Source: Cryobacterium sp.
GTDB taxonomy: Bacteria > Actinomycetota > Actinomycetes > Actinomycetales > Microbacteriaceae
Reading direction: 5' to 3'
DNA length: 64,000 nucleotides
NCBI RefSeq assembly: GCF_026786305.1
Contig: NZ_JAJAYI010000073.1
Coordinates: 17,919 to 81,918 of the forward strand
Part shown: in pieces, positions 1 through 64,000 of the stretch
Layout of the letters: each line of letters opens with the position of its first letter
Numbering within the stretch: position 1 is the first letter of the stretch
Position numbers and translations under genes: made by a program
The notes under the pieces: model-generated
Databases searched by the model: none
The model's input: only the letters and a program-made list of their open reading frames with translations
What the model was told of the DNA's origin: nothing

Positions 1-19
1 AGGCCTGGTTGGGGAAAGG

Positions 20-1129
20 CTAGAAACGGATGCTGTCGGTGCGGGCGGTCACGCTGGCCAACACGTCGCGCAGCACCTCCACGCCGATGCCGGGGCCGGT
101 CGGCACCCGCAGGTGCCCGTTCTCGAGCTCGAACGGTGCGGTGAGATCCTGCGCGAAATACCGGTTGGAGGCTGAGGTATCGCCCGGCAGTACGAAGTTC
201 GGCAGCGCGGCGAGGGCCACGTTGGCCGCCCGGCCGATGCCGGTTTCGAGCATGCCGCCGCACCAGACTGGCACGCCGTGGGCCGCGGCGACATCGTGGA
301 TGCGACGCGCCTCGAGGTAGCCGCCGACCCGGGCCGGCTTCACGTTGATAATGCTGCAGGCGCCGAGGGTGATCGCCGTTGCGGCGTCGCGGGCCGATTC
401 GATCGACTCGTCGAGACAGATCGGCGTGGCGATGAGCTTGGCCAGGTTGGCGTGGCCGAGCATGTCATCCTCCTTCATCGGCTGTTCCATCAGCAGCAGG
501 TCGAAGGGGTCGAGCAGGGCGAGGTGACGGGCATCGGCGAGGGTGTACGCGGTATTGGCGTCTACCTGCAGCAGAACGTCGGGGCCGAAACGTTCACGCA
601 CCGCCCGCACCGGCGCGAGGTCCCAGCCGGGTTCGATTTTCAGCTTGATGCGCAGGTAGCCCTCGGCAAGGTAGCCAGCGACGGCGTCGAGCAATTCGGG
701 GATCGAGTCCATGATGCCAACCGAGACGCCGGCCGGCACGGTGTCGCGCACCGCGCCGAGGTGGTTGCCGAAAGAGACACCGGTGGTTGTGAGTTGCGCA
801 TCGAGAATGGCCGTTTCAAGTACGGCCTTGCTCATCATGTGCCCCTTCACCGGTTCGAGCGCGGTGGCCACGAGTTCGGCGCTGAGCCGGTCGCCGAGCG
901 CCTGCAGCCGAGGCACGAGGTGGTCGCGAATGACCAGATCGCTCGCGTCGAGAAATTCGGAGCTGTAGAGGGGATGGGCGTCGGCAGCACACTCGGCCCA
1001 GCCCTCGGCATCCGATGTGATGACGCGCACCACGGTCACCTCCCGCTCGGTCGACGTGCCGAACGAGGTGCGGAACGGCCGCACCAACGGCATGTGCACG
1101 CGGCGTAGTTCGATGGTCTCGATTTTCAC
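20..1129 (-). CDS. menC: OSBS/NSAR-type enolase superfamily enzyme (MenC family)
   Basis: This 369-residue protein is a full-length member of the o-succinylbenzoate synthase / N-succinylamino acid racemase group of the muconate-lactonizing enzymes. The expected catalytic set is visible: the KLK lysines (K162, K164), metal ligands D190 (QVDAN), E215 (MEQP) and D240 (LDES), and the opposing lysine K264 (NVKPARVGG). The family either dehydrates SHCHC in menaquinone synthesis or racemizes N-succinylamino acids, and sequence alone does not separate the two. The ATG overlaps the stop of the upstream acyltransferase gene (ATGA), so the two are translationally coupled. No other men gene is present, and a COG3375 acyltransferase partner favours the racemase role. 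The family is certain; the substrate is inferred. Confidence 0.9.
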   Translation of the reverse strand: MKIETIELRRVHMPLVRPFRTSFGTSTEREVTVVRVITSDAEGWAECAADAHPLYSSEFLDASDLVIRDHLVPRLQALGDRLSAELVATALEPVKGHMMSKAVLETAILDAQLTTTGVSFGNHLGAVRDTVPAGVSVGIMDSIPELLDAVAGYLAEGYLRIKLKIEPGWDLAPVRAVRERFGPDVLLQVDANTAYTLADARHLALLDPFDLLLMEQPMKEDDMLGHANLAKLIATPICLDESIESARDAATAITLGACSIINVKPARVGGYLEARRIHDVAAAHGVPVWCGGMLETGIGRAANVALAALPNFVLPGDTSASNRYFAQDLTAPFELENGHLRVPTGPGIGVEVLRDVLASVTARTDSIRF

Positions 1130-2007
1130 GCTGTTCCTCCTGGTTCGAGTCGGTACCAGCCGTCACGGCTGACCCCGCGGGCTATATGCCCTGAAGCGAA
1201 TACGTCGGTGAGGATGGAGCGGATGCTCCGCCGCCACTCGGCCGCGAGCTGCGGGTTCTTCGCGCGCAGCGCCACAATGTCAGTGGGGACCCGGCACCAC
1301 CGGGCGCCGCCCACCGCGATGAGCACGGGGTCTCCGTCGGGGCCGAGTCGGAGCACATCGTTGGCTCCGAAGTCGGGGCGCCGGGCCGCAAGCGGGCGGT
1401 CTTCACTGCAGGCGGCCGACTCGTCGCTCGTGAGGGGCCAGACGGCGACCAGACGGTCGCTTTCGTCGTTGGCGTTCATCCCGCCCTGCATGGGGCCGTA
1501 GAAATCGACGGCGTACTCGCTCGTGTAGGCGCCCAGTTTGGTGAGGTTGAAGCGGGCGTTGCGGCTGACCAGGGGATCGAAGGTCCAGGTCATTTCGGTC
1601 AGGTCGCGAGCCAGCCCCCAGGCCCGCTGGTGCTGTTTGAGGGCGAAGCCCACGCCACGGTCGCTGATGCCGGGTAGAACCCCGGCGATCAGGGAGTACA
1701 TCGACGGCGCCTGCCTGGCGGGGGACCGCGGGGTGACGATCGCCGCGGCAGCGCCGACGAGGCGGCCGGCCCGGTCTCGGGCCGCGGTAACGTTGCAGCC
1801 GGCGTGGCTGATGCTGCGCAGCAGTTCGGAGGAGATGGCGCTCTCGCCCGGCGGCAGCAGCCAGATCGTATTGAACAAGGTTTCGATCTCGAGAAAACCA
1901 GCGAGGCTGCCCTCGTCGCGCACTCGAACGTCGGCCGATTCAGACGCAATCCGAGCCGCAGTCTGGGCCTGCTCCGTCAGAGCGGTAAAGGACGGTTTCT
2001 GGAACAT
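1126..2007 (-). CDS. COG3375-type GNAT acyltransferase, possible amino acid N-succinyltransferase
   Basis: The product of about 293 residues belongs to the predicted GNAT group COG3375. The most telling block is TWTFDPLVSRNARFNLTKLG, followed by Y..DFYG and a DRL segment, all typical of that group. The reading frame extends upstream to 2055, but the ATG at 2007 begins the part resembling a protein N-terminus (MFQKPSFTALTEQ) and is preferred. It is the first gene of a two-gene unit with the MenC-family enzyme. In Geobacillus, a GNAT succinyl-CoA:D-amino acid N-succinyltransferase works with an NSAR racemase, and this pairing resembles that arrangement. The third enzyme, an M20-type desuccinylase, is not in the window. 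Substrate is inferred. Confidence 0.75.
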   Translation of the reverse strand: MFQKPSFTALTEQAQTAARIASESADVRVRDEGSLAGFLEIETLFNTIWLLPPGESAISSELLRSISHAGCNVTAARDRAGRLVGAAAAIVTPRSPARQAPSMYSLIAGVLPGISDRGVGFALKQHQRAWGLARDLTEMTWTFDPLVSRNARFNLTKLGAYTSEYAVDFYGPMQGGMNANDESDRLVAVWPLTSDESAACSEDRPLAARRPDFGANDVLRLGPDGDPVLIAVGGARWCRVPTDIVALRAKNPQLAAEWRRSIRSILTDVFASGHIARGVSRDGWYRLEPGGTA

Positions 2008-2354
2008 CTGCCCAGTATGGTCGAGTCGCGGACGGTGATCTTTAGCGCCCAGCATGAAAAAATGGTCGGTTTGTGGTCGCGCAGCACAATACGGGTTGGC
2101 TACGGTGCACGAATGACCCCTTTGGGCCTGTTCGTCGGTGACCGTTCCCGCTGGCTAATCCGATTGTCGCGAGGGTCGGCGGCGCGACCGCGTCGAAGAC
2201 GTGCAGACCGGGGTACTGGCCTATTCGACGCTGCCGGACCAGCCGATCGATGACACTCGGCGCGATGGCATTCTCGGCCGGCAGGTGCCCGAGCCGGCTG
2301 GTCGACGCCACCGGAACGCTCGCGCGGTCAGCGCGTTCGGTGCACACTAGCCAG
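2008..2354. other. Intergenic region between divergent genes, no gene recognised
   Basis: This 347-bp stretch separates the acyltransferase gene on the minus strand from the acylphosphatase gene on the plus strand. Open frames cross it on both strands, but none gives a recognisable protein or a convincing ribosome binding site. The divergent layout means it should carry promoters for both sides, though I could not pick out a clear -10/-35 pair. Confidence 0.5.
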
Positions 2355-2624
2355 GTGATTCGTAAACGAGTGCTCGCGCGAGGCGAGGTGCAGGGCGTCG
2401 GATTTCGGTACCACGCAAAGGCCGAGGCGCTGCGCCTCGGGCTGGTCGGGTATGCCCGCAACCGGTCTGACGGATCGGTGGAACTCGAGATCGAGGGGCG
2501 GGAGGCATCCGTTTCGCGCATGCTGGCCTGGTTGCAGGTCGGCCCGCGCTATGCCGTTGTGACCGCGCTCGAGGTGAGCGATATCGCTGCAACGGGCGAA
2601 CGGGAGTTTCAGATCACCGGCTGA
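2355..2624 (+). CDS. acyP: Acylphosphatase
   Basis: An 89-residue acylphosphatase, the normal size for this family, which hydrolyses carboxyl-phosphate bonds. The signature VQGVGFRYHA is near the N-terminus, with the phosphate-binding arginine in FRY and the catalytic asparagine in YARNRSDGSVE. The frame is open from 2250, but the upstream part has no family similarity. The GTG at 2355 places the first strand (RKRVLARGEVQG) where acylphosphatases begin, so I use that start. It stands alone, 72 bp before a membrane-protein gene on the same strand. Confidence 0.9.
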   Translation: MIRKRVLARGEVQGVGFRYHAKAEALRLGLVGYARNRSDGSVELEIEGREASVSRMLAWLQVGPRYAVVTALEVSDIAATGEREFQITG

Positions 2625-2696
2625 GGTCGGGGGCCGCCCAGCGCTGGCGTAGCGTTGTCCTATGACCGCGCGCACGAGTCCCGCCGGGGGATGGGA

Positions 2697-3350
2697 ATGA
2701 CAGCGCGCACCGCGTTCGGTTTGGCGCGCCTCGGACTGGCAGCGGGCGGGCTCGTCGCCCTGATCGGCTATTTTCGGTACACCCTCGGTGTGACCACGTT
2801 TGCGATTACCAATTTTTTCAGCTATTTCACGGTGCAGAGCGCCATTGCGTCGGTTTTCGTCTTCGTGACGGCCGCCGTGGTCGCGTTACGACGGCCCACC
2901 GACCCGGCCTGGCTCGACATGTTGCGGGCCATGGTCACGACCTACATTCTGGTCTCTGGCGTCGTCTACGGCATCATCGTCTGGCAATCGTCGGGGGCGA
3001 ACTACTCGATCGAGGTGCCGTGGTCGAGCCAGCTACTGCACTTCGTGATTCCGCTCTGCGCCCTCATCGACTGGATCGTGGACCCGTTCAAGGCCCGCCT
3101 ACCCTGGAAATATCTCGGCTGGGCCATCGTGTTCCCCGTGTTCTGGCTGGTCTTCACGCTCCTTCGCGGACCGATCGTGGGATGGTACCCGTACTTCTTT
3201 CTCGACGCCCGCCAGGTGAGCGGCCCCGGTGAGACCGTGTTCTATTGCCTGATCACTGTGGGAATCATTACCGGCATTGCTTCGCTGCTCACCTGGCTCA
3301 CCCGGATCAGGCGGATGCCGCGCCACCTGCTTGCGCCTTGGCGCGCCTGA
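2697..3350 (+). CDS. Pr6Pr-type six-helix membrane protein
   Basis: A membrane protein of about 217 residues with roughly six hydrophobic helices, matching the actinobacterial Pr6Pr family, whose function is unknown. Family-like features are the FFSYFTVQSAI segment after the first helix, the LLHFVIPLCALIDWIVDP block in the centre and the GWYPYFFLD motif before the last helices. The open frame begins at 2655, but a purine-rich GGGGGATGGGA stretch lies directly before the ATG at 2697, which also begins a normal positively charged N-terminus (MTARTAFGLARLG). It ends one base before the convergent amine oxidase gene. No specific role can be assigned. Confidence 0.8.
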   Translation: MTARTAFGLARLGLAAGGLVALIGYFRYTLGVTTFAITNFFSYFTVQSAIASVFVFVTAAVVALRRPTDPAWLDMLRAMVTTYILVSGVVYGIIVWQSSGANYSIEVPWSSQLLHFVIPLCALIDWIVDPFKARLPWKYLGWAIVFPVFWLVFTLLRGPIVGWYPYFFLDARQVSGPGETVFYCLITVGIITGIASLLTWLTRIRRMPRHLLAPWRA

Positions 3351-3351
3351 G

Positions 3352-4761
3352 CTACTGTTTGGGCTCCGCGAGGAACGGTTCGAGCGCGGTGAGCGCGGCC
3401 GCGAGAAAAGCTTCGTCGTCGAGTTCGGACAGCCGGGTTGCGTTTTCGGCGGCGACCATGCCCAAGAGGACGGGTTCGCCGGTGAGCGGCATCATGTTGA
3501 CCCAGACCGGAAAGTCGGCGTCTTCGCCGACGATGGTCCAGAGGCGGGCCGCGGTATCCCAGAACGGCACGTCGAAGCGCAGCCAGATTTTGTCGACCAG
3601 GCCCATGCCGAGGGCGGCGATGGCACCGCGGTGGGCGAACGGCAGCGCGGGCGAAAACTCGATCGCCGCGTTCTTCAGCACACCAAGCGGCACCGTCACG
3701 ATGACGCGATCGGCCGACAGCGACTCGCCGGTGCCGAGTCGCAGGCTCACACCGCGGTCGTCGTGGGCAACACGGTTGACCACGCTCGAGAGCAGCAGCT
3801 CGAGGCCCTCCGCGTCACTGGTCAGCAGCGTTGCATAGCCGCCGACCACGATCTGGTCGTCGTCGGCGCTCGCGATGTCGGTCGTGTACCAGGCCGATTG
3901 CTGGCTCGGGGTGGCCCCGGTTTCGATCTTTAGCTTCGTGGCGATTTCGTACTCGAGCCAGTCGGCATCCGAGAGGCCGTCGGCGTTCGGGGTTTTCGAG
4001 AGGTTGGCTTCGCCCGAGTCGATCAGCGCACGTTCGACCGAGACGTCCTGCTGCTGGTCGGCAGCCCAGTCGAGGGCACCTGCGACGACCTGCGCGCCGA
4101 GCGGGGACACCGTGACGACGGCACCGGCTCGGGTGCGCACCTCGGGGGTACGCACGAACGGCAACAGCGTCACCCCGAGAGCGGTCAGCTCGTCGTCCAG
4201 AGCAGTGACGGAGCTACGGTGCACGAACGAGGGGCCGCGTTCGATCGGAAAGGGCCAGTCGCCATTGACCGTGTCGATGCGTCCGCCGATGCGGTCGCGG
4301 GCCTCGATGACGAGCACGCTGAAGCCGGCGTCGACGAGTTCGCGCGCGGCGGTGATGCCGGCGATTCCGGCGCCGACGATCGTGATGCGCTCGCCGGGAG
4401 CCGCGACATCCCGCACCTGGCTGGCCGCGAGAAGGCCCGAAGCTCGGGCGCCCTGAACGGTGCCTGGCTCATCGACCGCGGTCGCTTCGCCGGCGAAAAA
4501 TACGCGGGCGTCGACGGCCTGGCCGAGGGCCGCTCGGTGCTCGGGCGTGGCGCCGACGGCGGCGTAGCTGAAGGATCCGCGGGAGAAGGCGTCAGCCGAC
4601 CAGTTGGTGCGGGAGACCGTCACTGGTTGGGGCACCAGCGACGGTGTGAGAGTGGTGGGTGAAGCGGATGTCGTCGGCACCGGCGCCGGCGTCACGCAGG
4701 CCGCGAGGGCCAACACGGAAAAACCCGACGCCGTGCCGAGCAGAAAAGTGCGCCGCTTCAC
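3352..4761 (-). CDS. Flavin amine oxidase family lipoprotein with circularly permuted FAD domain
   Basis: The 469-residue protein starts (GTG) with a twin-arginine signal (KRRTFLLG) and a lipobox LAAC with Cys22, so it is probably exported folded and lipid-anchored. Residues 51-116 carry the block that normally ends a monoamine/polyamine oxidase: NWSADAFSRGSFSYAAVG, then VFFAGEAT, then a GTVQGARASG segment. The normal N-terminal Rossmann block follows at 126-161 (IVGAGIAGITAAREL, then EARDRIGGR), then the substrate domain. The protein stops after a helix, LEPFLAEPKQ, where the family usually continues into the W.ADAFSRG block. It is therefore intact but rearranged. The substrate is unknown; polyamines or aromatic amines are possible. 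It follows the SDR gene on the same strand after 223 bp. Confidence 0.88.
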   Translation of the reverse strand: MKRRTFLLGTASGFSVLALAACVTPAPVPTTSASPTTLTPSLVPQPVTVSRTNWSADAFSRGSFSYAAVGATPEHRAALGQAVDARVFFAGEATAVDEPGTVQGARASGLLAASQVRDVAAPGERITIVGAGIAGITAARELVDAGFSVLVIEARDRIGGRIDTVNGDWPFPIERGPSFVHRSSVTALDDELTALGVTLLPFVRTPEVRTRAGAVVTVSPLGAQVVAGALDWAADQQQDVSVERALIDSGEANLSKTPNADGLSDADWLEYEIATKLKIETGATPSQQSAWYTTDIASADDDQIVVGGYATLLTSDAEGLELLLSSVVNRVAHDDRGVSLRLGTGESLSADRVIVTVPLGVLKNAAIEFSPALPFAHRGAIAALGMGLVDKIWLRFDVPFWDTAARLWTIVGEDADFPVWVNMMPLTGEPVLLGMVAAENATRLSELDDEAFLAAALTALEPFLAEPKQ

Positions 4762-4984
4762 GATTGGCCTGGTTCAGAACGGCGGATCTCGGGTCTGCGC
4801 CCGCAGTGGTTCAATCCGGCGCCAGTCATGAGACCAAACTACCGCAGACCGCCCCGAAGCCTCGGGCTGAGACGACGACGTTACCGATTTGAGTTGTCAT
4901 TGCCGCCCCGCGGGCAGCTGGGGGCTGGTTCAGGAGATTCGTGTCAGCGTCCGCCGGCACCGCGTCGACCCAACAGGCCACGGC

Positions 4985-5788
4985 TCAGGACGGGCGGCGT
5001 TCCTCGGCCACGGAGTTTCCGCCGTCGACGACGATCACCTGCCCGGTGACGTAGGCGGCCCCCGGCGAGGCGAGAAACGCGATGACGGATGCGACCTCCC
5101 CCGGCGTCCCGCTGCGTGCGGCCGGAACAAGGGCACCTTCCAGAGCTTCGCTCGTGAGCTGGGAGCCGGTCGCGATCCAGCCCGGGGCGACGACGTTTGA
5201 CGTGATGCCGGCTGCTGCCTCGTCGACGGCGAGGGCACGGGCCAGCCCAACCAGCCCGGCCTTGGCCGCGGAGTAGGCGATATCGCCGCGGCTCGCCATG
5301 ATCGTTCCGCTGACGCTCGACACCGTCACGATGCGGCCCCAGCCGGCCGCGCGCATGAAACCGATCACGGTGCGCGTGGCGTGAAACGCCGTGGACAGGT
5401 TGATAGCGAGGCCGTGATCCCACTCGGCGGGGCTGGTCAGAATGTCGCCGTGGCCCATCTCGGCGTCCCCGACCGCGACCATACCGGCGTTGTTCACGAG
5501 GATCGTTGGTTGGTGCCCGCTCGCAGCGAGCGCCGCCTCCAGCCCTGCGGCACCCGCGACCGAGTCGAGGGTGCAGACGATTCCGATGGCATCGAGGCCG
5601 TCTGCGGCCAGCTCCTGCGCGCGGTCGTGCACCCGCGCCGTGGTGCCGGTGAGGATCACCCGAGCGCCGAGTTCGCCGAGCATCCGTGCTGCTGCGAAGC
5701 CGATACCGGCGGCGCTGCCCGCCCCGGTGACGAGCGCCGTACGCCCACCGAGGTCGAGGGCGGCCGGGAGCGCGTGGGCAAGAGTCAT
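4985..5788 (-). CDS. SDR family NAD(P)-dependent oxidoreductase
   Basis: A classical short-chain dehydrogenase of 267 residues. The nucleotide-binding glycine motif is at 21-30 (TGAGSAAGIG), NNAG at 99-102, the catalytic serine region at 157-160 (SSVS), and the YxxxK pair at Y172 and K176. The C-terminal GQVIVVDGG segment is typical of FabG-like enzymes. It lies just downstream of the large methyltransferase gene, separated by 9 bp, and probably shares its transcript. The substrate cannot be told from sequence; the annotation 3-oxoacyl-ACP reductase would be too specific. Confidence 0.88.
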   Translation of the reverse strand: MTLAHALPAALDLGGRTALVTGAGSAAGIGFAAARMLGELGARVILTGTTARVHDRAQELAADGLDAIGIVCTLDSVAGAAGLEAALAASGHQPTILVNNAGMVAVGDAEMGHGDILTSPAEWDHGLAINLSTAFHATRTVIGFMRAAGWGRIVTVSSVSGTIMASRGDIAYSAAKAGLVGLARALAVDEAAAGITSNVVAPGWIATGSQLTSEALEGALVPAARSGTPGEVASVIAFLASPGAAYVTGQVIVVDGGNSVAEERRPS

Positions 5789-5797
5789 TGCGTCAGG

Positions 5798-7492
5798 TTA
5801 GCGCCCCGCGCCCGAGCCGGTGGTGCTGGGCGGCGACACTGTCAGGAAGCCGTCGGCCAGCAGCTCGCGTACCCTCGGCAGCAGTTCGCCGCTCAGCAAG
5901 GCCTCGTCGGCGTCGAGTAACTGGGCGAGAGCTCCGATGATGGCGCCGACGGCGAGGTCGCCGTCGCAGGCGCCGACCAGCCCGGCCAGAGCGGTGTCGA
6001 GCGAAACCGAACGGCCGAATCCGCTGCCCTGATGCAGGGTCATGAGTGTCGGATCCTGCTGACCTGGCCAGTAGTGGCGTTCTTCGGTGACGTCAGAGGC
6101 CACGGTGAGATTCGTTTGCAACAGGCGCGCGTCATCCGTTTGTGCCTGCCAGTCGTGCGCCGCGAGGCACTCGGCGAGGTGCGCGCCGAGCCCAGCCGGG
6201 TTGTGACCGAGGGCGTCGGGCAACCGTTCGAGGCGGCGCAGGGTGGGTTCGGTGGCGGACGCCACGCTCAGAGTTTCGTCGGGCATTCCTCGGGGCTCTG
6301 CGTCTGTCGGCAGCCGCAGCAGCAGGTAGCCGAACCCGACCCGGCGTACACCGCGCGTCTCGAAGTCGTTCAGCCAGGCGTTGTACAGCCGGTCGAAGTC
6401 GGGGCCGGGGCGGGTGCCGCCGTCGCGAATCCAGGTCTCGGCATACTCACCCGGTGACTGTACCTCACGTTCAATGATCCATGCGTCGAGCGCTGCACGA
6501 GCCGTCGCAGATTCTCCGGCTTCCGGCGTGAGCCAGTGCTCGAGCCGCTCGAAGGCATCCGTTTCGTCGTGGTATTCCCAGTTGCCGAGCAACTGGACGA
6601 CGCCGCCGGGAGTGAGATGATCAGCAGCCCCGCGCACAACGGCCTCGACCAGGGCGTCGCCGACCATCCCTCCGTCGCGATACTCGTAGCTCGGCACCCC
6701 CTCGGCCCGCGGCGTGATCACGAACGGCGGATTCGAAATGATGTGGTCGAACCGCTCCCCGATCACCGGCTCGAACAGGCTACCGAACCGAAATTCGATG
6801 TTGTAGATGTCGTTCAGCTCGGCGTTCAGCGCCGCGAGTTCGAGCGCACGCACCGAGATGTCGGTCGCGACGACGCACTCGGCGTGCCGAGAGGCGTGCA
6901 TGGCCTGAATTCCGCATCCCGTGCCGATGTCGAGCGCGCGCTCCACCGGGGTCGGCATCATGAGTGCGCTGAGGGTGCGCGAGGCGCCGCCGATGCCGAG
7001 AACGTGTGTTTCGCCGAGCGGATGCCCCAGCGCCAACTCCCCCAGGTCGCTCACGATCCACCAGCTGCCGGCCCCGTGGGCGTCGATGAAGCTGTACGGG
7101 CGCAGGTCGACGAGCGGGCACAGGAGCGCATCCGGTGCGGTCACGCCTCTTGCGCCGGCACGTTCGACAGCGGGCGGTCGATCAATTCCATCGACCGCTC
7201 TGACGAGCCCGAGTTGCTCGGCTCCGGCCGCCCCAAGAGCCGGCAACGCGGCATCGAGGTCGGCGCGCGGCACCGCGTCCCCGAGCAGGAACAGCCGGGC
7301 AAGAGTCGCGGCGGGCTCGTTCCGGTCGAGCGTGGTGGCGAGCGCGGCGAGCGCCCGCCGGGCCGGAACCCGCTGATTGCGGCGGAGGGCGGCATCCGCT
7401 TCGATGCCCCACAAGCCGGTCAGGCCGGGAACCGAGAAGTGGGCGGCGGCAAGGTCGGTGCGCAGGCGGGAAATAAGAGTTGCAGAAGTCAC
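5798..7492 (-). CDS. Large class I SAM-dependent methyltransferase (NPPF type)
   Basis: A protein of about 564 residues. An N-terminal alpha-helical region of about 150 residues precedes a Rossmann methyltransferase core with ALDIGTGCGIQAMHASRH, then VATDIS, then the substrate-binding motif ISNPPFVITP. The NPPF motif is shared with PrmC/HemK and RsmC-like enzymes that methylate amide or exocyclic nitrogens. A C-terminal region of about 180 residues follows. This three-part layout resembles an actinobacterial family I know only as DUF7059/DUF7782 methyltransferases. The frame is open to 7897, but that part overlaps the hydroxylase gene in another frame, so the GTG at 7492 (VTSATLISRL) is used. 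The substrate is unknown. Confidence 0.85.
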   Translation of the reverse strand: MTSATLISRLRTDLAAAHFSVPGLTGLWGIEADAALRRNQRVPARRALAALATTLDRNEPAATLARLFLLGDAVPRADLDAALPALGAAGAEQLGLVRAVDGIDRPPAVERAGARGVTAPDALLCPLVDLRPYSFIDAHGAGSWWIVSDLGELALGHPLGETHVLGIGGASRTLSALMMPTPVERALDIGTGCGIQAMHASRHAECVVATDISVRALELAALNAELNDIYNIEFRFGSLFEPVIGERFDHIISNPPFVITPRAEGVPSYEYRDGGMVGDALVEAVVRGAADHLTPGGVVQLLGNWEYHDETDAFERLEHWLTPEAGESATARAALDAWIIEREVQSPGEYAETWIRDGGTRPGPDFDRLYNAWLNDFETRGVRRVGFGYLLLRLPTDAEPRGMPDETLSVASATEPTLRRLERLPDALGHNPAGLGAHLAECLAAHDWQAQTDDARLLQTNLTVASDVTEERHYWPGQQDPTLMTLHQGSGFGRSVSLDTALAGLVGACDGDLAVGAIIGALAQLLDADEALLSGELLPRVRELLADGFLTVSPPSTTGSGAGR

Positions 7493-7527
7493 CCGTCCAT
7501 TCAACTCGATGCGCGGCCGACGCCCCG

Positions 7528-8724
7528 TCACAGCCAGCGCATGGTGAATGCCCGGGCCACGAGCTCGTTGGCCGGTGGCAGCGTGAGCGAGCGCACGAGG
7601 GCGTTGCGAGCGCCAAGCCGCAGGCCGTGCGCCGGCCGGCCCATCTGCATGTTGAATGCTGCCTGCCGGACCGCACGGCGAGCGGCGTCGCGGCGGGTAC
7701 GGTCGTAGTCGGCCAGCACGGATGCCGCCTCCCCCGGCGCCAGCAGCGCCCGCTGCAGCGCCGGCGCGAGTGCAACGGCGTCGAGCCAGCCGAGGTTCAT
7801 GCCCTGCCCGCCGATCGGACTGATCTGGTGTGCCGCGTCGCCGACCAGCACGATGCGGCCGGCGGGCCGCGGCTGAGGCAGCGGCCCGGGGCGCCAATGC
7901 CCCGCGCGCGACGGCCCCTCCCCCAGCGGCTCCGAGTGCATCCGCCCCGCGAGCCTCTGCTGCACGGCGAACGCGCTGGCCGCTCCGAGCGGCTCGGCAA
8001 CCCTCACTCCTGTTCGATGACGGATGAGCGCGGCCAGGTCGGCGCTGTCGGCATTCGCGGCCAGAAAATCGGTCATCGCCACCCAGCGGCGTCGGGCACC
8101 GGGCAGCGGAAACGACTCGACCACCCCGCCGCGCTCGAAATAGAGCACCGCACCGGTGTCGCTCGGTCCGGGGTCGGCGAAGTCACCCATGAGATAGGTT
8201 TCGTGACGGCCGAGCTGCCGCCAGGCAATGCCGGCCGCTTGGCGCACCCCACTGCGCGCACCGTCCGCGCCGATCACATAGCGGGCCTCGATCGGGCCAG
8301 AGTCGGTCGAGAGTTCGACGGCGTCGCCGCGGCACTGAACCCCGGTGACCGTTACGCCGCTGCGATACCGGTCGGGCCGCAACTGCTCGAACCGGCCGAG
8401 CAGCAGGGCCTCCGTCTCGTATTGCGGCAGGGCGACGACGAACGGATACCCCGGCGCAGCCCGCTCGAACGACATCTTCCCGAGCCTCCGGCCGTCGCAG
8501 CGCACCTCCCCCGCGGGAATCCGCACAGCCCGCTCGAGCACGGCGTCGGCGACACCGATACCGGCGAGGGCGCGCAGCAACGGCGGGTGGATACCGATCG
8601 CCCTCGAGCGGAGCGACGGCTGCTCCCGCTGCTCGAGCACCTCGACATCCAGTCCGCCTACGGCCAGCACGCAGGCAAGCATCGTGCCGACCGGACCCCC
8701 GCCGACGATAACGACGTCACGCAT
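7528..8724 (-). CDS. FAD-dependent monooxygenase of the type III PKS cassette (SrsC-like)
   Basis: A 398-residue aromatic-hydroxylase-type flavoprotein. The dinucleotide motif VIVGGGPVGTMLA is at the N-terminus, the DG motif appears as VIGADGARSGVRQ, and the FAD-ribityl motif as GDAAHQISPIGGQGMNLG. In the Streptomyces srsABC cluster the third enzyme is a flavin hydroxylase that converts alkylresorcinols to hydroquinones/quinones, and this gene occupies the equivalent place. Its start overlaps the end of the upstream methyltransferase gene by 8 bp. Assignment to that pathway is from context; the flavoprotein family is certain. Confidence 0.85.
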   Translation of the reverse strand: MRDVVIVGGGPVGTMLACVLAVGGLDVEVLEQREQPSLRSRAIGIHPPLLRALAGIGVADAVLERAVRIPAGEVRCDGRRLGKMSFERAAPGYPFVVALPQYETEALLLGRFEQLRPDRYRSGVTVTGVQCRGDAVELSTDSGPIEARYVIGADGARSGVRQAAGIAWRQLGRHETYLMGDFADPGPSDTGAVLYFERGGVVESFPLPGARRRWVAMTDFLAANADSADLAALIRHRTGVRVAEPLGAASAFAVQQRLAGRMHSEPLGEGPSRAGHWRPGPLPQPRPAGRIVLVGDAAHQISPIGGQGMNLGWLDAVALAPALQRALLAPGEAASVLADYDRTRRDAARRAVRQAAFNMQMGRPAHGLRLGARNALVRSLTLPPANELVARAFTMRWL

Positions 8725-9421
8725 TCGGCGCGTCCCAGCTCAGTACGAGCCGGGACGGCAGGCCTCGCGATACCGTCCACCCGGCGGGAACCGCCGCCCG
8801 TAGCTCGACCGGCGTGTAGCTGCGGCGAATCGAGGTGAGGCCGTCGGGGCGAATATAGGAGTGCCGAAAGAACGGCCAGGTCGCCGCCGCGAACCCGAGA
8901 TAGGCGATGTTGGAGCGTTCCAGGTCGGCGTGCAGCACCCGGCGACGGGCGAGATCCTCTGAATCCACGAGCAACCCTTTCAGTTCAGCAACGCTGAGGT
9001 GGTGCAGCACATGGTTCGAGACCACGAAATCGAAGCGCGCACCCTCAGCGACGAGGTCCGAGCTGAGCGCCCGCCGAAACGACAGCCCGGCAATTCGCGA
9101 CTGGCTGGTCGCGAACAGGTGCGCGCGGGCATCCGGGTCGATGCCGGTCACCCTCAGCCGAAGACCGTCGCGTACCGCCCAGCGGGCCAGCGCCCGCGAG
9201 ACGTCGCCGCCGCCCGAGCCGACGTCGAGCAGCGTCGCTTCGGTCGTGGTTGACAAGGCGGGGCGAATGCTGCGGCGATAGATCCTCCACCAGCCCGACA
9301 CGACCGCGTTGACCACGCGAAAATCCTGGTAGGTGCGGGTGAGCATGGCCGGATCGCACAGCGGAGAATCCATGATCTCTGCTGCTCCGTGAGCCCGCAC
9401 ACGCAATGAGGGAAGGACCAT
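8717..9421 (-). CDS. Class I methyltransferase of the type III PKS cassette (SrsB-like)
   Basis: A 234-residue SAM-dependent methyltransferase. Motif I is LLDVGSGGGDVSRAL, the acidic residue of motif II sits in GIDPDARA, and VSNHVLHHL marks the post-motif region. The ATG at 9421 directly abuts the TGA of the polyketide synthase gene, so translation is coupled. A second ATG at 9373 (MDSPLCDPAM) is a possible alternative start. By analogy with SrsB it would methylate a phenolic hydroxyl or ring carbon of the synthase product; that is inference from gene order. Confidence 0.85.
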   Translation of the reverse strand: MVLPSLRVRAHGAAEIMDSPLCDPAMLTRTYQDFRVVNAVVSGWWRIYRRSIRPALSTTTEATLLDVGSGGGDVSRALARWAVRDGLRLRVTGIDPDARAHLFATSQSRIAGLSFRRALSSDLVAEGARFDFVVSNHVLHHLSVAELKGLLVDSEDLARRRVLHADLERSNIAYLGFAAATWPFFRHSYIRPDGLTSIRRSYTPVELRAAVPAGWTVSRGLPSRLVLSWDAPNA

Positions 9422-10648
9422 TCAGCCCTCGATCACGGTCATCAGGCCGGATTCCACGGTGAGCCCCGGGCCGAACGCCATGGCGCAGACCCGTTCGCCA
9501 TCGGCGGTGGCTGGGCCGTCGAGAATGGCCTTCATCACGAACAGAATCGTCGCGCTGCTCATGTTGCCGTTGGTGCGCAGCGTCTCCCTCGAGGGCACCA
9601 GTTGGTCCGCGCGCAGCTCGAGCTTCGCCTCGGTCTTGTCGAGAATGCTGCGGCCGCCGGGGTGGATCGCCCAGTGTTCGATTACCGAGCTGAGCGAGGC
9701 GGCGGGAGCGAGGGTGAGAACCGGGGCGAGGAGGGTCGCGACGGTACCGGCAGAGTATGCGGCGGAATCCGCTTCGCGAGGAGCGGCGAGCTGCCCGGTG
9801 ATGGCCGCATCACGGGCGAACAGCGGGGCAAGGGCGCCCTCGATGTGTTCGTCGATGATGTGCGGCACGTAGGTGCTCAGAATCATTTCGAAGCCCTCAT
9901 CGCCGATTTTCCAGGCCATGTCGCCCTCGCCGACCGGGGTGATGACCGTTTCGAACAGGTCGAGGCCGAGTGCTTTTTCGCCGGGCAGCGGCGGCCGGGC
10001 GCTGACGATGCCGGCGGCCGCGCCGTCGGAGAACAGTGAGGACGCCACGATCGTGTCGGGGTCGCTCGAGGTGCGCAGGTGTAGTGAGCAGAGTTCGGCA
10101 CTGACCACGAGCACGACCGCGTTCGGGTCGGCTTCGACGAACTGCTTCGCGGTGCGGAGGGCCGGCATGGCGGCGTAGCAGCCCATGAATCCGAGGTGGT
10201 AACGCTGGGTGCTGGCTCGCAGGCCGAGCTCTCGCACGAGCATGTAGTCAGGGCCGGGGGCATAGAACCCGGTGCAGGAGACGGTGACGACGTGGGTCAC
10301 GTCTTCCGGTCGGACGTCGGGGCAGGCGGCGAGCGCCCGGCGCCCCGCTTCGACAAAGAGTTTGGTGGCCTCCGTGATGTACAGCTCGTTGCGTACCCGG
10401 GTGCTCGGCACGAGCAGAAGCTGCTGCTTTGAATCGAAGAACTGCGGTTCGGTCTCATCGTTGTCGAGGGTGAGCTCGGCGATCACGGTATGCCGGGTCT
10501 CGATGCCCGACACGTTGAAACTCGTGCTGACCAGCCGTTGAGCCAGCCGGCTGAGTCCGGGCTGGGCGGCAAAGATGTCGCGCACCTGCTCTTGAATCAG
10601 AATCGTCGGGGGAACTAGGGTCTGGATCGCTCTCAGCGTGACGGCCAT
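9422..10648 (-). CDS. Type III polyketide synthase (chalcone/alkylresorcinol synthase family)
   Basis: A 408-residue homodimeric-type ketosynthase. The catalytic triad is visible: C157 in GFMGCYAA, H329 in HWAIHPGG and N362 in TNGNMSSAT. The C-terminal GPGLTVE loop is the usual cyclization-pocket motif. Such enzymes condense an acyl starter with malonyl-CoA; bacterial homologues make alkylresorcinols, alkylpyrones or tetrahydroxynaphthalene. The coupled methyltransferase and flavin hydroxylase genes downstream match the SrsA-SrsB-SrsC phenolic-lipid order, so a modified long-chain phenol in the membrane is the best guess. Starter length cannot be read from the sequence. Confidence 0.93.
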   Translation of the reverse strand: MAVTLRAIQTLVPPTILIQEQVRDIFAAQPGLSRLAQRLVSTSFNVSGIETRHTVIAELTLDNDETEPQFFDSKQQLLLVPSTRVRNELYITEATKLFVEAGRRALAACPDVRPEDVTHVVTVSCTGFYAPGPDYMLVRELGLRASTQRYHLGFMGCYAAMPALRTAKQFVEADPNAVVLVVSAELCSLHLRTSSDPDTIVASSLFSDGAAAGIVSARPPLPGEKALGLDLFETVITPVGEGDMAWKIGDEGFEMILSTYVPHIIDEHIEGALAPLFARDAAITGQLAAPREADSAAYSAGTVATLLAPVLTLAPAASLSSVIEHWAIHPGGRSILDKTEAKLELRADQLVPSRETLRTNGNMSSATILFVMKAILDGPATADGERVCAMAFGPGLTVESGLMTVIEG

Positions 10649-10694
10649 GAGTCAGTCTCGCACGCGACTTCGATTGAGTACACCCCAACTTTAC

Positions 10695-10766
10695 GAATCT
10701 GGGGCAGCCGGGCGGACAGAATCTGGGGCAGCCGGGCGAACAGAATCTAGGGCAGCCGGGCGAACA
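10695..10766. repeat. Three tandem copies of a 24-bp unit over the PAP2 gene end
   Basis: Copies lie at 10695-10718, 10719-10742 and 10743-10766 and differ at only two positions. The copy nearest the gene (10743-10766) overlaps the last codons and TAG stop of the PAP2 phosphatase gene; in the other two the TAG position reads CAG. The unit is a whole number of codons, so loss of the stop would add repeated FARLPQIL-like octapeptides to the protein. Confidence 0.95.
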
Positions 10767-11661
10767 GACGGGTTCCGCTGAGCGCCAGCAGCAGCCCGGC
10801 GGTGACGATGGCCGCGACACCGCCGAGGTAGGCGACGATCGTGCCGAGCGTTCCGACACTGTCAAACAGGCTGCTGTTCAGTACCAGAGTGGCGATGAAG
10901 GCCACGGCAGAGAGCCCGCCACAGCCGATCGACAGCCAACGAATGCCGCGAATAGTCGACTGACGCAGTCCAGTGAACGTCCGGCGCGGGGCTGCTGGTT
11001 GGGCGAGAGCCGCAGCATCCGCTCGCGGTACGACGCCCACGCGCGGCCAGGCCAGCACGGCTCCGGCGAGGCATCCCCACAGGGCGACCCAGAGCAGGGC
11101 GGCGATCACGTCGCTCGGTCGATGCCACTGGTTGGCGAGCGTCGCTACGCCGGCCAGCACGGCGAAGGCGGTTCCCCAGCCGGCGACCATCGGGCGCATC
11201 CGCGGGCTCGCGACCAGGAACACGACGAGAGCGGATGCCGCCGCCACAGTGGTATGCCCGGATGGGAATGAGTTTCCGGCGTAGCCCTCGACCGCCAGGT
11301 CAGGGCGGGCCAGAATTCCATATTTCAGCAGTTGAGCCGAGGCCGTCGCCGCTCCGCCAGCGACGAGCGCGACGATCAGGTTGCGCCAGTTGCGGCGCAC
11401 GAGCGCGATGACCGCGGTCAGTACCACTCCAAACGCCACGGCGACATCCGGCACCGAGTCGAGCACTCGGCCGGTGAACGGTGTGATGCTCCGTCGGCCG
11501 AATTCGGCGCCGTCATAGGCGAGCTGGTCGGCCTCCTGGCCGGCGTGGCTGCGCACAAAGAACAGGTAGAGACCGATAAAGGCGACCGTGGTCAGCGCGG
11601 CTCCGGCGAGGTACCCGAGCGATCCCTGTCGGAGGGAGCTGAGACTTGACCGGTTGCGCAC
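10747..11661 (-). CDS. PAP2 superfamily membrane phosphatase
   Basis: A protein of about 304 residues with several membrane segments and the three phosphatidic-acid-phosphatase motifs: KYGILARPD (motif 1), the PSGHT block in NSFPSGHTTVA (motif 2) and NQWHRPSDVIAALL with catalytic His and Asp (motif 3). It likely dephosphorylates a lipid phosphate such as undecaprenyl pyrophosphate or phosphatidylglycerophosphate at the outer membrane face; the substrate is not determined. The frame is open to 11841, but the upstream part looks non-coding and contains small repeats. The GTG at 11661 (VRNRSSLSSLRQG) gives a normal N-terminus ahead of the first helix. Its stop codon lies in a 24-bp tandem repeat. 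Confidence 0.85.
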   Translation of the reverse strand: MRNRSSLSSLRQGSLGYLAGAALTTVAFIGLYLFFVRSHAGQEADQLAYDGAEFGRRSITPFTGRVLDSVPDVAVAFGVVLTAVIALVRRNWRNLIVALVAGGAATASAQLLKYGILARPDLAVEGYAGNSFPSGHTTVAAASALVVFLVASPRMRPMVAGWGTAFAVLAGVATLANQWHRPSDVIAALLWVALWGCLAGAVLAWPRVGVVPRADAAALAQPAAPRRTFTGLRQSTIRGIRWLSIGCGGLSAVAFIATLVLNSSLFDSVGTLGTIVAYLGGVAAIVTAGLLLALSGTRLFARLP

Positions 11662-11673
11662 GGTCAAGCATGC

Positions 11674-11709
11674 CACAGCGTTTCTGGGAGGCACAGCGTT
11701 TCGGGGAGC
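11674..11709. repeat. Two tandem copies of an 18-bp unit upstream of the PAP2 gene
   Basis: Two adjacent 18-bp copies (11674-11691 and 11692-11709), beginning CACAGCGTTTC, differ at only two positions. They lie in the 234-bp spacer between the divergent PAP2 and phosphodiesterase genes, just upstream of the chosen PAP2 start, where they could change promoter spacing. The rest of the spacer shows nothing recognisable. Confidence 0.85.
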
Positions 11710-11895
11710 TACTGCGATGCTGGGAGCCCGCACCTCGCCGCGACCAGGCGAGAGAGCTCCTTGCCCATTTACCCCAAGGGACGCACGATTGATGCGTGGC
11801 GTACACCCGTTGTTCAAGAACTTCTGATCGAATAGGCTCAATCATCGTGACGGCATGCCCGCAGAGCACGCCCGCGACAAACGAATGGACGCTCC

Positions 11896-12834
11896 GTGAG
11901 CATTCGAACGGCTGAGTACCCCCGGCCGGACCACTTCTTGTTACACCTGAGCGACACCCACCTGCTGGCGGGGGGTTCGAAGCTCTATGGCAGCGTCAAC
12001 GGTGAAGCGCATCTGGCCGAACTCTTCGCCGAGGTTGAGGCCTCCGGCGCCCGCCCCCAAGCCATCGTCTTCACCGGCGATCTCGCCGACAAGGGTGAGC
12101 CGGGCGCCTACGAGCTCCTGCGCGAGATCGTCGAACCCGCGGCGGCCCGGCTCGGCGCCCGCGTCATCTGGGTGATGGGCAATCACGACAACCGTTCGGC
12201 GTTCCGCGCCGAACTGCTCGATCAACTGCCGAGCGAAGCTCCCGTTGACCGGTCGTACGACCTCAATGGTCTGCGTCTGATTACGCTCGACACCTCGGTG
12301 CCAGGCCACCACCACGGCGCGGTGTCCGACCAGCAGTTGCTCTGGCTCGCCGACGAATTGCGTGTGCCGGCACCGGACGGCACGATTCTGGCCATGCACC
12401 ACCCACCGATCCCGAGCGTGCTCGACCTCGCCACCGCGGTGGAACTGCGCGATCAGGACCGTCTGGCCGCGGTCCTGAGCGGCACGGACGTGCGTAGCAT
12501 CATCGCCGGACACCTGCACTACTCGTCAATGGCGGTGTTCGCCGGCATTCCTGTGTCGGTGTCGTCGGCGACCTGCTACACGCAGGACCTCAACGTTCCC
12601 GTCGGAGGGACCCTCGGTCGTGACGGCGCCCGCGCGTTCAACCTCGTGCACGTCTACCCGGGCACCGTGCTGCACTCCGTGGTGCCGCTCGGCCACTATC
12701 CGACGCTCGACTATGTCGATGCCGCCGAAAGCGCGCGTCGACTGCGCGCTTCCGGCGTCGAGATCAAGCCGTCGGAAACTCTGCCTGCATTGCGCGAGCC
12801 GCCAATGACCAGGCCGATCCCGGTTCTGCACTAG
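11896..12834 (+). CDS. cpdA: Metallophosphoesterase, CpdA-like cyclic nucleotide phosphodiesterase
   Basis: A 312-residue calcineurin-fold phosphoesterase with all metal-ligand motifs in order: [28 protein letters not shown] and AGHLHYS. This set and the length match the CpdA/Rv0805-like class III cyclic nucleotide phosphodiesterases; other phosphodiester substrates remain possible. It begins with GTG. Its last 71 bp overlap the convergent Stealth gene on the other strand. It is divergent from the PAP2 gene. Confidence 0.87.
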
Positions 12835-14560
12835 TTGCGACACTGGTCCGTTCCCACGGCGCCACGATCGGAAAGTACAGCTCCAAAAACTCGGTGACCG
12901 CACCGCGGCGCACCTCGGTCGAAATCTCCGGGTGACTGCCGTCGTTCAGGCAGAACATGTCCTGGTCGCGACGCTTGCGCAGGTGATTCATCTGCCGCAG
13001 GGCGATGCGCAGGGTCGTCTCGATGTATAGCGAGTGCGCCTGTGTCTGCGCGACCGCACGACCGGTCATCAAGGCGTAGTAGTGGTAGAGCGAATTGGTG
13101 ACCGAGATGTCGGTCGCCGAACGAAAACGACTCGCCGCGGTGCGACTGAAGTCCTCGGGAAACTCCCGCTCCAGTTCCAGCAGCACGCTCCGACGCATCG
13201 GTGCCGGCGTGTGCTCCAGGTGCCGGGTGGTGACCTTGCCGAATCGACCGCGCAGCAGCGCCCGGTTCACGCGGGCGGCGTTCTCGAAACCGCTGCGGGT
13301 CGGGTCGTTCTCGCCGAGACCGATACGAGTGGATGCCTCCACAAACTTGGTCACTCCGCCCGGCGAGAAGAACAGCTCGGGACCGACAGGACGGCCGAAG
13401 AACATGTCGTCGTTGGAGTAGAGAAAATGCTCCGCCAGCCCGGGAATGTGGTGCAGCTGGCTTTCTACGGCGTGCGAATTGTGAATGGGCAGCACACTCG
13501 TGTCCACGAAGAAGTCTTCGCTGCGCATGATGGTCACGCGGGGGTGTTCGGCGAGCCACTCGGGCGCGGGCGAGTCGGTGGCGATGAAGATGCGTCGAAT
13601 CCACGGGGCGAACATGTACACGCTGCGTAGCGCGTACTTGAGCTCGTCGATCTGCCGAAAACGGGCGTCGGAATCGTCGCCTTCGCCGACAACGTAGGCC
13701 TTCATACGCTTGGCACGTTCCCGCTGAAACTCGTCGCTCGAGCCGTCGACCCAGCTGAACACGAGATCGATGTCGAAGGAGACGTCGCTGGCCAGGTCAT
13801 CAAACATGTTCTGCAGGGTCAGCCAGGTGCGCCCGTACAGGTCGATCGTGGTCTCGCGGGCTTCGGAGCGCGGCAGCCGGGTGCGCATGAGGGCATTTTC
13901 GACCGGGGCGATGATTTCGTCTTCGCCGAACCGCCACAGCTCAAATTGGAACGCGGTCTGGGCGCCGTAGCGCAGGCGACCGATCGGTTCGATGCGCGGC
14001 CGGTAGACCCGAAAAACGGAAGACTTGCGCAGCGCCGTGAGCGCGCCGTCGGCGAGCAGAAACGGCTGGCTCACGTTGCCGTCCAAGGGCTTGGCGTAGA
14101 AGGGCTCGTTGGCGAACGCCGTGGCGAGAACCTTGGTTATTTCCTTGCGCCGTTTGCGGTCCACGGCGATGACTGGACGGTTGTGGTCGCCGCGCACGAG
14201 CACAAAGTCGACGCCGGCGTTGGTGAGGGCGTCGTACACTGCGACGAGGTCTTTCACCATGGACTCGTGCGGCGTGTAGTGACCATTGATGAGGGCAATC
14301 TCGCCCTTCCGCACGACAAGGTCGTCGCGGTCAAACCGGCGGGTGCGGGCATCCGGTGTGATCAACACCAACTCGGGCTCACCGCTGAGCGACAGGGTCG
14401 GGATCAAACCGGTGTTGGTCGGGGGTTCCGGCTCGCTCGAGTCGTAACCCACAGAGTCGGGGCGAAAGGCGTCGGTGCCAAAGATATCGCCACCGAACGT
14501 ATCGGAGTGACCCCGGTCGGAAACATCCGCTTGTGCGTCCGGAATATCGCGTGTCGCCAT
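12764..14560 (-). CDS. Stealth family sugar-phosphate transferase
   Basis: A protein of about 598 residues with the four Stealth conserved regions: CR1 ([12 protein letters not shown]), CR2 ([20 protein letters not shown], then IFIATDS), CR3 ([15 protein letters not shown]) and CR4 (MFCLNDGS). Stealth proteins are hexose-1-phosphate transferases that build phosphoglycan capsule or cell-wall polymers and are related to GlcNAc-1-phosphotransferase. The first 230 or so residues are a separate N-terminal region seen in long actinobacterial members. The ATG at 14560 has a near-perfect AAGGAGGA site directly upstream; the open frame to 14698 is ignored for that reason. The exact donor and acceptor are unknown. 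Confidence 0.9.
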
Positions 14561-14861
14561 GGTCCTCCTTGAAAAAGTGGAGCACTCAATCGCGGGCCGG
14601 CCAGGGCTGAACCCGAGGAGTGCGGCCGACTGCGTCGGCGTGGATGCTTCAGTGTGTTTCGCAGCGACGATCTTCTCGAGAAGTGACGAAGTTCTCAATG
14701 GGCGACTGGCGTTCGGTGAAACGCCGTGGGCGCTCGTAGTCAGTCTACGTCCCGATGTCGGTAATTTGCTGCGCCCACTGATCGACCGGTCGGCGCCGGC
14801 GAAACGAATGCTGCGGCATCCGTTTCTCGGCCCGATTGTTGCTGTTCAGCGGCAATCTCGC
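14561..14861. other. Spacer between the YyaL-like and Stealth genes
   Basis: About 300 bp with no recognisable gene. It probably holds the promoter of the Stealth gene, whose strong ribosome binding site is at its left edge. One intergenic copy of the GCATCCGTTT motif sits at 14816-14825. Confidence 0.5.
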
Positions 14862-16940
14862 TCAAGAACGCAGCGGCGACAGTTCTGCCGGGTCGGTGAT
14901 CGGCAATCGGCAGACGAAGTCACGGCAGAGGTAGGCCGTGGGCTGGCCGCTCGGTGCGGTGCGTGCCGCGAACAGGTCGAATCCGGCGGCGGCGAACGCC
15001 CCGGCCTGGGATTCTGAAACGGATGCGACGACTCCCGCCGGGTGGCGTCGGGCCAGGTCCTGCAGGGTGACGGGGTACGCGGTGGCGACCGGTGGGGTTG
15101 ACGGGCCGGGCCGGTCGGGCGAGACGATCACGAGCTGCTCGATCGGGCCCCCCAGCTCATCGAACAGGCGCAGGGCAGCGCCAAACGCGAGCGGACGGTC
15201 GGGCGCGAGGGCGGAGACCGGACCGAGGCCGGCCTGCGCCGCCCGCCGATAACGGTCGTCGCCGGTGAGGAAGTGCAGCAACAGGGCAGCGTCGGCCGTG
15301 GCGGACAGTCCGGACGGATAGGCGCCCTCGGAGGGGTCGACGGCGCTGACCAGGCCCTGCGCGGTGAGCACCGGATCTGCGCCGTGCGGCGGGCGGAAGG
15401 CGGGTGCCGCGGTCGTGGCGGCGGATAGAGCCGGGCCGGCGACGTCACCCCGGGGCGTTGCCGCCGGCACGAGGGTCGGCGCGACGGGCCGGTCGGTGGT
15501 GCCCGACAGTGTGCTCTCGAGCAGGTGACGAGCCTGGATGGCGTAGGTCACGTCGCCGGTGACGAGTGCGAGTTCGAGGAGACCCCGTGAGTACATGCCA
15601 TAGTCCTCCAGCGTGGCTTTCGCGTTGGAGGTGCGGCCGCCGGAGGCAGGTCCGTCAACCGACGCGCGGACGAGGGTGCCGTCGGCGCGCTCGTGGTGCT
15701 CGCGCAGATAGTTTGCTGCGCGGCGGGCGGCGTCAACGAGGTGGGGCTGGTTGAAGGCGAAGCCGGCTCGGGCGAGAGCCTGGATCGCGAGACCGTTCCA
15801 GCCGGTCAGCACCTTCTCGTCGAGAGCCGGCGGGGCCTGCCGGAGGCGGTCGTTCTGTTCGAGTGCGTAGTAGCCGCCCTCGACTCGTTGGCCGTCGACG
15901 GTGCTCTCGGAGTCCTGGGCGCTCGCGAACCCGCCGCCCGGCAGTTGCATCACGTCGCAGAGAAAGCGGGCGATTCCCTCTGCGACGTGGCGAGCCCAGG
16001 CCGCTCCGGTGAGCATCCAGGCGCGCGTGTACAGGCTGAGCAGCTGGGCGTTGTCGTAGAGCATGCGTTCGTAGTGCGGGTCGCTCCAGTTGCGGTTGAC
16101 CGCGTAGCGAAAGAAGCCGCCCTCGATCGGGTCCCGCAGCGGTGACGCGCCCATGAGCTTGAGGGTGCGCAGGGCGAGGGTCGGTCCGTCGTCGCTCTGC
16201 CCGCCGGCGGCCTTGGCGCTGCGGGCGTTCCCGTCCCCGTGTCGCAGCAGAGAACCGTGTCCGAGCAGAAAGGAGAGTGCCGGGGCCACCGGAAACTTCG
16301 GCGCGCCGCCGAAGCCGCCAAACCGGGCGTCCTCATACCCGACCAGTTCGGCGACAGCGCGGTCGAGCGCATCGGCGCCGGGCTGCGCACCAGTCGCGGA
16401 GCCTGCGGCGCCAGGCGCTGCCCCCGCGGCGAGGTCGCGCGCCGACTCGCTGAGCATTTCGGCCACCCGCGCGGCGCCGGCCGTCACCTCGGCGCGGCGG
16501 CTGAGCCAGGCCGTCGTCACCGCGGTCAGAACATCACGAAACGATGGATGCCCCGCCAGAGCGACCGGCGGAAAGTACGTTCCCGCGTGAAACGCCTGCC
16601 CGTCGGGCGTGACGAACACGTTGAGCGGCCAGCCGAGTCCGTCGGTGAAGGCACTCGCAGCGGCGAGGTAGCTCGCGTCGACATCGGGGTGCTCCTCGCG
16701 GTCAACCTTGATACTGACGAAGTGGGCGTTGAGATACTCGGCGATTGCCGGGTCGCTAAAACTTTCCCGGGCCATGACATGGCACCAGTGGCAGGTCGAA
16801 TACCCGATCGACACAAGCACGGGCACATCCCGCTCGTGTGCTTCAACGAACGCATCCTCGCCCCAGCCGAACCAGTCGACCGGATTGTCGGCGTGGCTTC
16901 GCAAGTAGGGGCTGATGGCGTCGGCAAGTCGGTTGGGCAT
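14862..16940 (-). CDS. Thioredoxin-domain protein of the YyaL/DUF255 family
   Basis: A protein of about 692 residues. The N-terminal thioredoxin-like domain (DUF255) begins with [19 protein letters not shown] and contains [14 protein letters not shown], with a CxxC-like CHWC motif. An alpha/alpha-toroid region of glycosidase fold follows, with [12 protein letters not shown] and [14 protein letters not shown]. The length is normal for this family (bacterial YyaL, animal SPATA20), whose cellular role is not established. The frame also allows a TTG start at 16958, but the ATG at 16940 matches the family start and is preferred. Confidence 0.88.
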
Positions 16941-16988
16941 GCTCCATTGTGCTCCCAAACTGCAGGGAGGGGCGAGCGGAACCTGCCG

Positions 16989-17543
16989 CTAGACAGCGCC
17001 GAAAAGTGCGTCCTGCCGGCGTTGTACTCGCACCCAGACCAGGAATCCAACGAGGGTGAAGGCTCCATAGAACAGGTAGAGCACGGCGGAGGCATAGTAG
17101 CCGGCGCTGATCAGCAGGGGCACACCGACCACGTCGACGGCCACCCAGACCAGCCAGAATTCGGTCCAGCCCTTGGCCATGCCATAGGTGGCGAGCAGGG
17201 AACCGGTGAAGATCCAGGCATCCGCCCAGACCGGTTCGAACGAGCCAAGAGCGCGAAAGATGGGCGTGAGTACGAGGGTGCCGGCGACCAGGCCCAGAAC
17301 GAGCAGGATACGGGTGCGGTTGCCGGCCCAGTGTGGCGCGACGGCGATGTGCACCGTTGAGTCGCGGCTGCGCTGCCATCGCACCCAGCCGAAAACCGCC
17401 ACGACGATGAACATGATCTGACGGCCGGCCTGGCCGAGCAGGTTGACCGGGTTGGGTGTGCCGAACACAGCACCCAGAAACACCGTGAACAGCAGCGCGT
17501 TACCGACGATCCCCACCGGCCATGCCCAGATCTTACGGCGCAT
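16989..17543 (-). CDS. pnuC: PnuC-type nicotinamide riboside transporter, N-terminus doubtful
   Basis: From the ATG at 17543 the protein has 184 residues with about six membrane helices and PnuC features: WAWPVGIVGNALLF, IMFIVVAVFGWVRW and the DAWIFTGSLLATYGMAKGW block. PnuC proteins take up nicotinamide riboside for NAD synthesis by facilitated diffusion. The codons directly upstream in the same frame read REVVGNAFGIASAVGG, which looks like the first PnuC helix, but that stretch has no ATG, GTG or TTG before an in-frame TAA. Either a rare start codon is used, or the gene is 5'-truncated or frameshifted (an ATG lies at 17626 in another frame). It starts just beyond the terminator of the neighbouring reductase gene. 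Confidence 0.75.
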   Translation of the reverse strand: MRRKIWAWPVGIVGNALLFTVFLGAVFGTPNPVNLLGQAGRQIMFIVVAVFGWVRWQRSRDSTVHIAVAPHWAGNRTRILLVLGLVAGTLVLTPIFRALGSFEPVWADAWIFTGSLLATYGMAKGWTEFWLVWVAVDVVGVPLLISAGYYASAVLYLFYGAFTLVGFLVWVRVQRRQDALFGAV

Positions 17544-17643
17544 GCCACCGACCGCGCTCGCAATACCGAAGGCGTTGCCGACGACCTCGCGCGTGCCCGC
17601 GCCTTATCAAACGCCGCGCATTCCAATGTACGCCGGTGCCCGG

Positions 17644-17685
17644 AAAAAAAGTGGCTCCGACAGACGGGCAGTCTGCGGGGCCACT
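17644..17685 (-). terminator. Rho-independent terminator of the aldo/keto reductase gene
   Basis: On the minus strand a long hairpin (arms 17650-17665 and 17671-17685, loop GGGCA, one wobble pair and one bulged base) is followed by seven T residues (17650 down to 17644). It lies 22 bp after the reductase stop codon. Confidence 0.9.
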
Positions 17686-17707
17686 CGATACAAGCGGATG
17701 CTGCGGG

Positions 17708-18550
<843 letters not shown>

Positions 18551-18620
18551 CTATTAGCCCGATTCTCGGCTTACCTCCCCCCGCACCCAATGTTCACTGA
18601 CCGCGAAAACGCCAACGCCC

Positions 18621-18657
18621 CCAGCAGGCCAGCAGGCCAGCAGGCCAGCAGGCCAGC
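18621..18657. repeat. 8-bp microsatellite between the reductase gene and hrpA
   Basis: The octamer CCAGCAGG is repeated four times without a mismatch and followed by a five-base partial copy. It sits in the 165-bp divergent spacer, about 50 bp before the hrpA ATG and 80 bp before the reductase ATG, so changes in copy number would alter promoter or leader length for one or both genes. Nothing else is recognisable in the spacer. Confidence 0.95.
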
Positions 18658-18706
18658 TGCGCGTGCTTTCACGGCACGGATGAGGGCGAAGTAACATTGA
18701 CACTTC

Positions 18707-21700
18707 ATGGAAACGCTGAATATCACCTTCCCGCCCGAACTGCCGGTCAGCCAGCGTCGGGACGACATCGCCCGCGCCATCCGCGACAACCAGGTCGTCA
18801 TCGTCGCCGGATCGACCGGGTCGGGCAAGACCACCCAGTTGCCCAAGATCTGTCTCGAACTCGGCCGCAAGAACATCGGCCACACCCAGCCACGCCGGCT
18901 CGCCGCGCGCACCATTGCCGAGCGCATCGCCGAGGAACTCGGCCAGGAGGTCGGCCAACTGGTCGGCTACCAGGTGCGATTCACCGACAAGGTCGGCACT
19001 GACACCCGCATTAAGTTGATGACCGACGGCATCCTCTTGAATGAGATTCACCGCGATCGCATGCTGCGCAAATACGACACGATCATCATCGACGAGGCGC
19101 ACGAGCGCAGCCTCAACATTGACTTTCTGCTCGGCTACCTGCGGCAGTTGCTGCCCAAGCGCCCCGATCTCAAGCTCATCATCACCTCGGCCACCATCGA
19201 CCCGGCCAGTTTTGCAAAGCACTTTGCGGCCGCCGACGGCACCCCGGCACCGGTCGTCGAGGTGTCCGGACGCACCTATCCGGTCGAGATTCGCTACCGA
19301 CCGCTCGTGGCCGAGCCCGGCATCGACGACGATGACGACACCACGGATGCCGCTCCCCCGGTCGACCGCGACTACATCGAGGGCATCACCGCGGCTCTCG
19401 ACGAGCTCGAACGAGAATCGAACGGCGACGTGCTCGTCTTTCTCTCCGGCGAGACCGAGATTCGCGACGCCGCCGACGCGCTGCAGGGCAAGTACGCCTC
19501 CTCGGCCAGCCGCAACCCGACCGAAGTGCTGCCGCTCTACGGCCGCCTGTCATCGGCCGACCAGCACCGGGTGTTCCAGCCATCGACCGTGGCGGGGGTC
19601 AAACGGCGCATCGTGCTCGCGACCAACGTCGCCGAGACCAGCCTGACGGTGCCGGGCATCCGCTACGTCATCGACGCGGGAACCGCGCGCATCAGCCGGT
19701 ACAGCGTGCGCTCCAAGGTGCAACGACTGCCGATCGAAGCGATCTCGCAGGCCTCGGGCAACCAGCGCAGTGGCCGCAGTGGGCGAACCAGCGACGGTAT
19801 CGCAATTCGGTTGTATTCCGAAGAAGACTATATGCGCCGACCGGAGTATACCGAGCCGGAGATTCTGCGCACCAACCTCGCCGCCGTCATTCTGCAGATG
19901 ATCTCGCTCGGCCTCGGCGACATCGCCTCGTTCCCGTTTCTGACCCCACCGGACTCCCGCAACATCAAGGACGGCCTCGACCTGCTCGCCGAACTCGGCG
20001 CCATCGAGGCCGAGGGCGCCGGGCGTACCAGGAGCGGGCGCGGCGCGGCGCGTGCCAGCAACACCGCAACGGATACCGCCACGCCGGCCACCGCAACTGG
20101 CCCGGCCACCCCGCACCTCACCCGCATCGGCCAACAGCTCGCGCAGCTGCCGATCGACCCGCGCTTTGGCCGCATGGTGATCGAGTCTAAGACGCAGGGC
20201 ACGAGCCGAGAAGTCATGGCGATCGTCGCCGGGCTCACCATTCAGGATCCACGGGAACGCCCGCTGGAACGTCGCGCCCAGGCCGACCAGTTTCACGCCC
20301 GGTTCGCCGACCCCACGAGCGACTTTCTCACCCTGCTCAACCTCTGGAACTACCTCGAAAAACAGCAGTCCGAACTGGGCTCGAGTGCCTTTCGGCGACT
20401 GTGCAAGAACGAGTACCTCAACTACCTGCGGGTGCGCGAATGGCACGACGTGCTACGCCAGTTGCGCCAGCTCGCCAAGCCGCTCGGCCTGCACCTCGGT
20501 GAGCCGAGCGCGAACCCCGACGGCGTGCACCGGTCGCTGCTCGCCGGGCTGCTCTCACACATCGGGCTCAAAGACGTCGCCAAGAAGGACTACGTCGGTG
20601 CCCGCCAGCAACGCTTCGTGCTGTTTCCCGGGTCGACCCTGGCCAAGAAACAGCCCAACGCGGTCATGAGCGCCGAACTGGTCGAGACCAGCCGACTGTT
20701 CGCCCGCATGAACGCGGTCGTCGACCCGGCCTGGGCCGAACCGCTCGCCGGCACCCTGTGCAAGCGAAGCTACTCCGAACCGCACTGGGAAATGAAGCAG
20801 GGCGCCGCCGTCGTTTACGAACGCGTGACCCTCTACGGTGTGCCGATCGTGGCCCGCCGCCGAGTGCAGTTCTCCCGCATCGACCCGGCCTATGCCCGCG
20901 AGCTCTTCATTCGCCACGCGCTCGTCGAGGGCGAGTGGGACCGCGCCTCAAGACCGCAATCGTCCCCGGTTGAGCGGGAAGCAGATCGTGGCGGCCCTGG
21001 CCCGTCGCGCAACGAGCGCGTCAGCATCTCCGTCGACGGCGACACCGCCTCGGGCGGGCGCGGTTCCGGCCGATCGGACGGCGCACCGGCCGTCGGCAGC
21101 AGCGCGAGCCGCGGCGGTCGGCCTGGCCAGACGGGCGACCCCGGTATGTGGGCGTTTGAGCGGGCCAACGCCCGGCTGCGGGAGGAACTCGCCGAGTTGG
21201 AGGAGCGCACCCGGCGCCGGGACATCCTCTTCGATGATGAGGCTGTCTTCGACTTCTACCAGCGCCGCATTCCGGCCGACGTGTCATCGACCAAGAGCTT
21301 CGAGGGCTGGTGGCGCACGGCCCGGTTCGACACGCCCGACCTGCTCACCATGACCGCCGAGGCGCTCGTCGCCGAGGACTCCCCCGAGATCGACGAGGGG
21401 CTCTTTCCGCCGAGCTGGCAGCAGGGCGACCAGCGTCTGAGCCTCGGCTACCGCTTCGAGCCCGGCGAAGACGACGACGGCGTGACCGTGCGGATTCCGC
21501 TCGCTCTGCTCGCCCGCCTCTCGCCGAACGGTTTCGACTGGCAGGTGCCGGGCCTGAGAGCCGAGCTCGTGACCGCCATGATCAAATCGCTACCCAAGAG
21601 CATCCGGCGCAACGTCGTTCCCGCGGCCGACTGGGCAGCACGACTGCTCGACGAACTGCCCGGCGAGCCCGGCATTGTCGTGTCTCGACACGCTCGACAA

Positions 21701-22846
21701 CTTGATCAGGTGCCGGCACCCGAGGCCTCGTTCGCCGAGACCCTCGCCGCCCTCATTCAGAAGCTCACCTATGTGCCGGTGACGGCGCTCGATTTCGAGC
21801 TCGGCCGCGTTCCCTCACACCTGCGCATGACCTTCGTCGTAACCGACGAGCGCGGGCGCACGGTTGCCGCTGACAAGGACCTCGCCGACCTGCAGCGACG
21901 GCTCGGCACTCGGGTGCGGGAGAGCGTCGCGAAGGCGACCAACTCCGCGACGCCCAGCAATGCAATCGAGCGCAGCGGCATCACTACCTGGGATCTCGGC
22001 GAACTCCCCCGCTTTCTCGACACGAAATTAGGCGGTACCGCGCAGGGCGACAACACGATTCGCGGGTATCCGACGCTGGTCGATGATGGGGCATCCGTTT
22101 CCATTCGCATGATGAGCACCGAGCTGGAGCAGGCCCGCGCGCTACCCCGCGGCGTGCGTCGGCTGCTGCTGCTCGCGACACCATCACCAGCCGCGTATGT
22201 GCAGCAGCACCTCACCGCTGCCGAGAAACTCAGCCTCGCGACGAGCCCCTACAAGACCACGCAGGCTCTGTTCGAAGACTGCCTCGCCGCCGCGGTCGAC
22301 GACGTGCTCTTTCGGGTACGCCCCGACGGGCAGGTGTTCATGAAAGCGGAATTTGACACCATTCGCGACCGGGTGTCTGGGGTGGTGATGGACTCCATGT
22401 TCGAAACCGTTGGCCTGGTCGCGCGCATTCTCACCGCGAGCCGCACCGCTGACAAGGCATTGAAGGCCGCGACCAGTATGGCGTTGCTACCCGGAATCAG
22501 CGACGCCCGCCAACAGCTCACCGCACTGGTCTACCCCGGATTCGTCAGCGCCACCGGACTCGCCCAGCTGCGGCACCTGCCGCGCTACCTCGGCGGCGTC
22601 AGCGCGCGCGTGCCGAAACTGGTCGACAATCCCAGCCGCGACCGAGTCTGGATGAATGAAACCCAGGCCGCCACCACCCGGTTCGAGAATGCCGGTGGCA
22701 CCATGCCACTCCAAGCGGATGCTGCGGCGCCCGTCGTGCGCGCCCGCTGGATGATCGAGGAGTTGCGTATCAGCCTGTTCGCGCAGGAGCTGAAGGCGGC
22801 GGAGTCGGTCTCGCTGCAGCGCATCCAGAAGGTGCTCGCCGGGTAG
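18707..22846 (+). CDS. hrpA: ATP-dependent RNA helicase HrpA
   Basis: A 1379-residue DEAH-box helicase. Walker A is GSTGSGKT at 35-42, the DEAH box at 129-132, SAT at 161-163, and motif VI appears as QRSGRSGR. Helicase-associated and OB-like domains follow, then the long C-terminal region of HrpA (RRRDILFDDEAVFDFYQRRI onward, DUF3418-like). E. coli HrpA acts on mRNA and on stalled ribosomes. Two low-complexity stretches interrupt the conserved plan: an Ala/Thr/Arg-rich insert near 20017-20115 and a Gly/Ser/Arg-rich insert near 20950-21150. The ATG at 18707 directly begins the conserved N-terminal part. The gene is monocistronic. Confidence 0.95.
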   Translation: METLNITFPPELPVSQRRDDIARAIRDNQVVIVAGSTGSGKTTQLPKICLELGRKNIGHTQPRRLAARTIAERIAEELGQEVGQLVGYQVRFTDKVGTDTRIKLMTDGILLNEIHRDRMLRKYDTIIIDEAHERSLNIDFLLGYLRQLLPKRPDLKLIITSATIDPASFAKHFAAADGTPAPVVEVSGRTYPVEIRYRPLVAEPGIDDDDDTTDAAPPVDRDYIEGITAALDELERESNGDVLVFLSGETEIRDAADALQGKYASSASRNPTEVLPLYGRLSSADQHRVFQPSTVAGVKRRIVLATNVAETSLTVPGIRYVIDAGTARISRYSVRSKVQRLPIEAISQASGNQRSGRSGRTSDGIAIRLYSEEDYMRRPEYTEPEILRTNLAAVILQMISLGLGDIASFPFLTPPDSRNIKDGLDLLAELGAIEAEGAGRTRSGRGAARASNTATDTATPATATGPATPHLTRIGQQLAQLPIDPRFGRMVIESKTQGTSREVMAIVAGLTIQDPRERPLERRAQADQFHARFADPTSDFLTLLNLWNYLEKQQSELGSSAFRRLCKNEYLNYLRVREWHDVLRQLRQLAKPLGLHLGEPSANPDGVHRSLLAGLLSHIGLKDVAKKDYVGARQQRFVLFPGSTLAKKQPNAVMSAELVETSRLFARMNAVVDPAWAEPLAGTLCKRSYSEPHWEMKQGAAVVYERVTLYGVPIVARRRVQFSRIDPAYARELFIRHALVEGEWDRASRPQSSPVEREADRGGPGPSRNERVSISVDGDTASGGRGSGRSDGAPAVGSSASRGGRPGQTGDPGMWAFERANARLREELAELEERTRRRDILFDDEAVFDFYQRRIPADVSSTKSFEGWWRTARFDTPDLLTMTAEALVAEDSPEIDEGLFPPSWQQGDQRLSLGYRFEPGEDDDGVTVRIPLALLARLSPNGFDWQVPGLRAELVTAMIKSLPKSIRRNVVPAADWAARLLDELPGEPGIVVSRHARQLDQVPAPEASFAETLAALIQKLTYVPVTALDFELGRVPSHLRMTFVVTDERGRTVAADKDLADLQRRLGTRVRESVAKATNSATPSNAIERSGITTWDLGELPRFLDTKLGGTAQGDNTIRGYPTLVDDGASVSIRMMSTELEQARALPRGVRRLLLLATPSPAAYVQQHLTAAEKLSLATSPYKTTQALFEDCLAAAVDDVLFRVRPDGQVFMKAEFDTIRDRVSGVVMDSMFETVGLVARILTASRTADKALKAATSMALLPGISDARQQLTALVYPGFVSATGLAQLRHLPRYLGGVSARVPKLVDNPSRDRVWMNETQAATTRFENAGGTMPLQADAAAPVVRARWMIEELRISLFAQELKAAESVSLQRIQKVLAG

Positions 22847-22854
22847 GTCACGCG

Positions 22855-22885
22855 CCTGGGCCCACCTTATGCGCGTGGGCCCGGG
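22855..22885. terminator. Bidirectional terminator-like hairpin
   Basis: Inverted arms at 22855-22865 and 22875-22885 (CCTGGGCCCAC against GTGGGCCCGGG, one wobble position) enclose a nine-base loop. It lies between the convergent ends of hrpA and the amino-acid transporter ATPase gene. There is no T-run, so it may act as a roadblock or an RNA 3'-end stabilizer. Confidence 0.6.
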
Positions 22886-22896
22886 TCCGGTGCAGG

Positions 22897-23673
22897 TCAG
22901 AGAACCTTGGAGAGGAAGGCCTGGGTGCGGTGGTGCTGGGGGTTGGCGAGCACCTCGGTGGGTACGCCGCTCTCGACGACGACGCCGCCGTCCATGAAGA
23001 CGAGCGAGTCGGCGACCTCGCGAGCGAAGCCCATCTCGTGGGTAACGACGATCATGGTCATGCCGTCGCGGGCCAGGCCCTGCATGACATCCAGTACCTC
23101 GCCGACGAGCTCGGGGTCGAGCGCACTCGTGGGCTCGTCGAACAGCATGAGCTTGGGTTCCATCGCCAGGGCGCGCGCGATCGCGACCCGCTGCTGCTGG
23201 CCGCCGGAGAGATGAGCCGGGTAGTAGTCGGCACGTTCGGCGAGGCCGACCCGGGCGAGCAGGGCGCGAGCGTTGGCTTCGACCCCGGCCTTGGAGAGAC
23301 CCTTGACCCGGATGGGCGCTTCCATCACGTTCTGTAGCGCGGTCATGTGCGGAAACAGGTTGAAGCGCTGAAACACCATGCCGATGTCACGGCGCTGCCG
23401 AGCGGCCTCTTTCGGTCGCATCTCGTAGAGCTTGTGGTTGGCCTCGCGGTAGCCGATCAGCTCACCGTCGACGCTGAGGCGCCCGGCCGACACAACCTCG
23501 AGGTGGTTGATGCAGCGCAGAAAAGTGGACTTGCCGGAGCCGCTGGGCCCCACCAGGCACATGACCTCGCCGCGCTTGACCTCGAGCGAGATGCTCTTGA
23601 GCACCTCGTTGGAGCCGAAACTCTTGGAAACGCGGTCGGCGACCACCATGGGGGCGTCGATAACTGTACTCAT
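22897..23673 (-). CDS. Polar amino acid ABC transporter ATP-binding protein
   Basis: A 258-residue ATPase of the GlnQ/HisP family. Walker A is GPSGSGKST, the Q-loop lies in [11 protein letters not shown], the signature is LSGGQQQR, Walker B is [12 protein letters not shown], and the switch histidine is in VTHEMGFA. Its ATG overlaps the stop of the permease gene (ATGA). It powers import by the permease and lipoprotein encoded immediately upstream. Confidence 0.95.
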
Positions 23674-24656
23674 CAGCGTTCTCCCTTGTGTGGGTCGGTA
23701 GGCGGTAGCACGGCAGTGGGTTGACCGCCGCGGATTACCGGGGTGACGCCCGTCAGTGCGGCGGTGGCGTCATCCGCTTTCTTGTCGGGACGACGGTCAC
23801 CGATGCCGCGGGCGAACCGTTTCTCCAGAAAGTACTGGCCGACCATGAGAATGGAGGTGAAGAACAGGTACCAGATCGACGCGACGATGAGCATCGGCAC
23901 CGTCTCGAAAGTGACGGCGGCGATATCGCGGGAGCGCGTGTACAGCTCGAGCGTGAACGGAACAGCCGTTACGAGTGACGTCGTCTTGAGCATCGAGATG
24001 ACCTCGTTGCCCGCCGGCGGAATGATCACCCGCATCGACTGGGGAATGACCACGCGCACCATCGTCTGGAACCAACTCATGCCGAGCGCCGTCGCGGCCT
24101 CTTCCTGCCCGCTGTCCACCGCGAGTAGGCCGGCGCGCACGATTTCTGCCATGTAAGCGGCCTCGTTGAGGGCCAATCCGACGATCGCGAGAATGAACGC
24201 GCTCAGCGCCACCCGGGTCGGAAACGACACCCACGGTTCGGTGAACGGCAGCCCGATGTCGATGGACTGGTAGATCGTGCCGATCAGCCCCCAGAAGGTC
24301 AGTTGAACGTAGACCGGGGTACCACGAAACACCCAGAGGTAGACCCAGGCGATGCTGTTGACCACCGGGTTCGGTGACAGTCGCATGATGGCCAGGGCGA
24401 CACCGAGAATGATCGCGATGACCATCGAATACACCGTGAGCTGCAGGGTGACAAATGCCGCCTGTGAGATGCGCTGGTCGAACAGGTACTTGCCAACCGC
24501 CGGCCAGTTGTAGGCCGGCCGCATCGCCGCGTCAGCGATGAACAGCGCCACGATGATGAGCAACACGACCGCGAAGGTGTTACGCCACGGGTGGCGCAGG
24601 CGGATCGCCTTGATTCCGGGCTCCGTCTTGTCGGAGTGCACGGCCGTGTCAGTCAT
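23673..24656 (-). CDS. Polar amino acid ABC transporter permease
   Basis: A 327-residue inner-membrane subunit with about five helices. The EAA loop region reads [22 protein letters not shown], typical of the His/Glu/Gln/Arg/opine permease family, and the cytoplasmic tails are long. It probably works as a homodimer because only one permease gene is present. It sits between the binding-protein and ATPase genes of one operon. Confidence 0.93.
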
Positions 24657-24674
24657 GTTGTGAGTCGCTTACTT

Positions 24675-25568
24675 CTAGCCGTTGGATGCGGCGTTGATGG
24701 TGATGGTGTCGATGCCACCGTCGGTGACACCCCAGGCGTCGAGGATCTTGCCGTAGGAACCGTCGTCAACCATGGACTGCAGGGCAGCCTGCACGGCCTT
24801 GGTCAGTTCCGAACCCTTGTTCACGGTGATGCCGTACGGCGCCGTGTCGAAGCTCTCACCGGCGGCCTGCAGCTTGCCGTCAGCCTTGGAGATGGCGTAG
24901 AGGGTGACGGGTGAGTCGGCGCTGAGGGCATCAGCCTTGCCGAGAACGACCGCATTGGTCGCTTCATCCTGCGAGCCGTAGGGCAAAACCTCGATGGGCG
25001 CCTTGCCGGCGGCAGCGCAGGCCGCGTTCTTGGCGGGCAGCTCATCGGTGTCTTCGACCGTGTTGGACTGCACGGCGACAGTCAGGCCACAGGCGTTGTC
25101 GGGGTCGACGGTGGATCCGGTCGGCGAAGCCCAGAGAATTCCGGCGTTGTAGTAGTTGACGAAGTCCACCTGCTTCTCGCGCTCGAGGTTGTCGGTGAAC
25201 GACGATTCGCCGATGTCGACGGTGCCGCCGGTGATGCTCGGAATGATGTTGTCGAACGACGCGATCTGGTATTTGGTCGTCAGGCCGAGTTTTGCGGCGA
25301 TGCCGTTGGAGAGTTCGATGCCCCAGCCAATCGGTGCCCCCGACTCGTCCTTGAACTCGTTCGGCGGGTAGGCGGCGTCGGTTCCGATGACGAGCACACC
25401 CGCGCTCTTGATGTCTCCCGGCAGCAACGCGACCGCGGCGGCATCCGCTTCGATGGTGCTCGCGGCGTCCGTCGGCGCCGTGGCGGCCGGGGTGGAGTTG
25501 TCGACACAGCCGGTCAGCAGCAGAACGGCTGCGGCAGCGAATGCCGGAATGATATAACGTGCGCGCAT
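24675..25568 (-). CDS. Polar amino acid ABC transporter substrate-binding lipoprotein
   Basis: A 297-residue family-3 solute-binding protein with a signal peptide ending in the lipobox LLTGC. Family features include GTDAAYPPNEFKDESG near the start of the mature part, GWGIELSNGIAAKLG, and the closing MVDDGSYGKILDAWGV. It captures an amino acid outside the membrane; the usual ligand-contacting arginine position is not obvious to me, so the ligand is left open. It is the first gene of the three-gene importer operon. Confidence 0.93.
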   Translation of the reverse strand: MRARYIIPAFAAAAVLLLTGCVDNSTPAATAPTDAASTIEADAAAVALLPGDIKSAGVLVIGTDAAYPPNEFKDESGAPIGWGIELSNGIAAKLGLTTKYQIASFDNIIPSITGGTVDIGESSFTDNLEREKQVDFVNYYNAGILWASPTGSTVDPDNACGLTVAVQSNTVEDTDELPAKNAACAAAGKAPIEVLPYGSQDEATNAVVLGKADALSADSPVTLYAISKADGKLQAAGESFDTAPYGITVNKGSELTKAVQAALQSMVDDGSYGKILDAWGVTDGGIDTITINAASNG

Positions 25569-25711
25569 GGCACTTCCTTCTTCATCTGGGCGAAAATGCG
25601 CGGATTCTACGGTGAACCCACACGCGAGTAAGACCTAACGAGCCTAGTGCAACCGCAGCACGACAGATTCGAGCACGCACCCCCACAACAAAAAGTTGTT
25701 TTGACGAGCGG

Positions 25712-26251
25712 ATGCTGCAGATCTATCGTCGAGAGGTGCCCACCGCCAGCCCGAACATTTTGTACACGTCACCGACCGACCCGCTCGCAGCCCCGATGGT
25801 GGCCGAGCTGTCACGGGAGTACGACGAGCGCTACGGCCTGAACAACGGAATTCCGTCGTCGGTCGAGCTCAGCCGATATCCGGCCAGGCGCTTTCAGCCG
25901 GTCGACGGCGGCACCTTTCTGCTGCTCGTGGAGAACGGCCGTGCCGTTGCCGCCGGCGCATTCATGCGAGCCGACGCTCCGGACACGGTCGAGGTCAAAC
26001 GGGTCTGGACCCACTCGGCGCACCGCCGCCGGGGGCTGGCCCGCCAGGTGATGGTCGAGTTGGAGGCCGAGGCGGCGCGGCGGGCCATCCCGTCGATTGT
26101 GCTGACCACCGGGCCGCGCCAGCCAGAGGCGGTCGCGCTGTACGTCGCGCTCGGCTACGAGCCGCAATTCGACCTCGATGCCGAGTGGGAATCGATCGGC
26201 TACCTCGAATTTCGCAAGCGACTCCCGTCGTCCGACGACGAGCGGCCGTAG
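25712..26251 (+). CDS. GNAT family N-acetyltransferase
   Basis: A 179-residue single-domain acetyltransferase. The acetyl-CoA-binding motif A appears as VKRVWTHSAHRRRGLARQVM, followed by LEAEAARRAIPSIVLTTG and ALYVALGYEP, the usual C-terminal GNAT strand-helix. It is divergent from the amino-acid importer operon, which hints at an amino-acid-related substrate but proves nothing. The ATG lies inside a copy of the GCATCCGCT motif (reverse orientation, 25707-25715). Confidence 0.85.
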   Translation: MLQIYRREVPTASPNILYTSPTDPLAAPMVAELSREYDERYGLNNGIPSSVELSRYPARRFQPVDGGTFLLLVENGRAVAAGAFMRADAPDTVEVKRVWTHSAHRRRGLARQVMVELEAEAARRAIPSIVLTTGPRQPEAVALYVALGYEPQFDLDAEWESIGYLEFRKRLPSSDDERP

Positions 26252-26351
26252 GTACCGGCCTGGGATAGTCGGCACGGGCCCCTCTCCAGCCCGCAGGGGT
26301 CGCGTCGTCTCCCCCGGTTTTCGGCGCGCCCGACCCTAGACTGAAATCATT

Positions 26352-27560
26352 GTGAAAAGTTACTGGACGCTACTGCGCACGCCCGGCGTGTCCCGCCTGA
26401 TCGGCGCGCAGCTGACGGCCCGTTTTCCGTTCGGAATGCTCTCGCTCGCTTTTCTCATTCACATTGAGCGCATCTTTGATTCCTATGGCGCGGCCGGGCT
26501 GGTCCTCGGTGCCATGAGCATCGGTCAGGCCATCGCCGGCCCGCTCACCAGCCGGCTGATGGGCCGACTCGGCATGCGCCCCGTAATCATCGCGACCATG
26601 TTGATCTGCGCGGTCTCGATCATCGTCATGGCGCTGGTCCCACTGCCGATTCCGAGCCTCATGCTCATCGGATTCGTCGCCGGCCTGTCCACGCCGCCGA
26701 TTCAGCCGGCCGTGCGCACCATCTACCCCAAGATCGTCAACTCCCGCCAGCTCACCCCGCTGTTCTCGCTCGACGCCTCCGCGCAGGAGATTATCTGGGT
26801 GCTCGGACCCGTGATCGCGACCTTTGTCGCCCTGCAGGTATCGACGACCGCGGGCATCCTGCTCGCCGCATTCTTTCTGGTCGCCGGCGGAACCTGGTTC
26901 GTCTCGCTGCCCGAAGTCGGCCGGGTGCGCATTCCGCGCAGTCGCCGCAAGCTCGGCGTCGTGCTCAAGAAGCCCGAGGTGCTGCTCAGTACCATCGTCG
27001 GATTTACGCTCGTCGCTGCCTGCGCCGCCGTCGAAGCCGGTGTGGTCGCGGTGTTCGGCCACGGCAGCGCCGACGCCGGCTGGGTGCTCGGAATTTTCGC
27101 GATCGGCTCGCTCATCGGCGGGCTGGCGCTCGGCCACGCTCCGATCGGACCGTGGGCCCTCGCAGCCCGTATGCTCATCGTGACGATCGGGCTCGCCCTG
27201 GCGAGCCTGTGGCTCACCTTCTGGTGGCTCTCGCTGGCCTTGTTGCTGGCGGGTGTCGGCATCGCTCCCGCCTTCGCTGTGCTCTTCGGCATCGTCTCGG
27301 CGAGCGTGAAGTTCAGCGACACCGCCGAGGCCTACGGCTGGGTCGGCACCGGCCAGCTGATCGGCGCCGCCATGGGCTCCGCCATCGCCGGGTTCTCGAT
27401 CGACCACTCCGGGCCAGTGTCGGCGATCTACGTCGCCGCCGGCTTCGCCGCCCTCGGCTCCATCATTCCCGCGCTCGGTCGCCGCTGGCACCCCGACCTG
27501 CGCGGACGGGACATCAGCCCCATTCCCGACACCGAGCCCATTCAGATACAGGTGTCCTGA
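26352..27560 (+). CDS. MFS transporter
   Basis: A 402-residue major-facilitator protein with about 12 hydrophobic helices. The loop 2-3 motif is present in the form GPLTSRLMGRLGMRPV. The N-terminal part (LIGAQLTARFPFGMLSLAFLIHIE) resembles YfkF/SetA-like sugar or drug efflux proteins that are common in actinomycetes. It starts with GTG at 26352. The substrate is unknown. It is followed, after a long palindrome, by an aldo/keto reductase gene on the same strand. Confidence 0.85.
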   Translation: MKSYWTLLRTPGVSRLIGAQLTARFPFGMLSLAFLIHIERIFDSYGAAGLVLGAMSIGQAIAGPLTSRLMGRLGMRPVIIATMLICAVSIIVMALVPLPIPSLMLIGFVAGLSTPPIQPAVRTIYPKIVNSRQLTPLFSLDASAQEIIWVLGPVIATFVALQVSTTAGILLAAFFLVAGGTWFVSLPEVGRVRIPRSRRKLGVVLKKPEVLLSTIVGFTLVAACAAVEAGVVAVFGHGSADAGWVLGIFAIGSLIGGLALGHAPIGPWALAARMLIVTIGLALASLWLTFWWLSLALLLAGVGIAPAFAVLFGIVSASVKFSDTAEAYGWVGTGQLIGAAMGSAIAGFSIDHSGPVSAIYVAAGFAALGSIIPALGRRWHPDLRGRDISPIPDTEPIQIQVS

Positions 27561-27572
27561 GCACCTTCACTT

Positions 27573-27635
27573 CGCCGAACCGTGAGTTTGGGCCCGGTTT
27601 CGAGCCAAAACAGGGACCAAACTCACGGCTCGGCG
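27573..27635. repeat. Long imperfect inverted repeat
   Basis: Two 23-base arms, 27573-27595 and 27613-27635, pair with two mismatches around a 17-base loop; the core of each arm is CCGTGAGTTTGG or its complement. It fills most of the 95-bp gap between the MFS and aldo/keto reductase genes. No T-run follows, so it could be a weak terminator, an RNA stabilizer or a dispersed extragenic palindrome. Confidence 0.85.
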
Positions 27636-27655
27636 ACGTCCGGTTTAATGGACAG

Positions 27656-28468
27656 ATGGATATCACGCTCAATGACGGCCACACCATTCCGCAACTCGGT
27701 CTCGGGGTGTACAAAATAGCGGATGCTCTCGCCTCCGACACCGTTCAGGTCGCGCTCGAGGCCGGGTACCGTCACGTCGATACCGCCGCGCTCTACGAGA
27801 ACGAGGTCGGCGTCGGGCAGGGGCTGGCACGCTCGAGTGTGCCCCGCGAAGACGTGTACGTCACAACCAAGGTATGGAACGATCGCCACGGCTACGACGA
27901 AACACTGCGGGCGTTCGACGAGAGCCTGGCCAAGCTCGGCCTCGACTACGTCGACCTGTACCTGATCCACTGGCCGGCACCGCAACAGAATCGCTATGTC
28001 GAGACCTATCGGGCCCTCGAAGCGCTCCGCGCCACCGGCCGTGCCCGTTCGATCGGAGTCTCCAACTTTCACCCGCACCACCTCGACCGGCTCCTGGCCG
28101 AGACCGACGTTGTGCCGGTGCTCAACCAGGTGGAGTTGCACCCCTGGCTACCGCAAACCGAGGTGCGCGCGTATGACGCGGCCCACGGCATCCGCACCGA
28201 AGCGTGGTCGCCGCTGGCCCGCGGGCGCGCGATCGGCAACGAGACCCTCGACGCGATCGGAGTGAAGCACGGCAAATCAGCGGCCCAGATCGTGATCGCC
28301 TGGCACCTGTCGCTCGGCACCATCGTCATTCCCAAGTCGGTCACGCCGGCACGGATTCGCGCGAACTTCGACGTGTTTGACACTGTGCTCGATGCCGCCG
28401 ACCTGGCCGCGATTGCGGCGCTCAACAGCGGCGAGCGCACGGGCAAAGACCCCGACGACCTCGACTGA
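27656..28468 (+). CDS. Aldo/keto reductase (AKR5 group)
   Basis: A 270-residue NADPH-dependent reductase with the full tetrad: Asp in HVDTAA, Tyr in LYENE, Lys in TTKVWND and His in LIHWP; IVIPKSVTPARIRAN is the cofactor segment. The frame is open to 27152, but the upstream part only shadows the MFS gene. The ATG at 27656 matches the family start ([15 protein letters not shown]). It is a close relative of the reductase at 17708-18541, so a duplication within the lineage is plausible. Confidence 0.92.
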   Translation: MDITLNDGHTIPQLGLGVYKIADALASDTVQVALEAGYRHVDTAALYENEVGVGQGLARSSVPREDVYVTTKVWNDRHGYDETLRAFDESLAKLGLDYVDLYLIHWPAPQQNRYVETYRALEALRATGRARSIGVSNFHPHHLDRLLAETDVVPVLNQVELHPWLPQTEVRAYDAAHGIRTEAWSPLARGRAIGNETLDAIGVKHGKSAAQIVIAWHLSLGTIVIPKSVTPARIRANFDVFDTVLDAADLAAIAALNSGERTGKDPDDLD

Positions 28469-28610
28469 CCTGACTTGATCTGGCCTACAAGGGAACGCGG
28501 GCGTTGCTGCCGAGCGGGTCGGCACGTCCTCGGCGTTCGGCAGAGTGCTCACAAACCGGTAGACCACCAGCCCCAGCGTCACAACGAACCCGCCGCCGTG
28601 CGCCGAGCCA

Positions 28611-29597
28611 TCACCAGCGCGGGTGGATCTGCTCGCGCAGCAACCGGTCGTAGATGTTCTGCACGCCCTCGTTGAAGGCGAGGTCGAGCGGTTCGGCCAC
28701 GCCGGCCGTGGCATTGCCCTGCACCTGCGCGACCGAGCGGGCGCCCGGAATAACGGCGCTCACCCCGTCGATCTGGGCGACCCAGGCCAGTGCGGCCTGC
28801 GACGGACTGAGGCCGGCCGGAGCGAGGGCGGCGAATTCGGTGGCGGCCTGTAGCCCCACTTCGAAGTCGACGCCGGAGAAGGTCTCGCCGACGTCGAAGT
28901 GGCTGCCGTCGCGGTTGAAATTGCGGTGGTCGCTGTCGGCGAACACGGTCTTGCGCGAATATTTTCCGGTGAGCAGCCCGCTGGCCAGCGGAACCCGGGC
29001 GATGATGCCGACCCCGGCAACACGCGCGGCGGGCAGCACCTCATCGAGGGGTTTGAGCCGAAACGCGTTCAGAATGATCTGCACCGTGGCGACGCCCGGG
29101 TGGCGGATCGCGGCGAGGGCCTGGTCGCAGGTTTCCACGCTCACGCCGTAGTTGCTGATGACGCCCTCGTCGACGAGGGTGTCGAGCGCGTCGTAGACCT
29201 CGCCGGAGTCGAAGACAGCGCTCGGCGGGCAGTGCAGTTGCACGAGGTCGAGGGTGTCCATGCCCAGGTTCGTTCGCGACCGGTCGGTCCACTCGCGAAA
29301 GTTCGTGAGCACAAAGTTCTCGGGCAGTTGTTCGGCCCGGCGACCCATCTTGGTGGCGACGGTGAGCTCGCTGCCCGGGGCGTCATGCGCGAGAAAATTC
29401 CCGATCAGGCGCTCGCTGCGACCGTCACCATAGACATCCGCTGTGTCAAAGAACGTTATTCCGGCATCAGCGGATGCCGCGAGTACCCCGGTAGCGTCGT
29501 GGTCCGATACTGCTCCCCAATCGGCGCCGAGTTGCCAGGTACCCAGGCCGATAACGGAAACGGTGCGACCGGTGCGACCGAGGGTGCGTTTTTGCAT
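28611..29597 (-). CDS. Aldo/keto reductase (YajO/IolS-like group)
   Basis: A 328-residue reductase of the longer AKR type. It begins MQKRTLGRTGRTVSVIGLG and has Asp and Tyr in FFDTADVYGDGRSE, Lys in VATKMGRR and His in LVQLHCPP. The C-terminal SAVIPGARSVAQVQGN is the NADPH-binding segment. It differs clearly from the two AKR5-type enzymes nearby. Convergent with the preceding reductase gene; the 142-bp gap between them holds no recognisable feature. Confidence 0.9.
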   Translation of the reverse strand: MQKRTLGRTGRTVSVIGLGTWQLGADWGAVSDHDATGVLAASADAGITFFDTADVYGDGRSERLIGNFLAHDAPGSELTVATKMGRRAEQLPENFVLTNFREWTDRSRTNLGMDTLDLVQLHCPPSAVFDSGEVYDALDTLVDEGVISNYGVSVETCDQALAAIRHPGVATVQIILNAFRLKPLDEVLPAARVAGVGIIARVPLASGLLTGKYSRKTVFADSDHRNFNRDGSHFDVGETFSGVDFEVGLQAATEFAALAPAGLSPSQAALAWVAQIDGVSAVIPGARSVAQVQGNATAGVAEPLDLAFNEGVQNIYDRLLREQIHPRW

Positions 29598-29697
29598 GTA
29601 TCCAGCTTAGGCATCGGGTGCGCCTCGGTGCCGGAGGATTTTGTTGCTGCTCGGACCTGCGACCCAGACATTTTGAAAGGCCCCAGCAAGGACGCGG

Positions 29698-31002
29698 CTA
29701 GCGGCTCCCGATGCGCTCCGCGATCAGCGGCCCGCCATCCTGCACGAGCTCCCCCGGGTCGCCAATGCGCCAGGCCCCCTCAACGGCCTCGAGCGCGCGC
29801 GCGAACCGCTCGGGCTCATCGGCGCTGAGCGTAAACAGCGGTTGGCCCTGAACGACGGTGTCGCCGGGCTTGGCGTGCAGGTCGATTCCGGCCGCGTGCT
29901 GCACCGGATCCTGCTTGCGCGCCCGCCCCGCACCGAGCCGCCAAGCGCCGATGCCGAACGGCAGCGCCTGCTGTTCGACCAGCACACCGGACCGCTCGGC
30001 GTGCACGATGTGAGTCTCGCGCGCGACCGGCAGCGCGGCCTCCGGGTCGCCGCCCTGCGCCCGAATCACGGCGCGCCACTTGTCCATTGCCCGGCCGTCC
30101 CTGAGGGCTGCGGTCACGTCGACGTCGGTGATTCCCACCAGGGCGAGCATCTCTTCGGCCAGGGCCACGGTGAGTTCGACCACATCGGCCGGGCCGCCAC
30201 CGGCGAGCACCTCGACCGACTCGCGCACCTCGTTGGCGTTGCCGATTGCACAGCCCAGCGGCACATTCATGTTGGTCAGCAAAGCCGATGTCGCCACCCC
30301 GGCGTCCTCGCCGAGCTCCACCATCGTGCGTGCCAGCTCTCGCGACCGCTCGATGTCTTTCAGAAAGGCGCCGGAGCCGAACTTCACGTCGAGCACGAGC
30401 GCGCTCGTGCCCTCGGCGATCTTCTTCGACATTATCGACGACGCGATGAGCGGAATCGCCTCGACCGTGCCGGTGATGTCGCGCAGGGCGTAGAGCTTGC
30501 CGTCGGCCGGAGCCAGGCCGCTGCCGGCCGCGCAGACCACGCCGCCGATCTGCTGCAATTGCTGCCGCATCTCGGCATTGGTCAGGTTGGCTCGCCACCC
30601 CGGAATCGACTCGAGCTTGTCGAGCGTGCCGCCGGTGTGGCCGAGGCCACGGCCGGAAAGCTGCGGCACGGCCGCGCCGAACACCGCGACGAGCGGCATG
30701 AGCGGCAGGGTGATCTTGTCGCCGACGCCGCCGGTGGAGTGCTTGTCGGTGGTCGGCTTGCCGAGCCCGGCGAAGCTCATGCGTTCGCCGCTCGCGAGCA
30801 TCGCCATCGTGAGCCCGCGAATCTCGTTTCGGGTCATGCCGTTCAGAAAGATCGCCATGGTCATGGCGGCCATCTGCTCGTCGCCGACATAACCGCGCGT
30901 GTAGGCGTCGATGAGCCAGTCGATTTGTGGGGTGGTCAGTTCGCCGCGGTCGCGCTTGGTGTGAATGAGGTCGACGGCGTCAAACGCTTCGATGGTGGTC
31001 AC
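29698..31002 (-). CDS. deoA: Thymidine (pyrimidine-nucleoside) phosphorylase
   Basis: A 434-residue nucleoside phosphorylase, full length. The family signature SGRGLGHTGGTLDKLES is present, along with the phosphate-binding KHSTGGVGDK and substrate-contacting SSIMSKKIAEG. It splits thymidine, and in many bacteria also uridine, to base and (deoxy)ribose-1-phosphate. It starts with GTG at 31002 behind a GAGGAG site. It is the last gene of the nucleoside uptake/salvage operon, directly after cytidine deaminase. Confidence 0.95.
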   Translation of the reverse strand: MTTIEAFDAVDLIHTKRDRGELTTPQIDWLIDAYTRGYVGDEQMAAMTMAIFLNGMTRNEIRGLTMAMLASGERMSFAGLGKPTTDKHSTGGVGDKITLPLMPLVAVFGAAVPQLSGRGLGHTGGTLDKLESIPGWRANLTNAEMRQQLQQIGGVVCAAGSGLAPADGKLYALRDITGTVEAIPLIASSIMSKKIAEGTSALVLDVKFGSGAFLKDIERSRELARTMVELGEDAGVATSALLTNMNVPLGCAIGNANEVRESVEVLAGGGPADVVELTVALAEEMLALVGITDVDVTAALRDGRAMDKWRAVIRAQGGDPEAALPVARETHIVHAERSGVLVEQQALPFGIGAWRLGAGRARKQDPVQHAAGIDLHAKPGDTVVQGQPLFTLSADEPERFARALEAVEGAWRIGDPGELVQDGGPLIAERIGSR

Positions 31003-31016
31003 GTTGGAGACTCCTC

Positions 31017-31064
31017 AGGAAGCGGTGGTGTTAGGAAGCGGTGGTGTTAGGAAACGGTGGTGGC
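31017..31064. repeat. Three tandem copies of a 16-bp unit over the cdd gene end
   Basis: Copies at 31017-31032, 31033-31048 and 31049-31064 begin AGGAAGCGGTGG (the third has one A/G change and a divergent last base). The third copy and the first bases of the stop lie within the end of cdd, and the others fill the cdd-deoA spacer. The duplications therefore copied the terminal codons and stop of cdd and lengthened the spacer before deoA. Confidence 0.93.
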
Positions 31065-31466
31065 GCGGTACTCGGCGAGTTGGCGCGGCCCGAAAGCATC
31101 CGGCAGCACCTCGTCGATGGTTTTGACCCCCGAGACCGTTTCGAGCAGCATGCCCGGCGCGGAGTGTTCGTAGAGCAACTGCCGGCAGCGACCGCACGGC
31201 ATGAGAATGCCGCCAGTGCCGTCGACGCAGGTGAAGGCCACGAGTTGGCCGCCGCCGCTTCGATGCAGGGCGGAGACCAGACCGCATTCCGCGCAGAGGG
31301 TGAGGCCATACGAGGCGTTCTCCACGTTGCATCCGCTGATTACTCGCCCGTCATCGACCAGAGCCGCGACACCGACCGGAAACTTCGAGTACGGCACGTA
31401 CGCGGTTGCCATGGCGGCGAGAGCGGCCTCGCGCAACGCCGCCCAGTCGACGATCACAATGGTCAC
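31047..31466 (-). CDS. cdd: Cytidine deaminase
   Basis: A 139-residue tetrameric-type cytidine deaminase that converts (deoxy)cytidine to (deoxy)uridine. The zinc site is clear: CNVENASYG, then LCAECG with catalytic Glu, then PCGRCRQLL with two cysteine ligands. The frame runs upstream into the permease gene, but the GTG at 31466, overlapping that gene's TGA (GTGA), is the natural coupled start. It prepares imported cytidine for phosphorolysis. Confidence 0.93.
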   Translation of the reverse strand: MTIVIVDWAALREAALAAMATAYVPYSKFPVGVAALVDDGRVISGCNVENASYGLTLCAECGLVSALHRSGGGQLVAFTCVDGTGGILMPCGRCRQLLYEHSAPGMLLETVSGVKTIDEVLPDAFGPRQLAEYRATTVS

Positions 31467-32761
31467 TTGATGTACGGCTTTCCGTCGGCGGCGGGCGCCC
31501 GCGAGCGGCCGACGAACCCGGCAACGGCGAAGATCGTCACGACGTAGGGGAGCATGAGCATGAATTCGCTCGGCACCGGCGAGCCGATGATGCCGAGCAC
31601 GTTCTGCAGGTTGGTTGCGAAACCGAACAGAAGCGCCGCGAGGGTGGCCTTGATCGGATGCCACTGGCCGAAGATCACCGCGGCGAGGGCGATGAAGCCC
31701 ATGCCGTTGGTCATCTCCTTGTTGAACGCACCGACCGCGCCGAGCGTGAAGTACGCTCCGCCGAAGCCGGAAACGACGCCGCCCAACGTGACGGCGATGA
31801 AGCGGGTGCGGTTGACGTTGATGCCGACCGTGTCGGCGGCTTGCGGATGCTCCCCCACGGCCCGCACGCGCAGGCCCCATTTGGTGCGAAACAGACCGAA
31901 ATACACCACGGCAATGGCTACGTACATGACGTAGACAATGATGGTCTGGCGAAACAGGACCGGACCGATGATGGGGATTTCACTGAGCAACGGAACGTCG
32001 AGACGGGGAAAGACGTCCGGTGAATTGAGATTGGCGCTGGGAGCGAGCACCTGCGAGTAGAGAAAGCTGGTGAGGCCGATCACGAGCACATTGAGCACGA
32101 CACCGACGATGACCTGGTCGACGAGGTACTTGAGCGCGAAGGCGGCGAGCACCATCGACACGAGCGCCCCGGCTACCATTGCCGCGAGCAGGCCGAGGTA
32201 CGGGTTGCCCGTAGCGGAGGCGACGACCGCCGAGCTGAAAGCTCCCGCGAGTAGCTGGCCCTCGATGGCCACGTTCACCACGCCGGCGCGTTCCGACAAC
32301 ACACCACCGAGAGCACCGAAGATGAGCGGGGCACTGAGGGTGACCGTTCCGATCAGGAGTCCGGGCACCGGAATCGTGGAACCGGACGCCGCCCAGGCCA
32401 GAAACCCGACCAGAAACAGCAGCGCGAACAAAATGGAGAACACGATCGGAATCTTGGTGTGGCGGTAGACCAGCCACGCCGATGCTGCAGCCAGGAGCAC
32501 GAGTACGATGGCGACGAACACTCCGGTGACGAAGGTCGGCAGGGCAACCGCGGGCAGCTGGATTACGTCACGGGCTTGCGACAGGCGAAAGGTGCTGAGT
32601 TCACCGCGCTGGCCGCGACCGAGTACGACGAACAGGAACAGCGACAGCACGGCAAAGCCGCCGAAGGTGATCGGAATCTTCCAGCTGCGAATCGCCGCGG
32701 TCGGCTTGATGATCGGGGCTGAAGCCGCCACGGGAGCCGTGCTCTGTGTGAGAGTGCTCAT
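31463..32761 (-). CDS. Nucleoside ABC transporter permease (second subunit)
   Basis: A protein of about 432 residues with eight to ten helices, of the BMP-associated permease family (YufQ/NupQ type). Conserved blocks include APLIFGALGGVLSERAGVVN, then VNVAIEGQLLAGAF, and GLRVRAVGEHPQAADTVGIN. Its long N-terminal extension before the conserved part has two or three extra helices. The ATG at 32761 overlaps the preceding permease stop (ATGA); the frame open to 33247 is a shadow. It forms a heterodimer with the upstream permease. Confidence 0.92.
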   Translation of the reverse strand: MSTLTQSTAPVAASAPIIKPTAAIRSWKIPITFGGFAVLSLFLFVVLGRGQRGELSTFRLSQARDVIQLPAVALPTFVTGVFVAIVLVLLAAASAWLVYRHTKIPIVFSILFALLFLVGFLAWAASGSTIPVPGLLIGTVTLSAPLIFGALGGVLSERAGVVNVAIEGQLLAGAFSSAVVASATGNPYLGLLAAMVAGALVSMVLAAFALKYLVDQVIVGVVLNVLVIGLTSFLYSQVLAPSANLNSPDVFPRLDVPLLSEIPIIGPVLFRQTIIVYVMYVAIAVVYFGLFRTKWGLRVRAVGEHPQAADTVGINVNRTRFIAVTLGGVVSGFGGAYFTLGAVGAFNKEMTNGMGFIALAAVIFGQWHPIKATLAALLFGFATNLQNVLGIIGSPVPSEFMLMLPYVVTIFAVAGFVGRSRAPAADGKPYIK

Positions 32762-34050
32762 TTCGCCACCACCTCGTTGGTCTTGCGCGCCTTGACGGCG
32801 CGAATTGCGGGTTTCTTCGTGGTGCCGGGCGTAGGCAGGTGGAACATGGCGCGCACCAACGGCGGGGCCGCGATGAACAGCACGATGAGTGCCTGCACGA
32901 CCACGACGATATCGATCGGCACACCCTCGGCAGCTTGCATGGCAAACCCACCGGCTTTGAATGCACCAAAGAGGATTCCGGCCGCGAAGATTCCCCAGGG
33001 TCGTGAACGACCCAGCAGGGCGACCGTGATGGCGTCGAAGCCGATACCGGCGTCGATGCCGGCCCCGAAACCGGTGGTCACGGTGCCGAGTACCTGGTTG
33101 ATGCCGGCCAAGCCCACGAGCGCGCCCGAGATGGCCATGGCATACATGTAGACGTTCTTCACGTTGATGCCGGCGACCCGGGCCGCGCTCGGGTTCTGCC
33201 CGACAGCGCGAAACTGAAACCCGAGATTGGAGCGGCTGAGCAGCCACCAGACGAAGATCGTGGCCGCGATGACCGTGAGAAAACCGGCGTGCAGGTTGTA
33301 CCGCGGTCCGAACAGGTCAGGGAACACCGCGGTCGGCAACATGGCCGGTGTTTTCGGGTTGTTGCTGCCGGGCGCCTGCAGGGCGCCCGGAGTGCGCAGC
33401 AGAAACTGGATGAGATACAGGGCCACGAAGTTGAGCATGATCGTAACAATCACCTCGTGGGCTCCGGTGCGAGCCTTGAGCAGGCCAACGATTCCGCCCC
33501 AGATCGCACCGCCGAGCAGACCGGCCAGAATGGCGACAATCAAGTGGATGCCGGCCGGCAGCTCGACCGCGAAGGCAACATACCCGGCGGCCCCGGCGGC
33601 GATGAGCATCTGCCCACGACCACCGATGTTGAACATTCCCACCCGAAAGGCGAGTCCGACGCCGAGACCGGCCGCGATCAGCGGCGTCGCGAACGTGAGT
33701 GTCTCGGTCAATGGACGAATGGCGGTGAGAAAGTTGTTGGCGCGAAAGTTATAGATGGCACCCTGAAAGAGGGCGGAGTACGCCCCCGCGACGGCGGCCC
33801 AGACGGCCTGCAGCAGGTCGCCCGGCCGCGAGAAGAAGTACACCGCCGTCTCCTGCACGCGTTCGTTGGTGAAGGCGATCAGAACCGCGCCGACAATGAG
33901 CGCGAACACGACGGCCAGGACGGAGATCATGGCGCTGCCGCCGGTGATATCGCGCAGGGTTTGGGTCCAACGTTCAGACCCGTCCTTCTTCACGTTGCCG
34001 GGATCCGGAGCTGCCGCAACCGCGGCTGCCGGTACTGACGTGTCACTCAC
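32758..34050 (-). CDS. Nucleoside ABC transporter permease (first subunit)
   Basis: A 430-residue membrane protein of the YufP/NupP type. Typical blocks are TFATPLIAAGLGVGLAFRVG, FNIGGRGQMLIAAGAAGY and FQFRAVGQNPSAARVAGIN. It pairs with the permease encoded next, and the four-base overlaps on both sides (with the ATPase gene upstream and the second permease downstream) tie the subunits into one translational unit. Confidence 0.93.
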   Translation of the reverse strand: MSDTSVPAAAVAAAPDPGNVKKDGSERWTQTLRDITGGSAMISVLAVVFALIVGAVLIAFTNERVQETAVYFFSRPGDLLQAVWAAVAGAYSALFQGAIYNFRANNFLTAIRPLTETLTFATPLIAAGLGVGLAFRVGMFNIGGRGQMLIAAGAAGYVAFAVELPAGIHLIVAILAGLLGGAIWGGIVGLLKARTGAHEVIVTIMLNFVALYLIQFLLRTPGALQAPGSNNPKTPAMLPTAVFPDLFGPRYNLHAGFLTVIAATIFVWWLLSRSNLGFQFRAVGQNPSAARVAGINVKNVYMYAMAISGALVGLAGINQVLGTVTTGFGAGIDAGIGFDAITVALLGRSRPWGIFAAGILFGAFKAGGFAMQAAEGVPIDIVVVVQALIVLFIAAPPLVRAMFHLPTPGTTKKPAIRAVKARKTNEVVAK

Positions 34051-35567
34051 AGTAAGGCCTTCGTTTCGGGGGCGTGTTCGCCGGCCATCATGAGGCCCAG
34101 CGTGGCACGGGGGGTGTTGCCGGGCACGATTCCAACGATTTCTCCTCGATACATCACCGCGATGCGGTCCGCGAGAGCGACGACCTCGTCGAGCTCGGTG
34201 GATACAACAATCACCGGAATGCCGGAGTCGCGGGTTTCAATGATGCGGGTGTGTACGAATTCGATCGAACCGACATCGAGCCCACGCGTCGGCTGTGCCG
34301 CGACAAAGAGGCGCAGCTCACGGCTCAGTTCACGTGCAAGAACAACCTTCTGCTGGTTGCCACCGGACAGCCGGCCGGCTTCCATCTCGCTACCCTGCGA
34401 GCGAATGTCGAATTCCCGAATTTTTTCAGCGGCGAACGTGGCTCGAAAACCCAGTTGCAGGTTGCCGGCCTTCACGAACGGCGCCCCGGAGCTGCGGTCG
34501 AGCATGAGATTCTCGGCGATGCTGAAATCGGCGATCAGACCGTCTTCGGTGCGGTCCTCGGGAACGAACCCGACGCCGGAATCGAGAATGTGCCGCACGC
34601 TGTAGCCGCGCAACGGTTTGCCGTCAAGTTCGATCGACCCGGTGACGTGGTGCTGCAGACCGAGCAACGCTTCGGTCAGCTCGGTTTGACCGTTACCCTG
34701 CACACCGGCGATCGCGAGCACCTCACCGGCCTGCACATCAAAACTCACGCTGTTGACGACGATCTGGTTGCGGGAGTCGATCACCGAGAGGTTTTTCACC
34801 GATAGGGCCGTTCCGCGCAGTTCGGGGGCGTTCTTGTGCACGGTCAATTCGACGGCGCGGCCGACCATGAGCGAGGCCAGCTCCGCGTTCGTCGCGGTCG
34901 GCGACGCCTCACCGACGACGGTTCCCAGGCGGATGACGGTGATGCGGTCCGCCACAGCGCGCACCTCCCGCAGTTTGTGCGTGATGAACACGATCGAGGT
35001 GCCGGACTCGGCGAGCTGGCGCATGATGATCATGAGCTCGTCGGTTTCTTGCGGCGTCAGCACAGCGGTGGGTTCGTCGAACACCAGCACCCTGGCATCC
35101 TGGGACAGCGCCTTGATGATCTCGACGCGCTGCTGCACACCGACCGGCAGGTCTTCGATGAGGGCGTCGGGATCGATGTCGAAGCCGAAACGGTCCGAGA
35201 TCTCTCGCACCTTGGCCCGGGCGGCGCTGAGATCGAGGCGGCCGCCGAAGGTGGTCTGCTCGTGGCCGAGCACGACATTTTCGGCGACGGTGAACACGGG
35301 AACGAGCATGAAGTGCTGGTGCACCATGCCGATTCCCGCTTTCATGGCGTCGCCCGGCCCGGCGAACTTCTGCACCGTGTCGTCAAGCAGGATCTCGCCC
35401 TCTTCGGCGATATACAGGCCGTACAACACATTCATCAGGGTGGACTTGCCCGCGCCGTTCTCGCCCAGAAGGGCGTGAATTTCACCTGACTCGACCGTGA
35501 GGGAGATGTTGTTGTTGGCCACCAGCGCACCGAAGCGCTTGGTGATACCGCGAAGTTCGAGCTTCAT
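34047..35567 (-). CDS. Nucleoside ABC transporter ATP-binding protein (double NBD)
   Basis: A 506-residue fusion of two nucleotide-binding domains, as in YufO/NupO and RbsA. NBD1 has Walker A GENGAGKST and Walker B RVLVFDEPTAVLTP, with a degenerate signature (LPVGVQQR). NBD2 has the usual degenerate P-loop (GVQGNGQTE) and a good signature LSGGNQQKVVLAREL. This asymmetry is normal for the family. It energizes purine/pyrimidine nucleoside import with the two permeases and BMP lipoproteins of the same operon. Confidence 0.94.
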   Translation of the reverse strand: MKLELRGITKRFGALVANNNISLTVESGEIHALLGENGAGKSTLMNVLYGLYIAEEGEILLDDTVQKFAGPGDAMKAGIGMVHQHFMLVPVFTVAENVVLGHEQTTFGGRLDLSAARAKVREISDRFGFDIDPDALIEDLPVGVQQRVEIIKALSQDARVLVFDEPTAVLTPQETDELMIIMRQLAESGTSIVFITHKLREVRAVADRITVIRLGTVVGEASPTATNAELASLMVGRAVELTVHKNAPELRGTALSVKNLSVIDSRNQIVVNSVSFDVQAGEVLAIAGVQGNGQTELTEALLGLQHHVTGSIELDGKPLRGYSVRHILDSGVGFVPEDRTEDGLIADFSIAENLMLDRSSGAPFVKAGNLQLGFRATFAAEKIREFDIRSQGSEMEAGRLSGGNQQKVVLARELSRELRLFVAAQPTRGLDVGSIEFVHTRIIETRDSGIPVIVVSTELDEVVALADRIAVMYRGEIVGIVPGNTPRATLGLMMAGEHAPETKALL

Positions 35568-35616
35568 TCATCCTGAATTCTTGGGTCGAGCATGGCGGGG
35601 ACTGCACGAGGGTAAT

Positions 35617-35651
35617 GAAATGGGGAGGCCAATATCCGGCCTCCCCATTTC
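35617..35651. terminator. Perfect hairpin between the BMP lipoprotein and ATPase genes
   Basis: Arms of 14 bases (35617-35630 and 35638-35651) pair perfectly around AATATCC. The hairpin lies 7 bp after the binding-protein stop, inside the operon and before the ATPase gene. Such internal hairpins usually cause partial termination or protect the upstream message so that the binding protein is made in excess. There is no strong T-run, which favours stabilization or partial read-through. Confidence 0.8.
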
Positions 35652-35658
35652 ACGTAGC

Positions 35659-36768
35659 CTATTTCTGCTTGGGCGAAGCGGGCGATTCGACCGTGATCGA
35701 ACCGTCGATGATGCCGGCCTTGATGCCGTCAACGTCATCAGATATCGTCGCAGACACCTTGGACTCGAAGTCGTGGAACGGTGCGATGCCCACTCCTTCG
35801 TTGTCGAGGGTTCCGACGTAGGCCGTCACGTCGAACGTGCCGGATCCGGAGGCCGTCACGACGTCAGACACGGCGAGCTTGATGTCCTTCAGAATGCTGG
35901 TCAGGAACAGGCTGGAACCGGCCGGGTTGGTCTCGAACAGGTCGGCGTCAACACCGACCATGGCGATGTCCTTGCCCGAGCTCTTGATCGCTTCGATCGC
36001 GCTCAGAAAGATCGGTCCACCAACGGGCAGGAGCACGTCGGCGTTCTGGTCGATCAGGCCCTGCGCCTTGGCGAGGGAGTCGACGCCAGCAACGAAGCCA
36101 CCGGTGAATGAGCCGGTCTGCGAGGCGACGTCCCAGCCAATGGTCTTTACGGCGGTGCCGTTCTTCTCGTTGTAGTACGCGACGCCGTCAGCGAAGCCGT
36201 CCATGAAGATCGTGACCGGGGGGATCTGCAGTCCGCCATAGGTGCCGACGACGGCGGTCTTGCTGTAACCGGCTGCGACATAGCCGGCCATGAAACCGGC
36301 CGGGGCGGTGTCGAACAAGATGGGCTTGATGTTCGGCGCGTCAACCTTGCCGTCAAAGTTGAGGTCGGCATCATTGTCGATGATGGCGTAGTTGACTTCG
36401 GGGTTGGCGAGAGCCGACTCGACGGTGGCCGCTGCGAGGTTGAACCCGACGGTCACGATGAGGTTGCAGCCCTGGTCAACGAGGTTTTGCACGTTCGACT
36501 GGTAGTCGGTCTCCGCAGCGGACTCGACCGTTTTCGGCGTGACGCCGAGGGCGTCTGCAGCCTCGTTGAGGCCCTCGAAGCCGAGCTGGTTGAAGGACTG
36601 GTCGTCGAATCCACCCTGATCGGACACCATGCACGGCAGAAAGTCGCTGGCAGCGGCAGAGTTGGTGTCATTGGTGGCGGCGGGCGCCTGGGCACAGGCC
36701 GAGAGCATCGCCACGGTGCCAAACATTGCAAGACCGGCAAGTACGGTCTTACGGGTCGAAATTGTCAA
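35659..36768 (-). CDS. BMP family nucleoside-binding lipoprotein (first)
   Basis: A 369-residue Bmp/PnrA-type binding protein. The signal peptide ends in the lipobox LSAC with Cys25. Family blocks include VSDQGGFDDQSFNQLGFEG near the mature N-terminus, FMAGYVAAG in the centre and a terminal region ending DGSITVESPASPKQK. It binds nucleosides outside the cell for the downstream ABC permeases. An AGGAGGTCC-type site precedes the ATG. It is a paralogue of the next gene upstream, with clearly different sequence. Confidence 0.94.
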   Translation of the reverse strand: MTISTRKTVLAGLAMFGTVAMLSACAQAPAATNDTNSAAASDFLPCMVSDQGGFDDQSFNQLGFEGLNEAADALGVTPKTVESAAETDYQSNVQNLVDQGCNLIVTVGFNLAAATVESALANPEVNYAIIDNDADLNFDGKVDAPNIKPILFDTAPAGFMAGYVAAGYSKTAVVGTYGGLQIPPVTIFMDGFADGVAYYNEKNGTAVKTIGWDVASQTGSFTGGFVAGVDSLAKAQGLIDQNADVLLPVGGPIFLSAIEAIKSSGKDIAMVGVDADLFETNPAGSSLFLTSILKDIKLAVSDVVTASGSGTFDVTAYVGTLDNEGVGIAPFHDFESKVSATISDDVDGIKAGIIDGSITVESPASPKQK

Positions 36769-36910
36769 GAGGACCTCCTGGATGCTGCCCAGCTAGATCG
36801 CGCGGGCATCGTGCGGTACACGTTACCGAATGAAACCCTGCGCAGATGAGCAATGTGCGTGCGCGACCGAGTCGTTACCAAGCCGCGACATTGCGGACAC
36901 AATTCTCCTC

Positions 36911-37975
36911 TTATTGGGGTGAACTGGGTCCTTTCACCGCGATGATCCCGGCTATGATCGCAGCCCTGATCTGGTTCATTTCGTCCACGAGTTCAGCAGA
37001 AACCAGGGCGGCCTGATCGTGGAAATCGGCGATCTCGACGCCGCCGTTCTTCAGAGTGCCCACGAAAGCCGTGTTGTCGAAGGTCCCATCGAGGTCGGCC
37101 CCGATGGTCTCCACCACTGCGGCCGACGTGTTCTTGAGCACGCTCGTGAGCACGACCGACTGAAATTGTTGCGGCAGCGTGACGTAGCCGTCGTTGTCGA
37201 CCCAAATGATGGAGACGCCCGGTGTCTCGATCGCGGCAGCGGCCGCACCCTGCCCGACCTGACCGGCCACCGGCAGAATGATGTCGGCGCCCTGGTCTAT
37301 AAACGACTGGGCGAGGGCCTTGCCCTTGTTGACGTCTTCGAAGTCACCCGTGAAACTACCATCCTGGGTGTCTTTGTTCCAGCCAAGCACCTGCACATCA
37401 GCCCTGTGCTTGTCGTTGTACATGGCGACACCGTCGACAAAACCGTCCATGAACAGGGTGACGGGTGGCTGGTTACCGCCGCCGAACGTCGCCACGATGC
37501 CGGTCTTGCTCACGCCGGCTGCGAGGTAGCCGGCCAGAAAGGACGCCTGGGCGGTGTCGAACACGATGGGTTTCACATTGGGCGCATCGACGACCTCGTC
37601 GACGATCGCGAAGTGCACGTCGGGGTTGGCGGTCGCCTCGGCGAGCGTGGCATCGGCGAGTTCGTAACCAACGGTGAGCACGAATTGGCAGCCGGTGGCG
37701 ACGGCCTGACTCACGTTGGGTGCCAGGTCCGTCTCCGACGTCGACACGATCGCGTCGGTGTTGATGCTGTACTTCGTCGCCGCCTCCTGCAGGCCTTCCC
37801 AGCTGGACTGGTTGAAGGAGCGGTCTTCGAGACCGCCCGAGTTGGTGACCATGCGGGCGCAGTAGGCGGGGGCATCCGCTGTTGGGCTCGAGACCGGGGT
37901 CGGCGCTTTGGCGCACGCCACGAGGAGCAGGACGGAGACCGCGGCTACGGCGGGGACTGCGATCAAACGGCGCAT
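36911..37975 (-). CDS. BMP family nucleoside-binding lipoprotein (second)
   Basis: A 354-residue paralogue of the neighbouring lipoprotein, with signal peptide and lipobox LVAC (Cys21). Shared blocks are MVTNSGGLEDRSFNQSSWEG, then PIVFDTAQASFLAGYLAAG and GGNQPPVTLFMDGFVDGV. Where the first copy has DVLLPVGGPIF, this one reads DIILPVAGQVGQGAAAA, so ligand preference may differ. It is the first gene of the operon. The 142-bp gap to the next gene holds no recognisable element apart from its leader. Confidence 0.92.
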   Translation of the reverse strand: MRRLIAVPAVAAVSVLLLVACAKAPTPVSSPTADAPAYCARMVTNSGGLEDRSFNQSSWEGLQEAATKYSINTDAIVSTSETDLAPNVSQAVATGCQFVLTVGYELADATLAEATANPDVHFAIVDEVVDAPNVKPIVFDTAQASFLAGYLAAGVSKTGIVATFGGGNQPPVTLFMDGFVDGVAMYNDKHRADVQVLGWNKDTQDGSFTGDFEDVNKGKALAQSFIDQGADIILPVAGQVGQGAAAAAIETPGVSIIWVDNDGYVTLPQQFQSVVLTSVLKNTSAAVVETIGADLDGTFDNTAFVGTLKNGGVEIADFHDQAALVSAELVDEMNQIRAAIIAGIIAVKGPSSPQ

Positions 37976-38007
37976 GGCACTCCTTCACACTGAACTCGAA
38001 TTTTACG

Positions 38008-38070
38008 CGCTGGTCGAGCTTGTCGAGACCATGGCGCTCGACAGTGTGGTTTCGACGGGCTCAGCCGACG
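38008..38070. repeat. REP-like inverted repeat between manC and the BMP operon
   Basis: Two 24-base arms, 38008-38031 and 38047-38070, are imperfect inverted copies of a CTGGTCGAGCTTGTCGAGAC-like sequence around a 15-base loop. Sequences of the type GGTTTCGACAAGCTC are widespread extragenic repeats in Microbacteriaceae genomes as I recall them. It sits right behind the manC stop and may act as its terminator. Confidence 0.75.
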
Positions 38071-38077
38071 AGTCATC

Positions 38078-39199
38078 CTAGAGCACGTCGCTGGAACCGG
38101 AGAGCTTGAGCGCGTCGACGACCGCCTTCACCTTCTGGGCGTTCGCGCTCGTTGTCACCAGCAGAGCGTCGGGGGTGTCGATGACCACGATGTCTTCGAC
38201 GCCGATGAGGGCAATCATGCGGCCGGTGTGGCTGACGACGATGCCGCTCGACGAGTCGGCGAGCACCCGAGCGCCCTCGCCGAGGATGGCCAGGTTAGAT
38301 TTGCGACCGTTGGAGTGCAGCTTGGCGATCGAGGCGAAGTCGCCCACGTCGTCCCAGTCGAACTGGCCGGGAATCACGACGAGCTTGCCGGCCGCGGCCG
38401 CCGGTTCGGCGACCGAATAGTCGATGGCGATTTTCTTGAGGCGAGGCCAGACCTTATCGACCACGGCGCCGCGGGCCGGGGTGTCCCACGCTTCGGCCAG
38501 CTCCATCAGCCCGGCGTGCAGCTCGGGCTCGGCCGACGCAATTTCGGCCAGCAGACGGTCAGCACGTGCTATGAAGATGCCGGAGTTCCAGAGATAGTTG
38601 CCATCAGACAGGTACTCTTCGGCGATTTCCGGGCTGGGCTTCTCGACGAAGGAGTCGACAGCGAGGGCGGACGGGGCGCCATCCACCGCGAGCGCGGCAG
38701 CACTCTTGATGTAGCCGAAGCCGATCGCGGGCTCCGTCGGCTGAATACCGATGGTCACGATGTAGCCCGCGTCCGCAGCGGCGACGGCCTCGGTCACGGC
38801 CACGCGAAAAAGCGCATCACCCTTGATGACCTGGTCGGCAGGGAATGATCCGATGATGACGCCCGGCTCGCGCAGCTGCAGAATGGCAGCGGCCAGGCCG
38901 ATCGCAGCGGTCGAGTCGCGCGGTTCGCTCTCCAGAACAACATTCGGGTCGGCTAATTCGGGCAGCTGCTGCTCAACCGCTGCGCGATGGGCGCGCCCGG
39001 TGACGACCATGATGCGCTGCTCGGTCGACAGCGGAACCAGGCGATCCCAGGTGTCGCGCAGCAGGGTCTGGCCGGAGCCGGTGAGGTCGTGCAGAAATTT
39101 GGGGGCATCCGCTCGCGATAGCGGCCACAGCCGGGAACCGATTCCGCCGGCAGGAATCACGCTGTACAGGCGGTCGAGGGGCTCACTGGGCGTAATCAC
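38078..39199 (-). CDS. manC: Mannose-1-phosphate guanylyltransferase
   Basis: A 373-residue nucleotidyltransferase that makes GDP-mannose from mannose-1-phosphate and GTP. The pyrophosphorylase motif IPAGGIGSRLWPLSRADAPK is at 15-34, with FVEKPSPE and YLWNSGIFIA as sugar-phosphate motifs. It lacks the phosphomannose isomerase domain of bifunctional AlgA/ManC, which is normal for actinobacterial ManC. GDP-mannose would feed mannolipid and glycan synthesis, including the divergently encoded GT4 enzyme. Confidence 0.93.
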   Translation of the reverse strand: MITPSEPLDRLYSVIPAGGIGSRLWPLSRADAPKFLHDLTGSGQTLLRDTWDRLVPLSTEQRIMVVTGRAHRAAVEQQLPELADPNVVLESEPRDSTAAIGLAAAILQLREPGVIIGSFPADQVIKGDALFRVAVTEAVAAADAGYIVTIGIQPTEPAIGFGYIKSAAALAVDGAPSALAVDSFVEKPSPEIAEEYLSDGNYLWNSGIFIARADRLLAEIASAEPELHAGLMELAEAWDTPARGAVVDKVWPRLKKIAIDYSVAEPAAAAGKLVVIPGQFDWDDVGDFASIAKLHSNGRKSNLAILGEGARVLADSSSGIVVSHTGRMIALIGVEDIVVIDTPDALLVTTSANAQKVKAVVDALKLSGSSDVL

Positions 39200-39282
39200 A
39201 CGCCCAGACTACCGGGCAGCCCCGACACGACTGTTCATGCGCCCGTCACCCGGCGGCAATGCCGGGTGCCTAGCCTCCAATT

Positions 39283-40467
39283 ATGCGGATCGCAGTCATC
39301 AGCGAAAGTTTCCTCCCCACGGTCAGCGGGGTGACCACGAGCGTCTGCAAGGTGCTCGAGCATCTGGCAGCCAACGGACACGAGGCAATGGTCATCGCCC
39401 CCTCCGGCGCCCCGGCCGAATACGCCGGATTTGCCGTGCACACCGTCTCGGCCGTGAACTACCGCGAGTTTCCGGTGGGCATGCCCAGCCCGCAGGTTCA
39501 AAAACTTCTCGCCGACTTTCGCCCTGATGTGCTGCACGCCGCCTCGCCGTTTTTGCTCGGTGCGCAGGGCATCAGCGCGGCCAACCGGCTCGACATTCCC
39601 TCGGTCGCGATCTTTCAAACGGATGTCGCGGGCTACGCTCACCGAAATCACCTCGGCCCGGCCACCGCGCTGGCCTGGCGATTTGTGAAGTGGGTGCACG
39701 AGGGGGCCACTCGCACCCTGGTTCCGTCATCGTCGTCGATGGCCGCCCTGCTGCGCCTCGGCGTTCCCCGGCTGGCCCTGTGGACCCGCGGCGTCGACCT
39801 GACCGGTTTTCACCCGAACCTGAAAAACGATCCAGCGGTCAAAGCACTGCGGGAGCGAATTGCTCCACCGGCCCAAACCCCCAGAGCGCAGGGGGCCGTG
39901 CGCGATGTGATCGTCGGTTATGTCGGTCGCATGGCGCCGGAAAAGCAGGTGGAGCGACTGCGCGCGCTTCGCGGGCTGCCGGGCATCCGTTTGGCACTAG
40001 TCGGCGATGGGCCGAGCGTACCTTCTATACATCGAGCCCTCGAGGGCCTGCCGGTCACCTGGCTGGGCCGACTCTCGGGGCGCGAACTCGCCGTTGCGTA
40101 CGCGAGCTTTGACGTGTTTGTGCACGCTGGCACCGAGGAGACGTTCGGGCAGACCATTCAGGAGGCGCACGCCGCTGGGCTCCCAGTAGTGGCTCCGCAC
40201 GCAGGCGGTCCGATCGATCTCGTCGCGCACGGAGAGAATGGTTACCTGTTTCGGCCGGACGATGATCGCGATCTGCGACACTGGGTGTGCCAGCTCGCGC
40301 GTGACCCCGTGCTGCGCGCGCGCATGGGCGAAGCCGGCCGCCGCGCAGTGCTCGGACATTCCTGGTCGACGGTCTGCGCCGAGCTGGTTGACTACTACGA
40401 GCAGGCGATCGACGAGCGGCTCGCCGTGCGCGCCAACACACACGTACCCCCGTCGATGCAACGTTAG
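39283..40467 (+). CDS. GT4 family glycosyltransferase (MgtA/PimB-like mannosyltransferase)
   Basis: A 394-residue GT-B glycosyltransferase. The N-terminal SESFLPTVSGVTTSV is typical of actinobacterial alpha-mannosyltransferases of the PimB/MgtA type. The C-terminal domain has VGYVGRMAPEKQVE and the nucleotide-sugar motif EETFGQTIQEAHAAGLPVVA. Acceptor and linkage are not decidable, although its position next to manC points to GDP-mannose use. Its last codons and TAG stop are duplicated about 78 bp downstream. Confidence 0.9.
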   Translation: MRIAVISESFLPTVSGVTTSVCKVLEHLAANGHEAMVIAPSGAPAEYAGFAVHTVSAVNYREFPVGMPSPQVQKLLADFRPDVLHAASPFLLGAQGISAANRLDIPSVAIFQTDVAGYAHRNHLGPATALAWRFVKWVHEGATRTLVPSSSSMAALLRLGVPRLALWTRGVDLTGFHPNLKNDPAVKALRERIAPPAQTPRAQGAVRDVIVGYVGRMAPEKQVERLRALRGLPGIRLALVGDGPSVPSIHRALEGLPVTWLGRLSGRELAVAYASFDVFVHAGTEETFGQTIQEAHAAGLPVVAPHAGGPIDLVAHGENGYLFRPDDDRDLRHWVCQLARDPVLRARMGEAGRRAVLGHSWSTVCAELVDYYEQAIDERLAVRANTHVPPSMQR

Positions 40468-40570
40468 ATACCCACAACCGGCACGAGCGGCAGCACAATC
40501 GTCACGCCGCGCCTACACACAGGTACCCCCATCGATGCAACCTTAGGCAACCCTAACCGGCACGAGCAGG
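40436..40570. repeat. Direct repeat duplicating the 3' end of the GT4 gene
   Basis: Copy 1 (40436-40490) spans the last codons and stop of the glycosyltransferase gene. Copy 2 (40514-40570) lies in the spacer before sdhC. Both contain GTACCCCCRTCGATGCAAC and end in ACCGGCACGAGC, with about 55 bases each and few differences. The second copy keeps a TAG at the stop position. Confidence 0.9.
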
Positions 40571-40574
40571 CTGA

Positions 40575-40610
40575 GCGCTTGTAGAATAACAACATGCGCT
40601 TGTAGCGCAT
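40575..40610 (+). promoter_or_regulatory. Candidate promoter and operator region of the sdh operon
   Basis: The decamer GCGCTTGTAG occurs twice (40575-40584 and 40596-40605). The second copy is part of a perfect 6+6 palindrome ATGCGC-N5-GCGCAT at 40594-40610. TAGAAT at 40582-40587 resembles a -10 hexamer. The block lies 47 bp before the sdhC ATG. No good -35 hexamer is seen, so an activator or another sigma factor is possible. Confidence 0.45.
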
Positions 40611-40656
40611 TCCCGGTCTCTTTTCAGAGCCACTATTCAGCCAGGGAGGGTTGTTC

Positions 40657-41070
40657 ATGCCACAGACGGCAGGAACCCTAGATTCTCAGCAGAAGACGAC
40701 GTCACGTCGCCCCGCCGGCACCCTGTATCGGGGTAACACGGGCATGTGGTCGTGGGTCTTACACCGCATCACGGGTGTAGCGATCTTCTTCTTTCTGCTC
40801 GTTCATATTCTCGACACGGCACTCGTTCGGGTCAGCCCCGAAGCCTACAATGCGGTCATTTCGCAATACCAGACGCCGATCATGGGCCTCGGTGAGGTCG
40901 CACTCGTCGGCGCCATCGTGTTCCACGCCTTCAACGGACTCCGCATCATTTTGATCGACTTCTGGAACGCCAAATACCAGCGGGTACTGTTCTTCGTCGT
41001 CATCGGCCTCTGGGTCGTCACGATGCTGGGCTTCGCGCCGCGCCATCTCATCAACGTGTTCAACCACTAG
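40657..41070 (+). CDS. sdhC: Succinate dehydrogenase cytochrome b556 subunit
   Basis: A 137-residue membrane anchor with three helices. SWVLHRITGVAIFFFLLVH is the family signature containing residues near heme b and quinone, and VFHAFNGLR is the second helix motif. The ATG at 40657 is preceded by GGGAGGG at proper spacing; a TTG two codons earlier is less likely. It is the first gene of sdhCDAB, complex II of the respiratory chain and TCA cycle. Confidence 0.94.
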   Translation: MPQTAGTLDSQQKTTSRRPAGTLYRGNTGMWSWVLHRITGVAIFFFLLVHILDTALVRVSPEAYNAVISQYQTPIMGLGEVALVGAIVFHAFNGLRIILIDFWNAKYQRVLFFVVIGLWVVTMLGFAPRHLINVFNH

Positions 41071-41082
41071 GGGGCGACAGAT

Positions 41083-41535
41083 ATGACCTCAACAATCGAA
41101 GCTCCCCGCAGCCCGTCCACCCGCTCAACAAAAAAGAGCGGTGTCAACTGGGAAAAGTGGGGCTGGATCTACATGCGCGTGTCCGGCGTCGTGCTGGTCG
41201 TGCTCATCTTCGGACACCTGTTCGTCAACCTCATGATCGGTGAGGGCGTCAGCGCCCTGAACTTCGCGTTCGTCGCCGGCAAGCTGACCAACCCGTTCTG
41301 GATGACCTGGGACGTCATCATGCTGTGGCTCGCCCTGATTCACGGCGGCAACGGCATGCGCACCCTGGTCAATGACTACGCCACCTCGCGGATCAGCCGC
41401 GGCATCCTGAAGATCGCTATTTTGGTCAGCGTTGTCTCGTTGATCGTGCTCGGCACCCTCGTGGTGTTCACCTTCGATCCCTGCCCCGCCGGTGCGCCCG
41501 CCGACCTCGTGGCCTCGTTCTGTAAGTCCCTCTAG
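41083..41535 (+). CDS. sdhD: Succinate dehydrogenase hydrophobic membrane anchor subunit
   Basis: A 150-residue protein with three helices. The first region reads [20 protein letters not shown], with the conserved Arg-Ser/Val-Gly and a candidate heme-ligand His, and [18 protein letters not shown] is typical of actinobacterial SdhD. It follows sdhC after 12 bp and precedes sdhA by 17 bp. Confidence 0.93.
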
Positions 41536-41552
41536 GAGCTGCACACACAAAA

Positions 41553-43361
41553 ATGATTTCCTCCACTACACCCACGGAGCCCACCGTCGTAGACGGCGTG
41601 CACTACCACCAGCACGACATCGTCATCGTGGGAGCGGGTGGAGCTGGCATGCGTGCCGCCATCGAAGCCGGCCCCCACGCCAGCACGGCGGTCATTTCCA
41701 AGCTCTACCCGACGCGTTCGCACACCGGTGCGGCACAGGGCGGGATGGCCGCGGCCCTCGCCAACGTTGAGGAAGACAACTGGGAATGGCACACCTTCGA
41801 CACGATCAAGGGTGGCGACTATTTGGTCGACCAGGACGCCGCCGAGATTCTCGCCAAGGAAGCCATCGACGCGGTCATTGACCTCGAGAACATGGGCCTG
41901 CCGTTCAACCGCACCCCCGAAGGCAAGATCGACCAGCGTCGCTTCGGCGGCCACACCCGCGACCACGGCAAGAGCCCGGTTCGTCGCGCCTGCTACGCCG
42001 CCGACCGCACCGGCCACATGATTCTGCAGACGCTGTACCAGAACTGCGTCAAGCACGGCATCAACTTCTTCAACGAGTACTACGTTCTCGACCTCGTCAT
42101 GACCAACGTCGACGGCGTCGACCAGCCGTCGGCCGTCGTTGCCCTCGACCTGTCGAGCGGCGAGCTGCACGTATTCCAGGGCAAGGCGTTCATCTTCGCC
42201 ACCGGCGGTTTCGGCAAGATCTACAAGACCACCTCGAACGCCCACACCCTCACCGGTGACGGCGTCGGCATCGTCTGGCGCAAGGGCCTGCCGCTGGAGG
42301 ACATGGAGTTCTTCCAGTTCCACCCGACCGGCCTGGCCGGGCTGGGCATCCTCTTGACCGAGGGAGCCCGCGGCGAGGGCGCCATTCTGCGAAACGCGAG
42401 CGGTGAGCGTTTCATGGAACGTTACGCTCCGACCATCAAGGATCTTGCCCCGCGCGACATCGTCTCGCGGTGCATGCTCAAGGAGGTCGCTGAGGGTCGT
42501 GGCGCCGGGCCCGACAAGGACTACCTCTACCTGGATTGCACCCACCTCGGCAAGGAACTGCTCGAGACCAAGCTTCCCGACATCACCGAGTTCGCCCGCA
42601 CCTACCTCGGCGTCGACCCGGTCACCGAGCCGGTGCCCGTCATGCCGACCGCGCACTACGCGATGGGCGGTATCCCGACCAACGTGAAGGCCGAAGTCTG
42701 GCGCAACAACGAGCAGGTCGTTCCCGGCCTCTACGCCGCCGGCGAGTGCGCCTGCGTCTCCGTGCACGGCTCCAACCGTCTCGGCACCAACTCGCTGCTC
42801 GATATCAACGTGTTCGGCAAGCGCGCCGGCAACAACGCGCTCGAGTACGTCAAGACGGCCGAGTTCGTTCCGCTGCCGGAAGATCCGGCCCGGGAGGTGC
42901 GCGAACTGCTGGAAGGCATCCGCTCGTCGACCGGAACCGAACGCATCGCCGTGCTGCGCAAGATTCTGCAGGAGGAGATGGACAAGAAGGCTCAGGTGTT
43001 CCGCACCGACGAGTCCCTCGCCGAGGTCACAGAGACCATCCACCTGCTGCGTCAGCGCTACAAGAACATCGGTGTACAAGACAAGGGCCGTCGGTTCAAC
43101 ACCGACCTGCTCGAGGCCGTTGAACTGGGCTTCTTGCTCGACCTCGCCGAGGTTGTTGTCTACTCGGCCCGCAACCGCCGGGAAAGCCGCGGCGGACACC
43201 AGCGCGAGGACTTCCTCGTGCGCGACGACGAGAACTATCTCAAGCACACAATGGCGTACCTGAAGGGTGACGCCATGTCAGCGGATGCCGCCGACCACAT
43301 CAAGCTCGACTGGAAACCGGTTGTCATCACCCGCTACCAGCCGATGGAGAGGAAGTACTAA
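41553..43361 (+). CDS. sdhA: Succinate dehydrogenase flavoprotein subunit
   Basis: A 602-residue flavoprotein. The FAD-binding motif [16 protein letters not shown] is near the N-terminus, and the histidine for covalent FAD attachment is in [16 protein letters not shown]. Active-site blocks include [19 protein letters not shown] and [21 protein letters not shown]. It oxidizes succinate to fumarate. Its TAA overlaps the ATG of sdhB (TAATG). Confidence 0.97.
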
Positions 43362-44122
43362 TGAGTACCGCCACGATCGATAACAAGCCCGTCGTTCCCG
43401 AAGAGATCAAGTCCTTCACGGTCACACTCATTGTTCGCCGTTTCAACCCTGAGGTCGACGACGAGCCGCACTGGCAGGACTTCGACGTGCAGCTCTACCC
43501 GACCGACCGTGTGCTCGACGCGCTACACAAGATCAAGTGGGAGCAGGACGGTTCCCTGACCTTCCGTCGCTCCTGCGCGCACGGCGTCTGCGGCTCGGAT
43601 GCCATGCGCATCAACGGCCGCAACCGCTTGGCCTGCAAGACGCTGATGAAGGACCTCGACGTCACGAAGCCCATCTACGTGGAAGCCATCAAGGGCTTGC
43701 CGCTGGAGAAGGACCTCATCGTGGACATGGAGCCGTTCTTCGACTCCTTCAAAGAGGTGCAGCCTTTTCTCGTTGCCAAGAGCAAGCCGGTTGACGGCAA
43801 GGAACGCCAGCAGACCGTTGCCCAGCGCGCCCGCTTCGACGACACGACAAAATGTATTCTCTGCGCCGCCTGCACCTCCAGCTGCCCGGTGTTCTGGACT
43901 GACGGCCAGTACTTCGGTCCGGCCGCGATCGTCAACGCGCACCGTTTCATCTTCGACTCCCGCGATGAGAATGCGGCCGTGCGCCTCGATATTCTCAACG
44001 ACCAGGAGGGCGTGTGGCGTTGCCGCACGACCTTCAACTGCACGGATGCCTGCCCCCGCGGCATCCAGGTGACCCAAGCCATCGCCGAGGTCAAGCAGGC
44101 CATCCTGCGTGGCAAAGCGTAA
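43361..44122 (+). CDS. sdhB: Succinate dehydrogenase iron-sulfur subunit
   Basis: A 253-residue iron-sulfur protein. The [2Fe-2S] ligands are in SCAHGVCGSDAM and RLAC (with Asp replacing the third Cys, as in E. coli SdhB). The [4Fe-4S] motif is CILCAACTSSCPV, and the [3Fe-4S] ligands are in NCTDACPRGIQ. It passes electrons from SdhA to quinone at SdhCD. Last gene of the operon, followed by a clear terminator. Confidence 0.97.
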   Translation: MSTATIDNKPVVPEEIKSFTVTLIVRRFNPEVDDEPHWQDFDVQLYPTDRVLDALHKIKWEQDGSLTFRRSCAHGVCGSDAMRINGRNRLACKTLMKDLDVTKPIYVEAIKGLPLEKDLIVDMEPFFDSFKEVQPFLVAKSKPVDGKERQQTVAQRARFDDTTKCILCAACTSSCPVFWTDGQYFGPAAIVNAHRFIFDSRDENAAVRLDILNDQEGVWRCRTTFNCTDACPRGIQVTQAIAEVKQAILRGKA

Positions 44123-44144
44123 CCGCGTTATCGTCTGAAAAATA

Positions 44145-44172
44145 CCCTCGTCACTTCGACGGGGGTTTTTTT
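44145..44172 (+). terminator. Rho-independent terminator of sdhCDAB
   Basis: A stem of eight base pairs (CCCTCGTC against GACGGGGG, one wobble) with loop ACTTC is followed by seven T residues at 44166-44172. It starts 23 bp after the sdhB stop codon. Confidence 0.93.
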
Positions 44173-44224
44173 CGCGCTGTTCGGCTGACGACACGTGGGC
44201 TGGTACGGCGGTTAAACTAACACC

Positions 44225-45295
44225 GTGAAAGAGCTTCAGGCGCGCATCCAGGCATGGCGACCCGTGCGGGTCTTCGCCCACTTCACAACGGTGGGCGGCA
44301 GCATCCTCGCCGGTGGAATGTCGTATCAAGCCATCTTCGCCATCTTCGCGGCCGTCTGGGTGGGGTTCTCCATCGCTGGCCTGTTTCTCACCGCGAACCA
44401 GGGACTCCTCAATGCTCTCTACGCGATCATCAACCAGTCGATTCCGGGTCTGATCGCCAGCAAGGGCATCGTCGACCCGGAGGTGCTCGCCACAGCGGGT
44501 ATCCTCACCTGGACCGGCGCCATCGCCCTCGCCGGGCTGCTCCTGACCGCTCTGGGTTGGCTCTCGACGACGGCGCAAGCCGTGCGCACTGTCTTTGGCA
44601 TGCCCCCACAAACCACGTTCTTCATCTGGGTCAAACTGCGTGAGCTCGGCCTCGGGCTGCTGTTCGGCCTGGCCCTGGTCGTGTCGGCGCTCGTCTCCCT
44701 CGCCAGCACGGCGCTCCTGGGTGCCCTGTTCGGCCTCTTTCAGATTCCACAGGATTCGATCTTCTACGAGGCCTCCGCCCGCGGCATCGGCCTCGCAGTC
44801 GTGCTCGTCATCGATACGCTCACTCTCGCCGGTCTGTTCCGGGTCTTGTCGCGGGTGCGCATTCCGGTGCGACGTCTATTTGCTGGGGCACTGCTTGGCG
44901 GTATCGCCCTCGGAATAGTGAAGGTTCTCGGCGGCGCGCTGCTCGGCGGCGCCAGCCGCAACCCGCTGCTGGCAACCTTCGCCGTGATCATCGGACTGCT
45001 GATCTGGTTCAACCTCGTGAGCACTGTCACCCTCATCGCCGCGTCCTGGATCGCGGTCGGCATGGCCGACGCGGGTATTCCACCACACACCCTCAGCGCC
45101 GACGAGACTGCAGAAAGCCAACAGAAGCGCATGCACGACGCGCTTCGCCTGACCGCGCAGGCCGAGCTCACTGCAGCCAGGGCAGACCTCGATGCATCAC
45201 CCTGGTATGCCCGGTGGCCCGCCGGGCGACGGTTGAAGGCGGCCGAGGCTCAGGTGGCCGAGTATGCCAGGGCCGATGCGGCACACGTGCGCTAA
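44225..45295 (+). CDS. YihY/BrkB family membrane protein
   Basis: A 356-residue inner-membrane protein with about six helices. Family blocks are AGGMSYQAIFAIFAAVWVGF, then MPPQTTFFIWVKLRELGLGL and PVRRLFAGALLGGIALGIVK. The C-terminal tail of about 70 residues is cytoplasmic, charged and likely helical. It was once annotated as ribonuclease BN, which is not supported; the function is unknown. It starts with GTG, just after the sdh terminator, and precedes xthA by 13 bp. Confidence 0.88.
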   Translation: MKELQARIQAWRPVRVFAHFTTVGGSILAGGMSYQAIFAIFAAVWVGFSIAGLFLTANQGLLNALYAIINQSIPGLIASKGIVDPEVLATAGILTWTGAIALAGLLLTALGWLSTTAQAVRTVFGMPPQTTFFIWVKLRELGLGLLFGLALVVSALVSLASTALLGALFGLFQIPQDSIFYEASARGIGLAVVLVIDTLTLAGLFRVLSRVRIPVRRLFAGALLGGIALGIVKVLGGALLGGASRNPLLATFAVIIGLLIWFNLVSTVTLIAASWIAVGMADAGIPPHTLSADETAESQQKRMHDALRLTAQAELTAARADLDASPWYARWPAGRRLKAAEAQVAEYARADAAHVR

Positions 45296-45308
45296 CTAGA
45301 CTTGACCC

Positions 45309-46166
45309 ATGTCGTCTCCCAAACCCCTTCGTATTGCCAGCATCAACACGAACGGGGTCCGAGCCGCATACCGCAAGGGAATGGGCGACTGGCTGAACGC
45401 CCGCGACATCGACATTCTGGCGATTCAGGAGGTGCGTGCATCCACGGAAGATCTGGAGGGGCTCCTTGGGCCGGACTGGAACATTCTGCACGATGCGGCC
45501 ACAGCCAAAGGCCGGGCCGGAGTCGCCCTGGCCAGCCGGTCGTCGGCATCCATTCACCGCGTCACACTCGGCGCCGACGAGTTCGACAGCGCCGGCCGCT
45601 GGCTCGAGGCCGACTACGAGGTGAACGGCAAGATCATCAGCGTCGTGAGCACCTATGTGCACTCCGGCGAGACCGACACTCCCAAGCAGGTCGAAAAATA
45701 CAAGTTTCTCGACGCCATGATCGCCCGGCTGCCCGAGCTGACCGAGTCCAGCCCGCTCGCGCTCGTTCTCGGCGACCTGAACGTGGGGCATCGCACACTC
45801 GATATCAAGAACTGGCGCGGCAACAAGAAGCACGCCGGTTTTCTGCCGCAGGAGCGCGAGTATTTTGACCGCATCCTCGGAGCGGAAGGCGACCCGGGCT
45901 ACAACGCGGGTGCCGGACTCGGGTGGGTCGACGTCGGACGAAAATGGGCCGGCGAGGTCGAGGGCCCGTACACCTGGTGGTCCCAGCGCGGCCAGGCGTT
46001 CGACACCGACACCGGGTGGCGGCTTGACTACCATTTGGCCAGCCCGCAGCTGGCGGCATCCGTTCTGCATTATGCGGTCGATCGGGCCGCGGCGTACGAC
46101 CAGCGCTGGAGCGACCACTCCCCTGTCGTCGTGGACTACGACCTGTCGGGAGACGACAACTCATGA
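45309..46166 (+). CDS. xthA: Exodeoxyribonuclease III
   Basis: A 285-residue endonuclease/exonuclease/phosphatase-fold enzyme for base-excision repair (AP endonuclease and 3' exonuclease). Catalytic motifs are [11 protein letters not shown], the metal-binding Glu in AIQEVRA, GDLNVGH, and WRLDYHLAS followed by the terminal SDHSPVVVD. The ATG at 45309 gives a short leader before the first strand. Its stop overlaps trpS (ATGA). Confidence 0.93.
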
Positions 46167-47167
46167 CCAAACCACGCCTCTATTCGGGCATGCAGCCCTC
46201 AGCCGAGTCCCTGCAGATCGGTAATTACATTGGTGCGCTGCTGAACTGGAAGTCGTTGCAGCAGACGCACGACGCGTTCTTCTCCATCGTCGATCTGCAC
46301 GCGATCACCGTCGCCCAAGAACCGGCGAAGCTGCGCGAGAACACGCGCGGCACGGCAGCGCAGTACATCGCGGCCGGGATCGATCCGTCGGTGTCGACCC
46401 TGTACGTGCAGTCGCATGTCGCCGCGCACGCACAGCTGGCCTGGGTGCTCAACACCATCACCGGTTTCGGTGAGGCGAGCCGTATGACGCAGTTCAAAGA
46501 CAAGTCCGTGCGGCACGGCGCCGACGCGACCACCGTGGGTCTGTTCGCCTACCCAACCCTCATGGCCGCCGATATTCTTCTGTACCAGAGCGAGGTCGTG
46601 CCGGTCGGCGAGGACCAGCGCCAGCACGTTGAACTCACTCGCGACCTCGCGCTGCGCTTCAACTCGCGGTTCGGCGACACCTTCACGATTCCCGAGGTCG
46701 CGATCGTCAAAGAGACCGCGAAGATCTACGATCTACAGAATCCGCTGTCGAAGATGAGCAAGTCGGCCGAGTCGCACGCCGGGGTCATCTGGCTTCTCGA
46801 TGAGCCCGGAGTCACCAAGAAGAAGATCATGCGGGCGGTGACGGATGCCGATGGCGGCGTGGTCTTTGACCGCGAGAACAAGCCGGGGGTGGCCAACCTG
46901 CTCACGATCTACTCCGTTCTCGCGTCGCGCTCGATCGAGTCGCTCGAAAACGAGTACGCGGGGCGCGGCTACGGTGACCTGAAGAAGGGCCTCGTCGAGG
47001 TCGTGCTGGGAACGTTTGATCCGATCCGTGCGCGCGTCGCCGAACTGCTCGGTGACCCGGCCGAGCTGGATCGTCTGCTGGCCTCGAACGCGGCCCGCGC
47101 CGACGCGGTGGCAAACGAGACTCTGGCCACCGTCTACGACCGGGCCGGCTTCCTGCCGCGCCGCTGA
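46163..47167 (+). CDS. trpS: Tryptophanyl-tRNA synthetase
   Basis: A 334-residue class I synthetase, normal size for bacterial TrpRS. The HIGH-like motif reads SLQIGNY, with Gln in the first position where many relatives have His and Bacillus enzymes have Thr. The KMSKS motif is intact ([10 protein letters not shown]). [17 protein letters not shown] is the conserved central block. Coupled by overlaps to xthA upstream and the GNAT gene downstream. Confidence 0.96.
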
Positions 47168-47772
47168 TGCGTGCCTTCGCGCTCGCCTCCCCGGTGGTTC
47201 TGCTCAATCAGCCCGCAGCCAGCGACACGGACCGGATCCTTGAGTACTGCCAGGATCCGATCTTTGAGCGCTATTTGACCGTTCCGTGGCCTTACGATCG
47301 CAAACACGCCGAGGGTTTCCTCGACGAGTTTGTTCCCGACGGGTGGATGACGGATCGGGAATACACCTGGGCGGTGCGGGAACCGGGTGGATCGGAGCTT
47401 TTGGGCGTGATTGGGCTACGGCTGGCCGGGGAATCCGCCACGGCGAAAGCATCCGTGCACCGGGTGGGGTCAATCGGATTCTGGCTGGGCGCCCCCCACC
47501 GTGGCCGCGGGCTCATTCCCGAGGCCCAGCGGCTGGTCGCCGATTGGGCGTTCTCCACCGGGACCATCGATGTTCTCCACTGGGAATGCCTCCTCGGCAA
47601 TGTCGCGTCGGCTCGAGCGGCGTGGAAGTCGGGCTTTCGATATGCCGGGGTATCACAATCCGTCGCCGCGTATCGGGACGGAAGCTATCCGGAGTCCTGG
47701 CAGGGCCACCTGGCCGCCGGAGACGACCGCAACCCCCAGCCCTGCTGGCCGGCCGCGGCGCTCGCCCGGTGA
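47167..47772 (+). CDS. GNAT family N-acetyltransferase (RimJ/RimL-like)
   Basis: A 201-residue acetyltransferase of the RimJ/RimL type. IGFWLGAPHRGRGLIPEAQRL is the acetyl-CoA motif, followed by HWECLLGNVASARAAWKSGF, the typical N-S-...-GF block. Its ATG overlaps the trpS stop (TGATG). The substrate could be a protein N-terminus, an amino acid or a small molecule. Confidence 0.88.
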   Translation: MRAFALASPVVLLNQPAASDTDRILEYCQDPIFERYLTVPWPYDRKHAEGFLDEFVPDGWMTDREYTWAVREPGGSELLGVIGLRLAGESATAKASVHRVGSIGFWLGAPHRGRGLIPEAQRLVADWAFSTGTIDVLHWECLLGNVASARAAWKSGFRYAGVSQSVAAYRDGSYPESWQGHLAAGDDRNPQPCWPAAALAR

Positions 47773-48503
47773 CCGCTCCACGGGTGGTGCTGTTTGATCT
47801 CGACGACACCCTGTTTGCGCACCGGGCCGCGGCCGCCGCGGGCATTCTGCTGCACCTCGACCGGGTCGGCGGCGCATTCGCGACCGGCGACCCGGTAGCC
47901 GCGCCCGCGCTCTGGGATGCGCTCGAGGAGGAGCATTACCACTCCTACCTCGCCGGCGTCCTGGACTTTGCCGGCCAGCGCCGCGCTCGCGCCCAGGATT
48001 TCGCGGCGTCGTATGACATGACGCTGACCGACGCCGAGGCGGATTCCTGGTTCGACGTGTACTTCGAGAGCTACCGGACCAGTTGGCGGCTGCACGACGA
48101 TGCGCTCCCGTGCTTCGATGCGCTGGCCGAGCTGATTCCCGGGGTGCGCTTTGGCCTCATCACGAACGGCGACCCGGTGTTTCAGGGCGAGAAGATGCGA
48201 CGTGTCGGCCTGACGGACCGGTTCGAACATGTCATCACGTCGGGCGCGCTCGGTGTTGCCAAGCCCGACGCGCGCATCTTCCGGCACGCCTGCGCGCTGT
48301 TCGACGTGCCCGTGGAGACAGCGGTTTACGTCGGAGATCGACTCCGCACGGATGCCCTGGGCGCTGCCGCTGCGGGGCTGATGGGGGTCTGGCTCAACCG
48401 AGCCGCGGCATCGCCTGCACAAGTTGACGAAATCGAAGCCACCCAACGAGGAATTCTCCGTATCGAATCCTTAAAAGCACTTCCCCCTCTGCTGACAAAG
48501 TAA
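47769..48503 (+). CDS. HAD family hydrolase
   Basis: A 244-residue haloacid-dehalogenase-type phosphatase. Motif I is FDLDDTLF, motif II is LITNG, motif III is the Lys in AKPDARIF, and motif IV is VGDRLRTDA. A helical cap domain lies between motifs I and II. The GTG at 47769 overlaps the stop of the GNAT gene (GTGA); the open frame to 47286 is a shadow. The best general guess is a small-metabolite phosphatase (YjjG-like). Last gene of the coupled unit. Confidence 0.9.
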   Translation: MTAPRVVLFDLDDTLFAHRAAAAAGILLHLDRVGGAFATGDPVAAPALWDALEEEHYHSYLAGVLDFAGQRRARAQDFAASYDMTLTDAEADSWFDVYFESYRTSWRLHDDALPCFDALAELIPGVRFGLITNGDPVFQGEKMRRVGLTDRFEHVITSGALGVAKPDARIFRHACALFDVPVETAVYVGDRLRTDALGAAAAGLMGVWLNRAAASPAQVDEIEATQRGILRIESLKALPPLLTK

Positions 48504-48506
48504 CGT

Positions 48507-48561
48507 GCGAGCACAAGAAGTGCCGGTATGGACCTGCCATACGGGCACTTCTTGTACTCGC
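48507..48561. terminator. Long bidirectional hairpin between HAD gene and glpK
   Basis: Arms of 25 bases (48507-48531 and 48537-48561) pair with two mismatches around ACCTG. The structure begins 4 bp after the HAD stop and ends 18 bp before the glpK stop, so it is placed to end both convergent transcripts. It has no long T-run on either side. Confidence 0.88.
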
Positions 48562-48579
48562 GCGCTTTGCGGGCGAGGG

Positions 48580-50094
48580 TTAGAGAACGTCGTCGTCTAC
48601 CCAGTCGAGGGTCTTTGTGACGGCCTTCTTCCAGTTGCGCAGCAGACGTGCCGCGTCCTCCGGGTCCATGGCGGGCTCCCAGCGGGAGTCTTCCTGCCAG
48701 TTCGAGCGCAGGTCGTCCAGACCGCTCCAGAAGCCCACGGCGAGGCCGGCCGCGTATGCGGCACCCAACGCGGTGGTCTCGGCGACGACCGGACGCACGA
48801 CGGGCACGCCGATGATATCGGCCTGGAATTGCATGAGCAGATCGTTCACGGTGGCACCGCCGTCGACCTTCAGCTCGGTCAATGGCACTCCGGAGTCAGC
48901 GTTGACCGCGTCGAGCACCTCGCGGGTCTGATAGGCGATGGCCTCGAGCGCCGCTCGGGCAATGTGGCCCTTGTTCACGTAGCGGGTGAGGCCGACGAGC
49001 GCGCCGCGGGCGTCTGACCGCCAGTACGGTGCGAACAGCCCGGAGAACGCCGGCACGAAGTACGCCCCGCCGTTGTCCTTGACCGTCTTGGCCAGGTCTT
49101 CGATCTCGGAGGCGTTATTGATGATGCCGAGCTGGTCACGCATCCACTGTACGAGCGAGCCGGTAACAGCGATCGAGCCCTCGAGCGCGTAATGCACGGG
49201 TGCATCGCCGAGCTTGTAACCCACCGTGGTGAGCAAGCCGTTCTTTGAGTGGATGATCTCGGTTCCGGTGTTGAAGATCAGAAAGTTTCCGGTGCCGTAG
49301 GTGTTCTTCGCTTCACCCTGGCCGAACGCGGCCTGGCCGAACGTCGCCGCCTGCTGGTCACCGAGGATGCCGGCGATCGGTACCTCGCGCAGCAGGCTGT
49401 GCCCGCTTGCGGTGCCGTAGACCTCAGAGGACGACTTGATCTCGGGCAGCATCGATTTGGGCACGTCGAAGATGGCGAGGATCTCGTCGTCCCACTGCAG
49501 GGTTTTGAGGTCCATGAACATGGTGCGGCTCGCGTTGGTGACGTCGGTCGCGTGTACGCCTCCCTCGGTGCCACCGGTCAGGTTCCACAGAACCCACGAG
49601 TCGGTGGTGCCGAACAACAGGTCGCCGGCATCCGCTTTCTCGCGTGCTCCCTCGACGTTTTCAAGGATCCAGACAATCTTGGTGCCGGAGAAGTAGGTGG
49701 CCAGGGGAAGGCCGACCTTGGCTTTGAACCGTTCGACGCCGCCGTCAGCGGCGAGACGGTCGACGATGTCCTGGGTGCGGGTGTCCTGCCAGACGATGGC
49801 GTTGTAAACGGGTACGCCGGTGTTTTTATCCCAGACGACAGCGGTTTCACGCTGGTTGGTGATGCCGACGGCTTCGATGTCGTGGCGGGTGATGTTCGCC
49901 TTCGACAGTGCCTGGCCGATGGCCTCACGGGTGTTGTCCCAGATTTCTTTCGGGTCATGCTCGACCCAGCCGGCCTGCGGCAGAATCTGTTCGTGCTCAA
50001 GCTGACCGATCGAAATGATCGACCCGGCCTTGTCGAAGATGATCGCGCGGGAGCTCGTGGTTCCCTGGTCGATGGCGAGAACGTACTTGGCCAT
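48580..50094 (-). CDS. glpK: Glycerol kinase
   Basis: A 504-residue FGGY kinase, full length. The N-terminal [15 protein letters not shown] is the phosphate-binding loop; [28 protein letters not shown] and [13 protein letters not shown] are the other family blocks. It phosphorylates glycerol to glycerol-3-phosphate. It is the last gene of the minus-strand glycerol unit (glpD, glpF, glpK). Confidence 0.97.
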
Positions 50095-50163
50095 GTGTAA
50101 CTCCTTTGTTGTTCCAGGTGAGAATTCAGATATCAGCGGATGCTGCAGAATACGTCGGCGACC

Positions 50164-50922
50164 TTAGCCCAGGATGGGCAGCAGTAGACCCGACGAGGCA
50201 CCGGCGAGCACGCCGCCGATGATCGGGCCAACGACCGGCACCCACGAGTAGGACCAGTCGCTCGAACCCTTGCCCTTGATCGGGAGCAGGAAGTGCGCGA
50301 TACGCGGTCCGAGGTCACGGGCCGGGTTGATGGCGTAACCGGTCGGCCCGCCGAGGGAGGCGCCGATCGCGATCACGAGCAGGGCCACCGGCAGGGCACC
50401 GAGCGCGGCGAGCCCGCCACCGTCACCATTACGGCCGAAGCTGATGACGACGAAGACGAGTACGAAGGTGCCGATGATCTCGGTTACGAGGTTCCAGCCG
50501 TAAGACCGGATAGCCGGGCCGGTGGAGAACACACCGAGTTTGTTGGCCGCGTCGGGCTCCTGGTCGAAGTGCTGCTTGTAGGCCAGCCACACAACGACGG
50601 CACCAAGAATTGCACCGAGCATCTGACCGGCGATGTAGGTGAGGATCGAGATCAGATTGACCGGCACGCCAGACCCGAATTCGGTAACGCCACTGGCGAC
50701 GAGGCCGAGGGTGACCGCAGGGTTGAGGTGAGCGCCCGAGTTGTAGGCGGCGATCACACCGGCATACACCGCAAGGCCCCAACCGATCGTGACCATGAGA
50801 AAGCCGCCGCCCAAGCCCTTGTTCTTGGCGAGTGCGACGTTGGCGACCACGCCGCAACCGAGGAGCAAGAGGATGGCCGTTCCCACGACCTCTGACATAA
50901 AGACGACACCGAGATTGTCCAC
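50164..50922 (-). CDS. glpF: Glycerol facilitator (aquaglyceroporin)
   Basis: A 252-residue MIP-family channel with six helices. Both NPA half-helices are present: HLNPAVTLG and AINPARDLGPR. The Asp after the second NPA is characteristic of glycerol facilitators rather than water-only aquaporins. It lets glycerol diffuse in, where GlpK traps it. A 69-bp spacer, carrying one GCATCCGCT motif in reverse, separates it from glpK. Confidence 0.95.
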   Translation of the reverse strand: MDNLGVVFMSEVVGTAILLLLGCGVVANVALAKNKGLGGGFLMVTIGWGLAVYAGVIAAYNSGAHLNPAVTLGLVASGVTEFGSGVPVNLISILTYIAGQMLGAILGAVVVWLAYKQHFDQEPDAANKLGVFSTGPAIRSYGWNLVTEIIGTFVLVFVVISFGRNGDGGGLAALGALPVALLVIAIGASLGGPTGYAINPARDLGPRIAHFLLPIKGKGSSDWSYSWVPVVGPIIGGVLAGASSGLLLPILG

Positions 50923-51037
50923 ATTGACCTTTCTGATGGGGTACTGCTATCCACCGACTGACCTAGTTGTCACGTGCGGCGGTCGTGCATCACGTCTAAA
51001 ACGTATCGGCGCCCGGGTCGGCTCCGGACGGTTTTCA

Positions 51038-51053
51038 CTGCACGTTTGTGCAG
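51038..51053. promoter_or_regulatory. Candidate operator palindrome upstream of glpF
   Basis: CTGCACGTTTGTGCAG is a perfect 6+6 palindrome with a four-base centre, 115 bp upstream of the glpF ATG in the 184-bp glpD-glpF spacer. It could be a binding site for the SorC-type regulator encoded nearby or for a global regulator. The rest of this spacer shows nothing recognisable. Confidence 0.45.
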
Positions 51054-51106
51054 ATTACCGGCGATCGCTGGCCCGGGCGCAGCGCCTGCGCGACGAGAGG
51101 GGCGGC

Positions 51107-52837
51107 CTAACTGACGGGTGCCAGGTCGACCCCGTGGACGTCGATCAGGAGGCCGCGAGCCAGCTCAATCTCCTCAGCCCGGCGCCCGGCGTCCCAGCCA
51201 AGAACGGGGGCGACGACGAGCGCGAGTTCCTCGATCAGCGGGGTGGTCACGGCGCCGACGAAGGCCATACTGGTGCGGCGCAGGAGCACGTCCATCAAGC
51301 GCACAACGCTCTCCGTCGAGGCCAGAAATTCGATCTCGCGGCGGGTGTAGGCGGGGTTGTGCTGGAGGGGGGCATCTGCTGAACCGGTCGGATCGGTCAG
51401 AAACTTAATGACCTCGCTCGCCCTAGTACCGTAGCGGGAGAGCAGGGCTGCGGCGCGATCGGTGCCGACCTCATCGCCGTGCGCGGTGACCCAGACGAGG
51501 TGGGCGGCCTCCGTGGCGGGAAAGTCGCGCCCACCGCCGATGGCGCGGCCCTCGGTGGAGACGGTGCGTGGCAGGCCGAGCAATTTCATAATGTCGGTGC
51601 TCAGGTTTTCGGCGAGGGCGCGGAAGGTGGTCCACTTGCCACCGACCAGGCTGAGCAGGGTTCCGTCGGCGGCGCCCGTGCGGGGCAACGGACGCGACTC
51701 GATGCGGTAATCGCGGGAGACGAAACCGGGAGCTTCATCGTCGTGGCGCGGCAGCGGGCGCACGCCGGAAAAGCGGAACACGATGTGCGATCGGTTGACC
51801 GGGACGGTTGGGAAAACGTGCGCGACGAGATCAATGAAATAATCGATCTCGTCTTCGGTGCAGCGGACCGGTTGGGTCATGTCGTGCTCGAGGTCGGTGG
51901 TACCGACCAGAACGCGGCCCTTGAGCGGGTAAATCAGCACGATGCGGCCGTCTTCGTGCTCGAAGAAAATCTCGCCGCCACCGGTCGCCGCGAGCAGTTC
52001 CGGGTTATCGAGCACGACGTGGGAGCCCTTGGTGCCGCCCATGAACCGGCTCGGCTGGCCGAGAGCGTTATTGGTCAGGTCGGTCCACGGCCCGCTCGTG
52101 TTGACGACGACATCTGCTTGGAAGGTAAATTCTTCGCCGGTAATCGTGTTGCGGAGGAGTACGCCGTGCTCGTTCATGCCGGCGGCTTCGACGTAGTTCG
52201 CGGCGCGGGCGTGCGGGCCGGCGTCGAGGCCGTCATGCAGCACGTCCAGGGCGAGGCGCTCGGGGTCGTCCATGGCGGCGTCGTAATAGGTGGCCGTGTA
52301 CTTGAGGCCGGGGTTCAGCAAGGGCAAGGCTGCGAGCGCTTTCGTGCGGCCCTTGAACTCGTGGCGGGGCACCGTTCCACCGTCGCGGGAGAAAGAGTCG
52401 TAGATCATCATGCCGATTTTGATGAGCATGGCGCCGCGCTCAACGTGTTTGGCCCCCTGCTTATGGGTAAGAAACCGCAGCGGCGCGGCCATCACGCCGG
52501 AAAAAGTGGAAAAGATGGGAATGGTCGTCTTTAGCGGCTTGACGTAGTGCGGCGCGATCTTGAGCAGGCCGTTCCGCTCCGTCACCGATTCCTTGACCAG
52601 ACGAAACTCGCCGTTTTCTAGGTAGCGCACCCCGCCGTGGATCATGTGCGAGCTGGCCGACGAGGCACCGGAGACATAATCGTTCTTCTCGACGATGACC
52701 ACGTCGACGCCCTGCAGGGCGAGATCGCGGAAGGTGGCGATGCCGTTGATGCCGGCGCCAATGATGAGCACTTGGGCGCGGGGGCGTTCGGAGATCGCGG
52801 ACGAAGTCTGTGAGTTTAAGAACGACACTGTTGTCAC
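51107..52837 (-). CDS. glpD: Aerobic glycerol-3-phosphate dehydrogenase
   Basis: A 576-residue FAD enzyme that oxidizes glycerol-3-phosphate to DHAP and passes electrons to quinone. The FAD motif VLIIGAGINGIATFRDLALQG is near the N-terminus; SSHMIHGGVRYLENGEF and VGTTDLEHD are family hallmarks, and GGKWTTFRALAEN is the C-terminal FAD/substrate block. It begins with GTG. It is divergent from the regulator gene and shares its 117-bp promoter region. Confidence 0.95.
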   Translation of the reverse strand: MTTVSFLNSQTSSAISERPRAQVLIIGAGINGIATFRDLALQGVDVVIVEKNDYVSGASSASSHMIHGGVRYLENGEFRLVKESVTERNGLLKIAPHYVKPLKTTIPIFSTFSGVMAAPLRFLTHKQGAKHVERGAMLIKIGMMIYDSFSRDGGTVPRHEFKGRTKALAALPLLNPGLKYTATYYDAAMDDPERLALDVLHDGLDAGPHARAANYVEAAGMNEHGVLLRNTITGEEFTFQADVVVNTSGPWTDLTNNALGQPSRFMGGTKGSHVVLDNPELLAATGGGEIFFEHEDGRIVLIYPLKGRVLVGTTDLEHDMTQPVRCTEDEIDYFIDLVAHVFPTVPVNRSHIVFRFSGVRPLPRHDDEAPGFVSRDYRIESRPLPRTGAADGTLLSLVGGKWTTFRALAENLSTDIMKLLGLPRTVSTEGRAIGGGRDFPATEAAHLVWVTAHGDEVGTDRAAALLSRYGTRASEVIKFLTDPTGSADAPLQHNPAYTRREIEFLASTESVVRLMDVLLRRTSMAFVGAVTTPLIEELALVVAPVLGWDAGRRAEEIELARGLLIDVHGVDLAPVS

Positions 52838-52884
52838 CTCTGTCTCGGGGCTTGCCCCGTTTCAATTTGCGCGGGGCACGCCAT

Positions 52885-52898
52885 ATGAATAGATTCAT
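52885..52898. promoter_or_regulatory. Candidate operator between glpD and its regulator
   Basis: ATGAAT-AG-ATTCAT is a perfect 6+6 palindrome in the divergent glpD/regulator spacer, about 48 bp from the glpD start and 57 bp from the regulator start. Placement is right for control of glpD and autoregulation. It does not match the palindrome near glpF, so at most one of the two is likely to be the regulator's site. Confidence 0.4.
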
Positions 52899-52954
52899 TC
52901 TGACAGTCCGACACAATTTCTCAACTGGATTGAACATACGTGCAAGGAGCCGTT

Positions 52955-53938
52955 GTGACCTTCGATACTGATCCCGTGCAGTCCGAGCGCAGCCGCGACG
53001 CCCTCACCGCGGCGCACCTGTATTACATGCAGGACCTCACGATGGATGCCATCGCCCACGAGCTGCACACCTCCCGTTCCTCGGTTTCCCGCCTGCTCAG
53101 CCACGCGCGCGCGACCGGTTTGGTCGACATTCAGATCAAGTCACCACTGGACGCTCCGAGTCACCTCGAGCAGCAGATCGGCGCTCGGTTTGAAATCACC
53201 GCGCACGTCGTGCCGGTTCCCGACAGTGCGAGCGACGTCGATCGGCTCGAGCGCGTGGCGCTCTCGGTTGCACGAATTCTCGGTCAATACTTCGACTCCA
53301 ACATGACCATGGGAATCGCTTGGGGTTCCACCATGAACGTAATCAGCCGGCACGTGACCCCGAAGCAAACGCACAACTCGCAGATCGTGCAGCTCAACGG
53401 TGCCGGAAACATGCGCACGACCGGTCTCGGTTACGCGAGTGAGATTCTCGGCCGCTTCGGTACGGCCTTCGGCGCGCACGTACAGCAGTTTCCGGTGCCC
53501 GCTTTCTTCGACGACCCCGCAACCAAGCAGGCGCTGTGGCGGGAGCGCAGCGTCAGCCGCCTGCTCGACAAGCAAGCCATCATGGACATCGCCCTGTTCG
53601 GCCTCGGGTCCCCCTTCTCCGGCGTGATCAGCCGCGTCTACGCCGGCGGCTACCTCGAGCAGGCGGAATTCGACGCCCTGGGCGCGGCCGGCGTGGTCGG
53701 CGACGTGGCAACCGTGTTCTATCGCGCCGACGGCTCCTCCGACGGCATCGCGCTGAACGAACGCTCTACCGGCCCGGACTTCACCGTTCTGCGCCGCACC
53801 CCCCGCCGCATCTGCGTCGTGGCCGGCCGCTCCAAGCTGGCCAGCCTGCGCGGTGCGCTCGCCGCAAAGCTCATCACTGACCTGTTCGTCGATGAGAGCA
53901 CCGCCCGCGCCCTGGTCGAAGCTTCCCCGGCCCCGTGA
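52955..53938 (+). CDS. SorC/DeoR-type sugar-binding transcriptional regulator
   Basis: A 327-residue regulator. An N-terminal helix-turn-helix (LYYMQDLTMDAIAHELHTSR, then SSVSRLLSHARATGLV) precedes a SorC-type effector domain with MTMGIAWGSTMNVI, DIALFGLG and the phosphosugar-binding GRSKLASLRGAL. The GTG at 52955 lies five bases after AAGGAG, and is preferred over the GTG at 52940. The effector is probably a phosphorylated three-carbon compound such as glycerol-3-phosphate, inferred from the neighbouring glp genes. Confidence 0.9.
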   Translation: MTFDTDPVQSERSRDALTAAHLYYMQDLTMDAIAHELHTSRSSVSRLLSHARATGLVDIQIKSPLDAPSHLEQQIGARFEITAHVVPVPDSASDVDRLERVALSVARILGQYFDSNMTMGIAWGSTMNVISRHVTPKQTHNSQIVQLNGAGNMRTTGLGYASEILGRFGTAFGAHVQQFPVPAFFDDPATKQALWRERSVSRLLDKQAIMDIALFGLGSPFSGVISRVYAGGYLEQAEFDALGAAGVVGDVATVFYRADGSSDGIALNERSTGPDFTVLRRTPRRICVVAGRSKLASLRGALAAKLITDLFVDESTARALVEASPAP

Positions 53939-54016
53939 CCACTCCGGCCATTTTCAGCGGGAATAGCACGACGCACAGGCTGTTGCACTATAAATAGAAG
54001 AAGAACTTGTAGTACA

Positions 54017-54155
54017 CGTGCTCCGGGGTCGGTGTAATTCCGAACCGGCGGTGAGAGTCCGCGACCCGTTAGCCCCTTGAGAATTTTTGAGGGGCCAAAC
54101 GGTTGAGCTGGTGAAACTCCAGCACCGACGGTTAGAGTCCGGACGAGAGGCGCAC
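54017..54155 (+). ncRNA. FMN riboswitch (RFN element)
   Basis: The element contains the canonical blocks in order: CTCCGGGGTCGGTG, then CCGAACCGGCGGT with AGTCCGCGAC, a variable hairpin (AGCCCCTTGAGAATTTTTG), then GGTTGAGCTGGTG and CCAGCACCGACGGTTAGAGT ending in CCGGACGAGAGG. It lies 92 bp upstream of ribD. FMN binding should reduce expression of the ribDEBAH operon, either by termination or by hiding the ribD ribosome binding site. I see only a weak terminator-like stem after it, which leans toward translational control. Confidence 0.97.
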
Positions 54156-54246
54156 GAGTCGATTGGTCCCTACGGTCAACCGACGGGATTTTGCGTGGAT
54201 GCGCACACCCATACCCCGGAGCTCGTCCGAGACGGATGAGAGCGGG

Positions 54247-55296
54247 ATGACCACGAACGCCGACCTCGACACGGGTGTGCAGGGCCCGGCTCTGCACAGC
54301 GCCATGCGCCGCGCTCTGGAACTCGCTGCCCGAGGCCCGGCTACCGGTGTGAATCCGCGAGTCGGCTGCGTCATCTTGAATACGGCGGGCGACAGCCTCG
54401 CCGAAGGCTGGCATCGAGGTGCCGGAACGGCGCACGCCGAGGTCGATGCCCTGTCGAAGCTCGACCCGGGCGCCGCCCGCGGCGGCACCGCCGTCGTCAC
54501 GCTCGAACCGTGCAACCATATCGGCCGGACCGGTCCGTGCGTTGTTGCCCTGATCGAGGCTGGCGTCACACGCGTCGTGTACTCCGTGACCGACCCCGGC
54601 GAGCACTCCTGCGGCGGGGCCGCGCGGCTGCGCGGCGCTGGTATCGAGGTGCAGGGCGGCGTGCTCGCCGATGAGGGCGAGGCATTTCTCGGCGACTGGC
54701 TCGTCGCCGCTCGCCTCAGCCGCCCGTTCGTGACGCTCAAGTCGGCATCGAGTCTCGACGGCCGCGCGGCCGCGGCCGACGGCTCCAGCCGCTGGATCAC
54801 CGGCGCCGCAGCCCGCCTCGACGTGCATCGGCGTCGCGCCGCCTGCGACACGATCCTGGTCGGTACCGGCACCGTGCTCACCGACGACCCGGCGCTGACC
54901 GCACGCCGTGCCGATGGCGGGCTGCTCACCCGGCAGCCCGTGCCCGTGGTGGTCGGCCGACGTGAGTTGCCGGCATCCGCTGCCCTGTTCGCGCACCCGC
55001 AGAAGCCACTGTTTTTCGACGGTCTCGATCTGCCCGGCCTGCTGGCAGACCTGCACGGCCGGGGCCTGCGCAGCGTCTTCATCGAGGGCGGACCGACCGT
55101 GGCGAGCGCCTTTGTCGCCGCCGGGCTGGTCGACGAATACCTCATCTACCTCGCGCCGACGTTGATCGGTGGGCCCCGAGTGGCCCTTGAGGACATCGGC
55201 GTGACCGCAATCGGCGAGCAGCGCCGTCTCTCTTTTCAATCCCTCGACCGGCTCGGCGACGATGTGCTCATCGTCGCCCGGCCTCTCACAATCTAA
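54247..55296 (+). CDS. ribD: Bifunctional riboflavin deaminase/reductase
   Basis: A protein of about 349 residues. The N-terminal deaminase domain has the zinc site HAEVDAL and EPCNHIGRTGPC; the C-terminal reductase domain has SLDGRAAAADGSSRWITG and FIEGGPTVASAF. It performs the second and third steps from GTP (deamination and side-chain reduction of the pyrimidine). The frame is open to 54163, but the ATG at 54247, shortly after GAGCGGG, begins the family-like part. First gene of the operon. Confidence 0.95.
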   Translation: MTTNADLDTGVQGPALHSAMRRALELAARGPATGVNPRVGCVILNTAGDSLAEGWHRGAGTAHAEVDALSKLDPGAARGGTAVVTLEPCNHIGRTGPCVVALIEAGVTRVVYSVTDPGEHSCGGAARLRGAGIEVQGGVLADEGEAFLGDWLVAARLSRPFVTLKSASSLDGRAAAADGSSRWITGAAARLDVHRRRAACDTILVGTGTVLTDDPALTARRADGGLLTRQPVPVVVGRRELPASAALFAHPQKPLFFDGLDLPGLLADLHGRGLRSVFIEGGPTVASAFVAAGLVDEYLIYLAPTLIGGPRVALEDIGVTAIGEQRRLSFQSLDRLGDDVLIVARPLTI

Positions 55297-55304
55297 GGAA
55301 CCCT

Positions 55305-55964
55305 ATGTTCACCGGAATCATCGAGGAGCTCGGCCAGATCGAGCGCATCGATCTGACAGCGGATGCCGCCCGCCTCACCATCCGCGGCCCGCTCGTGGTC
55401 CTGGGCACCGGCCACGGCGACTCCATCGCCGTGGCCGGTGTCTGCCTCACCGTGGTGGAGCGCACCCCCGATACCTTCACCGCCGACGTCATGGCGCAGA
55501 CCCTGCTCATGTCCACGCTGTCTGACGCCCGCGTCGGCTCCCCGGTCAACCTCGAGCGCGCCGCGCTTGTCGGCGGACGCCTCGGCGGCCACATCGTGCA
55601 GGGCCACATCGACGGCACGAGCACCGTGCTCGCGGTCATCCCCGGCGAGGCCTGGCGGGTGCTGCGGTTCAGCCTGAGCGCCGAACTCGCGCCGCTCGTC
55701 GTCGGTAAGGGCTCGATCGCCATCGACGGCGTCTCCCTCACCGTGAGCAATATCAGCCCGGCCACCGACGCGAGCCAGTGGTTCGAGGTGTCGCTCATTC
55801 CCGAGACACTCGCCGCCACCACCCTCGGCGAGCGCAAGGTCGGCGAACGGGTCAACATCGAGACCGATATTCTGGCCCGCCACGTCGAGCGCATGCTGGC
55901 CGTCGCCGCCGCCGCGGCAACCCCCGATTCCCAGCACGCAACCGTATCAAGGAGCGCATCATGA
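55305..55964 (+). CDS. ribE: Riboflavin synthase alpha subunit
   Basis: A 219-residue trimeric riboflavin synthase that dismutates two lumazines into riboflavin. It starts with the invariant MFTGIIEELG. The two lumazine-binding repeats each have a typical block: DSIAVAGVCLTV with GHIVQGHIDG, and GSIAIDGVSLTV with later ERVNIETDILARHVER. Its stop overlaps ribBA (ATGA). Confidence 0.97.
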   Translation: MFTGIIEELGQIERIDLTADAARLTIRGPLVVLGTGHGDSIAVAGVCLTVVERTPDTFTADVMAQTLLMSTLSDARVGSPVNLERAALVGGRLGGHIVQGHIDGTSTVLAVIPGEAWRVLRFSLSAELAPLVVGKGSIAIDGVSLTVSNISPATDASQWFEVSLIPETLAATTLGERKVGERVNIETDILARHVERMLAVAAAAATPDSQHATVSRSAS

Positions 55965-57220
55965 GCCTCGCCGATATTCCCTCCGCTCTGGACGCCCTCC
56001 GCCTCGGCCGACCGGTCATTGTCGCCGACGACGAGGGCCGCGAAAACGAGGGCGACGTCATCATCTCTGCCCAGCTCGCCACTGCGGAGTGGATCGCCTG
56101 GACCGTGCGCTTCTCCTCCGGTTTCATCTGCGCGCCGATGACCAACGAGATCGCCGACCAGCTCGACCTGCCCGTGATGGTCGCGAACAATGAAGACCCC
56201 CTCGGCACCAACTACACGGTGAGCGTCGACGCCGCCGACCGCCTGTCGACCGGCATCAGCGCCGCCGATCGCGCCCACACCCTGCGGGTGCTCGCCGACC
56301 CTGCATCGGCACCGGCGAGCCTGCACCGTCCCGGCCACATTCTGCCGCTGCGCGCCCGCGACGGCGGCGTGCGAGAGCGCGGCGGCCACACTGAAGCCGG
56401 CGTGGACCTGATGAAACTGGCCGGCCTGGTTCCGGTCGCCGCGATCGCCGAGATCGTCGCCGAGGATGGCGAGATGATGCGCCTACCCGGCCTGCTCGAA
56501 CTCGGCGCGCGCGAGGGCTTGCTCGTCATCACGATCAAAGACCTGATCAGCTACCTCGACGAGGTTCACCCCGACGAAGATCTGCCGACTATCGCCCCAG
56601 TCGTCGAGGCGCCGCGGGTCGACTTCGAGGTGGAAACCACGGTGCCCACCCGGCACGGCGCCTTCCGCGTGCGCGCCTATCGGGACCGCTCTACCGGTGC
56701 CGACCACGTGGCATTCGTGGCGGGAACCCCGGTCGACGGCGCCATCGTGCGGGTGCACTCCGAGTGCCTCACCGGCGAAGCCTTCGGCTCGCTCAAATGC
56801 GAGTGCGGACCGCAGCTCGACGCCTCGCTCGACATCATCCAAGAGGAGGGCGGTGTGGTTGTCTACCTGCGCGGCCAGGAGGGGCGCGGAATCGGCCTGG
56901 TCAACAAGCTGCGTGCCTACGCGCTGCAGGAGGATGGCCTTGACACCCTTGACGCGAACATCGCGCTCGGGCTGCCGATCGACAGCCGCGATTACGGCGC
57001 GGCCACCAGCATCCTGCACGATCTGGGGTTGAATTCGGTGCGGCTGCTCACCAACAACCCGGAGAAGGTGCGTCAGCTCGAGTTGCACGGCGTAGCCGTG
57101 ACCGAGCGGGTGCCGCTCGTTGTCGGAATCGGCGAATTCAACGAGGAGTACCTCGCCACCAAGCGTGACCGCATGGGTCACCACATCACGAACACCGAAA
57201 TCATGAACGGAATCGCCTAA
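55961..57220 (+). CDS. ribBA: Bifunctional DHBP synthase / GTP cyclohydrolase II
   Basis: A 419-residue fusion. The N-terminal DHBP synthase has [22 protein letters not shown] and [10 protein letters not shown] and makes the four-carbon unit from ribulose-5-phosphate. The C-terminal GTP cyclohydrolase II has the zinc cysteines in [17 protein letters not shown], plus [16 protein letters not shown] and LLTNNPEK. Both active sites appear complete. The ATG at 55961 has AAGGAGCG upstream; the longer open frame from 55778 is a shadow of ribE. Confidence 0.96.
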
Positions 57221-57696
57221 TGGCCGGAACAGGTCCCGCAATCAGTGTTGACGGGCGCGGTTTGCGCGTCGTCATTGTGGCCGGGCAGTGGCACGACGCG
57301 ATCACCGACGGTCTCATCGCCGGCGCCACCCGGGTGCTCGAAGCGAGCAACGCCGAGTTCTCGCTCGTGCGGGTGCCGGGCAGTTTCGAACTCCCCGTCG
57401 TCTGCAAGGCCGCTCTCGAAAACGAGGCCGACGCGGTCGTCGCCCTCGGCGTGATCATTCGCGGCGGCACCCCCCACTTCGATTTCGTGTCGAATGCGGC
57501 AACGGATGGCCTCACCCGCGTCGCGCTCGACACCGGCAAGCCCGTGGGCTTCGGCGTACTGACTCTCGACGACGAGCAGCAGGGCCTCGACCGGGCCGGC
57601 CTGCCCGGTTCGACAGAGGACAAAGGCGCGGAAGCGGCCTCCGCCGCCCTGGCCACCGCGTTGCTACTGCGGCAGCTGCGCGAGCACATCGTGTAA
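57220..57696 (+). CDS. ribH: 6,7-dimethyl-8-ribityllumazine synthase
   Basis: A 158-residue lumazine synthase, the penultimate riboflavin enzyme. [17 protein letters not shown] and the phosphate/substrate loop [14 protein letters not shown] are conserved, and [22 protein letters not shown] is the usual C-terminal block. The ATG overlaps the ribBA stop (TAATG). Last gene of the riboflavin operon. Confidence 0.97.
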
Positions 57697-57702
57697 TTTT
57701 AG

Positions 57703-58080
57703 GTGCCGCGGCGTCGCCTGGGCTGAACGGATGGCTCGTCTACGCAACATTTTTTCTCGCTCAGGGAATGACGTTCGGCCCGAAGGGCGCACTGCTACCG
57801 GAGCTGTTCCCGACGCGCGTGCGCTGCACCGGCTCGGCCTTCACCAATAACATGAGCTCGATTCTTGGTGCTGCCATTGACGCGTTCATCGCCCTCCGGC
57901 TGCGGACGCTCGGCGAGAGCAGCCCCTTCGGGGCGGCATCTACCTCTCGGTGATGGCCGTCATCACCCTGATCGCGCTGATCCTGAGCCGCGAAACGAAG
58001 GACCTCGACCTGCACCGGCAGGTTGTCGCTGCGTCAAAATCCGCGCCCCTCTCGCCCCGCGAAGGGGAGCGTTTCAGTTG
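57703..58080 (+). pseudogene. 3' relic of an MFS metabolite:H+ symporter
   Basis: The first frame reads GPKGALLPELFPTRVRCTGS and then NNMSSILGAAIDAFIALRL, which matches the end of shikimate/metabolite-type MFS transporters. After FGAAS that frame hits a stop, and the continuation GGIYLSVMAVITLIALILSR is found one base out of phase, starting in the GGGGCGG run. There is no start codon or N-terminal half, since it begins directly after ribH. It is therefore a truncated and frameshifted remnant, overlapping the end of the convergent ABC permease gene by a few bases. Confidence 0.85.
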
Positions 58081-58913
58081 AGGAAGAGGGCTTTGAGGCG
58101 GCGAGTGGTGAAGAACAAGCCGATCGCGATCATCGCGACGTAGTAGAGCACGTGCCAGAGCAGACCGGGGTCGACCTGACCGGTGGTCAGGCCGCGCACG
58201 AGCTCAACACCGTGCCAGAGCGGCAGCGCCTGGATCACATACTGAATGCCCTGCGGGTAGACACTCAGCGGGTAGAACGTCGCCGAGAATAGGAACATCG
58301 GCAGCAGCACAAAGTTGATCCAGTCCATCTGTTGGAAGGTCTTCATGTAGCTCGTGACCGCCATGCCAACACTCGCGAAGCCGAACGCGACGAGCAACAC
58401 CGCGGGCAGGGCGAGCAGCGCCCACCACGACAGGTTGAGACCGAGCGCCTGCATGACGAGCATGAATCCGGTCGCGTAGAGCAGGCCGCGAAGCAGGGCG
58501 AGGGAAATCTCGCCGAGTGCCACGTCGAGCGGGCCGAGCGAGGTCGCCAGCATTCCCTCGTAGAGTTTGGCGAACTGCATTTTGAAGAATACGTTCCAGG
58601 TGGAGTCGTAGATCGCGCCGTTCATGGCGGCCACGGCGAGCAGGGCTGGTGCGATGAACGCCGCGTAGGGCACGCTGGCGCCCTCGACGGTCTGCACCTG
58701 CCCGATCAGCGTTCCGAGGCCGAGACCCATCGACAGCAGGTAGAAGATGGGCTCAACGAATCCGCTGAGCACAACGAGCGCGTTGGTGCTGCGCGTCGCC
58801 CGCCAGCCGCGCGCCATCACGCTGCGCGCGTTGCCGGCATACAGGCTGCCGAACAGTCGCGGCCGGCCAGCGCCTGCCGCGAGCGTCGACGGAGACAGGT
58901 GCGGCCGGGTCAT
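58074..58913 (-). CDS. ABC-2 type transporter permease (second)
   Basis: A 279-residue membrane protein with six helices of the NodJ/DrrB type. NFVLLPMFLFSATFYPLSVYP is the family signature after helix four, and PLWHGVELVRGLTTG follows, as in ABC-2 exporters. It forms an export channel with the adjacent permease and the ATPase. Its ATG overlaps the end of the preceding gene (ATGA). Confidence 0.92.
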   Translation of the reverse strand: MTRPHLSPSTLAAGAGRPRLFGSLYAGNARSVMARGWRATRSTNALVVLSGFVEPIFYLLSMGLGLGTLIGQVQTVEGASVPYAAFIAPALLAVAAMNGAIYDSTWNVFFKMQFAKLYEGMLATSLGPLDVALGEISLALLRGLLYATGFMLVMQALGLNLSWWALLALPAVLLVAFGFASVGMAVTSYMKTFQQMDWINFVLLPMFLFSATFYPLSVYPQGIQYVIQALPLWHGVELVRGLTTGQVDPGLLWHVLYYVAMIAIGLFFTTRRLKALFLN

Positions 58914-59794
58914 TTGTTGAGCCTTCTGACCGTGAGGCGGCGGGCCCAGACCCAGCCGATGGCCAACAGTGCCGCCAGATAGAGCACGTGCACGAGGCTC
59001 AGCCAGATCGGCTCCGTCATGCCATAGGCGAAGACGCGGGAGAGCTCAGTGCCATGCCAGAGCGGTGAGATCCAGCCGATCCACTGCAGGTAGGGCGGCA
59101 ACAGATCGAGCGGAAAAAACGTGCCCGAGAACAGGGTCATCGGCAGGATCACGAAGCGCTGCATCATAGCGAGCTGGCCGGTGTCGTCTTTGAGGGTAAT
59201 CGTGTAGGCCATCACGAGTACGCCGAAGGCGAGGCCGGTGAGTAGCGCCACCAATACGGCGACCACACCGAGCGCCCCGGGCACCGCCCCGAAGACCAGC
59301 ATGAAGACGTAGTAGATGGTGCAGGTGAGCAGCATGCGGGCCGCGACCGAGATGACGATTCCGTTGATGATCTGGCCCGGCTGGATGGAGGTCGCGTTCA
59401 TGCCGAAGAAGGTCGGGTTCCATTTGAAACCGAGCATGATCGGGTAGGTGAACTCCTCTGAGGCGACCGCGATCGCGCTGCTCGCGAGCAGTGCCGGAGC
59501 CAGGAACGTGAGGTAGCTCACCCCGTTGACGGCGTTGTCGCCGAGGTTGCCGTCGACAAGGCTGGCCAGGCCAACACCCATCGCGTAGAGATAGACGAGC
59601 GGGCTGCCGATTGCGGTGAACAGCACGGTCTGCGCGTACGACCGCATGACCCGAAACCGGTGCTCCGCCACGTACCAGGAGCCGTAACGCCGGGTGCGCG
59701 CCGCTGCCGCGACGGCTGCGGCGAGCGTCTCTAAACGGATGCTGTCGCTCGCGGCCCCCGCATCCCTGGCGCGGCCCACATCATTCGCGCTCAC
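58910..59794 (-). CDS. ABC-2 type transporter permease (first)
   Basis: A 294-residue permease paralogous to the next one. It has about six helices, the motif RFVILPMTLFSGTFFPLDLLP and SPLWHGTELSRVFAYG. Its cytoplasmic N-terminus is about 50 residues long. It lies 10 bp after the ATPase gene. A heterodimeric drug or lipid/polysaccharide exporter (DrrAB/NodIJ type) is likely; the substrate is unknown. Confidence 0.92.
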   Translation of the reverse strand: MSANDVGRARDAGAASDSIRLETLAAAVAAAARTRRYGSWYVAEHRFRVMRSYAQTVLFTAIGSPLVYLYAMGVGLASLVDGNLGDNAVNGVSYLTFLAPALLASSAIAVASEEFTYPIMLGFKWNPTFFGMNATSIQPGQIINGIVISVAARMLLTCTIYYVFMLVFGAVPGALGVVAVLVALLTGLAFGVLVMAYTITLKDDTGQLAMMQRFVILPMTLFSGTFFPLDLLPPYLQWIGWISPLWHGTELSRVFAYGMTEPIWLSLVHVLYLAALLAIGWVWARRLTVRRLNK

Positions 59795-59804
59795 GATGTG
59801 CCGC

Positions 59805-60731
<927 letters not shown>

Positions 60732-60796
60732 AGTTCCCCACTCTAGACCGCACCGGTGACATTGGGGTTCGCATCTTCGACGGTTAAGATTCAGGG

Positions 60797-62716
60797 GTGA
60801 CTACCGCTACCCGTGCGCCCGAAACCCCCGCTCCATCCGCTTCCCCGACCGCTATGAAGCCGCCGCGCGGCCGACGCGGCCGCCCCGCCCCCACCGGGCC
60901 ACGCGCGAAGTTCAGCCAGCTGCTGCCCTACCTGTTCGAGCACAAGAAGGTGCTCAGCGTCGTCATCGTATTGAGCGTGCTCGGCGCCGCCGCGAGCCTG
61001 GCCCAGCCGCTGCTCGTGAGCCAGGTCATCACGATCGTGCAGGCGGGCAACCCGCTCGGCTCGCTCGTTGGCCTGCTCGTCACCCTCGTGGTGATTTCGG
61101 GTTTGATCAGCGGATACCAGCACTATCTGTTGCAGCGCACCGGCGAGGGCGTCGTGCTTTCAAGCCGTCGCAAACTGGTCGGGCGCCTACTGCGCCTGCC
61201 GATCAGCGAGTTCGACTCCCGCCGCACGGGAGACCTCGTCTCCCGGGTCGGCAGCGACACCACCCTTCTGCGCGCGGTGCTCACTCAAGGCCTGGTCGAG
61301 GCAATCGGTGGGTCGCTCACCTTCATCGGCGCGCTTGTGGCGATGCTCATCATCGACCCGGTGCTGCTCGGCCTGACCGTGCTCGTGATCGCGGTGTCGG
61401 TGGTCACTGTCACCCTGTTGTCGCGACGCATCCGTACCGCGAGCCAGGCCGCTCAGGCGAAGGTCGGCGACCTCGCCGCGAGCGTCGAGCGTGCCATCAG
61501 CGCCATTCGCACCGTGCGTGCCTCTAACGCGACCGAACGCGAAGTCACCGTGATTGAAGAAGACGCCCGTGGTGCCTGGCGTATGGGCATCAAGGTCGCC
61601 AAGATCAGCGCCCTCGTCGTGCCGATCGCCGGCATCGCTATGCAGGTGTCGTTCCTCGTTGTGCTCGGTGTCGGTGGTTTTCGCGTCGCGAGTGACGCCA
61701 TCACCGTGGCCAACCTGGTCGCGTTTATTCTGTTCTTGTTCATGATGATCATGCCGCTCGGCCAGTTCTTTGGCGCGATCACCTCGGTCAACTCGGCGCT
61801 CGGAGCGCTCGGCCGCATCCAGGAGATCATCGACCTGCCCGCCGAGGACCAGTTCGACCGCGACATCGCCCCGCTCGCCATGACGGTCGGAGCGGCGAAC
61901 GAGAAGGTCAACCCCGAGGCCGCTGCGATCAGCTTCGAAAACGTGCACTTCGGCTACCTGGTCGCACCGATCGAGGTGCATGCCGAAGCGGAGGCCGACG
62001 CCAGTGCGGCCGACCCCACCGATCACGCGGAACCGCGCCCGGTGCTCACCGGCGTCTCCTTCAACGCTCCACGCGGGCTGCGTACGGCGCTCGTCGGGCC
62101 GAGCGGCGCCGGCAAGAGCACCATTCTCGCCCTGATCGAACGGTTCTACGACGTCTCGGCTGGCACCGTGCGACTCGGCGGGTTGGACATCCGCTCCCTG
62201 GATCGCACCGCGCTGCGCGCTCAGATCGGTTACGTCGAACAGGACGCCCCGGTGCTCGCCGGGTCGTTGCGCGACAACCTCACCCTCGCGACGCCGGATG
62301 CCACCGACGACGAGTGCATCGCTGTGCTACACGCGGTCAACCTCGGCGAGGTGCTCGACCGCGACCCGTCCGGGCTCGGTGCGGCGGTCGGCGAATCGGG
62401 CGTGAAACTCTCCGGCGGTGAACGACAGCGGCTGGCGATAGCACGGGCGCTGCTCGCGGCCCCGCCGATTCTGTTGCTCGACGAGTCGACGTCGAGCCTC
62501 GACGGCAAGAACGAGCAGATGATGCGGGAGGCCATCGATGCCGTCGCGGCCGACCGCACGCTCATCGTGATCGCGCACCGGCTGTCGACCGTGGTGGATT
62601 CCGACCAGATCGTGGTACTCGACCACGGCCAGGTCGTCGGCGTCGGAACGCACTCCGAGCTCGTCGTATCGACGCCGCTGTACCGCGACCTGGCCAAGCA
62701 CCAGCTGCTCGTTTGA
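60797..62716 (+). CDS. ABC exporter, fused membrane and ATPase domains
   Basis: A 639-residue half-transporter of the MsbA/LmrA type that should act as a homodimer. A membrane domain with six helices (about 45-330) is followed by an ATPase domain with Walker A GPSGAGKST, signature LSGGERQR, Walker B ILLLDESTSSLD and switch His in IAHRLSTV. An acidic Ala/Asp/Glu-rich stretch (about 61965-62040) is inserted right after the A-loop tyrosine region (HFGY). It starts with GTG. The substrate is unknown, with multidrug or lipid export likely. Confidence 0.92.
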   Translation: MTTATRAPETPAPSASPTAMKPPRGRRGRPAPTGPRAKFSQLLPYLFEHKKVLSVVIVLSVLGAAASLAQPLLVSQVITIVQAGNPLGSLVGLLVTLVVISGLISGYQHYLLQRTGEGVVLSSRRKLVGRLLRLPISEFDSRRTGDLVSRVGSDTTLLRAVLTQGLVEAIGGSLTFIGALVAMLIIDPVLLGLTVLVIAVSVVTVTLLSRRIRTASQAAQAKVGDLAASVERAISAIRTVRASNATEREVTVIEEDARGAWRMGIKVAKISALVVPIAGIAMQVSFLVVLGVGGFRVASDAITVANLVAFILFLFMMIMPLGQFFGAITSVNSALGALGRIQEIIDLPAEDQFDRDIAPLAMTVGAANEKVNPEAAAISFENVHFGYLVAPIEVHAEAEADASAADPTDHAEPRPVLTGVSFNAPRGLRTALVGPSGAGKSTILALIERFYDVSAGTVRLGGLDIRSLDRTALRAQIGYVEQDAPVLAGSLRDNLTLATPDATDDECIAVLHAVNLGEVLDRDPSGLGAAVGESGVKLSGGERQRLAIARALLAAPPILLLDESTSSLDGKNEQMMREAIDAVAADRTLIVIAHRLSTVVDSDQIVVLDHGQVVGVGTHSELVVSTPLYRDLAKHQLLV

Positions 62717-62737
62717 CCCGCTCGTCAATCGAAATGG

Positions 62738-64000
62738 TCAGCCTCTGCCATATCGCAGCGTCACCAGTTGAAAGGGGCGCATCTCCAGTGTGAGGGCTGC
62801 GCCGTCAGCGGCAATGATCGCGGTCTGGGAGAGGGGCCGCTCGAGTAGGTCGGTCTCATAGGCCTCGGCAGCCGGGAACGAGCGGTCGACCCGAGCCCGA
62901 GCCCGTGTTCCGTGCGCCTCGTAGAGACGAACGATTGTGTCTCCACTGCCGTCTTCGGCGAGCTTGACCGCCTCGATCACGACCGCCGCATTGTTCACTG
63001 TGAACAGCGGTTCGATCTGCGTTGCGCCGACGCCCGTTATGGTGTGCAGGGGCAGGTTCAGTCGATAGCCCTCAGACACCGCATCGGGAATACTCGCTCC
63101 GACGCGGAGCGCCACCCTCAGTTCGTGCCGCCCCTGGTCGGCAGTCGGGTCAGGATAGAGCGGCGCGCGCAGCAGGGACAGCGATACGGTGGTGCCGACG
63201 CGCGCTGTAGTTGCGCCGCCATTGGTCGCCGGAGCCGCAAAATCGGTGCGGGTAATGGAGTGGCCATAGGTGGAATCGTTCGCGACGGCGACTCCGAAGC
63301 CCGGCTCACCGACGTGCACCCAGCGGTGGGCGACGGTTTCGAAGCGGGCCGAATCCCACGAGGTGTTTGCATGGGTGGGACGGAATATATGTCCGAATTG
63401 AATTTCGGAGGCGGCCCGGTCCGCCGGCAGGTCGAGCGCGAAGTTCAGCCGCAGCAGCTTCTGCCGTTCGTGCCAGTCGATACTGAACGTGAGGTCGATG
63501 GTGCTCGACTCGCCCGCGAGAGTGACGTCCTCGGTGACTTGAGAGGAGCCGAATTTTCGGGTGATCCGCACGCCCACCTGACCGAGTGGCAGTGCATCGA
63601 GCGCGAGCTTCTCGACCGACTCGGCGTGAGTCAGCGTCTCGAAAGAGCGTGCATGCTGGGTGTCGATGTCCCAGGCATCCCACTGGGTCGGGGTGTCTCG
63701 GTGCAGCGTGAGCAGGTTGGCCCGGGCGCCCGCCGGCACGACCTCACGGTCGGCATAGCGGTCGTAGACCGAACTGAGGAGTCCGTCGTCATCGATGATT
63801 ACTCTCACCCGCCGATTCAACAGCACCCAGCCGTCGGGGGTGCGTGCAATCGTGGCCCCGGAGTGCGTATCGCGCGAGTGCGCGTGCCCGCCGAGGGCGG
63901 GCACGCCGGCCCGGGCATAGGGGCCCGCCTTGAGCCCAACTTCGCCCGCGCCCGGCCCGCCCCACGCCCGCACGGATGGCACAAACACGCCCGCAAGCAC
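62738..64000 (-). CDS. GH38 alpha-mannosidase, C-terminal part (gene runs off the window)
   Basis: At least 420 residues of the C-terminal half of a glycoside hydrolase family 38 alpha-mannosidase. Family blocks are NRRVRVIIDDDGLLSSVYD, EDVTLAGESSTIDLTFSIDW, FGHIFRPTHANTSWD and GFGVAVANDSTYGHS. The N-terminal catalytic barrel lies beyond the right edge, so the start is not here and catalytic residues cannot be checked. The protein probably trims alpha-mannosides from glycans or mannolipids. It is convergent with the ABC exporter gene. Confidence 0.9.
   Translation of the reverse strand: MLAGVFVPSVRAWGGPGAGEVGLKAGPYARAGVPALGGHAHSRDTHSGATIARTPDGWVLLNRRVRVIIDDDGLLSSVYDRYADREVVPAGARANLLTLHRDTPTQWDAWDIDTQHARSFETLTHAESVEKLALDALPLGQVGVRITRKFGSSQVTEDVTLAGESSTIDLTFSIDWHERQKLLRLNFALDLPADRAASEIQFGHIFRPTHANTSWDSARFETVAHRWVHVGEPGFGVAVANDSTYGHSITRTDFAAPATNGGATTARVGTTVSLSLLRAPLYPDPTADQGRHELRVALRVGASIPDAVSEGYRLNLPLHTITGVGATQIEPLFTVNNAAVVIEAVKLAEDGSGDTIVRLYEAHGTRARARVDRSFPAAEAYETDLLERPLSQTAIIAADGAALTLEMRPFQLVTLRYGRG

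Follow-up and report, generated by a model that had tools for sequence, protein, structure and literature searches.

The open reading frame at 4761–3352, on the reverse strand of the 64,000-nucleotide stretch of Cryobacterium sp. DNA analyzed here (the window), is, judged from its sequence, a real and complete circularly permuted flavin amine oxidase (PF01593). The segment that closes canonical amine oxidases stands ahead of the GxGxxG block, as the first-pass annotation of the window had claimed, and this swapped order was confirmed both by alignment to the lysine-specific demethylase LSD2 and by a rotation test against the Pfam model. The swapped order is common to many related bacteria and therefore looks like a real, inherited rearrangement. 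The parts of the gene and its convergent neighbor are listed in Table 1.

Table 1. Layout of the permuted oxidase gene and of the adjacent Pr6Pr gene; positions are those of the window.
Feature	Position	Strand	Remarks
Whole ORF, permuted flavin amine oxidase	3352..4761	-	469 aa, GTG start
Residues 1–22, twin-arginine signal up to lipobox Cys22	4696..4761	-	R3 and R4 in 59/59 rows, Cys22 in 58/59 rows (alignment A2)
Residues 23–43, Pro/Thr/Ser-rich stalk	4633..4695	-	Low model confidence; stalk statistics from 76 loci
Residues 44–117, FAD block closing canonical amine oxidases	4411..4632	-	PF01593 370–442; LSD2 700–773
Residues 118–123, linker between old C- and N-termini	4393..4410	-	5–12 residues, median 7, 80 loci
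Residues 124–464, Rossmann block and substrate domain; chain end just beyond	3370..4392	-	PF01593 1–366; LSD2 337–695
Pr6Pr family membrane protein, convergent neighbor	2655..3350	+	NF038065; tail to tail with the oxidase gene, stops 1 bp apart

The order of the blocks can be followed by the motifs ADAFSRGSFSY (residues 56–66), FFAGEAT (88–94), GTVQGARASG (100–109) and GAGIAG (the GxGxxG motif, 130–135). In its native order, the ORF scored 213.4 bits against PF01593 in two stretches, with a curated cut-off of 19.8. When scanned alone, residues 43–118 matched PF01593 positions 370–442 (59.3 bits) and residues 123–469 matched positions 1–366 (161.2 bits). The rotated sequence, re-ordered in a script, yielded a single unbroken match to positions 1–442 with 231.5 bits, as compared to 213.4 bits for the native order. 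Since the two pieces map to positions 370–442 and 1–366, the protein is complete; nothing is doubled, and the earlier assertion that nothing is missing from the enzyme was borne out. A phmmer search of the PDB sequences aligned residues 124–464 with LSD2 337–695 and residues 43–116 with LSD2 700–773. The stretch DVAAPGERI, named beforehand as the linker, indeed follows the FAD block. In the canonical order of the PF01593 superfamily, the Rossmann block comes first and the FAGEAT block last. The ORF fails this criterion with its pieces 370–442 and then 1–366, and due to this reversal it is classed as a permuted variant and not as an ordinary member of the superfamily. A natural permutation is marked by two pieces of one parent that are swapped without loss and linked at the old termini, and this criterion was fulfilled. 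Among the best 60 phmmer matches, only that to MAO-N (2vvl) had a best stretch spanning the junction (query residues 98–182 on chain positions 12–97). With a profile of the permuted family, no best stretch across the junction was found among the best 60 of 95 PDB matches. Because none of these profile matches did likewise, the 2vvl stretch was interpreted as an alignment that ran on into an N-terminus without relation to the ORF.

A structure was predicted by AlphaFold2 for the native order, with permuted sequences only as input and without templates. The model reached a mean pLDDT of 91.7 and a pTM of 0.87; weak regions were residues 1–40, with block means of 39–59, and one block near residues 291–300, with 73. 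Foldseek gave 533 matches at E ≤ 0.001; among the best 50, LSD2 came first with a TM score of 0.66–0.67 by query length. Foldseek aligns in chain order, and the score is as expected if some 340 of the 469 residues can be aligned in this way. The spatial position of the N-terminal block is a prediction that depends on the confidence of the model. In 59 aligned permuted members (alignment A2), G130, G132, G135, E153, G159-G160-R161 and A90-G91-E92 were invariant. GxGxxG, the glutamate at the end of strand 2 (Glu153), GGR and FAGEAT are taken here to be FAD contacts, and FAD binding is inferred from the conservation of these motifs.

The spread of the permuted order was followed with a junction query (residues 40–183), for which an unbroken match is possible only where the order is permuted. 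In the family sample, 82 of 199 genomes gave some match at E ≤ 1e-10, and at least 62 of the 199 (own genome included) were matched without a break along 107 or more of the 144 residues; this count is a lower bound, at most 20 candidates having been scored per genome. The class sample contained 43 of 394 genomes with some match at E ≤ 1e-14 and 28 unbroken matches of 100 residues or more, with 14 outside the family; two more long matches (G264 and G296) were excluded, each containing a stop. In the phylum sample, 11 of 396 genomes matched at E ≤ 1e-18, all unbroken, six of them outside the class. The three genome samples overlap.

A profile built from permuted members gave at least 583 stretches in named genomes, representing at least 567 relatives, and the best 80 loci were analyzed. 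The permuted order was found in all 80; since the profile scan favored permuted sequences, this is not an unbiased rate. Together with the 62 of 199 family genomes, these loci show that the permutation is conserved, which a homologue search had been proposed to check. The Microbacteriaceae among the best 80 loci comprised Cryobacterium, Microbacterium, Agromyces, Herbiconiux, Agreia, Leifsonia and others. Beyond this family, the loci came from Acidimicrobiia, unplaced Actinomycetota and two Alphaproteobacteria, i.e., a Hyphomicrobiales MAG (L109) and Halocynthiibacter (L117). The closest named relatives in this set were six Cryobacterium proteins with 83–90% identity in the best segment. In the 80 loci, the chain ended a median of 5 residues (range 1–43) after the substrate-domain block. 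When all fetched loci were considered, 157 ORFs held both blocks, 141 in permuted and 16 in canonical order; the latter represent 13 distinct genes, and some permuted genes were likewise counted more than once. A second copy of the FAD block after the substrate domain, named in advance as grounds for refutation, was absent from all 157. An apparent second block in L092 was due to numbering that began in a long open frame upstream, and a single block was seen on inspection.

Other contexts for the gene were also considered. A mobile origin was rejected, no plasmid match being found at E 1e-30; viral contigs contained three relatives, none of them permuted (one, L157, was classed on a weak match of 20 residues). 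A defense system was discarded as well, the sole match being that of a short Rossmann stretch to a desaturase model.

The N-terminus of the oxidase (KRRTFLLGTASGFSVLALAAC) has, in our estimation, the appearance of a Tat lipoprotein signal. It carries a twin-arginine motif and hydrophobic stretch (KRRTFLLG...) and the lipobox LAAC with Cys22. The twin-arginine motif was found by pattern in 78 of the 80 loci and, when L117 was read from an inner start, in 79; it is lacking in L094. For the relatives, start codons were picked with this motif in mind. The pattern for a lipobox-like cysteine was matched by 76 of the 80 loci; L114 has the cysteine in a variant context, and L109, L117 and L094 have none. 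The motif pair described earlier for the new N-terminus is, with these counts, near-universal in the permuted group. The N-termini of L109 and L117 resemble peptidase I signals, and since both have a twin-arginine motif without a lipobox cysteine, these proteins are probably released and not anchored. The stalk after the cysteine (76 loci) had a median length of 29 residues (22–39) and on average 57% Pro/Thr/Ser. Genes for TatC (PF00902, 192.5 bits) and Lgt (PF01790, 218.2 bits) are present in the genome. The twin-arginine pattern was also found in 6 of the 13 distinct canonical-order relatives, and in a seventh, L156, by eye. As Tat-like signals occur in several canonical relatives, export does not explain the permutation. 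The earlier hint that permutation and export go together is thereby weakened. Export, lipidation and catalysis of the permuted oxidase are inferences.

The neighboring Pr6Pr gene matched NF038065 with 128.1 bits, and its product had no Pfam match. A Pr6Pr relative was found in 63 of the 80 named loci, was convergent and near in 61, and had aligned ends within 150 bp in 49. The two exceptions were L087, with the opposite direction, and L081, where it is 5.3 kb distant. Of the 17 loci without it, 14 are not labeled Microbacteriaceae, two (L046 and L059) are short contigs, and the last is L067. In the family sample, Pr6Pr was convergent and no more than 3 kb from the junction segment in 58 of the 62 junction genomes; in G044 it is on a separate contig, and G176, G038 and G012 were outside the best matches compared. 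All 59 genomes with a strong Pr6Pr (best match at E ≤ 1.5e-43) also have the oxidase, while Pr6Pr genes with a weaker match occur widely (in 158 of 199 genomes at E ≤ 1e-15). The other seven window genes tested had matches mainly in Cryobacterium, and elsewhere these were rare and weak. In some loci the reading frames overlap (in L073, Pr6Pr at 7391–8146 and oxidase at 5974–7488). In G025, G102, G076 and G139, a second Pr6Pr relative lies upstream of the permuted oxidase, which is then flanked on both sides.

An alignment of 37 Pr6Pr members contained the invariant residues Asn53, Tyr57, Thr59, Ser62 and His129, among others. ADTRP is described as a human hydrolase of 230 residues with six helices and the activity sites Thr47 and His131 (PMC8123165). 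The idea of Pr6Pr as a hydrolase of AIG1/ADTRP type was not supported by the PF04750 model, which matched 2 of the 37 members with a best E of 0.32, and a Foldseek search with Pr6Pr found nothing in the PDB at E ≤ 0.001. The resemblance to ADTRP is a lead only. Between the oxidase and Pr6Pr genes, neither a structured RNA (fold z-score of 0.63) nor a terminator was found; the nearest terminator-like site is at 3177–3192. Outside Microbacteriaceae, 12 loci were compared, with the near pair L088/L093 set aside. A luciferase-like gene recurred in four of them (only that of L074 was scanned), and a few other genes did so in pairs, one of these being an unscanned gene common to L111 and L113; positions were scattered, and no telling conserved neighbor emerged from these 12 loci. 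Elsewhere in the window, an ORF of 309 aa at 1126–2055 on the reverse strand, without a Pfam or NCBIfam match, adjoins an enolase-superfamily gene at 20–1129.

Lys391 of the ORF was aligned by phmmer with an LSD2 lysine that presumably faces flavin N5. In the permuted alignment, this column holds Lys in 25 of 59 rows; Lys is absent in 34 and replaced by Thr in 23, mainly in Microbacterium, Agromyces and kin, and the split follows lineage to a large extent. The position of an LSD2 aromatic residue is occupied by Glu98 in the ORF and is variable across the permuted family. Since 34 of the 59 rows lack the lysine and Glu98 stands at the aromatic site, classic amine oxidation is unsure. Both features would suit a permuted fold with a function other than amine oxidation, i.e., a lipid or cell-envelope flavoenzyme working with the adjacent Pr6Pr protein, and so would the constant presence in Microbacteriaceae of a membrane-protein partner with invariant Thr and His. 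This reading deserves to be kept in mind, although we consider it the less probable one: Lys391 is kept in the ORF, in all 11 Cryobacterium rows (ORF included) and in all 11 rows outside Microbacteriaceae (alignment A2), the FAD motifs are invariant, and a convergent neighbor is not necessarily a functional partner. With Lys391 retained, the ORF may well be an oxidase, and much of the permuted family may have shifted from classic amine chemistry; both statements derive from aligned residues only.

It is considered likely, on the whole, that the ORF encodes a permuted flavoenzyme of the LSD/polyamine-oxidase superfamily that is exported by Tat, lipidated at Cys22 and amine-oxidizing, with export, lipidation, FAD binding and catalysis being inferred. 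Its C-terminal FAD-binding block stands at the N-terminus, a short linker connects this block to the Rossmann strand, and the chain stops where the substrate domain formerly met the FAD block. The oxidase most likely would fold and load FAD in the cytoplasm, be exported in folded form by Tat and be lipidated at Cys22. The Pro/Thr/Ser-rich stalk would keep it on the outer membrane face, where the tethered oxidase would act on an amine or a related substrate and pass electrons to oxygen. A bolder proposal, for which the odds appear poor, is that of an unnamed, mostly lipid-anchored permuted family of Actinomycetota and Alphaproteobacteria that forms, in Microbacteriaceae, a redox module with Pr6Pr at the membrane, linked to lipids or the envelope, and whose many members without the flavin-facing lysine perform new chemistry.

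To trace the origin of the order, two trees were calculated from re-ordered sequences. One had 114 rows, of which 102 were permuted and 12 canonical; the other had 56 rows, 46 of them permuted and 10 canonical, and did not include the long canonical rows L155 and L165. The free trees needed five (114 rows) and six (56 rows) order changes, and the permuted rows did not all group together; a single origin is therefore not shown. These changes, and the intermixing of permuted and canonical rows at poorly supported forks, would be in line with multiple origins. However, well-supported branches demand one order change only, a single permuted clade could not be excluded (p-AU 0.48, at 1.0 log-likelihood unit), and the linker length (5–12 residues) and the chain end are near-constant in the 80 loci. 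Multiple origins are for these reasons regarded as rather unlikely; one event is favored because the break points are constant, and the permuted order probably arose once. Circular permutation usually proceeds by duplication, fusion and trimming. No intermediate with the FAD block at both ends was present among the 157 ORFs. By inference, a single event would have occurred in a lineage of oxidases often bearing Tat-like signals, through duplication, fusion and then loss of the outer pieces. That a frameshift, a misassembly or fusion to a neighboring gene merely gives an ordinary oxidase a permuted look, the other ground for refutation foreseen by the first-pass annotation, found no supporting point and can practically be dismissed, given an open frame throughout, no part lost or duplicated, and the identical order in independent genomes (all 80 of the named loci analyzed, and 62 of the 199 genomes in the family sample).

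Among known systems, LSD2/KDM1B and LSD1 are closest, being the top phmmer and Foldseek match and having the same FAD motifs, but their block order is canonical. They are nuclear histone demethylases and are not known to have an export signal. Maize polyamine oxidase (1b37) and monoamine oxidase B (1gos) belong to the superfamily of the ORF but likewise have the canonical order. The same genome encodes a canonical paralogue (L150, C32:30273-31598; PF01593 positions 1–443, 258.8 bits) that shares 33% and 39% identity with the two blocks of the ORF; unlike the ORF, it has the usual block order and no twin-arginine motif by pattern. In the open-access literature searched, no flavin amine oxidase with a naturally permuted fold was described; subscription papers were mostly not covered, and priority is not established. 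The term Pr6Pr was not found in the open-access literature searched. FMN-bind1 includes circularly permuted extracytosolic flavoproteins, with the permutation predicted from AlphaFold models (PMC11334425). These resemble the ORF as naturally permuted flavoproteins with an extracytosolic location, which for the ORF is inferred, but they belong to another domain family, are flavinylated and have a displaced helix and not a whole displaced FAD-binding block (PMC11334425).

In the permuted oxidase, a two-domain cofactor enzyme has been cut between the substrate domain and the second FAD segment and rejoined at the old termini, and the product has been retained in two phyla. It is a natural test of the chain breaks that the amine oxidase fold tolerates, and a possible engineering scaffold. 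The flavin amine oxidase superfamily includes human drug targets. The gene is also a warning, since family searches take it for an amine oxidase of the ordinary kind. Its Pr6Pr neighbor, tail to tail with it and closely conserved, offers a handle on the function of the oxidase.
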